IMG/VR virus record: IMGVR_UViG_3300042905_001919
Coordinates: 1 to 29,140 of that record
Direction: 5' to 3' (one strand)
Length of the DNA stretch: 29,140 bases
From: a virus
Shown here: positions 1 to 29,140 of the stretch, in pieces
Layout: each line of letters opens with the position of its first letter
Position numbering within the stretch: the stretch's first letter is position 1
Position numbers and translations under genes: made by a program
The notes under the pieces: model-generated
Databases searched by the model: none
Told to the model about the DNA's origin: nothing
What the model saw: the letters and a program-made list of their open reading frames with translations, nothing else

Positions 1-136
1 TCAGTTGCACAAGATTCTCCTTTTCATCGCCACCACCAAGACACCGAGGAACCACATGATGCACCTCGACATAACCATCTAAAACTCTTGCCCTTGCGCG
101 TTCAATCAGTAAATCGTAATGCTTTTGGTAGTCCAT
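1..136 (-). CDS. HNH endonuclease, 3' end cut off by the window edge
   Basis: This is the N-terminal 45 residues of a probable HNH (homing-type) endonuclease; the rest lies beyond base 1. The visible part contains HHVVPRCLGGGDEKENL, the first half of an HNH nuclease core, where the paired His and the following Asn-Leu belong to the metal and DNA site. The start is the ATG at 136-134, preceded by GGAG at a normal distance. It lies downstream of the major capsid gene on the same strand and has its own candidate extended -10 promoter. Free-standing HNH genes between phage structural genes are typical of selfish homing endonucleases; that role is inferred here. Confidence 0.8.
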   Translation of the reverse strand, partial: MDYQKHYDLLIERARARVLDGYVEVHHVVPRCLGGGDEKENLVQL

Positions 137-164
137 CTCACTCTCCACGCCACAATGATGTTCT

Positions 165-173
165 ATTGTAGCA
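165..173 (-). promoter_or_regulatory. Extended -10 promoter candidate before the HNH gene
   Basis: Read leftward the bases are TGCTACAAT, an exact TGn-TACAAT extended -10, 29 bases before the HNH start codon. No good -35 is present. Upstream there are two direct copies of AATCACTT 12 bases apart (within 182-205), which could be a protein-binding site. It fits a homing-endonuclease gene with separate expression, but no function is shown. Confidence 0.4.
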
Positions 174-210
174 TGGATTGTGAAGTGATTACCTAAGTGA
201 TTGATTTAAC

Positions 211-1212
211 TCAAACTGCTGAGTCCCACTTAACGATGCGGGCATTCCGGCTGCTGGTCGCGGAATTGACTCCGTGAACTATGCCGAAACCTCCCAAATA
301 ATACCAAGCCACGCCTTTCGAGCGGCCATAGTCGGTCGGAATCTTGCCGCGCATTTCCTCGGGGCAGGCGATCGCTTCGGCCACGGTATCGGCGCCGAAG
401 AAGTAGCACCAGTCCGAGAAGCCGCCGTTCCATGCGTCCGCGGTGCGGGTAAAGGCATTCCAGGTCGTGGAGTCTGCCGCGCCGCCCTTCGGGATGTTGG
501 TCTGCTCGACGTAGCGCACGTTCTCGTAGCGCCCGATCTCGCCGTTCATGATCATCTGGAACCCCGCATCCGTGTAGGTGTGGATCGACTCCAGTTGGTT
601 CTTGAAGAAGCGATAGGTCGAAGGCCAGGCCAGTGCGTAGTAATCATCGCCGGAATACGCCGGGATGTTGCGCTCCTTCATCTCATCGACGATCAGCTTG
701 ACATGGCCGGTATTGAGCGCCTGCGAGTTCGTCGCGGTAGCCGTGCCGTTCGTGGTCAGGGTGATGGTAGTCGAGGAGGTGCCGACAACGCGCAGGGGGC
801 AGGAGTTGAACTGCGTAGCCGCAGCCGCGTCGAACCACTTGGAGGCGTCGTTCTTCAGCACCTTGTTGATGATGGTCTTGACCGGGTGCTGCGACAGGTC
901 ATCGAGCTTTCCGGAATACGGCACCGAGTTGCCCGCTTCGGTGATCGTCAGGGTTCCCTGGGTGATCGTGAAGTTGGTTTCCGGCATCGTGTTGGTTTCC
1001 GTCAGCGTCGAGCCGGCGGGGGTTGCGACGTCCTGGTACACGTCCCATAGGAAGGTGTCGCCCTTCTTCTTGCCCTGCTGCGTGGCGTCCTTGACGTCGC
1101 AGAACTGGCGGAACTTGGTCATCGGTTGAACGGCCATGCGGAGTTCGTCGGACAGGTTGTCCGAGTACATGTACCCGCCCAGCGAATTTACTGCCCATAC
1201 TTGTGAAGCCAT
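211..1212 (-). CDS. Major capsid protein, N4 gp56-like
   Basis: The 333-aa product is the probable major coat protein (HK97 fold) forming the icosahedral shell. Residues 223-239 read NGEIGRYENVRYVEQTN, the G-x-I-G-x-Y-x-V-R-x-V-E-x-T-N pattern near the C-terminal third of N4 gp56-type coat proteins; the length fits shorter members of that group. The start ATG at 1212 follows an excellent ribosome site (AAGGAG). It directly follows the scaffold gene with a 12-base gap, the usual scaffold-coat order. The only nearby gene downstream is the HNH fragment. The alternative is another HK97-fold coat family, since only motif and context support the call. Confidence 0.82.
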   Translation of the reverse strand: MASQVWAVNSLGGYMYSDNLSDELRMAVQPMTKFRQFCDVKDATQQGKKKGDTFLWDVYQDVATPAGSTLTETNTMPETNFTITQGTLTITEAGNSVPYSGKLDDLSQHPVKTIINKVLKNDASKWFDAAAATQFNSCPLRVVGTSSTTITLTTNGTATATNSQALNTGHVKLIVDEMKERNIPAYSGDDYYALAWPSTYRFFKNQLESIHTYTDAGFQMIMNGEIGRYENVRYVEQTNIPKGGAADSTTWNAFTRTADAWNGGFSDWCYFFGADTVAEAIACPEEMRGKIPTDYGRSKGVAWYYLGGFGIVHGVNSATSSRNARIVKWDSAV

Positions 1213-1224
1213 GATGTGTCTCCT

Positions 1225-2208
1225 TTATGCTGCCTGCCCCCGCTTCGCCCGCATGTCTTCGATGATCTGCGATGGCGTCTTGGCGGCCGGTGCTTGTGGG
1301 GTAGTCTTCCGGGCAGATGCCGCGGTAAGATTGGTGATGCCTGCCTTCTGGGTCCGTTTCTCTTCCAGGGTCGCCACCGGAACGCCGCCGCCACGCAGTT
1401 TGCGCAGTCCATCCCCGATTTCCGCGTAGAGTTCCCGACGGGAGCGTTTGTCCCCGTTGGCCCTCATGTGGTCCTCTTGGAGGCTGGCAAGCTGAAGCAG
1501 GTAGGGGTCGCTGGTGATGTCCTTGTAGGTAGTCTGGAACCATTCGGCCGATGATTGAAAATCAACCTTGTCGAGGATCCGCGCTTCGACGGTGCCGGCG
1601 ATCTGGTCGGGGGTAGCCATTTCCTGGCGCCCTCCCCTGATCTGGCGGACTGCCTCGGCCTTCTGTTCCTCGGTGCCATGCGCAAGCGCATAGGCGATGA
1701 TCTCCTCGTCCCATGCTTGGGGTGGAGGAGTGTTCTGAACGGGCGGCTTCGGGACGAACTGCTGTTCGACCTGGCGCAGCAACCGGGTAGCTTCCTCGAG
1801 CCGGCGGTCGGCGGACGATTCCTTCTGAACCGCACGGAGGCCGGCTTCGTAAATCTTGTCGCGTGAAACTTGCTGCATGACCCCGTCGACCTTGATGGTC
1901 ACGAGGTCTTCAATGGGTGCTGCCCCGGCCGGGGGGGTGGTTGTCTCGACGTCATCAGCGGAGGGGGCCGCATCTGCGGGAGGAGTCGCAGCGATGGTGT
2001 CGGGTTGATCCGGGGCCGGGGCAGCAGAAACGTCAGGGTTCGTTGTGTCAATCACTTCACCGCCGGCAGCCTTGATTTCATCGTCGCGCTCTTGCCTGAT
2101 CCTGGCCGTGATGTCTGCCATTGTCGCTTCGCGCTCAGTGGGGACGGGCGCCCCTTCGACTGCTGCCGGTGTTTCCACGCCCGGTTGGGTAGCGTTTTCG
2201 AGTTCCAT
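1225..2208 (-). CDS. Capsid scaffolding protein
   Basis: This 327-aa protein is acidic. Its first ~110 residues are rich in Pro, Ala, Thr and Asp and look disordered; a helical charged middle (about 115-270) follows, then a basic Ala/Lys/Arg tail ending near MRAKRGQAA. This composition, with a basic C-terminus able to contact coat subunits, is typical of phage scaffolds. The position immediately before the coat gene supports it. The ATG at 2208 has AAGGA upstream within the end of the preceding gene. No protease motif is visible, so scaffold removal would be by release or another protease. Confidence 0.75.
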   Translation of the reverse strand: MELENATQPGVETPAAVEGAPVPTEREATMADITARIRQERDDEIKAAGGEVIDTTNPDVSAAPAPDQPDTIAATPPADAAPSADDVETTTPPAGAAPIEDLVTIKVDGVMQQVSRDKIYEAGLRAVQKESSADRRLEEATRLLRQVEQQFVPKPPVQNTPPPQAWDEEIIAYALAHGTEEQKAEAVRQIRGGRQEMATPDQIAGTVEARILDKVDFQSSAEWFQTTYKDITSDPYLLQLASLQEDHMRANGDKRSRRELYAEIGDGLRKLRGGGVPVATLEEKRTQKAGITNLTAASARKTTPQAPAAKTPSQIIEDMRAKRGQAA

Positions 2209-2223
2209 GATTGATGAGTTCCT

Positions 2224-2487
2224 TTAGTCGGTTTCGAGTTGCTGGACGGCCTGACGGCCGCGGATGACGAGTTCGGAGAGCCAAGACTGGAAACTCTCGG
2301 CGCGCCAAATTTCGTTCTGAAGTTCCCGGATTCGCCGGGTGCGCCACGGATGCACCTTCTTCAAGGCATCGGTAGCGGTCTTGATTTCCTGTTCCGCGCA
2401 GCCGATCAGGTATTGACCGAGATCGCCCTGGATGAAGTCTTCGGCGTCCCTGCCCATGATTCCCTCGGCGTAGAGTTCAGCGGTCAT
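2224..2487 (-). CDS. Small helical protein upstream of scaffold, unknown function
   Basis: The 87-aa product is predicted helical and charged, with a Trp/Arg-rich centre (HPWRTRRIRELQNEIW). I do not recognise the family. It sits 15 bases before the scaffold gene and 50 bases after the ADP-ribosyltransferase-like gene, inside the virion morphogenesis block, so a head-assembly role is possible but unproven. Confidence 0.65.
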   Translation of the reverse strand: MTAELYAEGIMGRDAEDFIQGDLGQYLIGCAEQEIKTATDALKKVHPWRTRRIRELQNEIWRAESFQSWLSELVIRGRQAVQQLETD

Positions 2488-2537
2488 TGACTATCCAGTG
2501 GAGGTTAGTTTGTAAGCAGTTGCAAGGATACGCTGTT

Positions 2538-3563
2538 TCATTTGGGAATCAAGTCTTTCAAGCCATATTCACCCGGCGCCCAAGGTTTCGCCCCGGTAGC
2601 CACCCCGTTGCGTTCAAGGATGCGGATCATCTCGGGATCAAATGCGACAAAGTTGCTTGAGCCTTGACCGGCAGAGCGTGATCCGCCGTCTAGGTAGCGG
2701 ATACCGGGGATGCCTGCTTGTTGTAGAACGGCACTAGCGTTTGCTTTTGCCGCACCATCTGCACCACCTCTCGACAGTTCGTTATAAGCCTGAGCGACTG
2801 TTCTAGGTTCTCCGTATATATTCGGCTGTTGGTTTCCAAATAGTGCGCGTTCTCCAACTCCCATCCTATTTATTGCCGCCTGCACTTCCGGTGCTTGCTG
2901 ACTCAGCGGCTTATCCCAATCCAGAAAGCGGGCTACTGCTTCGTCGGGGATGTCGGTTTTGTAGAGGTTGCTGCCGTGAATCGGAACATCCCCCGCAAGC
3001 AATTCAACAACCTTCTGCTGATGTGCTTTCGCCTCTGGCGTCAGATACGGCTTGATTCCAGCCTCCGCAACATCCTTTGCGACAGCGCGATCCTTGTACA
3101 TACGCAGCAGCATTTGCGCAGTGCCTTCCGGCCCCGGCACGGTCATCTTTGCGTACTCTTGCGCCACGCCGGGAGCTTCAGCCAAATACAACCCATGCCC
3201 ATACGCCTGCGCCCCCTCGCCCGTTCCAATCTTGTCTAGGCTGAACTTGTCGAACTTGTGCGGGGAACCGTGCCATGCGATCATCCCCACCGGCGCCACG
3301 CCAGCCGCCTGCATCATGGATTGATAGGCGTACTCCGCTTCCGGCGTCTGCTTGCCTGCCAACTGGTCAGCAAGCCCCGCCTGCGTCCGTTTGTGCCACG
3401 CCTGAAGGTCGCGCCCGATCTGGCTGTTGTCTGGGTCGGTGATGCCGCCTATGTATCGCGCTTGGTCGGCAACGGGTTGAGTCTCGGGATTCAATGAACC
3501 ACCCGGCAGCGCGTCCGTGACGTACTGCTTTCCCATTCGTATCAGGTCGGCAAGACTTGGCAT
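2538..3563 (-). CDS. Putative ADP-ribosyltransferase virion protein
   Basis: The 341-aa product has an ADP-ribosyltransferase-like core from about residue 94. AWHGSPHKFDKF supplies the first-strand His-Gly, and GEGAQAYGHGLYLAE supplies the conserved G-x-G-x-Y segment that packs on NAD. A later segment, GIPGIRYLDGGSR then SSNFVAFDPEMIRILER, matches the end of the domain seen in phage polyvalent ART proteins. I cannot place the catalytic Glu with confidence. The first ~90 residues are an extra region perhaps used for packaging. It lies between structural genes and has a good ribosome site (AAGGA) before the ATG at 3563. I infer a virion-carried enzyme that could modify host proteins on injection. 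Such domains are known in phages, but the target here is unknown. Confidence 0.65.
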   Translation of the reverse strand: MPSLADLIRMGKQYVTDALPGGSLNPETQPVADQARYIGGITDPDNSQIGRDLQAWHKRTQAGLADQLAGKQTPEAEYAYQSMMQAAGVAPVGMIAWHGSPHKFDKFSLDKIGTGEGAQAYGHGLYLAEAPGVAQEYAKMTVPGPEGTAQMLLRMYKDRAVAKDVAEAGIKPYLTPEAKAHQQKVVELLAGDVPIHGSNLYKTDIPDEAVARFLDWDKPLSQQAPEVQAAINRMGVGERALFGNQQPNIYGEPRTVAQAYNELSRGGADGAAKANASAVLQQAGIPGIRYLDGGSRSAGQGSSNFVAFDPEMIRILERNGVATGAKPWAPGEYGLKDLIPK

Positions 3564-3572
3564 GATCGTTCC

Positions 3573-4031
3573 TTACATCATCGACAAGAGGGCGGTTTCT
3601 TCGTCCTCTTCTTCTTGAATCTGCCCCATCAATCGCACGATGAGGGTCCGCATTTCGACTTCCGCTATCTCGGCTTCAATGTCCCGGTAGGTCTCTGCAA
3701 CCTGCTCCGTGATCGCCTCGGCAATGACCACCGGGGGCCGTTCGTGATGTTCTTCCTGCCATAGCGAAATGACCGCGCCGTAAATCGTTTTCTTGAGGAT
3801 GCGACGACGCCTGCTTTTCTTTCCACCCCCGCCACCGACAACCACGACATCTGGAATCGGCGGGACATATGGAACCCGGCCCGCAAATGAACCGCACCGC
3901 CGCGAACCATACCCGCCGCTTGAAAGCCTCGCCAATACCCCGACTGGGTGAGTCGGTGATTGAGCTTTTCCGGCAAACGATCCGCACTGCTTGACTCCGG
4001 ATCCGCCGCTACCGAGGCGAGTGATAGCCAC
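3573..4031 (-). CDS. Virion-block protein with duplicated CGSFAG motif
   Basis: This 152-aa protein starts at GTG 4031, within a TGATGTG junction with the preceding stop. Two short repeats, RLGSGGSGVKQCGSFAG and RLSSGGYGSRRCGSFAG, occupy residues 5-21 and 35-51. A Gly run (about 65-70), a very basic stretch KKSRRRR and an acidic helical C-terminus (QIQEEEDEE) follow. Phage structural blocks often contain small proteins with the TRLxxGGxxxxxxGSFAG motif; their function is unknown to me. The basic stretch could bind DNA. Confidence 0.65.
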   Translation of the reverse strand: MAITRLGSGGSGVKQCGSFAGKAQSPTHPVGVLARLSSGGYGSRRCGSFAGRVPYVPPIPDVVVVGGGGGKKSRRRRILKKTIYGAVISLWQEEHHERPPVVIAEAITEQVAETYRDIEAEIAEVEMRTLIVRLMGQIQEEEDEETALLSMM

Positions 4032-4032
4032 A

Positions 4033-5988
4033 TCAGGTTATGGTGAAAGTGTCGCCGGATACCGGGGCGTCGGTCAATGCGGTCACAGTCAGCACACCCA
4101 GCGCGGTGTTTCCGGTGATGTCCGACCCTTGGCCGCGCAGGTTTGCCGTTGTAGTGTCCTTGTCGAATATCAGGATGCGTCCCTTGTATTGGTCAATCAC
4201 CGCGGCGGCCGGAAGCAGGCTCGATGTGACAATGCTGGTGGTACTTGACGCCGCCCCTACAGTCCCGATGACGTTGCCCAACACAGCCCGCTTGAATGCG
4301 GTCAGCGCCGTTGTGTCGTTTCCGATGGCGCTTAGGTTGGAGTCCATGCGCCCGCCAACCAATGCGGCGGGCAACCTGGATTGAATGTCGTTCGTGTCGG
4401 CAAGAATGTTCGTTATGTCTGCCGTAGGGATATCTCCCACCGCTGCCGGGGCAGCCGGAATCAAATCAGTCTTGGCCTTGATGGCACCGACTTCCGTATC
4501 CACCGCCGCCAGTATCGCGGCCACTTCGGTATCGAGAAAGTCATCAATCGTGGTGACACTGGCCTGCGTAGCGAGAGCAGTAAGCCCCGCCCCGGCTGCG
4601 CCAATCTCTGCGGTGTCGATCAGGATTGCCGCGATACTGGCATTGTCCGGGGCCGTGTAGCCGACTGTTGCGAGGCGGCTAGATACCGTGGCATTGAGAT
4701 TGTCGCCGACGATCTTTCCGGCTGTCCCCGCACCGTAAGCGCCTGGAATCGCAACGCCCCACGGATCACCGGCAGCACTGGCGGACGAGAGCGCGGCACC
4801 TGTTGAACCTGCCCCGGCGTGTCCTGCAATTGCCTCATCCCATACAGCATCAGCCACGGCGGCAGCCGTCGGGATGTCCGACACGGCAGCAGGAGAGGCA
4901 GGCAGGTTGTCCGTTTTAGCCTTGATCGCGGAAACTTCAGTGTCAACGGCGGCGAGGATCGCGGCAATCTCGGTATCAAGGAAATCGTCGATGGTATTGA
5001 CGCTGGCCTGAGTAGCGAGAGCAGTCAAGCCGGCGCCGGCAACTCCAATCTCGGCAGTATCGACCAGGATCGCATCGACCACTCCATCGACTATGGCGAG
5101 GTTCGCAGCAGAGGCCAGTGCCGTCAGGCCCGCGCCTGCGACACCGATTTCAGCAGTATCCACAAGGATGGAATCGACAACCGTGTCGACCGTTGCCAGT
5201 GCTGCTGCCGTGGCGAGGACTGTCAAACCTGCGCCTGCCGCTCCGATTTCAGCGGTATCGACAAGAATCGCGGCGATACTGGCGTTGTCCGGGGCGGTGT
5301 ATCCGGCGGTGGCTAGCCTGCTGCTTACCGCGGCATCGATGTTTGTTTCCACCAATAGCCCATAACTGCCTGCCGCGCCGTAGGTTGCTGTGGCCGCGTT
5401 CCATACCGAATCCGCTACAACTGCCGTAACATCGGCCGCGATAGCCGCGTCCGTGATGGTGTTTGCCGCCATCGCGCCAACGCTGGAATCCATGCGACCA
5501 CTGACTAGGGCCGCGGGCAGGCGCGTCTGAATGTCATCCAGATCAGCTTGTATCGTGGTGAGTGCGCCGGCATTGGGGATCGCATCAGTGACGGCCTTGA
5601 TCGCCGAAATTTCCGTATCAAGGAAATCATCGATGGTATTCACGCTGGCCTGCGTTGCCAGTGATGTAAGCCCTGATCCTGTCGCCCCGATCAGCGCGAA
5701 GTTGTCGCCGGTCTGCGGGAAGGAAGTGAATACCTGCACCGTTGCCGGAACCGCGCCGGTTCCGGTGAAGGTGAATCCAATAATGTCGTAATTCGTTTCG
5801 GCCTGAGCCGGTGCGTAGGTGTGGTATCCGTTGCCCTCATGGGTACAGGCACCAGAACCGACAGAACCCGCCGCCTGCGTCCCCGCGTCCCCGGTGACAT
5901 AGACCGTCACCGAGCCGGTGAAGGCGCTGCCGTCCGTCGCGCTGACAAGTTGCGCGCCGATCTTCTGACTTGCTACGTTCTTTTTCAT
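4033..5988 (-). CDS. 651-aa modular repeat protein, probable tail or head appendage
   Basis: I chose the start at ATG 5988 because GGAG precedes it by six bases; an upstream in-frame extension lacks this. Residues 1-100 look like a beta-rich domain (MKKNVASQKIG..., GNGYHTYAPAQAETNYD). Residues 105-550 are built from Ala-rich repeats. DTAEIGxAGAGLTxLA occurs four times (about 244, 278, 310, 458). QASVxTIDDFLDTE occurs three times (113, 327, 475). SSRLATxGYTAPDNASIAAIL occurs twice (222, 437), and DIQxRLPAALVxGRMDS twice (153, 534). The tail (551-651) has a beta-rich end with ILIFDKDT. Such repeats are common in phage tail or fibre proteins. The exact virion location is unknown. Confidence 0.7.
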   Translation of the reverse strand: MKKNVASQKIGAQLVSATDGSAFTGSVTVYVTGDAGTQAAGSVGSGACTHEGNGYHTYAPAQAETNYDIIGFTFTGTGAVPATVQVFTSFPQTGDNFALIGATGSGLTSLATQASVNTIDDFLDTEISAIKAVTDAIPNAGALTTIQADLDDIQTRLPAALVSGRMDSSVGAMAANTITDAAIAADVTAVVADSVWNAATATYGAAGSYGLLVETNIDAAVSSRLATAGYTAPDNASIAAILVDTAEIGAAGAGLTVLATAAALATVDTVVDSILVDTAEIGVAGAGLTALASAANLAIVDGVVDAILVDTAEIGVAGAGLTALATQASVNTIDDFLDTEIAAILAAVDTEVSAIKAKTDNLPASPAAVSDIPTAAAVADAVWDEAIAGHAGAGSTGAALSSASAAGDPWGVAIPGAYGAGTAGKIVGDNLNATVSSRLATVGYTAPDNASIAAILIDTAEIGAAGAGLTALATQASVTTIDDFLDTEVAAILAAVDTEVGAIKAKTDLIPAAPAAVGDIPTADITNILADTNDIQSRLPAALVGGRMDSNLSAIGNDTTALTAFKRAVLGNVIGTVGAASSTTSIVTSSLLPAAAVIDQYKGRILIFDKDTTTANLRGQGSDITGNTALGVLTVTALTDAPVSGDTFTIT

Positions 5989-6084
5989 GCTGCACTCCAT
6001 CAAGAGAGCGTTTGAATTTCTGGCCCACGCTGAAACAAATCCACCTGGCGGCGCTGCGCCTGCACCTGGTAGCGCGGATACTGG

Positions 6085-6103
6085 CGACTCTGATAGGGAG
6101 TCG
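6085..6103 (-). other. Small hairpin before the 651-aa gene
   Basis: CGACTC (6085-6090) pairs with GAGTCG (6098-6103) across a 7-base loop. It lies in the 126-base gap after the 128-aa gene. There is no T-run after it, so it is not a classic terminator; it may be an RNA-processing or attenuating hairpin, or chance. Confidence 0.3.
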
Positions 6104-6114
6104 TGGCCTAACAC

Positions 6115-6501
6115 TTAAACCTCGAACCGCCAATCGTAGGCGAGGAGCTCTTCCCTTGTGGTGAGACTCGAAACGATGTCTCTCTGCTTCCCCGCGTTCC
6201 CTGCGATCAGGGCTTCCATGTACTCGTACCCTTGAGCGTTGGCAATGACCTTCTCCACCAATAGATCAAGCGGAATTCCGCGTGTGTCTGCCTCAATCTG
6301 AAGCATCGGGCCGCCACCGGCTTTGGCTTCAGCGAGTTTCAACGGCCATGCTGCGAGTTCCGGCGATGGAAGTCCAGCGAGCTTGATTCGCTTGCTTGCA
6401 GCATAAGCGTCGATATACCCCTTGATGATTGACTTGATTACGGCCAAATCATCGGTTTCAGGGTCGCCACCGTTGTAACAGTCGTCAGTAAAAATTAACA
6501 T
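6115..6501 (-). CDS. 128-aa virion-block protein, unknown function
   Basis: The product is mixed and soluble: it begins MLIFTDDCYNGGDPETDDL and has a helical middle with a Gly/Pro-rich turn. A good ribosome site (GAAGGA) precedes ATG 6501. It sits between a glycine-rich protein gene and the 651-aa repeat protein gene. I do not recognise the family. Context suggests a tail-assembly or chaperone role, which is only a guess. Confidence 0.6.
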   Translation of the reverse strand: MLIFTDDCYNGGDPETDDLAVIKSIIKGYIDAYAASKRIKLAGLPSPELAAWPLKLAEAKAGGGPMLQIEADTRGIPLDLLVEKVIANAQGYEYMEALIAGNAGKQRDIVSSLTTREELLAYDWRFEV

Positions 6502-6511
6502 GTTTGTTCCT

Positions 6512-7366
6512 TCAAAATGCGACGATCATGCAATAGCCGGGGCCACCTAGCCCCCCCCCGCCGGGAGTGCCAGAGGCAGCATTACCACCGCCCCCACCAC
6601 CGCAACCGATAGCGCCATCGCCACCTTTGGATAGTCCGGTTCCTGCGCCATTCACGCCTCCACCACCCGAACCGCCTACGCCGCCAAAAGGTTGTTTCAA
6701 GCCGAACCCCGGAAGGCCCGGATTGTGTCCGGTTGCCGCGCCTGCGATGGTCGGGAATATCCCTGCTCCCGTTACATCGCCGCCTGTGCCGCCCGATGAA
6801 CCACCGCCACCGCCTCCACCCGTTAGGGGAAGCGTTCCGAGTGCGGTTACTGCTGCTCCGTTGGTTGTGGAGCCTGCGCCGCCGGATGCACCAGCTTGGG
6901 ATGTCCACAAGGCAAGAGTTCCTGAAAATCGAGCAACAGAATTAAGCATTGCCGCTGCTCCACTTCCAGCCGTTCCATCAGCACCCCCGATTCCACCTAA
7001 AGCATTTAGTCTTACTATGCAGCCTTGCACGGGGGCATTAGGGGTTATTGCAACGTGAGTCGAAAATGCGTCTCTGTCTCCTGGGATGGTTACGTATAGG
7101 AAGGGGGGAAGTAAGCAAACCGGGCAGAGTGCCTTAACAATTGCTCCGGAGCCACCACCACCACCACCAGATGTTGCAGCACCTACCACTGGAGTACCGC
7201 CAGTTCCACCACCGGCAATCAAAACGATATATAAAAATGTCGCCCCTTTTGGGATCGTATACAGTTGACTACTAGCAGGGTGTAAACCATTAGAATATTG
7301 TTGTCCAACAAATTCATCCACCTGAATGACGTTGATGTGCTTCGGGAGATGGTTAAAGCCCCACAT
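6512..7366 (-). CDS. Glycine-rich tail or adhesin protein, copy 2
   Basis: The 284-aa product has an N-terminal ~60-residue domain (VIQVDEF..., YTIPKGATFLYIVLIAGGG). Long glycine-rich segments then alternate with short hydrophobic stretches, ending GGPGYCMIVAF. It is a clear paralogue of the next gene upstream, sharing SGGGGGGSGAI, GTLPLTGGGGGGGSS, VTGAGIFPT and the same C-terminal ending. Glycine-rich sheets of this kind occur in phage tail adhesins that bind receptors. The start ATG lies just after the TGA of the upstream copy (TGATATG) with no clear ribosome site, so translation is probably coupled. Confidence 0.7.
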   Translation of the reverse strand: MWGFNHLPKHINVIQVDEFVGQQYSNGLHPASSQLYTIPKGATFLYIVLIAGGGTGGTPVVGAATSGGGGGGSGAIVKALCPVCLLPPFLYVTIPGDRDAFSTHVAITPNAPVQGCIVRLNALGGIGGADGTAGSGAAAMLNSVARFSGTLALWTSQAGASGGAGSTTNGAAVTALGTLPLTGGGGGGGSSGGTGGDVTGAGIFPTIAGAATGHNPGLPGFGLKQPFGGVGGSGGGGVNGAGTGLSKGGDGAIGCGGGGGGNAASGTPGGGGLGGPGYCMIVAF

Positions 7367-7367
7367 A

Positions 7368-8303
7368 TCAAAACGCGATAATCAGCGCGTACCCGTGCCC
7401 GCCCTGACCACCGCCTCCTGCGTTTGAGCCTACGGCAGCATTTCCACCACCACCACCGCCACAACCGAGCGAACCGTTTCCACCTGTTCCGCCAGAATGC
7501 GCCGCGCCTGTCGTTCCACCACCACCCGAGCCGCCAATGCCGCCCCACGGCTGTTCGATGCGCCATCCGTGCTGTCCGTTGCCTGCGGTCGCGCCTGCAC
7601 CGGATGCGCCGCCTGTCATCGTCGGGAAGATACCCGCGCCGGTCACGTTTCCGCCCGTGCCGTTGCTTGAGCCACCGCCGCCAGCGCCGCCCGTCAGAGG
7701 AAGCACAGACAGAGCTGTAACCGCTGAACCATTAGTCGCTGATCCCGTGCCGCCAATCACTCCGACTTGAGCCACCCAAGCTGCAAGAGAACCTGACCAG
7801 ATTCCCGCTGTAGCAGCAAAGACCACTCCCGCCGCTCCCGCAGTTGTAGCAACAGCGCCACCACCCCCGCCGTTGGCAAGTAGGATCACGTTCGCCGCTG
7901 CAATCGTTCCCGTAGGAGGTTGAGTAGGCCCGATCAATGCAGTTACACCGCCTGCGGTTCCCGCCGTGCCTGCGCCCGTTCCTGCGGCTGTACCTACCCC
8001 ACCACGCCCGACCATGACATATAGCGTTTTTGGCAGCATGGCGGTCATCAACAGGGCTTTGGTAATCGCTCCAGACCCGCCACCCCCACCGCCTGCTGTA
8101 GCGGCTCCGGGAGTCGGCCTGCCACCCGCACCACCTCCACCAACAAGCATGACGTACAGAAACGCCGCGTTTCTCGGAACGGTGTATGGGTACATCGCAT
8201 CCGTACCCGTCAGGACTCCCGTTGCCGCCGAAGTAAAGGGAGTCTTGAACTCGACTATCTGGATAGCCGAATTGACGGGAGGCGTGAGGCCGAATCCTTC
8301 CAT
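7368..8303 (-). CDS. Glycine-rich tail or adhesin protein, copy 1
   Basis: The 311-aa product begins MEGFGLTPPVNSAIQIVEF and continues YTVPRNAAFLYVMLVGGGGAGG. Gly-rich segments with GGGGGGSGAITKALL, VTGAGIFPTMTGGASG and a C-terminal GGGGQGGHGYALIIAF follow. It is the tandem homologue of the gene just downstream. The ATG follows the previous stop directly (TAAATG). The Gly-rich repeats resemble receptor-binding adhesins; the shared ~60-residue N-terminal part may anchor both copies to the same virion structure. Confidence 0.7.
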   Translation of the reverse strand: MEGFGLTPPVNSAIQIVEFKTPFTSAATGVLTGTDAMYPYTVPRNAAFLYVMLVGGGGAGGRPTPGAATAGGGGGGSGAITKALLMTAMLPKTLYVMVGRGGVGTAAGTGAGTAGTAGGVTALIGPTQPPTGTIAAANVILLANGGGGGAVATTAGAAGVVFAATAGIWSGSLAAWVAQVGVIGGTGSATNGSAVTALSVLPLTGGAGGGGSSNGTGGNVTGAGIFPTMTGGASGAGATAGNGQHGWRIEQPWGGIGGSGGGGTTGAAHSGGTGGNGSLGCGGGGGGNAAVGSNAGGGGQGGHGYALIIAF

Positions 8304-8759
8304 TTAGTAATCGCCGCCAAAAGTCGTGACCATGTAGTAGGTGTTGGCATTGGCAACAACACCCGTACAGCAAAGGAGGTACTTTCCTGTCTCCAGTGCG
8401 AAGTTCAAAGGAACGATGAAGTCAGGACTCGCCGAGGTAGTTGCAGGGGTGATCGTCGGGATAGCGACTTCGGCAATCATCCGTGTGTTCGCGCTTGACG
8501 TTGCTCCACTGGAAACCGTCGAGATGAAAAACCGGATTGTCGTTGCCGCAACAGCAGTCGTTCCGTTGGTTGTGGCAATCTTGATCCGCGCTTCCTTGAC
8601 GTAGGAACCGTTGGCGCCAGGCGTGAAGGCGATGTAATGCGTCACCGTACCACCGGAGACAACGAAACCCACACCGTCAGTACCGGCACAGACAAGTACC
8701 GGAACGCAGGATTCAACGTGCGGCGTGAGGGTGTAGATGGGTTCTTTGTTCGCAGGCAC
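8304..8759 (-). CDS. 151-aa beta-rich virion protein, unknown
   Basis: This is a Thr/Ala/Val-rich, probably all-beta protein (for example GTVTHYIAFTPGANGSY and TRMIAEVAIPTITPATT). It starts at GTG 8759 behind a strong ribosome site (AAAGGAGA). It sits between a 117-aa beta protein and the glycine-rich adhesins. A jelly-roll-like head decoration or tail knob is plausible, but I do not recognise the family. Confidence 0.6.
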   Translation of the reverse strand: MPANKEPIYTLTPHVESCVPVLVCAGTDGVGFVVSGGTVTHYIAFTPGANGSYVKEARIKIATTNGTTAVAATTIRFFISTVSSGATSSANTRMIAEVAIPTITPATTSASPDFIVPLNFALETGKYLLCCTGVVANANTYYMVTTFGGDY

Positions 8760-8771
8760 GGCAGTTCTCCT

Positions 8772-9125
8772 TTAAGGCATGGGTGCTGATTTCGACATGG
8801 CAAGCATCTTGCCCGTCATGTTCAGGAAGTACGATGCGGTTGCATCCACGAAGATCGTATGCGTACCGACAGACAGGTTGATGGCGTTGTTCGAGTTGCT
8901 TGATTTACGGACAAACGTGCGCTTGAAGTTCGTTGCCGTCGAGAGATACCCTGTTCCGGTTTCCCAATCCACGCCGTCAGCATCGACCAAGACATAAGCG
9001 CAATAGATGTTCTGCCCGATGGCATTGTTGATGGTCTGAAACTGCGCCACCGCACCGGCAGTCGTGATGTCACCTGTGCCGGTTGTGGTGGTTGTTTCTT
9101 TAGCGCGGTCTGCTAGGGCGTCCAT
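8772..9125 (-). CDS. 117-aa virion-associated protein
   Basis: The protein begins MDALADRAKETTTTTGTGDITTAG and continues with beta-strand-rich sequence (YCAYVLVDADGVDWETGTG). The opening DRAKETTTTTGTGxIT is a pattern I associate with small phage structural proteins of unknown role. It follows the portal gene by 13 bases, and GAGG lies upstream of the ATG. It probably belongs to the head-tail region. Confidence 0.6.
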   Translation of the reverse strand: MDALADRAKETTTTTGTGDITTAGAVAQFQTINNAIGQNIYCAYVLVDADGVDWETGTGYLSTATNFKRTFVRKSSNSNNAINLSVGTHTIFVDATASYFLNMTGKMLAMSKSAPMP

Positions 9126-9138
9126 TTATTACGAATCC

Positions 9139-11484
9139 TCAAGTCTGTTCGATACGAATCTGCTTCCCGTTCGAAAGCGTCCCGATCTTCGGGCGGGACT
9201 GCAACTCGACCGCCTTCTGGATGGCGCCAAGGATGGCCGTCTGTGATGCCGCTGTGTCGGTCTGCTTGCTGGCCTGCTCGATCAATGCGCCGCTGAATAT
9301 CTGTAAGGCTTCCTGCTGCGCCTGGGTGACTCCGGCGAACAGTTCCGCGATCTTGTTTGCTTCCTGATCTGCGGATCCATCGTCCGGGACTTCGACCGTC
9401 TGAAGTTTCGCCATGATCTCGGACATAGCGGCTTCAAGCTGTAGGGCTGCCGTGTTGATCTTGGCCGTTGCTTCATTGGCGGCGGCGTTGGTCTTGGTGA
9501 CCAGCAATTCCTGACGGAGCCGCAGGGACTCGTCCTCGGCAATGCCGCGGGCCTGCATGGCCTGTTCGTCAGACGTTAGCTTGGCGCTCTGCAGCTTCAG
9601 GTCGGCCAGCATCTTCTCGAGGCGCCTGCCTTCCTCCTGAATCGCCTGCTCCCGCTGCATGACTTCGCCCTTGGCCTCTTCGACCATCTGCGTAGCGCCC
9701 TTGATGACCTTTTCGATCTGCTGATTGGTCTCGTCATCGACCATGAACCGGCCGCCGTCACGATAGCCGGCCAGGCCGAATACCTCTTTCCCGACTTCCT
9801 TCATGTCCAGGCTTGGCAGTTCCATCTGCGCGACTGCGGAGTAAGCCTGCATGGCACCCATGAATCGGCCGAGCTTCTGGTCCGGATTGGTGGCGCCCAT
9901 GCCGACATTCACCGACAGGGTGAGTTCCTGCCCGAGCAGTTCGTCGTTGATCTCGGAAACGCCGTAGGTCTCTATGAGTTTGGCCTGACTGGCGGCGATC
10001 GCCAGAATCACTTCGTCGGTCTCGTACTTCTGTTCCATCTTGACCAACTGCCGCAGGACAGGCTCCACCCATGTCTCGGTGAAGGTCCGCAGGGTGTATT
10101 CCGTGATCTGGTTCGCGGCGTTGGAGATCATCCCCATCCCGCCGACGGTTTCGTTCATCTTGCGGTTCGTCATGATCGAACCTTGAGAGAAGTTCCCCGT
10201 CAGTTCGTCGTAATCGACGTTGATGCGGTCCTGCTCTTGATACGAGGATCCGGTGACGTCGTTGAACTCGACCTCGCGCACATCCCCGCTCACATCGTTG
10301 GCAAGGGTCACGGACCCCGGCACGTTGCGCACCAGCGACTTGATATCGACCTGGGCGCCTCGCTTTACAATGTATCGCTTGTTTAGTACCAATTTGACAT
10401 TGTCGAGGCGCTGATTCACGACCTCGTTGGCCTCGCGCTGCAACTGCTCCCCGAGCATCACCGGGGAATCGGGCATGACCTTGTGAGTCTCGACCACGCA
10501 GCAACCCATCACAATCGGGCGTTCTCCGGTGAAATAGACCTCGGCCAAGGGCTTCGCGTCGGTCAGCATGAACTCCGTGCCGAGGGTGTAGAACACCATC
10601 TCTTCGCCATCGACGCGCATGAAGTTCTCATGCACCCAGACGATCTCGTAGTCACCGATGGCCGTGTTTCCGGGGTCTTTGCTGTCCTGCCGGTTCTGTT
10701 CGCGGGTCTGGGCGGTCGAGTCGTTGTCGTTCTTCATGGCCGACTTGATCTGGCCGTCATCCAGGGTCTTCCACTTCGGCGCCTGGGTCTTCTGATCGAT
10801 GTTCGCCATCATCGCCTTGACGTCGCAGACGTACATCGGGACGAGGCGAATCACATACGGGCTGGATTCAATCGGGTTGATCCATGACGCGCCCGGGTCG
10901 ATGCGGATGTTTTCCACCGGCATCAGTTCGATGCACGGCTGATCCTTCTTTACCACCGTGCGGGGACGTTCGACAAGCATCGGCTTGCCGTCGGCGCCAA
11001 TAAACGGATTGCCGAACTCGTCGGCCATCGTTTCGTATTCCATCACCGACTTGGCTTCGTACTTCCAATATTGGTACGAACACGCAACCCCGACCGTCAT
11101 GCAGTCCTGCATTGCTCCTACAAGCGTCAGGAACCACGGAATCGTCTTGGTCAGGCGGTAGTTGATGACCTCTTTCCACAGGTCTGCGCTGGCGGCCTGG
11201 TTGCGGTCGTTCTGATTGACCGCAGCGGTGGAGATTACGTCGAGGTTGCTGAAGAACGCCGCCGCTGCAGCCGCTTCATGCTTGCGGACCAATGATCGGG
11301 ACTTCGGTCGGAATATCTTGCTGCGGTGTTTGTAGGCGTCGGACAGGTACTTCGAATCTTGAGGATGCCGGCTTTGGAACATCCGGAGGCCGTCTTCCCA
11401 CTTCTTGCGGTAGTTGGCATCGACGTAGCTTGTCGAGGATTGGTGGGCGTCTTTCGCCAGTTGGAGCCAGTTTGTCTCGGCCAT
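9139..11484 (-). CDS. Portal protein
   Basis: The 781-aa product is the probable dodecameric portal through which DNA is packaged and ejected. Its length suits large podovirus portals. The N-terminal half has a conserved-looking core (DVISTAAVNQNDRNQ, PWFLTLVGAMQDCMTVGV, ELMPVENIRIDPGA). The middle contains VNQRLDNVKLVLNKRYIVKRGAQ and MNETVGGMGMISN. Residues about 590-710 are a long charged coiled coil (EEAKGEVMQREQAIQEEGRR onward), and the C-terminal ~70 residues are Gln/Ala-rich. It lies downstream of the terminase genes. The ATG overlaps the preceding stop (TGATG). I cannot separate N4 gp59-like from other large portal families by eye. Confidence 0.8.
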   Translation of the reverse strand: MAETNWLQLAKDAHQSSTSYVDANYRKKWEDGLRMFQSRHPQDSKYLSDAYKHRSKIFRPKSRSLVRKHEAAAAAAFFSNLDVISTAAVNQNDRNQAASADLWKEVINYRLTKTIPWFLTLVGAMQDCMTVGVACSYQYWKYEAKSVMEYETMADEFGNPFIGADGKPMLVERPRTVVKKDQPCIELMPVENIRIDPGASWINPIESSPYVIRLVPMYVCDVKAMMANIDQKTQAPKWKTLDDGQIKSAMKNDNDSTAQTREQNRQDSKDPGNTAIGDYEIVWVHENFMRVDGEEMVFYTLGTEFMLTDAKPLAEVYFTGERPIVMGCCVVETHKVMPDSPVMLGEQLQREANEVVNQRLDNVKLVLNKRYIVKRGAQVDIKSLVRNVPGSVTLANDVSGDVREVEFNDVTGSSYQEQDRINVDYDELTGNFSQGSIMTNRKMNETVGGMGMISNAANQITEYTLRTFTETWVEPVLRQLVKMEQKYETDEVILAIAASQAKLIETYGVSEINDELLGQELTLSVNVGMGATNPDQKLGRFMGAMQAYSAVAQMELPSLDMKEVGKEVFGLAGYRDGGRFMVDDETNQQIEKVIKGATQMVEEAKGEVMQREQAIQEEGRRLEKMLADLKLQSAKLTSDEQAMQARGIAEDESLRLRQELLVTKTNAAANEATAKINTAALQLEAAMSEIMAKLQTVEVPDDGSADQEANKIAELFAGVTQAQQEALQIFSGALIEQASKQTDTAASQTAILGAIQKAVELQSRPKIGTLSNGKQIRIEQT

Positions 11485-11816
11485 CAGAATTGCCCCAGTC
11501 CCGTATAGTTTGCGATGCCATCGACCTGGGTGACTTCCTTGTCGGTGCGCTGGCCGCGTTCAAGCCTGGCGCGCTCGAGGATCTCGCCGCCGGCCCGCAA
11601 GACTTCCTGCTTCATCACCTTGGCGTCGTGCTTGATGGCGTTGATCTTGAGGACGTATCCCCAGAGGCTCGAAACAAACAGGTCTTTGATGATGACCGCG
11701 CCGCCCCTCACGGTGACGGCCCACATGTGTCCAGGGTAGGCGGTGTGCAGGTCTTCAGCGACTTGCTTGGCGACGGACATTTCCGCGAGGGTATCAACGT
11801 CTGCGGTTGCGATCAT
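11484..11816 (-). CDS. 110-aa protein between terminase and portal
   Basis: The product has an N-terminal alpha/beta part (VAEDLHTAYPGHMWAVTVRGGAVIIKD). A helical, basic stretch (HDAKVMKQEVLRAGGEILERARLERGQR) follows. The ATG overlaps the previous gene by four bases (ATGA), and its stop overlaps the portal start. Small genes here often belong to virion assembly; I do not recognise this family. Confidence 0.6.
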   Translation of the reverse strand: MIATADVDTLAEMSVAKQVAEDLHTAYPGHMWAVTVRGGAVIIKDLFVSSLWGYVLKINAIKHDAKVMKQEVLRAGGEILERARLERGQRTDKEVTQVDGIANYTGLGQF

Positions 11817-12007
11817 ATGGTCTTCACCCGAAGTTTGAACCCGGACTCGTCAATGATCGCCCCGACCTCGGCATTCTCTTTCTCAACACCGGGAGGGTAG
11901 TCTTTCACATCAAGCCAGGTGCCGCCGAATTGGTGGGCGCACTCAGAATACCATATTGGATGCGTTGTGGAAACAAAGTGATCGGAGTGGTTACTCCGTA
12001 ACCTCAT
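11813..12007 (-). CDS. 64-aa protein, unknown
   Basis: I chose ATG 12007 (MRLRSNHSDHF). The longer in-frame extension reads through the overlapping gene upstream and looks unlike protein. The product contains HPIWYSECAHQFGGTWLDV and an acidic C-terminal half. It overlaps both neighbours by a few bases, as expected in this packed operon. Function unknown. Confidence 0.5.
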   Translation of the reverse strand: MRLRSNHSDHFVSTTHPIWYSECAHQFGGTWLDVKDYPPGVEKENAEVGAIIDESGFKLRVKTI

Positions 12008-12137
12008 CGTCGGGATTGCACTCCCGCTCGATGACTCGAACCTTTTCTGATCCCAACCAGGCGTAACCCTCTCGGGAGTGGACAAGCTTGATTCCTTCCG
12101 GGAGGGCATCGTATTCAGCGGTTGTAAGGTCCGCCAT
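11991..12137 (-). CDS. 48-aa protein, unknown
   Basis: From ATG 12137 the product begins MADLTTAEYDALPEGIKLVH and ends acidic (CNPDDEVTE). Earlier in-frame starts at 12179 would overlap the upstream gene more deeply. Overlaps with both neighbours and normal codon use support translation. No family recognised. Confidence 0.5.
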   Translation of the reverse strand: MADLTTAEYDALPEGIKLVHSREGYAWLGSEKVRVIERECNPDDEVTE

Positions 12138-12288
12138 TGCTGCCCGTATCGTCGAATTTCCTGCCATTGTTGAATTCATAGGCTGGCTCCGGTTTGTTCC
12201 AGTCCTTGCCCTCGGCGCGTTTCACCAGGGCGGCGTAGTCAAGCGGCTTGGTGCGCGGTGCGGCGGGCGGGGTGTAGGTGTAGGCCAT
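12115..12288 (-). CDS. 57-aa protein after the large terminase gene
   Basis: The product begins MAYTYTPPAAPRTKPLDY and ends with Gly/Asn/Asp-rich sequence (NNGRKFDDTGSNGGPYNR). The ATG at 12288 has a GAGGTA ribosome site and starts 10 bases after the terminase stop. The Pro-rich start and Gly/Asn-rich end suggest a mostly disordered peptide. Function unknown; it fills an otherwise empty gap in the operon. Confidence 0.55.
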   Translation of the reverse strand: MAYTYTPPAAPRTKPLDYAALVKRAEGKDWNKPEPAYEFNNGRKFDDTGSNGGPYNR

Positions 12289-12297
12289 GATCGTACC

Positions 12298-13920
12298 TCA
12301 CGAATCTGCGTAATGCTCCGGCTCGAGCGCGCCATCCTCGATCAAGACGGGTGGCCTTGGGTCAAGATCATACACGCGGCTGGCGGCATCAATCAAGTCC
12401 TTCAGCGGGGCGAATGGATAGAACATAACCTGTTCCTTGAACTGCCTGGTCAGATCGTAGATGTTCCCGTCCGAGTCCTTTTTGCGGATTGGCTTGGCGA
12501 TCCGGTACGGCTGGCCGGCGTCTTTCACCACGGATTGATGGCTCGTAAGCTGCGGGCAGTCCTTCGGCACGAAGAACTTGTGCGACCTGAAATCCGGCCC
12601 GAGGCGCTGCACCCGGTCATCCTTTGACCCCTCACCATCCCGCGGCCACTTCAACTCGACAATTGGGAAGCTGTTGGTCTCGACCTCCATGCGCTCGTAG
12701 AAGTAGTCGAGATCGGCCTGGGCGCCAAAGGCTTCGTACCCGACCGAGATCATCTGAACGCCGGGCTGGTTGAGCCAGATGCGCCGCATGTCCTTGACCG
12801 CGGCCCATCTGTCTGACAGGTTCATCCGGTGATTCACGCCGTCCAGCAGGTACTTGTTGCGCGCCGAGTCAATGCCGATCACCGCAATGGCCGTGTTGGC
12901 GCTGCCCTTCTTCATACTGCGCGCCGGATCCACCAGGATATAGATGTTCAGGGTCGCCGGCCGAACTTCGAACTCCTGCAGGTCGGTGACGTCGAACATG
13001 GCCTGCTGGCCGGCGATGGGGTTCTGCAGTTGCTGGCAGGCTATTGTTTGTGGGCCTTGGTCAATCTTTTTCTTTGCCCACTGCGCGGGGGTCAGGAGTA
13101 CGGGGTTCCCGTCTTCGTGTCCATTGTCAGTCGCCGGGTAAATTCGTGGCTGCAACGCCTTCCGTTCCAAGATGGCGCCGTATGTGTCAGCGAATGAATA
13201 CCTGGTGCCAATCGTCCATCTGCGTCCGTCAGCGGTGCCAAGGTTGTCGCTCAACTCCCACGCCTCGGTTGTTTTCTGCACCTGTTCTGGAGTCGTGACA
13301 CTCTCCCTCGTCACAACGTCATCGTAAATCCGCAACTGGTAGTGCTTTGACGTCGGCTGACCATCCACAAGTCCCCACGCCTCGATAGTGGCCTCTTTCG
13401 GGTTCGACTGCCTCTTTACCGTGATCCCTGTTTCAATCGACCAGACCGGGGCATCCTTTACCGGGTTGTCCCACAATATCGACGGGTACAAGGCGACCAG
13501 GTTCTTGTTGCTCTCAAACTCACGTTTGATCTGCGTCAAAAACGCCTTGGCTATCGGCCTGGTGTGGCTGAACAGCCCGATGGTGATTTCTTGGTTGTTC
13601 AGTATCTCCTGGATGCTGCCGGCGTAGGTAATGATGGTGCTTTTCCTGTGGTCGCGCGCCCACAAGTCCAAAAACTCATTCGGGGCGGCCTCTACCTCCC
13701 GGCACCTGGCGTACAGCCACGGATGAATAATATCCAAACGCTTGAGTAGGTGGGTAAGCAGGAAAAACCTATCGCCGGCCCCGATCGCGGCCAGTTCCTC
13801 ATCACCGCATCCCGGGGTATGGTAAAGGTCATCGTAGAAGTCCAGCGCGTCATCCATCGACGCACCCTTCAACCAGTCAAGCGCCTTGCTGACGAAGTCG
13901 CCGGTACTCGATGAACTCAT
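12298..13920 (-). CDS. Terminase large subunit
   Basis: The 540-aa product is the packaging motor ATPase and nuclease. An adenine-site and Walker A-like segment, LWARDHRKST, sits at about 86-95. Walker B, LRIYDDVV, is at about 196-203. The RNase H-like nuclease begins with YILVDPARS (Asp331), followed by GVNHRMNLSDRW and GYEAFGAQ. Length and order fit large terminases. It follows the small-terminase and HNH genes; its first 44 bases overlap the 3' end of the HNH gene. The start is ATG 13920, with ATG 13857 as an alternative lacking that overlap. The two-domain architecture is convincing; the mechanism (headful or cohesive-end) cannot be read here. Confidence 0.88.
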   Translation of the reverse strand: MSSSSTGDFVSKALDWLKGASMDDALDFYDDLYHTPGCGDEELAAIGAGDRFFLLTHLLKRLDIIHPWLYARCREVEAAPNEFLDLWARDHRKSTIITYAGSIQEILNNQEITIGLFSHTRPIAKAFLTQIKREFESNKNLVALYPSILWDNPVKDAPVWSIETGITVKRQSNPKEATIEAWGLVDGQPTSKHYQLRIYDDVVTRESVTTPEQVQKTTEAWELSDNLGTADGRRWTIGTRYSFADTYGAILERKALQPRIYPATDNGHEDGNPVLLTPAQWAKKKIDQGPQTIACQQLQNPIAGQQAMFDVTDLQEFEVRPATLNIYILVDPARSMKKGSANTAIAVIGIDSARNKYLLDGVNHRMNLSDRWAAVKDMRRIWLNQPGVQMISVGYEAFGAQADLDYFYERMEVETNSFPIVELKWPRDGEGSKDDRVQRLGPDFRSHKFFVPKDCPQLTSHQSVVKDAGQPYRIAKPIRKKDSDGNIYDLTRQFKEQVMFYPFAPLKDLIDAASRVYDLDPRPPVLIEDGALEPEHYADS

Positions 13921-14491
13921 GGGGCAGTTTGTTTCCCTTTGACCTGTTGCACGGCGGGCAAAGCAATTGAAGGTTATCCGGCCAATTTGTTCCGCCCTTG
14001 GTCAGCGGGATCACATGATCAACGTGGTAATCGGTCAGCACCTCATGGCAACACGCGCACTCATTCCCTTGCTTCAACCTCATTGCCGAAATGTCCGCCT
14101 TTGTGTATCGGCCCTCGGCCCCAGCCTTCAGCGCTCGGCGCCTGGCTACAATTGCCCTCATCTGCTCGGGATGGTTCTTTGCCCATTCTCGGCAAATCTT
14201 CCGGTGATGATCTCTGTTTTTCTCCAACCACCTATTTTGCCTAGCATTTATGGCCGGCTTATTGGTGATGTACCTGGCCCTTTGCCGGCTAAGAATCGCA
14301 TCTTTGTTCGCTTTGTACGATTCAGAGAGCCTGACGCGCTCCCGCTCAATTACTTCCGGGCGCAGCCGATAGGCCGCTTTGGATTCTTTCGTGCAGGCTT
14401 TGCACAACGAATACCTGCCGTCTGATGATGCCGCGTTTCTCGGGAACAGGTCGAATGCTTTGACTTCCCCGCACCTGTTGCAAGGTTTCAT
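13877..14491 (-). CDS. HNH endonuclease inserted between terminase genes
   Basis: The 204-aa product has an N-terminal zinc-finger-like segment (CNRCGEVKAFDLF then YSLCKACTKE). A basic helical middle leads to a C-terminal HNH nuclease (CACCHEVLTDYHVDHVIPL, then NLQLLCPPCNRSKGNK, about residues 145-190). DHVIPL plus the two Cys pairs are the hallmarks. It lies between small and large terminase and overlaps the terL start. HNH proteins near terminases may help cut the packaging site, or may be homing endonucleases. The N-terminal zinc motif followed by basic helices resembles the homing type. Confidence 0.85.
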   Translation of the reverse strand: MKPCNRCGEVKAFDLFPRNAASSDGRYSLCKACTKESKAAYRLRPEVIERERVRLSESYKANKDAILSRQRARYITNKPAINARQNRWLEKNRDHHRKICREWAKNHPEQMRAIVARRRALKAGAEGRYTKADISAMRLKQGNECACCHEVLTDYHVDHVIPLTKGGTNWPDNLQLLCPPCNRSKGNKLPHEFIEYRRLRQQGA

Positions 14492-14493
14492 CC

Positions 14494-14763
14494 CTATTTC
14501 CGCTTTGCCCGGATCGCGTCGAAATCGAGTGCAATCCTCGTCCTTAACTCAAGCGGGGCGTCAGGGTCGCCGGTTATCTGGACGCTCGACAAATCCGGCA
14601 AAGCCTTTGAAAGCAACAGTTTGATTGCATTGAGCCTATTCGGACTGATGTCTTCGTCGGTCAATTCCCCGTCGGCGTACTTCTGGACGCGGGTCAGCAG
14701 GTTCGAAACCTTGATCTTGGCCCGCACATCATCCTGGTGTGTTTTACGCAGTCTTTCGGCCAT
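14494..14763 (-). CDS. Terminase small subunit (probable)
   Basis: The 89-aa product has an N-terminal helical, charged region. It is followed by the segment NRLNAIKLLLSKALPDLSS (about 43-61) and a C-terminal DAPLELRTRIALDFDAIRAKRK. The NAIKLLLxKxLPDL pattern is one I associate with small phage terminase subunits that recognise packaging DNA. A strong ribosome site (AAGGAG) precedes ATG 14763. It is the first gene of the late leftward block, as expected. A wing or HTH fold is not obvious by eye. Confidence 0.7.
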   Translation of the reverse strand: MAERLRKTHQDDVRAKIKVSNLLTRVQKYADGELTDEDISPNRLNAIKLLLSKALPDLSSVQITGDPDAPLELRTRIALDFDAIRAKRK

Positions 14764-14807
14764 TTCGTTCTCCTTCAGCGCCCTATTGGGTAGCCCTTGA
14801 TGTGGTC

Positions 14808-14837
14808 ATCTTACACCGCAAACGGTCTGCTCAGCAA
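14808..14837 (-). promoter_or_regulatory. Late promoter candidate for the morphogenesis block
   Basis: Read leftward: -35 TTGCTG (14837-14832), 18-base spacer, -10 TAAGAT (14813-14808), about 45 bases before the small terminase start. Both boxes are imperfect, so a phage activator or antiterminator may be needed. Confidence 0.3.
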
Positions 14838-14856
14838 GACCTTGGGTGATAGGGGT

Positions 14857-14881
14857 ATGGGGCAAGGGGGCTTGACCCCAT
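14857..14881. repeat. Stable hairpin in the early/late gap
   Basis: ATGGGGCAAG (14857-14866) pairs with CTTGACCCCAT (14871-14881) around a GGGG loop, with one bulged A. No T-run follows on either strand, so it is not a standard intrinsic terminator. It could be a terminator that needs a factor, an antitermination element, or a binding site for packaging proteins. Confidence 0.45.
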
Positions 14882-15136
14882 GCGTTGAAAGGTTCGTCGC
14901 GCAGCAAAGAACCGATAAATGCGAGGCTATCACAGGTTTTTCCTTGGCCGGCACGTTAATTAGTGCTTACTTTCAATGTGGTCATTGCAAACAGCGGGAT
15001 CACGGATTGAATTTAGACCGCAAATACCGCTTGACATCCAACCGTGCGGCTTTGCGCGAGAGTAATCACTCACTTACATGTGGCGTCATATCGGAAACCA
15101 TTGCGCCAAAACCATATTGACGGAAGTGAGTAACCA

Positions 15137-15328
15137 CTAACATGCCGCAGTCGTTACCTTCCTCCGCTTCCAATCAACGCACCGCACATCCCTCAAACTC
15201 TTGTAAAGCCTGCAGTACTGCTTCGGCCCCAGAAACGTCCATTTCTTGCTCGTCCAGGCGCACCCGGTGCAAGGTTTGAGTGCGTGATCGTGTTCTCCGC
15301 GCCCGAGTAGGCAGGCTTTGCAGGTCAT
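15137..15328 (-). CDS. 63-aa Cys-rich protein
   Basis: The product begins MTCKACLLGRGEHDHALKPC and carries two CxxC pairs (CKAC, CTGC), likely a zinc knuckle, followed by a Trp/Lys/Arg-rich part. It overlaps the Ref-like gene by four bases (ATGA). As the last gene of the early leftward block it probably serves DNA or RNA binding. No named family recognised. Confidence 0.6.
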   Translation of the reverse strand: MTCKACLLGRGEHDHALKPCTGCAWTSKKWTFLGPKQYCRLYKSLRDVRCVDWKRRKVTTAAC

Positions 15329-15606
15329 CGCGTTCCCCCGTAGATTGCCTCTAGCGTCCGGTCCAGGGCCTCGAGTTCGTGGGCCTTAAACAGGCTCCAG
15401 CGTTGCCGGGTGCCGTGGATGCCGTGGGTGCCTGTGTGGCATTCGACGCAAAGCGGAACCACGCACCAGTCGCCCGACTTCCGCCCGGGCGTCCTGCCCT
15501 CGAGGATGTGGTGAAGGTGCGCGAACGGGTGACCGCAGACGATGCACCCGGCCTCGCGGCCGTAGTCGGCTACCCGTTGAAGGTGGCGTTTGCCGGCGGA
15601 ACTCAT
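15325..15606 (-). CDS. Ref-like HNH nuclease (RecA-dependent type)
   Basis: The 93-aa product contains CIVCGHPFAHLHHILEG (about 21-37), then DWCVVPLCVECHTGTHGIHG (46-65). CxxCG, HHI, PLCxxCH and GIHG form the treble-clef HNH core seen in P1 Ref and its phage relatives, which cut DNA at RecA filaments and promote recombination. The length matches the core domain only, without P1 Ref's long basic N-terminus. The ATG overlaps the DUF1367 stop (ATGA) and a GAGGT ribosome site lies upstream. It sits in the early block, consistent with a recombination role. A generic HNH enzyme remains possible. Confidence 0.72.
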   Translation of the reverse strand: MSSAGKRHLQRVADYGREAGCIVCGHPFAHLHHILEGRTPGRKSGDWCVVPLCVECHTGTHGIHGTRQRWSLFKAHELEALDRTLEAIYGGTR

Positions 15607-16067
15607 ACCTCATCCACCATGCTTTCCGCCATCTCGGCAATCTGATCCTCGGTCATCGTCGGCCAGTATCGCTCGGCAATTGTACGGCAGATGCCGCGGG
15701 CCGCCTGGTGGAACTCCCCCTCATCCATGCTCTCGAATGACAAGCTGCGCGGGATCAACTGAATGACCGTGCCGTACCCGATCACGTTGATCCCGATCTC
15801 GTCGCAGGCCACCTTGCCCTCGATCTGCAACCGCTTGACGGCCATGTGTGCGTCGAGGCCGGCGAAGGACTCGAGGTTCCTGACCGCAAGTTGCCCAATC
15901 CGATGCACCAGGCGATTGAACTTTGGGTTGCGCGGTTTCTTCAGGTCGGCCGACAGCAGGTCACCGATGGCATAGCCCCTGGCGCGCAGCATGGATGCGG
16001 CGTAATTGTCGGCCGGAACCAAGGCGCCTTTGGCAACGCGCAGGTAGATGACGGGGCGCCGACTCAT
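15603..16067 (-). CDS. DUF1367-like phage protein
   Basis: The 154-aa product begins PVIYLRVAKGALVPAD. It contains PRNPKFNRLVHRIGQLA (about 45-61) and the C-terminal SLSFESMDEGEFHQAARGI. The order LRxxxGxLxPxD, RNxxFxR and SxSFxxMDExEF matches the phage DUF1367 family, found in lambdoid early regions next to recombination genes. Its biochemical role is unknown. It is coupled to the Ref-like gene downstream and to a possible short ORF upstream, both by ATGA overlaps. Confidence 0.7.
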   Translation of the reverse strand: MSRRPVIYLRVAKGALVPADNYAASMLRARGYAIGDLLSADLKKPRNPKFNRLVHRIGQLAVRNLESFAGLDAHMAVKRLQIEGKVACDEIGINVIGYGTVIQLIPRSLSFESMDEGEFHQAARGICRTIAERYWPTMTEDQIAEMAESMVDEV

Positions 16068-16132
16068 GGCTTTTTCACCGAGACAATGACGAACCCACCA
16101 ATGCCGGCCGCCAACCGCGGCGCCGGCCCCAT
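16064..16132 (-). CDS. Possible 22-aa hydrophobic peptide
   Basis: ATG 16132 opens MGPAPRLAAGIGGFVIVSVKKP, and its stop overlaps the DUF1367 start (ATGA). It would fill the 78-base gap and couple translation. Too short to judge by codon use, with no clear ribosome site. It may simply be leader sequence. Confidence 0.25.
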   Translation of the reverse strand: MGPAPRLAAGIGGFVIVSVKKP

Positions 16133-16145
16133 CACGAACCTCGAG

Positions 16146-17144
16146 TCATCTACCCTTGGAATCAACTTCCCACTCCTTGATAATTGGCTGCATTACCTTC
16201 TTGATTGCCTTGTACGCTTTAGCATCGATCACCAGCAGTTTGATTGTTGGGTGGTACTTCGCCATTCGCTTGATCTTTGTTTTACTGCGGTCATCCATCC
16301 ACCCTTTGACTTCGTGGAATACAATTTTCCCGCTAGTCTCCACAACGCGAAAATCTGGAAGGTAACTCATACACCCTCGCTTGATCCCTTCAAACCAGAA
16401 TGTCTCGGGTTCATGCAGCCAACTATCGATCTGGCCCTTTACCCGTAACCACTCAAGATACCGAGCATAATTTGCCTCCCATTTGCTTCTGTAGTATTTA
16501 CGGACTCCACCAATCTCGCGCCAACCAGCGCCCCATGACGAGTTGGCGCGATTCATTGTTTGCATCGTCCCGCTTACCTCGCGGCCCTTCATGGTTTTGA
16601 CGATGTGTTCGTCTTGCTGCTCTTTTGTCATAGCACACCACCGCTCAGATGACTTTTTTGAAATTGCAGCCTTGGCCTCTGGCGTGTGCTTCATCCCCAG
16701 CGCCCCGCGTGGATGCCCTTTCTCTGCGATATATTCTTTTACTCTTTTACTTATGTGAATACTTAACTCCGCCTTGGATGAAAACATTGGCTTGCGTATT
16801 TTTCTAACCTCTGGCGGAAGCATATCTCGCCCCTGATCCGTCAAGCCGAACTGACGAGCCTTTCTGCAAACCAGAGACTTGTGGCGGCCTAGTTCCACCG
16901 CCAAGGAATCAAGGTTTATTTCAGCCCCGTATCTCACTCCACGGTACGCTTCCTTAAGCCGGTCAATTTGTTCTTCTGTCCAATCGTCGCTTTTATCGAC
17001 AAGCCCAAGTATGTGACACCGACCGCGCACTGCATTTATGCTGCGACCAAGTGCCTGCGCAATTTCTTTGTGGGTACAGTTTTTCACTGCGCCTCGAAGG
17101 TGGGCGAGTTCTTCGTCACTCCAGCGATTAGCTTTACTCACCAT
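16146..17144 (-). CDS. Homing-type nuclease: SANT/HTH + NUMOD3 + PD-(D/E)xK-like
   Basis: The 332-aa product starts at ATG 17144. The upstream extension (MASSGKSALDG...) is discarded because it overlaps the preceding gene and looks random. Residues 5-60 contain a Myb/SANT-like unit (RWSDEELAHLRG then HKEIAQALGRSINAVRGR), and a second such unit begins DWTEEQIDRLKEAYRG. A NUMOD3-like motif, GMKHTPEAKAAISKKSSERW, lies at about 150-170. The nuclease-like C-terminus has YYRSKWEANYARYLEWL, then PDFRVVETSGKIVFHEVKGW (D, then E-x-K). DNA-binding motifs followed by a PD-(D/E)xK core fit phage homing endonucleases. It sits in an otherwise essential early operon. Confidence 0.72.
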   Translation of the reverse strand: MVSKANRWSDEELAHLRGAVKNCTHKEIAQALGRSINAVRGRCHILGLVDKSDDWTEEQIDRLKEAYRGVRYGAEINLDSLAVELGRHKSLVCRKARQFGLTDQGRDMLPPEVRKIRKPMFSSKAELSIHISKRVKEYIAEKGHPRGALGMKHTPEAKAAISKKSSERWCAMTKEQQDEHIVKTMKGREVSGTMQTMNRANSSWGAGWREIGGVRKYYRSKWEANYARYLEWLRVKGQIDSWLHEPETFWFEGIKRGCMSYLPDFRVVETSGKIVFHEVKGWMDDRSKTKIKRMAKYHPTIKLLVIDAKAYKAIKKVMQPIIKEWEVDSKGR

Positions 17145-17187
17145 GATTCGCCTCGCACGGTTGCCCAGGTTCCTTCGATCAGTTCTG

Positions 17188-17499
17188 TCACAGTGTTCCT
17201 CCCACTCGCGGCATAGACTTCCTGAGTCCCGCCAGAATCTTCGACCATCCAATGCGCTCTTTCCACTCGACGCCATCGGCTATGACCTTGTAGCAGTCCA
17301 CCCGATCCGTCCGGTACAGGTCTAGCGTGTGAATCTTCTCGCCGAAGTCGAAATCACAGATGATGATCTGCCGCCGCAACTCGGGCAGCACGGAAGGGTA
17401 GTCCGGTGCGGGCGGTTCAAGTCGCGCAGCTTCCCGGCCCCGCCGCATTGTTGCGAGTTTGGCGCGTTGGGCTTCGGCTTTTTTGGTCAGTCGGTACAT
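17188..17499 (-). CDS. 103-aa early protein, unknown
   Basis: The product begins MYRLTKKAEAQRAKLATM and has a basic helical first third. It then reads LRRQIIICDFDFGEKIHTLDLYRTDRVDCYKV, and ends GWSKILAGLRKSMPRVGG. The start ATG 17499 has AAGG upstream. It lies immediately left of the cassette array; in the reconstructed ancestor it would directly follow the small Cys-rich gene by 15 bases. I do not recognise a family. Confidence 0.6.
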   Translation of the reverse strand: MYRLTKKAEAQRAKLATMRRGREAARLEPPAPDYPSVLPELRRQIIICDFDFGEKIHTLDLYRTDRVDCYKVIADGVEWKERIGWSKILAGLRKSMPRVGGTL

Positions 17500-17514
17500 G
17501 GTCAACCTTGCACG

Positions 17515-17820
17515 CTAGGTACACTTATCGTTCGGCGTCACAGACCCGCATGGGCCGCACAGTGCATACGCTGCATTCAGCACCAGCGCATCCGGGTCGA
17601 AGTCCGGTTCTGTGCCGTTCATCGTCGCGCCTCGCACTGCCCAACGCACCGCAGCCTTTATCGCCTCGCGCTGGCTGTTGTCGAAGATCGGCAGCGGCGT
17701 ATCCGGTGAGCAATCGCGTTCACTGTCCCATCCTTCTGCGTTCGGTGCGTAAAGCCAGTGGTCTTTCGGCAGCGGAAACGATCCAACGAAGAACCCGCTT
17801 CCGTCTGGTAGTTTGTGCAT
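17515..17820 (-). CDS. Cassette 1 gene, hypothetical 101-aa protein
   Basis: ATG 17820 has an excellent ribosome site (AAGGAGA). The product begins MHKLPDGSGFFVGSFPLPK, and the middle includes DHWLYAPNAEGWDSERD and REAIKAAVRWAVRG; the family is unknown to me. Its last five residues and stop (NDKCT) are encoded partly outside the cassette, by the tail of the interrupted phage gene: the G/TT junction at 17530/17531 falls just after the Asn codon as read leftward. The gene therefore borrows the host gene's stop codon. It is bounded by 10-base inverted ends (17530-17539 and 17854-17863). Confidence 0.7.
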   Translation of the reverse strand: MHKLPDGSGFFVGSFPLPKDHWLYAPNAEGWDSERDCSPDTPLPIFDNSQREAIKAAVRWAVRGATMNGTEPDFDPDALVLNAAYALCGPCGSVTPNDKCT

Positions 17821-17856
17821 GTCTTTCTCCTTTTCAAAAGTCGGCGCTGGTAAGAC

Positions 17857-17923
17857 GCCGAACCCATCATTCCAGGGGAGCTTCGCCAAAAGCGGCTCAT
17901 CCCCCTGAATTCAGACGTTGGCA
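17857..17923 (+). repeat. attC-like site of cassette 1
   Basis: R'' is GCCGAAC (17857-17863) and the junction R' is GTTGGCA (17917-17923). Arms ATTCCAGGGG and CCCCTGAAT pair with one extra C on the left arm, the usual mark of the attC top strand. The inner part pairs AGCTTCGC with GCGGCT loosely. Length 67 bp. Confidence 0.75.
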
Positions 17924-18687
17924 GGCAAAAGCATGTCGCCCTGCACCGCCGTATCGCCAGCGCCGACTTTTGGCGCAGCGAACATTTGCTCTTGTGCTTG
18001 AGCACCCGTCACCCGAGGCACCGCGATTCCGTGGAAATATTCGTGCTCTCGCTCAATCCCGATAAATCGCCGCCCTTCCAAGTGCGCCGCCTCGCCAGTG
18101 GTTCCGCTCCCCATGAAGCAGTCCAAAACCGTGTCGCCTGCGTCCGTGGTCAGCCGTATCAGGTGCCGCATCACGTCCACCGGCTTCTCTGCCGCGTGCG
18201 CCGTCGTCTTGCTGTTTCCGGCCATCCAGCGGCAGCGGTAAATGTCGCTCGCGCTCCGGTTGTCTATCTTGGCGTCTGGCATTCCGGCAAAAAGCACAAC
18301 CTCGTAAGTCGGGCGCAGTTGGCGCGGCCCTGCCGGGCCGATCCACTCCTTGTCCCAAATCATCAGCGAGTCCACTTGCCATTTCACCTTGGCAAACGCA
18401 TAGAGCAGTGTCGGCAGGCTGCGCCAGTTGCCGAAGACACAAGCAAACCCGTCTTGCTTCAGTGCGCGCCGCGCCAGCTTCAGCCATTCGGCGTACCACC
18501 ACGCGCTGTTTTCCATGTCCGCCCATCCGCCAGCCTTCGCGCTTGCGTCGCCGGTCGAGATCGCGCCAATCATGTATGGCGGGTCGGTTATCACCGCATC
18601 CACGCTCATCGGCGGCAATTCCGCCATTACTTCCAGGCAGTCGCCTTGCCACAGTTCAGCGTTACCGATTTTCACTTTCTCAGCCAT
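17911..18687 (-). CDS. Cassette 2 gene: DNA methyltransferase, DPPY type
   Basis: The 258-aa product would transfer methyl from AdoMet to the exocyclic amino group of adenine or cytosine. The catalytic motif TDPPY is at 34-38, and KPVDVMRHLI (168-177) is the motif X region. The AdoMet site DTVLDCFMGSGTTGEAA is at 185-201. Catalytic before AdoMet motif means beta-group order. ATG 18687 is chosen over 18690 and GTG 18693 because GGAG lies five bases before it. The C-terminus (LPANV) runs into the attC site, where the crossover AAC is read as Asn. No restriction partner is nearby, so protection from host restriction or regulation is inferred. Confidence 0.85.
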   Translation of the reverse strand: MAEKVKIGNAELWQGDCLEVMAELPPMSVDAVITDPPYMIGAISTGDASAKAGGWADMENSAWWYAEWLKLARRALKQDGFACVFGNWRSLPTLLYAFAKVKWQVDSLMIWDKEWIGPAGPRQLRPTYEVVLFAGMPDAKIDNRSASDIYRCRWMAGNSKTTAHAAEKPVDVMRHLIRLTTDAGDTVLDCFMGSGTTGEAAHLEGRRFIGIEREHEYFHGIAVPRVTGAQAQEQMFAAPKVGAGDTAVQGDMLLPANV

Positions 18688-18712
18688 CATCACTCCGTAG
18701 TTACGTTTTGCC

Positions 18713-18782
18713 TGCCAACCCGTCGCTCAAGCGGGACGCGCCGCGATAAGGCCGCGTCGCGCCCCTTAGCTATGCGTTAGGC
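18713..18782 (+). repeat. attC-like site of cassette 2
   Basis: R'' is TGCCAAC (18713-18719) and the junction R' is GTTAGGC (18776-18782). The left arm GCTCAAGCGGGACGCG pairs with CGCGCCCCTTAGC, leaving C, C and A unpaired on the left. Its R'' pairs perfectly with the cassette's own 5' end (GTTGGCA), as expected for the circular cassette. A 21-base stretch (18717-18737) is identical in the cassette 5 site. Confidence 0.85.
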
Positions 18783-19372
18783 AACTCGATTGAGCCGGTC
18801 GCCTGGTTTCCAAAAACGTCCCACCCTTCCCGTGTCGGGAACAGAGGGGAACGATCCCTTGCAAACATTTCGAGGTACGGCCCAAGGCACACGCGCTCAA
18901 TCATCGTGTAAAACTCCTCCGGCTTTTCTGAATGCCCGCGCTTCGGCCACACAAACCAAGACGTGCTTTCTCGCATTCCGGTCGTGTTCTTTGTCCTGGC
19001 GTTCGACCTTTCGCTGATGCGCTGCCCTATCACTACAAACTCTGTATTGGTTGTGAACATCCCACCTAGGCCAACGCCGTTTTCTGGCTTACACCATGTC
19101 AGCGTTTGCCGTGGGGTGCATCCCCACGACCGCATGACCTCAAAGCTCTTTTCAAGGTATTTGTTCGTTGTCCACATGAAAACATACCCTTCGCGCACCA
19201 GCATTTGTTCAACCGGCATTGCCTTTATTTCGTCAAGCGTCATCGTGTCGTATGGGATGTCTCGCCCGTGGAACCCTTCCGGGTACTCCCAAGGCGGGTC
19301 AATCACAATGCACCGCCATTGCCTAACACGGCGGTCAACACGGACGCCTGCCGGCGATAAAGCCGCCGTCAT
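18770..19372 (-). CDS. Cassette 3 gene: MT-A70 family adenine methyltransferase
   Basis: The 200-aa product has the catalytic DPPW (25-28, within CIVIDPPWEYP). It then has MTLDEIKAMPVEQM, YVFMWTTNKYL, LTWCKPENGVGLGG and a C-terminal EEFYTMIERVCLGPYLEMFARD. These are the standard MT-A70 landmarks; phage members methylate adenine in DNA. ATG 19372 overlaps the GNAT stop (ATGA) inside the attC site, so the first ~17 residues are encoded by attC. A later GTG (Val23) is the only alternative. The C-terminus LPNA ends within the next attC, just left of its G/TT. Confidence 0.85.
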   Translation of the reverse strand: MTAALSPAGVRVDRRVRQWRCIVIDPPWEYPEGFHGRDIPYDTMTLDEIKAMPVEQMLVREGYVFMWTTNKYLEKSFEVMRSWGCTPRQTLTWCKPENGVGLGGMFTTNTEFVVIGQRISERSNARTKNTTGMRESTSWFVWPKRGHSEKPEEFYTMIERVCLGPYLEMFARDRSPLFPTREGWDVFGNQATGSIELPNA

Positions 19373-19396
19373 GCGCCTGTTACCTCAGCGTTAGAC
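19321..19396 (+). repeat. attC-like site of cassette 3
   Basis: R'' is GCCTAAC (19321-19327) and the junction R' is GTTAGAC (19390-19396), both exact matches to RYYYAAC/GTTRRRY. Arms GGTCAACACGGACGCC and GGCGC...TGTTACC pair with the same extra C on the left. Length 76 bp. It contains the ATGA stop-start junction of two cassette genes. Confidence 0.85.
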
Positions 19397-19833
19397 CCCA
19401 ATAGCGTCATCTGTGCCGGCTCCGAACACCAGAACACCCATGCGTTATGCTTCCGTCCTCGACGGTTTCCCACGTCACGCTGTCCCATGCGCCGGAAACC
19501 CATTGCCTCCCAAAAACTATTGGCGTCAATGTCCTCCGCGACCCAACACGAAATCCTTTCATACCCTTCCTCCTCCGCTTTGCGAATCAACCGCCCGACC
19601 AATTCAGCGCCGTGTAGCCGTCGCTGTGCGTCGTACTGAATGCAGACTTGGTACACCCTCAACACAGGCCATCCGTTGCCCCACACCAGGAACCCACACG
19701 GCTCGCCGTTCTCGTCCTGCGTCCAAAGTTGTCCGGTGTCTCGGTAATGCTCAAGCCGAGGCCGAGGCAGGAACCCTATTTCCTCGTAGTGCTTCTTGCT
19801 CAAGGCATCAACGAATGGTATGGGGTCTAACAT
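19369..19833 (-). CDS. Cassette 4 gene: GNAT-family acetyltransferase
   Basis: From ATG 19833 the 154-aa product begins MLDPIPFVDALSKKHYEEIG. The acetyl-CoA-binding region is about 62-83 (VCIQYDAQRRLHGAELVGRL), followed by ISCWVAEDIDANSFWEAMGF, the usual GNAT beta5-alpha4 pattern with N-x-FWEAMGF. A GTG at 19875 would add 14 residues read through attC. ATG 19833 is preferred because the protein then starts at the family-like sequence; the G of this ATG is the crossover G read leftward. The substrate is unknown. The C-terminus SNAEVTGA is encoded by the next attC. Confidence 0.8.
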   Translation of the reverse strand: MLDPIPFVDALSKKHYEEIGFLPRPRLEHYRDTGQLWTQDENGEPCGFLVWGNGWPVLRVYQVCIQYDAQRRLHGAELVGRLIRKAEEEGYERISCWVAEDIDANSFWEAMGFRRMGQRDVGNRRGRKHNAWVFWCSEPAQMTLLGSNAEVTGA

Positions 19834-19883
19834 TTCGTCCAACGCGGACGCCCTACGGGCGCCGGTTAACTCCACCGTTCGGC
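19825..19883 (+). repeat. attC-like site of cassette 4, 59 bases
   Basis: R'' is GTCTAAC (19825-19831) and the junction R' is GTTCGGC (19877-19883). The left arm CGTCCAACGCGGACGCC pairs with GGCGCCGGTTAAC around CTAC. The layout is very close to the well-known class 1 integron 59-base elements, including the CGGACGCC...GGTTAAC arms. Confidence 0.88.
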
Positions 19884-19884
19884 G

Positions 19885-20073
19885 TCACTGTGCAATCTCC
19901 ACGCCCCATCGAGCGCCACAGTCCTTGCACTGCCAGCGCTCAAACTCTCCGTCGTCGCTTTCGTATGTGCATTCGCGGTTTTCGTGCTTGCATGCCGCCC
20001 GCTTCTCCGCAGTCTCTTTCATGCTGTCGCGGAGGAATTGCGGTATCTGGTACTTCGTTTGTGTCTCGTCCAT
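19885..20073 (-). CDS. Cassette 5 gene: small zinc-ribbon protein
   Basis: The 62-aa product begins MDETQTKYQIPQFLRDSM. It carries two Cys pairs, CKHENREC and CKDCGARW, spaced as in a zinc ribbon. ATG 20073 has AAGGGG ten bases upstream; a TTG nine bases earlier is less likely. It occupies the shortest cassette (308 bp). DNA, RNA or protein binding is possible; I do not recognise a named family. Confidence 0.65.
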   Translation of the reverse strand: MDETQTKYQIPQFLRDSMKETAEKRAACKHENRECTYESDDGEFERWQCKDCGARWGVEIAQ

Positions 20074-20128
20074 TCGCGTCAAACCCCTTTGTGTCTCATA
20101 TGTGGCGTTTCGTTAATCACTACGCGCC

Positions 20129-20191
20129 GCCGAACCCGTCGCTCAAGCGGGACCGTCCGCAAGCGGACGGCCCCTTAGCTCTTCGTTATAC
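20129..20191 (+). repeat. attC-like site of cassette 5
   Basis: R'' is GCCGAAC (20129-20135) and the junction R' is GTTATAC (20185-20191). The left arm GCTCAAGCGGGACCGTCCGC pairs with GCGGACGGCCCCTTAGC, with an AA loop and the extra left C. 21 bases (20133-20153) are identical to the cassette 2 site, pointing to a shared integron source. Confidence 0.85.
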
Positions 20192-20192
20192 C

Positions 20193-20651
20193 TCACCCAA
20201 CCCATCGCCACTTTCCTCCTACGAGGTCGTTGCCAACTGGTTGCGCGGTGCGCCCTTCGCGGCTGTGCCACATTGCTGCACTCCCGCCCGCATCTTCCTT
20301 GTCGAGCCGAAAACCAGCAGCCCGTAAACTGGCCCCGCCTTCTTCGGGCAGGGTGTAGGTAAAAACCGGGTCATGTCCAAGCGCCCGCGCTGCCTTCCGT
20401 GCCGCTCCGTAAAGCATCGAGCACGCGTTTCGCGCCCCATCTGTGCAAAGGCGCGTTATCTCTGCGGCCAGTCCATCGTTCAGTCTCGGCGCTACTGGCC
20501 TGCCAACAATCGCCACGCCGCGCAGTACTCCGGTTTCATCCTCAACGCCAACCGCGAACTTGTAGCCAACCACTGGGCGGCTGTGCCTGTGCAGTCGGCG
20601 CACAAACTCATTCGCGGTTTTCAGGTCGGTCGGCACAATTCGCAGTTTCAT
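20193..20651 (-). CDS. Cassette 6 gene: XF1762-like protein
   Basis: From ATG 20651 the 152-aa product begins MKLRIVPTDLKTANEFV, then HRHSRPVVGYKFAVGVED, GVAIVGRPVAPRL and ITRLCTDGARNACSMLYGAA. It has a GNAT-like ending (TYTLPEEGGASLRAAGF). This layout matches the XF1762 family, small proteins common in phages and prophages with a probable acyltransferase-like fold and unknown substrate. An earlier ATG (20663) lies in the R'' box; neither start has a good ribosome site, so translation may depend on the upstream gene. Its stop is just before the next crossover sequence. Confidence 0.72.
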   Translation of the reverse strand: MKLRIVPTDLKTANEFVRRLHRHSRPVVGYKFAVGVEDETGVLRGVAIVGRPVAPRLNDGLAAEITRLCTDGARNACSMLYGAARKAARALGHDPVFTYTLPEEGGASLRAAGFRLDKEDAGGSAAMWHSREGRTAQPVGNDLVGGKWRWVG

Positions 20652-20659
20652 CGCGTGAG

Positions 20660-20719
20660 GCATAACCTGTCGGTCAAGCGGACGGCGGCAAGCCGCCTCC
20701 GCTTACCTTTGCGTTATAC
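20660..20719 (+). repeat. attC-like site of cassette 6 (right end of array)
   Basis: R'' is GCATAAC (20660-20666) and the junction R' is GTTATAC (20713-20719). The left arm GGTCAAGCGGACGGCGGC pairs with GCCGCCTCCGCTTACC, with loop AA and an extra C on the left. Bases 20714 onward are phage sequence. Confidence 0.85.
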
Positions 20720-20928
20720 GTCTTCGATTCCAACCACGCAACCCGATTCCCCACGATCTCCGCGTCGGCCGGGTGAAACGCATCGCACCGCCTCGGATAC
20801 CGCGCGCCGACGTACATCAACTGCGGCAGAGGTCCGCATTTCCCGAAGCCATGCCGCGCCATCTCGCGTTCGTCGGTGTCTTCCCGGCCGAAGGTGAAGT
20901 TGGAGCAGTCAATGCAGCAGACGGTCAT
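20674..20928 (-). CDS. Small Cys-rich phage protein whose 3' end was replaced by the array
   Basis: The 84-aa product begins MTVCCIDCSNFTF and has CCxDC, FGKCGPLP and RRCDAFHP, probably a small zinc-binding protein. ATG 20928 overlaps the helicase stop (ATGA). The last residues (AKVSGGGLPPSA) are read from attC and are not original. At the crossover, the codon AAC (Asn) is followed by array sequence. Joining it to base 17530 gives SKTYNDKCT and the TAG at 17517-17515, in frame, 15 bases before the next phage gene. The ancestor would be about 76 residues. The altered protein is probably still functional, since only its tail changed. Confidence 0.75.
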   Translation of the reverse strand: MTVCCIDCSNFTFGREDTDEREMARHGFGKCGPLPQLMYVGARYPRRCDAFHPADAEIVGNRVAWLESKTYNAKVSGGGLPPSA

Positions 20929-21806
20929 GAAAAGCACCTGTCTTCCGAGTAGGCAAAGGTTTCTTGGTTGAAGTAAAGGCCAATCTTGCCCTCCCACTCC
21001 CCGTTTCGCTGCTTGTCGCAGATCAAAAAACAGTCTGGGTCAGTTCCGATCAACCCGGTACGGGCAGCCTCCTCCTGTTTTTTGTTCCTCCAGACCGTGA
21101 CCACGTTGTCGACTTGGTCGGTCATGGTTCCCGTTCCCTTGATGTCCATCTTGCCTGGGGCGCTCATTTCGTCCTTCTGCTTGCGCGAGTGCGCAACAAG
21201 GTGGATGTGCATACCGGTGTCCCGCCCGATGGTGCAGAGGTGGTCAAGGAAATGCTTCTGTGCGTTGTAGTCATCCTCACCTATCCCGCACTTCATCAGG
21301 GAGTCAATGACGAAGTGGTCGGCCTTGAGGCGGTCAGCGCAATACCGAAGCACCGCCAGCATCTTGTCCTGGCGAACGGCACCAAGTTGGTCGTATAGCC
21401 ACAACACAGGGTCAGTCCATTTGTGAAACTGGCCGATGGCGGAGGCGCTCGGCGTCCGTCCGTACTCTTGCCGGCACATTCTGGCAAGCGTCAGCATTGG
21501 CCGCATTTCCATCGAGGCGACAACCACCCGCTGACCCTGCCGGCAAAAATTCACGCAAGCCTGGCCGAGTACCATTGACTTTCCAGACCCGTTGAACCCG
21601 CCCCAAAGCGTCGTTTCCCCTTTCCGGAACCCGATCTTGCTGTGTGTTTTTGCCCAAGGCAGATGGGCGCCACGGTTCCCCTCGGGGCCGTGGAAGTAAT
21701 CAACAACCTGCTGCTCATAGTCGCCGGCAGACCTGACCCGGTGCGCCGTGTCCGTGTCTTCCATGTACTCGCTGAAGTCGAGCGAATCAGGCAGTAGCTT
21801 TGCCAT
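20925..21806 (-). CDS. DnaB-like replicative helicase
   Basis: The 293-aa product has a RecA-type ATPase core: Walker A GGFNGSGKS (69-77), then VVVASMEMRP (94-103), Walker B HFVIDSL (164-170) and IHLVAHSRK (201-209). GTGTMTDQVDNVVTVWRNK and a final DKQRNGEWEG complete the SF4 pattern, closest to the C-terminal helicase part of Twinkle or T7 gp4 rather than full DnaB. There is no primase domain, and the N-terminus is only ~55 residues. It follows the initiator module by a 20-base overlap. It would form the hexameric helicase loaded at the origin. Confidence 0.85.
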   Translation of the reverse strand: MAKLLPDSLDFSEYMEDTDTAHRVRSAGDYEQQVVDYFHGPEGNRGAHLPWAKTHSKIGFRKGETTLWGGFNGSGKSMVLGQACVNFCRQGQRVVVASMEMRPMLTLARMCRQEYGRTPSASAIGQFHKWTDPVLWLYDQLGAVRQDKMLAVLRYCADRLKADHFVIDSLMKCGIGEDDYNAQKHFLDHLCTIGRDTGMHIHLVAHSRKQKDEMSAPGKMDIKGTGTMTDQVDNVVTVWRNKKQEEAARTGLIGTDPDCFLICDKQRNGEWEGKIGLYFNQETFAYSEDRCFS

Positions 21807-22275
21807 GTCCGTGCCTTTCCGTTATCCAAGGGCAGTGCGCCAGTGCTTCCGCTTCAAGCCGCAGGCGCTCGTCAGTTTCTGCTTTCGTCTTGGCGATCGT
21901 GGTCCGCGCTCGGTCCCACTGCTCCGCCCATCGGGTTTCCCCAAGTTCGCAGTCTCCCCATTTCTTTGACCACTCCCACCCAAGGTCGGTGCTGTACTCG
22001 CCGCAGAAGATCGTCAGCCGCTCGGCGTATTCCTTCACCCTGTCGATTAGGTCGGTGTAGGTAGGGTTCGCCTTCGGGGAGTAGATCATTACGTCCAGGC
22101 CGATGAACGGGCGGAAGTCATCAAGCCGCAGATCCCCCTCGGCCACCAGAACCATTCTGGCAAACTCGTTGGCGTAGCGCGGCTCAAAATATTGGCACCC
22201 GACATCAACCTCAAGGAACACAGGGCGCCGGCCGGACTTTCGAAGCGCGATCAGGTGCTGAATGCCGTGGATCAT
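21787..22275 (-). CDS. 162-aa protein in the replication module, unknown
   Basis: The product begins MIHGIQHLIALRKSGRRPVF. It has an acidic alpha/beta middle (DFRPFIGLDVMIYSP) and an amphipathic C-terminal helix rich in Ala, Glu and Lys. It overlaps the initiator stop (ATGA) and the helicase start. By position between initiator and helicase it could be a helicase loader, but no AAA+ Walker motifs are visible, so I make no functional call. Confidence 0.6.
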   Translation of the reverse strand: MIHGIQHLIALRKSGRRPVFLEVDVGCQYFEPRYANEFARMVLVAEGDLRLDDFRPFIGLDVMIYSPKANPTYTDLIDRVKEYAERLTIFCGEYSTDLGWEWSKKWGDCELGETRWAEQWDRARTTIAKTKAETDERLRLEAEALAHCPWITERHGHGKATA

Positions 22276-22895
22276 ATCCAGTCCTTCACTGCAGACACGG
22301 CGCCAGAGTCACCATCCTCCCACCGACGCTGATTGAGCCATGTCGCCGGGTTTGGTATGAACTGGCCGTTGTCCTTCTGCCACTGAGCGGACTGCTTTTG
22401 AACTTCAAGAGCGGAAATCACGGAGTCAAATTCCCCGTTGATCTTTGCCCTCGCCCATGATGTCTCCGCGGCGCCCTTCCCAACCTTCTTCGGATAGGCT
22501 TTCCAGAACACATCAAAATAGGTGTTAGAGACAGAGACAGAGACAGAGCGCGCGAGGGGTATCGTTGTGTTATCTTTTTGATCTTCACTTGATATCGTGT
22601 TGATATCAGATATCACGTTGATATCGTCCTGTATCAACCAATGCGAAAGCTTTGAGACATATGATTTAATTGCCTTTTCTTGCAGGCGCAGTCTGAAAGC
22701 TATCTCCTTAACATCCGGTAGGTCGCCGCCATTCTCTGACGCCAACAGCCACAACGAAATTAAGCACTTTGCTGCGTCTGAATCAAGTTCGTGCCAATTT
22801 TTATCATCGAGTAGCTTTTTGTAAAGCTTGATCCAGGGTGGCGCACGATCTTTGAAGTGCTGAAATTCACCCCAATTTTTTACTCTGAACGTCAT
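22272..22895 (-). CDS. Phage replication initiator
   Basis: The 207-aa product starts at ATG 22895 (MTFRVKNWGEFQHFKDR), with GAGGGG upstream. Residues 18-90 form a winged-helix-like N-domain (WIKLYKKLLDDKNWHELD, then DLPDVKEIAFRLRLQEKAI). A linker (about 90-125) holds DNA repeats in its gene. The C-terminal part has FWKAYPKKVGKGAAETSW (130-147) and FIPNPATWLNQRRWED (179-194), a combination typical of phage replisome organisers that bind the origin and bring in the helicase. The linker also contains SVSVSVS, from a short hexamer repeat. The helicase gene is two genes downstream. Confidence 0.82.
   Translation of the reverse strand: MTFRVKNWGEFQHFKDRAPPWIKLYKKLLDDKNWHELDSDAAKCLISLWLLASENGGDLPDVKEIAFRLRLQEKAIKSYVSKLSHWLIQDDINVISDINTISSEDQKDNTTIPLARSVSVSVSNTYFDVFWKAYPKKVGKGAAETSWARAKINGEFDSVISALEVQKQSAQWQKDNGQFIPNPATWLNQRRWEDGDSGAVSAVKDWI
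22527..22548. repeat. AGAGAC hexamer microsatellite
   Basis: Three and two-thirds copies of AGAGAC lie in the initiator gene, encoding Ser-Val repeats in its linker. The 6-base unit keeps the frame, so copy-number changes would only lengthen the linker. Confidence 0.7.
22588..22628. repeat. GATATC iteron cluster inside the initiator gene, candidate origin
   Basis: Four GATATC copies at 22591, 22602, 22609 and 22620 form a direct repeat of a 17-base unit (22591-22607 and 22609-22625, 15/17 identical). TTGATATCGT is exact at 22589 and 22618. An A/T-rich run (22564-22590) adjoins it. Iterons within the initiator's linker region are the lambda O/ori arrangement; the origin role is inferred. Confidence 0.55.
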
Positions 22896-22999
22896 GCCAT
22901 AACCCCTCGGTGCATCGCCATCAGAGGGGTAGAAATTTCGGCAACAGGATGCCGTCCGCACCTAAGCGGCCCTGAGATGGCGATGCACGGAATGGTCAT
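22892..22999 (-). CDS. Possible 35-aa leader peptide before the initiator
   Basis: ATG 22999 has a good ribosome site (AGGAG, 7 bases). The product begins MTIPCIAISGPLRCGRHP, and its stop overlaps the initiator ATG (ATGA). The ribosome site and coupling argue for translation. The peptide spans both arms of a 13-base inverted repeat, so it may be a regulatory leader rather than a functional protein. Confidence 0.45.
   Translation of the reverse strand: MTIPCIAISGPLRCGRHPVAEISTPLMAMHRGVMA
22910..22988. repeat. 13-bp inverted repeat upstream of the initiator
   Basis: GTGCATCGCCATC (22910-22922) and GATGGCGATGCAC (22976-22988) are perfect complements separated by 53 bases. They could form a long-loop RNA hairpin controlling initiator translation, or be paired protein sites. 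No T-run follows. Confidence 0.6.
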
Positions 23000-23054
23000 T
23001 ACGGGACTCCTGCTAGATTAGGCTTTCTACGGCCTGAGTTCGAAGAATGCGCCT

Positions 23055-23195
23055 TCACTTCGGCGTTGTCAAGCCCTTGGCGCGGCGTTCCAGCACCGGC
23101 CGCACCGCAGCCGCCAGCGCTTCCTTGCGCTTCTTCTCGGCGGATCGCTGAACCCATGCGTTCCAGGCTTTCATTTGCTCTAGTGTGACGTTCAT
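23055..23195 (-). CDS. 46-aa basic protein, unknown
   Basis: The product begins MNVTLEQMKAWNAWVQRS and continues with a Lys/Arg/Ala-rich helix (AEKKRKEALAAAVRPVLERR). The ATG overlaps the HTH gene's stop (ATGA). A small helical DNA-binding or adaptor peptide is possible. There is no family I recognise. Confidence 0.55.
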   Translation of the reverse strand: MNVTLEQMKAWNAWVQRSAEKKRKEALAAAVRPVLERRAKGLTTPK

Positions 23196-23359
23196 TTCGC
23201 GCCCCTCACATATTTTTTGAGAATCTGGCGCACCCGTTCATAGGACATGTCGAACATCTGCCCTATTTCTCGGAGTGACCATTTGGCTTTATGGAGCCTG
23301 ACGATCTCTCTGTCGCGCTCCGCGTAAGCCTTCGCTACGATGTCTTTTTTACGTGTCAT
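23192..23359 (-). CDS. Small HTH regulator, leaderless
   Basis: The 55-aa product from ATG 23359 (MTRKKDIVAKAYAERDREIV) has one helix-turn-helix: WSLREIGQMFDMSYERVRQILKKY, resembling sigma-70 region 4 (the SxRExGxxxxxSxERVRQI pattern). Its -10 box ends only 7 bases before the ATG, leaving no room for a ribosome site, so the mRNA probably starts at or next to the A of the ATG. The upstream 19-codon extension runs through the promoter and is rejected. Lying at the divergent early promoters, it is a likely early-gene regulator. It is too short to include a dimerisation or sensor domain. Confidence 0.68.
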   Translation of the reverse strand: MTRKKDIVAKAYAERDREIVRLHKAKWSLREIGQMFDMSYERVRQILKKYVRGAK

Positions 23360-23410
23360 GGGACGGAATGTATCACAGGAAAAATAAAAGTGCAAATAAA
23401 CTTGACACGT
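23351..23410. promoter_or_regulatory. Candidate operator half-sites around divergent promoters
   Basis: ACGTGTCA (23351-23358) at the regulator's start is the exact inverse of TGACACGT (23403-23410), which overlaps the rightward -35. The pair brackets the leftward promoter, so one protein could control both. It is only 8 bases, so chance is possible. Confidence 0.4.
23367..23395 (-). promoter_or_regulatory. Leftward early promoter
   Basis: Read leftward: -35 TTGCAC (23395-23390), 17-base spacer, -10 TACATT (23372-23367) with an upstream TGA giving an extended TGn -10. The start point falls about base 23360, next to the ATG of the HTH gene. It should drive the leftward early block. Confidence 0.65.
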
Positions 23411-23429
23411 TGCCACGGATGCGGATAAT
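23402..23429 (+). promoter_or_regulatory. Rightward early promoter
   Basis: A consensus -35 TTGACA (23402-23407), 16-base spacer and -10 GATAAT (23424-23429) precede the rightward operon. Only six bases separate it from the leftward -35. Transcription would start near 23436, about 30 bases before the first gene, which has GGAG before its ATG. Confidence 0.7.
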
Positions 23430-23467
23430 GATGGTCAGCAGCAAAACAAAACCACTGGAGAACCACC

Positions 23468-23830
23468 ATGAACACCGACTACAAAATAGCCCGCGCCGCC
23501 GCGCAGCGCCTGGCCGAGCAGCAGTTCGAAGCAACGATGCGCGAGTACATTCTGGACAACGGCCGCAATATGTTTGGTGACGGCCGCAAGTACCAGTTCG
23601 GCGGCGCCCACAACTTCCTCTCCACCGTCGAGTCCGTGTTTCACAAGCTGGCCGAGGAGTTCGGCTGCGCCGACTATGAGCAGGTCGCGGTCTTGATGCA
23701 AGACGTTCTCAATGAGTCCGACCTGCCCTTCACCCACAAGGTCGAGCAGTCCGATGATGGCCCCGATCGCCACGACATCGAGGCCGAGATTGCCGACTGC
23801 CGCAACGACGAAAGGAAGTGCGCAGCATGA
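23468..23830 (+). CDS. First gene of the rightward operon, unknown
   Basis: The 120-aa product begins MNTDYKIARAAAQRLAEQQF. It is helical and acidic towards the end (HDIEAEIADCRNDERKCAA), with a polar middle (DNGRNMFGDGRKYQFGGAH). The first gene after a strong early promoter is often involved in host takeover or in helping recombination; I cannot assign either. GGAG precedes the ATG. It couples to the next gene by ATGA. Confidence 0.65.
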   Translation: MNTDYKIARAAAQRLAEQQFEATMREYILDNGRNMFGDGRKYQFGGAHNFLSTVESVFHKLAEEFGCADYEQVAVLMQDVLNESDLPFTHKVEQSDDGPDRHDIEAEIADCRNDERKCAA

Positions 23831-24420
23831 GTCCCTGGACCATCGAGCAGGACACGTTCCTTGTGAACAACTACGCGACGATGCGCGCCGAGGATATTGG
23901 CGCCGCCGTCGGCCGGTCGAAAGAGGCCGTCTATTGCCGGGCGAAGTACATCGGGTTGCACAAAGAAAATCCGGCGAACTTCCGCAAAGGCACCAAGAAC
24001 GGTAGGCCGTTCGCCCCCGGCAATGTGCCGTGGAACGCCGGAACCGCCAGAAAGTCGACTACGCCCCTGCGTGACAAGATCGTCGCCATCTTTGCAGAGC
24101 GGCAAGAGGCAACGCTTGCCGACCTATCCAAAGCGACAGGATCAACAACCGCGGCCTGCTGGAAGGTCTGCTCCGCGCTTCGCGCCTCCGGGAATATCCA
24201 CGTTGCGAGGTATCAGCGGTCAGCGCGCACGGCGATCAACCATGAGGCGGTCTATCGCATTGGATTGGGCGTGGATGCCGAGCGGCCTGGGTTTGTTGAA
24301 CCGCAACCGGTACTCGATGACCCGTATGAAATTCAGCCGATCCCGGCGCCGAAACTTGGCCCTTGGGGTTGCGTCTGGACAGTAGCAAAACAAACCGCCG
24401 AAGAATCGGCAGAAAGGTAG
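23827..24420 (+). CDS. SANT/HTH DNA-binding protein
   Basis: The 197-aa product begins MSPWTIEQDTFLVNNYATM, with a Myb/SANT-like unit (residues 4-45) ending in DIGAAVGRSKEAVYCRAKYIGL. It then has FRKGTKNGRPFAPGNVPWNAG, a motif seen near HNH or NUMOD proteins. A second HTH-like part is KIVAIFAERQEATLADLSKATG. The C-terminus is Pro-rich. ATG 23827 is chosen by the ATGA overlap. No nuclease core is present, so it is probably a regulator or the DNA-binding relic of a homing protein. The same SANT-like unit occurs in the nuclease at 16146-17144. Confidence 0.65.
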   Translation: MSPWTIEQDTFLVNNYATMRAEDIGAAVGRSKEAVYCRAKYIGLHKENPANFRKGTKNGRPFAPGNVPWNAGTARKSTTPLRDKIVAIFAERQEATLADLSKATGSTTAACWKVCSALRASGNIHVARYQRSARTAINHEAVYRIGLGVDAERPGFVEPQPVLDDPYEIQPIPAPKLGPWGCVWTVAKQTAEESAER

Positions 24421-24426
24421 CACAGC

Positions 24427-25290
24427 ATGGAAACGACAACCACCCCGACCGCAGTTGCGGTTCAGCGCGCGGCGCCGGCATTCAGCCTCGCGCCCCGCAA
24501 CCTGACAGAGGCAATGGAGTTCAGCAAGTTGATGGCCTCGAGCGAACTGGTCCCCAAGAACTTCAAGGGCAAGCCCGGTGACGTCCTGATCGCGGTCCAG
24601 ATGGGCGCCGAGGTCGGTCTCGCGCCGATGGCGGCCATCCAGAACATTGCCGTGATCAATGGCAAGCCCGGACTCTTCGGTGATGCTGGCAAGGCCATCC
24701 TTCTGGCGGCCGGCGTGACCATCGAGGAAGACGATATGGAACTGATCCAGAAGTCCGGCATGGCGCGCTGCCGCGTCACCCGTCAGGGGCGCCCGCCGGT
24801 CGAGCGCACGTTCTCGATCGACAACGCCAAGACTGCCGGCCTCTGGAACAAGGAAGGCCCATGGCGCAGTTACCCCTACCGGCAGATGGCCTGGCGCGCC
24901 TTCTGGTTCGCCGCGCGCGATGCCGCGTCCGACCTGCTCAAGGGTCTGGGCGGCGCCGAGGAACTGGTGGACATTGAACCGCGCGAGATCAATCCTCGCC
25001 CGTCAGGTGCTGCCGTCGCCGCGGCCGCCGCCGAGGTTGTTGCGCCGCGCGATGATGCCACCCTGTCGAAGATCGCAGACCTCGAGGTTGTCGCCAAGGA
25101 GCAGGGCCGCAAGAAGTTCCGCGAGACTTGGGCCGCCATCGACCCGGCAGTCCAGAAGGTGATCGGCATTGAGGAGCGCAACCGCATCGACAAGATGGCC
25201 GGCGATGCCGACGAGGCGCGCACGGTCGAGGGGCAGGCAACCGTGGTGACCGATGCGGCCGCCGATCCGGACGGGAGTTACCCGGGATGA
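24427..25290 (+). CDS. RecT-family ssDNA-annealing protein
   Basis: The 287-aa product contains RNLTEAMEFSKLMASSELVP, FKGKPGDVLIAVQMGAEVGL, PMAAIQNIAVINGKPGLFG and a central NKEGPWRSYPYRQMAWRAFW with FAARDAASDLLKGL. This order is the core of RecT-type single-strand annealing proteins, which pair homologous strands during phage recombination. A Pro/Ala-rich linker (about 195-215) leads to a C-terminal helical part. The following gene encodes the exonuclease partner, the classic RecET/Red-like pair. The ribosome site is AAAGG. Confidence 0.82.
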   Translation: METTTTPTAVAVQRAAPAFSLAPRNLTEAMEFSKLMASSELVPKNFKGKPGDVLIAVQMGAEVGLAPMAAIQNIAVINGKPGLFGDAGKAILLAAGVTIEEDDMELIQKSGMARCRVTRQGRPPVERTFSIDNAKTAGLWNKEGPWRSYPYRQMAWRAFWFAARDAASDLLKGLGGAEELVDIEPREINPRPSGAAVAAAAAEVVAPRDDATLSKIADLEVVAKEQGRKKFRETWAAIDPAVQKVIGIEERNRIDKMAGDADEARTVEGQATVVTDAAADPDGSYPG

Positions 25291-25919
25291 GCGAGATCAT
25301 CGAACAATGCAGCGCCGCATGGCATACGCTCCGGTGCGGCAAATTCACCGGCTCGAGGTTTGCCGAGGTGATCGCCCGCAACAAGAAGACCGGCGAGAAA
25401 CTCAAGGCATGGGATGAGCTGGTCTGGGAGATTGCCGCCGAGCGTTTGACCGGCACCCAGGACGCAGGGATCGACGCCTATGCACTCCGTTGGGGCCGCG
25501 AGGTGGAACCGTATGCCCGACAGGCTTACGAGGCCGCCACCGGTCATTTCGTTGATCAGGTGGCCTTCATCGTGCATCCGACCCTCCCCTTCGTTGGGGT
25601 CAGTCCGGACGGTCTGGTCAATGACGATGGCGGCCTCGAGATGAAGGCTCCAAAGAATAGCGTGATCCACCTCCAACGGTTCGATACCGGAGTGCCGGAT
25701 GAGTACACCCCGCAAATCCAAGGATGTATGTGGGTGACCGGCCGCGCCTGGTGGGACTTCGTTTCCTACGATCCGCGCCAACCCGAGAAACTCCGCTTGC
25801 TGCGCCTCACTGTGAAGCGTGACGATGCCTATATCGCCAAGCTTGAGGCAGCCGTGATCGAGGCAGAAACAGCAGTGCAAGCAATCGTGTCCAAATTCGA
25901 GAGGAGAATGGCAGCATGA
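25287..25919 (+). CDS. YqaJ-type viral recombinase exonuclease
   Basis: The 210-aa product has WHTLRCGKFTGSRFAEVIA at the N-terminus, then ALRWGREVEPYARQAYEAATG. The PD-(D/E)xK core is SPDGL (Asp108) and LEMK (Glu118, Lys120), followed by IQGCMWVTGRAWWDFVSYDP. This matches the lambda exonuclease/YqaJ family, a 5'-3' double-strand exonuclease that makes 3' tails for the RecT partner. It starts by ATGA overlap with the recT-like gene. The catalytic triad is intact. Confidence 0.85.
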   Translation: MSEIIEQCSAAWHTLRCGKFTGSRFAEVIARNKKTGEKLKAWDELVWEIAAERLTGTQDAGIDAYALRWGREVEPYARQAYEAATGHFVDQVAFIVHPTLPFVGVSPDGLVNDDGGLEMKAPKNSVIHLQRFDTGVPDEYTPQIQGCMWVTGRAWWDFVSYDPRQPEKLRLLRLTVKRDDAYIAKLEAAVIEAETAVQAIVSKFERRMAA

Positions 25920-26380
25920 ACGAACTCACCGTAGTCGAGCGCGCCGCAGTCGCGCTTCAGTCCGATGTCGCCGGCAAGGAACTGGCGACCCTGGTCGAGC
26001 AGTCCAAGTCGATCACCACCGTGACCAACAAGGACGGCCGCACCGAATGCCACGCCGCGGCCATGCGCGCCGACGAAGAGGCCGAGCGGGCGCGGCGCGA
26101 ACAGGCCATCCGCGACGAAGAACACCGGCTTGCAGAGCAGGCCAAGGCAGCACAAGAGGCGGCCGAACTGGCGGCCTTTCCAGAAGTCACCGCGCAACCG
26201 GCGCCCGTTTCCTCCAGTGGCGGGCTTGACGAAACGGTTGTTGCGGTGGCGCCTGCCACTCCGGTGGCGCGCCTCATCGACCGGCTCGACGAACTGGTTC
26301 GCCAGATGACGGATGTCGAGTTGTCCGATCTCTGCGTCCACGCCGCGCACATCCTGGCCGAGCGGAAGGTTGCAGCGTGA
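25916..26380 (+). CDS. 154-aa recombination-operon protein
   Basis: The N-terminal ~55 residues (VVERAAVALQSDVAGKELATL..., SKSITTVTNKDGRTECHAAAM) resemble the start of a longer phage protein often found by recombinase genes. The rest is a charged helix (EEAERARREQAIRDEEHRLAEQ), a Pro/Ser linker and a small C-terminal domain. My memory is that relatives have a longer helical middle, so this could be an internally shortened version. Role unknown; it may help the exonuclease or annealing step. Confidence 0.6.
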   Translation: MNELTVVERAAVALQSDVAGKELATLVEQSKSITTVTNKDGRTECHAAAMRADEEAERARREQAIRDEEHRLAEQAKAAQEAAELAAFPEVTAQPAPVSSSGGLDETVVAVAPATPVARLIDRLDELVRQMTDVELSDLCVHAAHILAERKVAA

Positions 26381-26562
26381 CCGAGATCACCTACGAACCG
26401 AATCGCGAACCGACGCCGGCCGAGCAGTTGATGGCCGCCATTCCAGAGGCCATCTCTGCATGGCGCCGGCACATCGACCAATCCACCAAGGTGCCGGAAC
26501 GGTGCGCTGAACTGGTGGCGCTTGAATCCGCGTGGAACCGGCACAAGGAGGCCACAGAATGA
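26377..26562 (+). CDS. 61-aa protein, unknown
   Basis: It starts at GTG 26377 (GTGA overlap with the previous stop). The product begins MTEITYEPNREPTPAEQLM and is acidic and helical, ending FxSAWNRHKEATE-like (ESAWNRHKEATE). It follows the recombination genes with full translational coupling. No family recognised. Confidence 0.6.
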   Translation: MTEITYEPNREPTPAEQLMAAIPEAISAWRRHIDQSTKVPERCAELVALESAWNRHKEATE

Positions 26563-26783
26563 ACCCTCACGATCAAAACATGCCCCGTCAGGCCGAGTTC
26601 ATGCTGGCCCGACTTGTCGCTACCCTGTTATTCGGTGCCTGCTGTTTTGTAGTCGGATACTTGGTAGCCGAGGCAAGGATGAAACTTGACCCGCCTCCGT
26701 GCAAGCCTATCAAGCAGGCGATGTACGAAAGTAAGGGCGATGTGAAGTATTGGCGCGCATATACGAGGAGTTTGCCGAAATGA
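26559..26783 (+). CDS. Small single-span membrane protein
   Basis: ATG 26559 has a perfect ribosome site (AAGGAGG). The 74-aa product has one hydrophobic segment, about residues 15-36 (LARLVATLLFGACCFVVGYL), flanked by polar ends. It overlaps both neighbours by ATGA. A membrane-targeted early protein may act in superinfection exclusion or host modulation; this is inferred only from topology. Confidence 0.6.
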   Translation: MNPHDQNMPRQAEFMLARLVATLLFGACCFVVGYLVAEARMKLDPPPCKPIKQAMYESKGDVKYWRAYTRSLPK

Positions 26784-27139
26784 TCGACACCATCGAAGCC
26801 CTGCGCCGTGAGCGGGATGAATGGAAGATCGGCGCACAAGAGGGGCGCAAGGCGCAAGAGAAGTACATGGAGATGTGCGTTCAACTCGCCGCCTCTCAAG
26901 CCCGTGAGCAGCAGTTGCGGGAGGCGTTGGAGAAGTGCAGGAACTTGTGTGAGCATCCAGAGGATATAACTCTAATCACCAAGAATGCACTCGCCCTCCA
27001 CCACGACGGAGACACCGCGCTCAAGCAGTACGGAGCGAAGCTGTTGCGGGATGCTGCTGAGTGGTTTGACAATAATTGGTGCGACGATCCCGTAGCGTAC
27101 AGACTTAACCGCATGGCCGACGAACTGGAATCCCAATGA
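26780..27139 (+). CDS. 119-aa coiled-coil protein
   Basis: ATG 26780 (ATGA overlap, GAGGAG upstream) is preferred to the TTG 30 bases earlier. Residues 1-60 are a charged coiled coil (IEALRRERDEWKIGAQEGRK...). The C-terminal half includes GAKLLRDAAEWFDNNW and LNRMADELESQ. Phage early operons often carry such helical proteins of unknown role. Confidence 0.62.
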   Translation: MIDTIEALRRERDEWKIGAQEGRKAQEKYMEMCVQLAASQAREQQLREALEKCRNLCEHPEDITLITKNALALHHDGDTALKQYGAKLLRDAAEWFDNNWCDDPVAYRLNRMADELESQ

Positions 27140-27285
27140 GAACCCTATTCCTTCGCTTCATCTACGGCTACTACCGAGTCAACGCCTACCTCGCCTCGCA
27201 CATGGACGGGCAACCGGAGATGCAGATTCACCAGAGTACCGCTGACGAGTACCATCGGCAGTGGTGCAGGGAGAGCATTCAGTAA
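27136..27285 (+). CDS. 49-aa protein ending the rightward operon
   Basis: ATG 27136 overlaps the previous stop (ATGA). The product begins MRTLFLRFIYGYYRVNAYL, aromatic and basic, and ends EYHRQWCRESIQ. Only six bases separate its stop from the end of a convergent gene, and no terminator is seen between them, so the two transcripts may run into each other. Confidence 0.55.
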   Translation: MRTLFLRFIYGYYRVNAYLASHMDGQPEMQIHQSTADEYHRQWCRESIQ

Positions 27286-27291
27286 TTCGTT

Positions 27292-27411
27292 CTACTTCAC
27301 CACACGCAACCGCAACCACTTGCGAAACCTGGCGCGCAGTTGAGATGGGAACGGCGCGAACCGGTTGAGGCGCAGCGTTGAAATCCGGCAGCGAAGGAGG
27401 CCTGACCTCAT
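27292..27411 (-). CDS. 39-aa Arg-rich peptide
   Basis: ATG 27411 overlaps the DUF1353 stop (ATGA). The product has ten Arg and two Lys (RSGLLRCRISTLRLNRF..., then FRKWLRLRVVK), strongly basic and amphipathic. It could be a membrane-active or nucleic-acid-binding peptide, or a small lysis accessory. It is short, but the coupling supports translation. Confidence 0.4.
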   Translation of the reverse strand: MRSGLLRCRISTLRLNRFAPFPSQLRARFRKWLRLRVVK

Positions 27412-27761
27412 GGCTTGTAGTGCGATGCGCCGCCTACCCTTACGCCGGCATACATTAGGCTTGCCCGGAGGCTCCCAGCCCCCTCTTCGCGCAGCAGATC
27501 GCGGAGGATTTCGTCGGCCTGCTTGCGCGAGACTTGGGCCGTGACGTAGAGATAATCATGCACAACGGCGGCACGATGGCCGATATTGCCAAAGAGCATG
27601 AAGGCCAGGGGGATTCTTGGGACGCTAGCGAAGTCGGTAATGAATCCATTGGGAACGCGGATCAGACTATCTCCGATAGCGACCAGCAACGGGGCGAGTA
27701 GTTGCCAGTTCTGCCCATCGATATAGCGAACATCCAGCGTTGTCAGGAATCGAACGGTCAT
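27408..27761 (-). CDS. DUF1353 protein in the lysis cassette
   Basis: The 117-aa product contains LIRVPNGFITDFASVPRIP (about 33-51), GHRAAVVHDYLY (61-72), then RKQADEILRDLLREEGA and LMYAGVRVGG. FxTDFASVPR followed by AAVxHDYLY is the DUF1353 signature, found near phage lysis and tail genes. The His-Asp pair suggests a hydrolase-like site, but the function is unknown. It is coupled to the endolysin stop by ATGA. Confidence 0.78.
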   Translation of the reverse strand: MTVRFLTTLDVRYIDGQNWQLLAPLLVAIGDSLIRVPNGFITDFASVPRIPLAFMLFGNIGHRAAVVHDYLYVTAQVSRKQADEILRDLLREEGAGSLRASLMYAGVRVGGASHYKP

Positions 27762-28096
27762 TTCACCCCCCCGTACTCCAGGGAGTAGTGATTGCCGTCA
27801 GCGAACCGACCACCCCACGTTCCTCCTTGAGACTCCCACCACACGCCCAGCGGCTCGTGGTCCTTGGTCGCCGTCAGGAACTCGCCGTCCTTGAACAGGT
27901 TGAGGTCGATGGCCAGGCGGCGCTTATGGGCGCTGCTGGCGTTGCCGTAGGACTTGAATACTCCTACTGCACCGAAGGCGCGCGGATCGCGGTAGGCATC
28001 GCCTAGCGTGACCTCGTAGCCCATCGCGTGCGCCTTGTCGATCAGGCGCGGCACCATGCGGGCAAACTTTTTTTGCATGTCGCCCAAGGTTTCCAC
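27758..28096 (-). CDS. M15-family peptidase endolysin
   Basis: The 112-aa product would cleave peptidoglycan peptides (L-Ala-D-Glu or D-Ala type) as a zinc peptidase. The expected metal ligands are visible: His57 and Asp64 in SSAHKRRLAIDLN, and His103 in GNHYSLEYGG. TLGDAYRDPRAFG and GVWWESQGGTWGGRF match the VanY/M15 fold as in T5-type enzymes. It starts at GTG 28096, sharing bases with the previous stop; ATG 28078 is an alternative. There is no signal peptide, so a holin-like partner is needed; the membrane gene upstream is the candidate. Confidence 0.82.
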   Translation of the reverse strand: METLGDMQKKFARMVPRLIDKAHAMGYEVTLGDAYRDPRAFGAVGVFKSYGNASSAHKRRLAIDLNLFKDGEFLTATKDHEPLGVWWESQGGTWGGRFADGNHYSLEYGGVK

Positions 28097-28341
28097 TACT
28101 GTTCCCGATGTAACACGGCGAAATGCGCCTCAACGTGCGACAAGCGGCGCTCGAAGTCGACATTCTGCGAGATTTGTCGGCGGTCGATTTCAGTCACCCG
28201 GCCATGCAGGTCGGTTTCGATCTTGGTCAGTTGCCCCTTAATTTCCGATATCTCGGACTTGATACCGTTCAGGACAAGCACGATCAGGAAGCCAATGGTC
28301 GAAAGCAAGACCCCAATTCCGAACAACACATAGACTTCCAT
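28096..28341 (-). CDS. Membrane protein with coiled coil, holin or spanin-like
   Basis: ATG 28341 has a good ribosome site (AAGGAA); longer upstream starts are rejected. The 81-aa product has one N-terminal membrane segment (about 3-25, YVLFGIGVLLSTIGFLIVLV). A charged coiled coil (26-75: EISEIKGQLTKIETDL...) follows. This N-in single span with a periplasmic coil is the layout of inner-membrane spanins; small holin-type proteins are the alternative. It lies directly before the endolysin and overlaps its start. Confidence 0.6.
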   Translation of the reverse strand: MEVYVLFGIGVLLSTIGFLIVLVLNGIKSEISEIKGQLTKIETDLHGRVTEIDRRQISQNVDFERRLSHVEAHFAVLHREQ

Positions 28342-28385
28342 TTGTTCCTTTCCCGCCTTATGGTGGCGTGGATGCGTTGATAAAC

Positions 28386-28940
28386 CTAGAATGCTACCCA
28401 ATTCGTTCCGTTGTCGAACACCGGGGAATTGATCGCGCCTCCACCTACGATAATCGTCAGGAATGCCGGCGCAAGTGCGTCAGTGACATACGCTATCCGT
28501 CCCACAGTTCCGGCAGCAGGCAACGTCGCCACCGTGTAGCCAATCATGGTCAAAGTTGTTCCACTGATTGACCCGCCAGTGATTGCTACGCTGTTCGCCG
28601 CCTGCGATGCGATAGTTCCCGCGTCGGAGATGGTCGCAAGCAGTTGCGTCCCGCTGTGGTTCGCCCTGGCCCTGTCTGCCGCGTGATAATGCAACGTCGA
28701 ATCCCCCGCATCCGTCAGGTCGGTATGATTCGTCGCCGTCAAATGCGTGTAGCTCGCCGTGTTCAGGTTTTGCAGATCGGCATGATTCCGAGTTTCGATG
28801 TCGGTCAGGTTGCTTCCGGTGAAGGACAGTCCAGACCATAGCAGTTGCCCGGTAGCGGTCAGGCGTTTCCACAGCAAGAACAGCCAACCGTCTATCGGTT
28901 GGCCTGTCTGCGGGGGAGGGGCTAGGGGTACTTGGGGCAT
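28386..28940 (-). CDS. 184-aa tail-fibre-like protein
   Basis: The product begins MPQVPLAPPPQTGQPIDGWL with WLFLLWKRLTATGQ. A fibre-type middle follows (NTASYTHLTATNHTDLTDAG, then LHYHAADRARANHSGTQLLATI) and a beta-rich end. The HLTATNHTDLTDAGxSTLHYH region is one I associate with phage tail fibres or fibre-like appendages. ATG 28940 has only a weak ribosome site. It precedes the lysis genes and follows a truncated upstream protein. Confidence 0.65.
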   Translation of the reverse strand: MPQVPLAPPPQTGQPIDGWLFLLWKRLTATGQLLWSGLSFTGSNLTDIETRNHADLQNLNTASYTHLTATNHTDLTDAGDSTLHYHAADRARANHSGTQLLATISDAGTIASQAANSVAITGGSISGTTLTMIGYTVATLPAAGTVGRIAYVTDALAPAFLTIIVGGGAINSPVFDNGTNWVAF

Positions 28941-29017
28941 GTTATGCTTTGCTTATGGGATGGGAATACGTCATGGCGCTTGGAGTCGGAGTAGGCATCT
29001 ACTCTGCGCTCCAGCAT

Positions 29018-29140
29018 TCATCGTGCAAGTTCCCCACCAAATCCACCCGCACCGAAAGCCCCGACCCCGATCAATGCGCTGAGTCGGTTCCTGGCCTCGT
29101 CGCTGATGACCGGTGGCGGCGCCGCGGTGACAACGGGCTT
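29018..29140 (-). CDS. C-terminal fragment of a protein cut by the window edge
   Basis: Reading leftward from base 29140, 40 codons encode PVVTAAPPPVISDEARNRL and then a Gly-rich end (IGVGAFGAGGFGGELAR), stopping at TGA 29020-29018. The Pro-rich then Gly/Ala-rich composition fits the tail of a virion protein upstream of the fibre gene. The remainder is outside the window. A rightward ORF from 28955 covers the same bases and is the weaker choice. Confidence 0.45.
   Translation of the reverse strand, partial: KPVVTAAPPPVISDEARNRLSALIGVGAFGAGGFGGELAR

What the first reader, a model, noticed from the sequence alone, without database searches (positions are those of the whole stretch)
2538..3563. 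ADP-ribosyltransferase-like protein among head genes
HGSPHKFDKF and GAQAYGHGLYLAE, with a matching C-terminal FVAFDPEMIRI segment, indicate an ART fold as a separate gene within the morphogenesis block. In other phages such domains often lie inside very large proteins. A virion-carried enzyme acting on the host at infection is possible.
Basis: partly seen in the sequence, partly recalled or inferred. Interest (0 to 1): 0.6.

Follow-up and report, generated by a model that had tools for sequence, protein, structure and literature searches.

The report
Phage ADP-ribosyltransferase with swappable cassettes
A bacterial virus carries, beside its head genes, a small enzyme of the ADP-ribosyltransferase kind whose catalytic core stays constant while two inner segments are swapped whole between unrelated viruses, which suggests a mix-and-match weapon against host cells.

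Summary
ORF 2538-3563 (minus strand, 341 aa) is a real gene; a predicted model has an ART fold (residues 90-321; the top structural matches are ARTs). It is a stand-alone relative of ART-PolyVal (window scores below the Pfam cut-off, some relatives above it). It lies at the scaffold end of a 6.6-kb accessory island between portal and scaffold; 0 of 47 loci with a related major capsid gene carry it. The best structural match is an internal protein of the cyanophage A4 pre-ejectosome. Virion carriage and enzyme activity remain inferred.

In 345 pairs of ARTs with similar leaders, insert 1 is either the same (31) or unrelated (307), rarely intermediate (7). The same insert recurs in otherwise unrelated phages; in 25 of 33 such pairs nothing outside the ART gene matches. 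Shared inserts evolve under purifying selection (median dN/dS 0.10-0.12). Two leaders of relatives also carry other effector domains (LPD23, GNAT). I read this as a phage effector with exchangeable specificity cassettes; that role is inference.

The parts
2538..3563 (-). ART gene, 341 aa, stop codon included
   Evidence: ORF; ART-PolyVal E=1.8e-5; ART fold
3273..3563 (-). N-terminal leader, residues 1-97; mostly low-confidence helices
   Evidence: Model pLDDT mostly 45-76 before residue 90; varies between relatives. Only 30% identical to L053's leader (leader B) in a forced alignment, so not claimed as that leader
3177..3272 (-). Block 1, residues 98-129: H98 ... GTGEGAQAYGHGLY126
   Evidence: Nucleotide-conserved with relatives; H98, Y126 in 45 of 45
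2967..3176 (-). Insert 1, residues 130-199, predicted helical; the swapped cassette
   Evidence: Four helices, pLDDT mostly 79-96; unrelated between most close relatives of the family; 36% and 31% (identity x coverage) to inserts of L021 and L054, whose leaders and insert 2 gave no match
2895..2966 (-). Block 2, residues 200-223: LYKTDIPDEAVARFLDWDKPLSQQ
   Evidence: 23 of 23 informative codons identical to L008 and 22 of 23 to L002
2715..2894 (-). Insert 2, residues 224-283; second swapped cassette
2610..2714 (-). Block 3, residues 284-318: GIPGIRYLD292..S295 R296..N304 FVAFDPEMIRILE
   Evidence: D292, S295, R296, N304 in 45 of 45; 95.5% nucleotide identity over 111 nt with L002
2488..9138 (-). 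Accessory island of about 6.6 kb between portal and the 87-aa gene that precedes the scaffold; the ART is its gene nearest the scaffold
   Evidence: Portal-to-MCP distance 1.19-2.97 kb in 39 of 40 relatives and 5.9 kb in L341, against 7.9 kb here; no ART in 47 of 47
24427..25919 (+). RecT-like annealing protein (24427-25290) and exonuclease (25287-25919): candidate machinery for exchange at short homologies
   Evidence: PHROGs E=7.2e-47 and 8.6e-41; role in cassette exchange is inference

Best explanation
The gene encodes a stand-alone, probably virion-delivered ADP-ribosyltransferase of the ART-PolyVal kind with a combinatorial build. Shown by computation: an ART core with an H-Y-N signature in three conserved blocks; across the family, two inserts that are exchanged as whole segments between phages and are each conserved once acquired; leaders in the family that can carry a different effector domain. 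Inferred: the leader directs the protein into the head or ejection complex; after entry with the DNA the core uses NAD+ to modify host molecules; the helical inserts select the target or shield the enzyme from host inhibitors; exchange happens by recombination in or next to the conserved blocks, for which the window encodes a RecT-like annealing protein and an exonuclease.
For: Fold: two models of alleles with different inserts both match ARTs and, best, the A4 pre-ejectosome protein 9k3a_B (Z 10.8 and 10.7). Core: H-Y-N in 358 of 368 parsed domains. Exchange: in six contigs of one phage lineage the leader, blocks and, in four of six, insert 2 and C-terminus are the same while insert 1 differs; no nucleotide or frame-shifted similarity beyond chance-level matches between inserts of seven close pairs, apart from the first 26 nt of one pair, L026/L057; over 345 pairs with leader identity of 60% or more, insert 1 is 60% or more identical in 31, under 35% in 307, between in 7; 35 of 82 pairs that share insert 1 have unrelated leader and insert 2, and 24 of 429 that share insert 2 have unrelated leader and insert 1. 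L051 and L060 share 465 bp (91%) from block 1 start to block 2 end and otherwise only 54 nt inside block 3. Function of inserts: dN/dS median 0.10 for insert 1 (47 pairs) and 0.12 for insert 2 (226 pairs). Delivery: TerL, TerS and portal families are among the commonest named neighbours; leaders A and B also carry LPD23 or GNAT domains.
Against: No experiment: neither virion presence nor NAD+ use is shown. The strand-5 position that is Glu in the family prototype (aligned by eye) is Asn here, so catalysis may differ or be lost. Neighbourhood support is partial: methyltransferase, ParB, integrase and endolysin families also occur beside stand-alone ARTs. The window's own lineage gave no second ART allele (0 of 47), so swapping is shown for relatives and not for this phage. 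Nearly all cassette evidence comes from metagenomic contigs. That inserts choose targets is unproven.
Confidence: 0.6

Rival explanations
1. The protein is an ordinary late cytoplasmic ART (or NAD+-consuming enzyme) that is made with the structural genes but acts in the cell that makes it and is not packaged.
For: No virion proteomics is readable here; stand-alone ARTs also neighbour methyltransferase, ParB and integrase families.
Against: Best structural relative is an in-virion protein; terminase and portal families are frequent neighbours; leaders shared with other effector domains.
Confidence: 0.25
2. The inserts vary to escape host recognition or inhibitors rather than to choose the target; the target stays the same.
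For: The loop before N304 (D292, S295, R296) is invariant in 45 of 45, while insert 1 changes; very large allele pool (223 insert-1 clusters among 308 cores at 40%).
Against: Nothing here separates this from target choice; no host partner was found or sought.
Confidence: 0.3
3. The protein is a catalytically dead structural or ejection protein on an ART scaffold.
For: Asn replaces the Glu of the prototype at the strand-5 position; the A4 match is to a structural ejectosome protein.
Against: H98, Y126, D292, S295, R296 and N304 are invariant in 45 of 45 aligned sequences, unlike a decayed site; the gene is absent from 47 of 47 capsid relatives, so it is probably dispensable for assembly.
Confidence: 0.15
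4. The inserts are unconstrained spacers.
For: Variable length: insert 1 34-163 aa, insert 2 40-121 aa in 104 unique cores.
Against: dN/dS median 0.10-0.12 inside shared inserts, pN below pS in 72 of 72 and 418 of 418 pairs (pairs were chosen at 60% or more aa identity, which favours conserved ones); confident helices in the window's insert 1.
Confidence: 0.04
5. The mosaics are chimeric metagenome assemblies joined at the conserved blocks.
For: The blocks are near-identical at nucleotide level between different contigs, the kind of repeat that can mislead assemblers.
Against: Alleles recur in contigs of independent samples: L002-L007 are one allele in six contigs; L383 with L388, and L389 with L395, share insert 1 within each pair while leaders of all four are 96-99% identical. 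L051 (sample 3300037507) and L060 (3300022179) come from different samples. L123 comes from a cultured strain and shares insert 1 with L163.
Confidence: 0.04

Closest known systems
ART-PolyVal (Pfam PF18760), ART domains of phage and conjugative polyvalent proteins (Iyer et al. 2017, PMC5512222; passages read)
   Same: Sequence and fold resemblance; H in strand 1 and Y in strand 2; same phage setting; virion delivery proposed there from genomic context
   Different: Stand-alone 341-aa protein; Asn where the prototype has Glu by my alignment; two exchangeable inserts under purifying selection, not mentioned in the passages read
Phage ARTs beside head genes (PMC9503650, 2022 survey of NAD+-ADPr systems in viruses; passages read)
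   Same: Same kind of gene in the same neighbourhood; packaging into heads proposed
   Different: The passages read treat inserts as structural elaborations; 'hypervariable' and words beginning 'recombin' do not occur in its main text
Cyanophage A4 pre-ejectosome protein (PDB 9k3a chain B, residues 1418-1604)
   Same: ART-like fold in an internal virion protein, Z 10.8 over 154 residues
   Different: Part of a chain of more than 1000 residues; 13% identity; paper not held, its title known only from a reference list
T4 Alt and relatives (Alt/VIP2)
   Same: Injected head ART is the working model
   Different: R-S-E active site as described in PMC5512222; here H-Y-N
Polymorphic toxins, MuF-toxin fusions included
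   Same: Shared leader with exchangeable effector domain (leaders A and B of relatives)
   Different: No MuF domain in the window protein; here the catalytic core itself is constant and inner segments are swapped. PMC5576092 seen as search listing only
Type I restriction specificity subunit HsdS (recalled, analogy only)
   Same: Conserved blocks flanking exchangeable recognition segments
   Different: Unrelated protein; no homology claimed

Membership tests
ART superfamily | ART fold | tested here: met
   Model m737f02b81089: the rows shown are ARTs or ART-fold toxins plus the A4 ejectosome chain, over model residues 90-321; same for a second allele. Most Z values are 7-8, so the agreement of the rows matters more than any single Z
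ART superfamily | Conserved His in strand 1 and Tyr in strand 2 | tested here: met
   H98 and Y126 in 45 of 45; HYN in 358 of 368 domains, QYN 8, TYN 1, HNG 1
ART-PolyVal (PF18760) | Score above Pfam's curated cut-off | tested here: not met
   Window 25.9 against 31.2 bits; relatives L060 32.4 and L026 32.9 pass, L001 26.2 and L010 30.0 do not
ART-PolyVal (PF18760) | Acidic residue in strand 5 (Asp in PMC5512222) | tested here: inconclusive
   The fifth main strand begins at N304 (45 of 45); D292 precedes it; the prototype RPP1 has Glu at the N304 position by eye
Polyvalent protein | Two to 15 domains in one polypeptide | tested here: not met
   Only ART-PolyVal and the weak DUF3990 match, both over the same stretch, in 341 aa
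Alt/VIP2 ARTs | R-S-E active site | tested here: not met
   H-Y-N
MuF-toxin proteins | N-terminal MuF domain | tested here: not met
   No MuF match at E up to 1 in Pfam; a remote relative below that sensitivity is not excluded
Polymorphic toxins | Conserved leader with exchangeable effector domain | tested here: inconclusive
   Met for leaders A and B of relatives; the window's leader matches B only weakly (30%)
Polymorphic toxins | Cognate immunity gene | not tested
   No search for one was made
Virion effector | Present in particles and injected | not testable with these tools
   Phage phiGT1 has virion proteomics (PMC10386132, Table S3 and Fig. 1), not readable here

The most novel reading that the evidence does not exclude
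Phages share a pool of exchangeable specificity cassettes for an injected ART: three slots (leader, insert 1, insert 2) on a constant H-Y-N core are recombined between unrelated phages and between stand-alone and giant polyvalent proteins, so that a phage can change what its weapon hits without changing the enzyme, much as HsdS exchanges DNA-recognition segments.
Probability: 0.45. Interest if true: 0.82.

Novelty: new variant of a known kind. Interest (0 to 1): 0.66.

Why it matters
Phage ARTs near head genes have been predicted to be injected, but how they keep pace with hosts is, as far as I know, open. A constant catalytic core with two inner cassettes that are swapped whole, and kept by purifying selection once acquired, points to a specific and testable answer. 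Natural alleles that differ chiefly in insert 1 already exist (for example L388 and L395), so the role of the cassette can be tested without designing anything. The leaders also offer a handle for finding further effectors that may be carried in virions.

Tried and rejected
Sequence search of PDB with the window protein (one hit up to E 10, citrate synthase at 1.7) and with a profile of 45 sequences (0 hits up to E 10) found nothing; only fold comparison did. NCBIfam: no match. Plain Foldseek against PDB gave no row at E 0.001 or below; best 9k3a_B, 1.5e-3. The first insert parser (regular expressions) lost many domains: 84 of 175 loci parsed, later 127 of 298 loci, 104 unique cores, and 5 of 60 leader-B ARTs; it was replaced by a profile-based parser (368 of 393 ORFs). 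Pair counts are not independent events: one exchange inherited by several contigs counts many times, and contigs fetched twice under two locus ids were merged only when the core was identical. Neighbour family tallies overlap (one gene can match several PHROGs) and were not summed. Leader A: of 23 ORFs without ART, several are leader-only (about 88 aa) or cut by contig ends. Leader B: 60 of 81 ORFs with ART, 21 without.

Considered and rejected: diversity-generating retroelement (inserts differ in length and share no template; inference), frameshift origin of inserts (tblastx gave only an 11-residue match on the opposite strand for L041/L047 and a 9-residue match at the insert edge for L026/L057 in seven close pairs), spacer and chimera explanations (see rivals). 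Papers on cassette exchange in ART-PolyVal: none seen in the listings of ten searches of the held library; most papers of subscription journals are absent from it.

Full report
The gene. The window is an IMG/VR virus record of 29,140 bases. ORF 2538-3563 on the minus strand encodes 341 aa. Gene order on that strand is TerL (12298-13920), portal (9139-11484), a run of accessory genes, the ART, an 87-aa gene, a scaffold-like gene and the major capsid gene ('scaffold-like' by position and by phiGT1's annotation of the syntenic gene).

Fold. Pfam gives ART-PolyVal at E=1.8e-5, below its curated cut-off. An AlphaFold2 model from 45 sequences (pLDDT 77.9) matches ARTs in PDB over residues 90-321: cyanophage A4 pre-ejectosome chain 9k3a_B Z 10.8 (154 residues, 4.1 A), then tankyrase, diphtheria toxin and ParT at about 7.6-7.7. 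A second allele, with unrelated insert 1, gives 9k3a_B Z 10.7 and ParT 8.6. Against predicted viral proteins 39 matches have E of 0.001 or below, several named ART-PolyVal-like.

Active site. H98, Y126, D292, S295, R296 and N304 are invariant in 45 of 45 aligned sequences. Over the larger set the triad H-Y-N appears in 358 of 368 domains. Iyer et al. describe H, Y and a strand-5 Asp for the family (passages); in their prototype, the vRNAP of Roseovarius Plymouth podovirus 1, the position I align by eye with N304 is Glu. Whether Asn supports transfer, NAD+ cleavage or neither is open.

Island. Of 47 viral loci that encode a related capsid protein, 40 also show the portal; portal end to capsid start is 1.19-2.97 kb in 39 and 5.9 kb in L341, against 7.9 kb in the window. 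None of the 47 has an ART in the fetched stretch. In L341 the larger gap holds other genes and no ART. The ART is therefore an accessory gene at the scaffold end of an island.

Stand-alone form. Among 298 loci with an ART, 133 have it as a complete ORF of 250-480 aa, in 84 lineage clusters; duplicate loci from one contig are included in these counts. Downstream neighbours (80 scanned) match portal families phrog_156 (6), phrog_12082 (5) and phrog_1216 (3) and TerS phrog_309 (6); upstream neighbours (79 scanned) match TerL phrog_2 (8) and phrog_979 (4) and portal phrog_1216 (4); families overlap. In Sulfitobacter phage phiGT1 the relative lies two genes before the scaffold gene; its virion proteomics could not be read.

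Blocks and inserts. Against its nearest relatives the window gene aligns at nucleotide level in three blocks only; the rest of those loci does not align. Block 2 is identical in 23 of 23 informative codons to L008, whereas blocks 1 and 3 are in 25 of 31 and 23 of 31. A fully degenerate pattern for its core peptide found the same 12 stretches as the near-exact nucleotide pattern.

One lineage, many inserts. Six contigs (L026, L035, L041, L047, L057, L060), mostly 85-92% identical to L047 over long stretches with some more divergent parts, share leader and blocks, and in four of six also insert 2 and C-terminus, while insert 1 differs in all. Inserts of the seven close pairs tested show no similarity at nucleotide level or in any frame beyond short chance-level matches, apart from the first 26 nt of L026/L057.

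All pairs. Profile-based parsing gave 368 domains from 393 ORFs, 308 unique. Of 345 pairs with leaders 60% or more identical, insert 1 is 60% or more identical in 31, below 35% in 307 and between in 7; insert 2: 172, 145 and 28. Gradual divergence would fill the middle; replacement leaves it nearly empty.

Cassettes in unrelated phages. 82 pairs share insert 1 (60% or more); in 35 the leader and insert 2 are unrelated. 429 share insert 2; in 24 the leader and insert 1 are unrelated. For the 33 insert-1 pairs with leaders of at least 40 aa, 25 have no nucleotide similarity outside the ART gene in the loci held. L051 and L060 share 465 bp at 91% from block 1 start to block 2 end and otherwise only 54 nt in block 3. 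L047 (371 aa) and L056 (1650 aa) share insert 1 at 71%, so stand-alone and polyvalent forms draw on one pool. Because the blocks are conserved everywhere, match ends at blocks do not pin the crossover points.

Selection. Within shared inserts, dN/dS has median 0.10 for insert 1 (47 pairs, maximum 0.33) and 0.12 for insert 2 (226 pairs, maximum 0.49); pN is below pS in 72 of 72 and 418 of 418. Pairs were picked at 60% or more aa identity, which favours conserved ones; still, L494 and L502 are 94% identical in insert-1 protein at pS 0.6.

Leaders. Leader A is on 80 ORFs, 57 with ART and 23 without; leader B on 81, 60 with and 21 without. Of ten leader-A and ten leader-B ORFs without ART that were scanned, some carry LPD23 or GNAT domains by Pfam, and some show an HExxH stretch by eye. 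These are domain types of polyvalent proteins. The window's leader resembles B only weakly.

Reading. The data show a modular ART gene; they do not show delivery, activity or what the inserts recognise. I put 0.6 on the whole account and 0.45 on cassettes that choose targets.

Noticed in passing
window 4033-6114 (-): 693-aa protein built of degenerate repeats (ILVDTAEIGAAGAGLTALATQASVNTIDDFLDTE-like) in the accessory island; the 724-aa gene in the island of L341 is not detectably related by blastp.
   Followed up: partly
window 6512-7366 and 7368-8303 (-): Two adjacent glycine-rich proteins of similar make-up with weak tail-protein PHROG matches, probably paralogues.
   Followed up: no
window 17911-18693 and 18770-19372 (-): Two DNA methyltransferase-like ORFs that each cover only part of their PHROG profiles, beside a Mom-like DNA modification gene (20193-20663) and an acetyltransferase (19369-19875): a DNA-modification cluster.
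   Followed up: no
L009:7989-8195: A 68-aa ORF that holds only block 3 and the C-terminus of the ART: a remnant or rearranged copy.
   Followed up: no
contig of L016 (G004:C1:997-1248): A second, weak ART match (E 6.4e-9) in a 505-aa frame in the same virus record.
   Followed up: no
L406:3453-3719, L407:3974-4240, L419:1325-1591: ORFs of 88 aa that consist of leader A and almost nothing else.
   Followed up: no

Follow-up and report, generated by a model that had tools for sequence, protein, structure and literature searches.

Does a run of six small genes in the replication operon of a phage constitute an integron-type cassette array and, if so, are its cassettes ordinary bacterial cargo or part of a system that belongs to phages? 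The window, by which we mean the whole stretch of DNA analysed, is a 29,140-base IMG/VR virus record, a 29-kb fragment whose genes for a phage terminase, a head protein, RecT/RecE-like proteins and a DnaB-like helicase identify it as phage.

An Rfam search of the window gave no match, and a covariance model (R1) was then made from bacterial integrons, using 25 aligned attCs located 5' of intI, and run unfiltered on the window. It returned exactly six strong matches, every one on the plus strand and scoring 36.8-47.8 bits (E 9e-6 to 6e-8), in agreement with an earlier note on this DNA that had claimed six attC sites. The outcome that the note had named as refuting its claim, attC models scoring not one of the six, was not seen. 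The next-best R1 match anywhere in the window reached 9.8 bits (E 2.6), and the six sites themselves scored at most 9.7 bits on the minus strand; as a control for strand, 76 of 76 matches in bacterial loci lay on the expected one. A second, calibrated attC scanner, with a threshold of fewer than one false match per 1.7 Mb of shuffled sequence, placed the identical six sites above threshold. They are attC1, which ends cassette 1 (17857..17922, 36.8 bits with R1), attC2 (18714..18782, 43.5 bits), attC3 (19321..19396, 45.8 bits), attC4 (19825..19883, 40.5 bits), attC5 (20129..20191, 39.1 bits) and, at the distal end of the array, attC6 (20660..20719, 47.8 bits). The attC hallmarks are present in these sites: pairing RYYYAAC and GTTRRRY ends, an L''/L' stem and one extra base in L''. 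Cutting at G|TT yields cassettes at 17531-17917, 17918-18776, 18777-19390, 19391-19877, 19878-20185 and 20186-20713 (387, 859, 614, 487, 308 and 528 bp, respectively), each holding a single gene. The array as a whole (17531..20713), with its attC top strands on the plus strand, opens with the TT that follows G17530 and closes with the G of attC6, so that the outer limits and the single gene per cassette given in the earlier note were exact. With six attCs in an integrase-free 29-kb record, the locus falls within the definition of a CALIN, a cluster of at least two attCs spaced by no more than about 4 kb and lacking a neighbouring intI. At the nucleotide level attC2 shows 97% identity with an attC of phage contig L398 across 66 nt, a search of plasmids with attC6 gave weak matches only, and megablast of the window against isolated phages gave none.

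All six cassette genes lie on the minus strand. Cassette 1 encodes a protein with no assigned function (17515..17820), its last codons (NDKCT*) falling within the flank described below as attI-like. It is followed by an N6/N4 DNA methyltransferase in cassette 2 (17911..18687; PF01555, 1.9e-38), an MT-A70 methyltransferase in cassette 3 (18770..19372; PF05063, 3.3e-26), a GNAT acetyltransferase in cassette 4 (19369..19833; PF00583, 2.8e-8), a 62-aa zinc-ribbon-like protein with cysteine pairs and a weak phrog_27876 match (2.7e-4) in cassette 5 (19885..20073), and a Mom-like DNA modification protein in cassette 6 (20193..20651; phrog_1384, 3.4e-32). The start codon of the cassette 3 gene is either inside attC3 or a later one. 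Three further minus-strand genes frame the array: the 'pre' gene (20674..20928), whose 3' end runs into attC6; a DnaB-like helicase/ATPase upstream of the array in the same operon (20925..21806); and, downstream of the attI-like site, a conserved 103-aa protein that we call the 'post' gene (17188..17499), aligned from 21 viral loci. Together with the R1 matches, this phage gene content supports the proposal that an integron-type array sits in a phage replication operon.

Could the hairpins be RNA elements, either terminators or 5' leader structures before each operon gene, instead of recombination sites? Every attC does immediately precede a gene, and a role in ending transcripts has been proposed for attC hairpins (PMC8876359). 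Nevertheless, an RNA hairpin needs neither the invariant AAC/GTT core nor an extra base found in L'' only. Moreover, the attCs of related loci keep the canonical placement relative to an adjacent intI, homology ends at the attI junction and whole units are shared between phages (see below), and we consider this explanation very improbable. Among 80 viral attCs, two-sided changes were found at 9/9 L-stem pairs and 95.5% of cells pair, with a covariation score of 0.444 versus 0.130 in shuffles for an alignment fitted to the model; this covariation supports folding of attC as a recombination substrate. In 6/6 window attCs the fold of the bottom strand is as strong as that of the top strand or stronger, but the bottom strands of attC1, attC4 and attC5 fold only weakly better than shuffles.

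The relation of the genes to their attCs is what sets the array apart. In a canonical cassette the gene runs parallel to the attC top strand, as seen in a control plasmid integron (L103) where genes and attCs run in one direction. None of the six window cassettes has this arrangement (0/6 parallel to their own attC): the top strands are on plus and the genes on minus. This antiparallel orientation, the main point of the locus, had been missed in the earlier note. IMG/VR was scanned with an attC pattern blind to genes, followed by the calibrated attC scanner and a hexamer gene caller. A first count of genes located 5' of an attC gave 377 antiparallel versus 11 parallel in viral loci, and 7 antiparallel versus 67 parallel in bacterial loci. 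When restricted to internal cassettes (those between two attCs, non-redundant within each set, the sets overlapping slightly), 405 of 413 viral cassettes were inverted and 8 were not; the inverted:parallel counts were 222:2 for pattern-found loci, 113:6 for viral loci with IntI, 56:0 for viral loci with the 'post' gene, 9:0 for relatives with the same helicase and 5:0 for the window. Five of the 8 exceptions come from two contigs, L232 and L387, that are possibly ordinary bacterial integrons. The same pipeline called 19 internal bacterial cassettes parallel and 4 inverted, and another set, drawn from diverse Gammaproteobacterial integrons, yielded 47 and 6, respectively. At least one of the 4 inverted bacterial calls is a miscalled frame, the annotated gene there being parallel. 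Misclassification of contigs in IMG/VR was considered and rejected, as those checked carry tail, terminase or head genes. The window array fits the class that we propose, phage integrons with inverted cassettes, all six genes being collinear with the phage operon.

These orientations bear on two other explanations. One is that illegitimate recombination brought an entire bacterial integron array into the phage as a flipped block, for which there is the precedent of chromosomal integron fragments in temperate phages of Vibrio and Shewanella (Qi et al. 2023, PMC9892861). Flipping a block, however, keeps gene and attC parallel to each other and the window is antiparallel; cassette neighbours also vary between phages that have one cassette in common, and such an event is scarcely credible here unless the donor array was already inverted. 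The other is that replication, not expression, selects for inversion, with the attC bottom strand on the lagging template in co-directionally replicated operons favouring folding and recombination. Bottom strands on the lagging template do recombine better (PMC8946536). In L002 and L003, which carry the same helicase as the window, 11 attCs are spread across both transcription arms and every one is opposed to the genes; both arms of L002/L003 and of L194 are inverted, in opposite absolute orientations. While this would account for arrays that oppose the operon, it does not alone account for genes that run with it, and it is more a companion of the expression reading than an alternative. We think it somewhat unlikely to be the explanation, although less so than the others weighed here.

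If phages own such arrays, is there a dedicated place for insertion? The window array stops 30 nt upstream of where the 'post' gene starts, and between the two lies an attI-like site (about 17500..17533, plus strand) that is conserved in about 18 phages. A comparable block is conserved directly 5' of viral intI genes, with cassettes abutting it; at homologs of the 'post' gene the arrangement matches that of the window, cassettes beginning exactly at the conserved block. The site and the 'post' gene recur together in these phages mostly with different cassettes. The outer positions of the 18-locus alignment hold little information; it increases at the AAC of the R box and persists as far as the ATG. 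attCs were found within 1.5 kb in 15/18 'post' loci (window included), all of them inverted. About 80% DNA identity to L398/L399 spans the 'post' gene and the attI-like site and stops at the junction (17532-17541). The suggestion that the window holds no attI is not supported, given this attI-like site at the left edge of the array, and neither is capture at a non-attI G/TT, as the array abuts a conserved block 5' of one gene family, where cassettes start. Joining the window flanks predicts a plausible empty site in which the upstream frame ends in KTYNDKCT*. The relatives searched yielded no true, clean empty site; a relative identified through its terminase (G049) has no attC and its flanks are not recognisable there. 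The 'post' gene is absent from isolated phages.

No match to PF00589 or TIGR02249 was found in the 29-kb record, so the array has no linked integron integrase, as had been noted before; L002, L003 and L010 are likewise without intI. The gene could lie outside the window fragment. No tyrosine recombinase was found in 25 of 27 records searched, mostly of the 'post'-gene type, and most 'post'-gene records of 24-42 kb are also without one. Elsewhere, 4 of 49 attC-bearing records hold an integron integrase above the TIGR02249 cut-off, where intI follows the cassettes and shares the strand of their genes, and in two of these records checked tail genes share the contig with intI. Scanning IMG/VR with an alignment of these integrases gave 246 IntI-encoding stretches. 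Among the best 80 of these 246, 212/213 attCs located 5' of intI have the canonical direction relative to intI; at the same loci 200 cassette genes are inverted, reading towards intI and along the operon, and 7 are not. A quick, midpoint-rooted tree of 120 IntI placed 57 of 62 viral sequences in one clade (SH-aLRT 91), which also takes in a single bacterial-genome row whose own cassette is inverted. L373, a viral row with inverted cassettes, groups with bacterial IntI, making a second origin possible. Isolated phages have almost no close relative of viral IntI: the matches were class 1, Vibrio and Shewanella integrons, two Acinetobacter-phage fragments and, among isolated phages, Virus Rctr41k, with a 47% IntI and no attC seen.

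Where do the cassettes themselves come from? The cassette 1 protein is 68% identical in amino acids to attC-linked genes in L263/L328 (the same IntI-bearing contig) and 64% to one in L278, that of cassette 2 is 92% identical to a cassette protein in L218 and 83% in L223, and that of cassette 6 is 86% identical to one in the IntI-bearing phage L343, whose integrase falls within the viral clade. DNA matches of the window to L343 and L218 are confined to cassette units, and phages having one cassette in common differ in its neighbours. A random sample of 147 viral cassette proteins included eight N6/N4 methyltransferases, one C5 methyltransferase, Mom, Lar, an Acb2/Tad1-type sponge and RNA ligases, most of the 147 having no recognised function; such cargo would fit counter-defence.

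This bears on the remaining explanation, in which a host IntI inserted ordinary bacterial cassettes into the phage at some arbitrary secondary G/TT (attG-like) site. The lack of intI in the four records named above is compatible with it, and IntI1 can recombine phage-borne attCs (Qi et al. 2023, PMC9892861). Bacterial cassette genes, however, are parallel to attC and the six in the window are antiparallel, the point of insertion is a conserved site common to about 18 phages, and, among the viral records searched, the closest relatives of cassettes 1, 2 and 6 are attC-linked genes of other phages. Capture of this kind is improbable. As for phages as carriers of integron cargo, what they carry resembles a pool of phage-type, inverted cassettes more than ordinary bacterial ones.

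Taken together, the comparisons make it highly probable that the replication operon carries a genuine array of six attC cassettes, placed at a phage attI-like site and belonging to a phage-specific form of integron. At the level of sequence, they show real attCs, inverted genes, a conserved insertion site lying 5' of the 'post' gene, cassettes common to other phages and, elsewhere, an IntI as last gene of the operon beside an attI-like block. The best reading of the window is an intI-less array filled in trans within a phage integron system. IntI would be supplied by a phage integron, co-infecting or resident, or by a host integron, a host IntI being a possible source of the capture, and a folded attC bottom strand would recombine with the phage attI or a resident attC (attI x attC or attC x attC). 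With read-through from an upstream phage promoter, that of the operon near 23.4 kb, only genes opposed to the attC top strand would be expressed and retained; a lagging-strand effect, as in bacterial integrons (PMC8946536), possibly contributes. We infer that either expression or the placement of the bottom strand on the lagging template causes the inversion. An expression filter would separate the phage pool from bacterial cassettes, and the cassettes would supply DNA modification and other counter-defence functions, exchanged unit by unit between phages. More broadly, we think it likely that phages own an integron lineage, with a distinct IntI clade, an attI (intI-linked or orphan at the 'post' gene) and an inverted pool functionally isolated from bacterial cassettes, in which intI-less phages use IntI in trans and trade counter-defence cassettes singly.

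How phages freely swap single accessory genes is a long-standing question, usually answered by illegitimate or homologous recombination. If our reading is correct, cassettes moved by site-specific recombination, served by an integrase clade and attachment sites of their own and loaded with counter-defence genes, would offer a defined, testable mechanism and explain one methyltransferase sitting in otherwise unrelated phages. The inversion rule provides a simple criterion separating viral from bacterial arrays in metagenomes, and inversion suggests mode of expression as what keeps the two cassette pools separate.

That attC arrays occur in phages is already known: a survey of 10,705 phage genomes (Qi et al. 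2023, PMC9892861) counted 17 CALINs, 3 complete integrons and a single lone intI, with CALINs or integrons in 21 phages that include methyltransferases and IntI1-competent attCs. Those CALINs (e.g. in Tetrasphaera phage TJE1) are, like the window, intI-less attC arrays with small genes including DNA methyltransferases; in our own scan the three attCs of TJE1 are parallel to their genes, unlike the inverted window array, and the text consulted mentions neither an inverted class nor a phage IntI clade nor an orphan attI. Our literature search, with preprints and most subscription papers outside its scope, found no earlier report of any of these three. The window array is an intI-less member of an apparently widespread class of phage integrons with inverted cassettes, a placement that is well supported. 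Chromosomal and class 1 integrons share with the phage type the attC architecture, an IntI with catalytic residues and the geometry of attC and intI, but their cassette genes run mostly along the attC top strand and away from intI (47:6 and 19:4), whereas those of phages run towards it (200:7). Cassettes at attG secondary sites lie, like the window array, outside an intI-linked platform; the window site differs in standing at a fixed distance from one gene family and not being scattered. Phage moron and counter-defence islands also hold small accessory genes (methyltransferases, Mom, Lar, Acb2/Tad1, RNA ligase) in early operons, but in the window each gene is individually bounded by attC and so forms a defined unit of site-specific exchange.

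The two transcription arms of the window are separated by a divergent intergenic region (23360-23467), in which the early promoters are likely to be located and perhaps the origin as well. In other phages, separate inverted arrays, with cassette genes antiparallel to the attC top strand, occupy both transcription arms of a single contig, as seen in L194 and in the helicase-sharing relatives L002/L003. Large serine recombinases adjoin the end of the cassette array in L306 (686-2266) and L229 (2658-4331), where they lie close to intI or to the site of the conserved 103-aa post gene. Putative counter-defence cargo was found in viral cassette set A4, with one protein matching the anti-CBASS/Thoeris sponge Acb2/Tad1 and two protein matches to the Lar restriction alleviation family.

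Canonical cassettes, with genes parallel to the attC top strand, occur among viral contigs mainly in L387 and L232, and the IntI tree placed the integrase of L387 outside the phage IntI clade. Both contigs may be bacterial integrons within IMG/VR. The viral contig L373 carries six inverted cassettes, yet its IntI is nested among bacterial IntI; the inverted form possibly arose a second time. The bacterial-genome contig G418 (L423/L452), perhaps a prophage or plasmid-like element, has an inverted cassette, and its IntI groups within the phage clade.

With the attC model used here, no attC was detected near the IntI at 4680-5678 of KX853513 (L492). This integrase, annotated as xerD and 47% identical, belongs to a named phage, Virus Rctr41k, which came from a DAMO enrichment.
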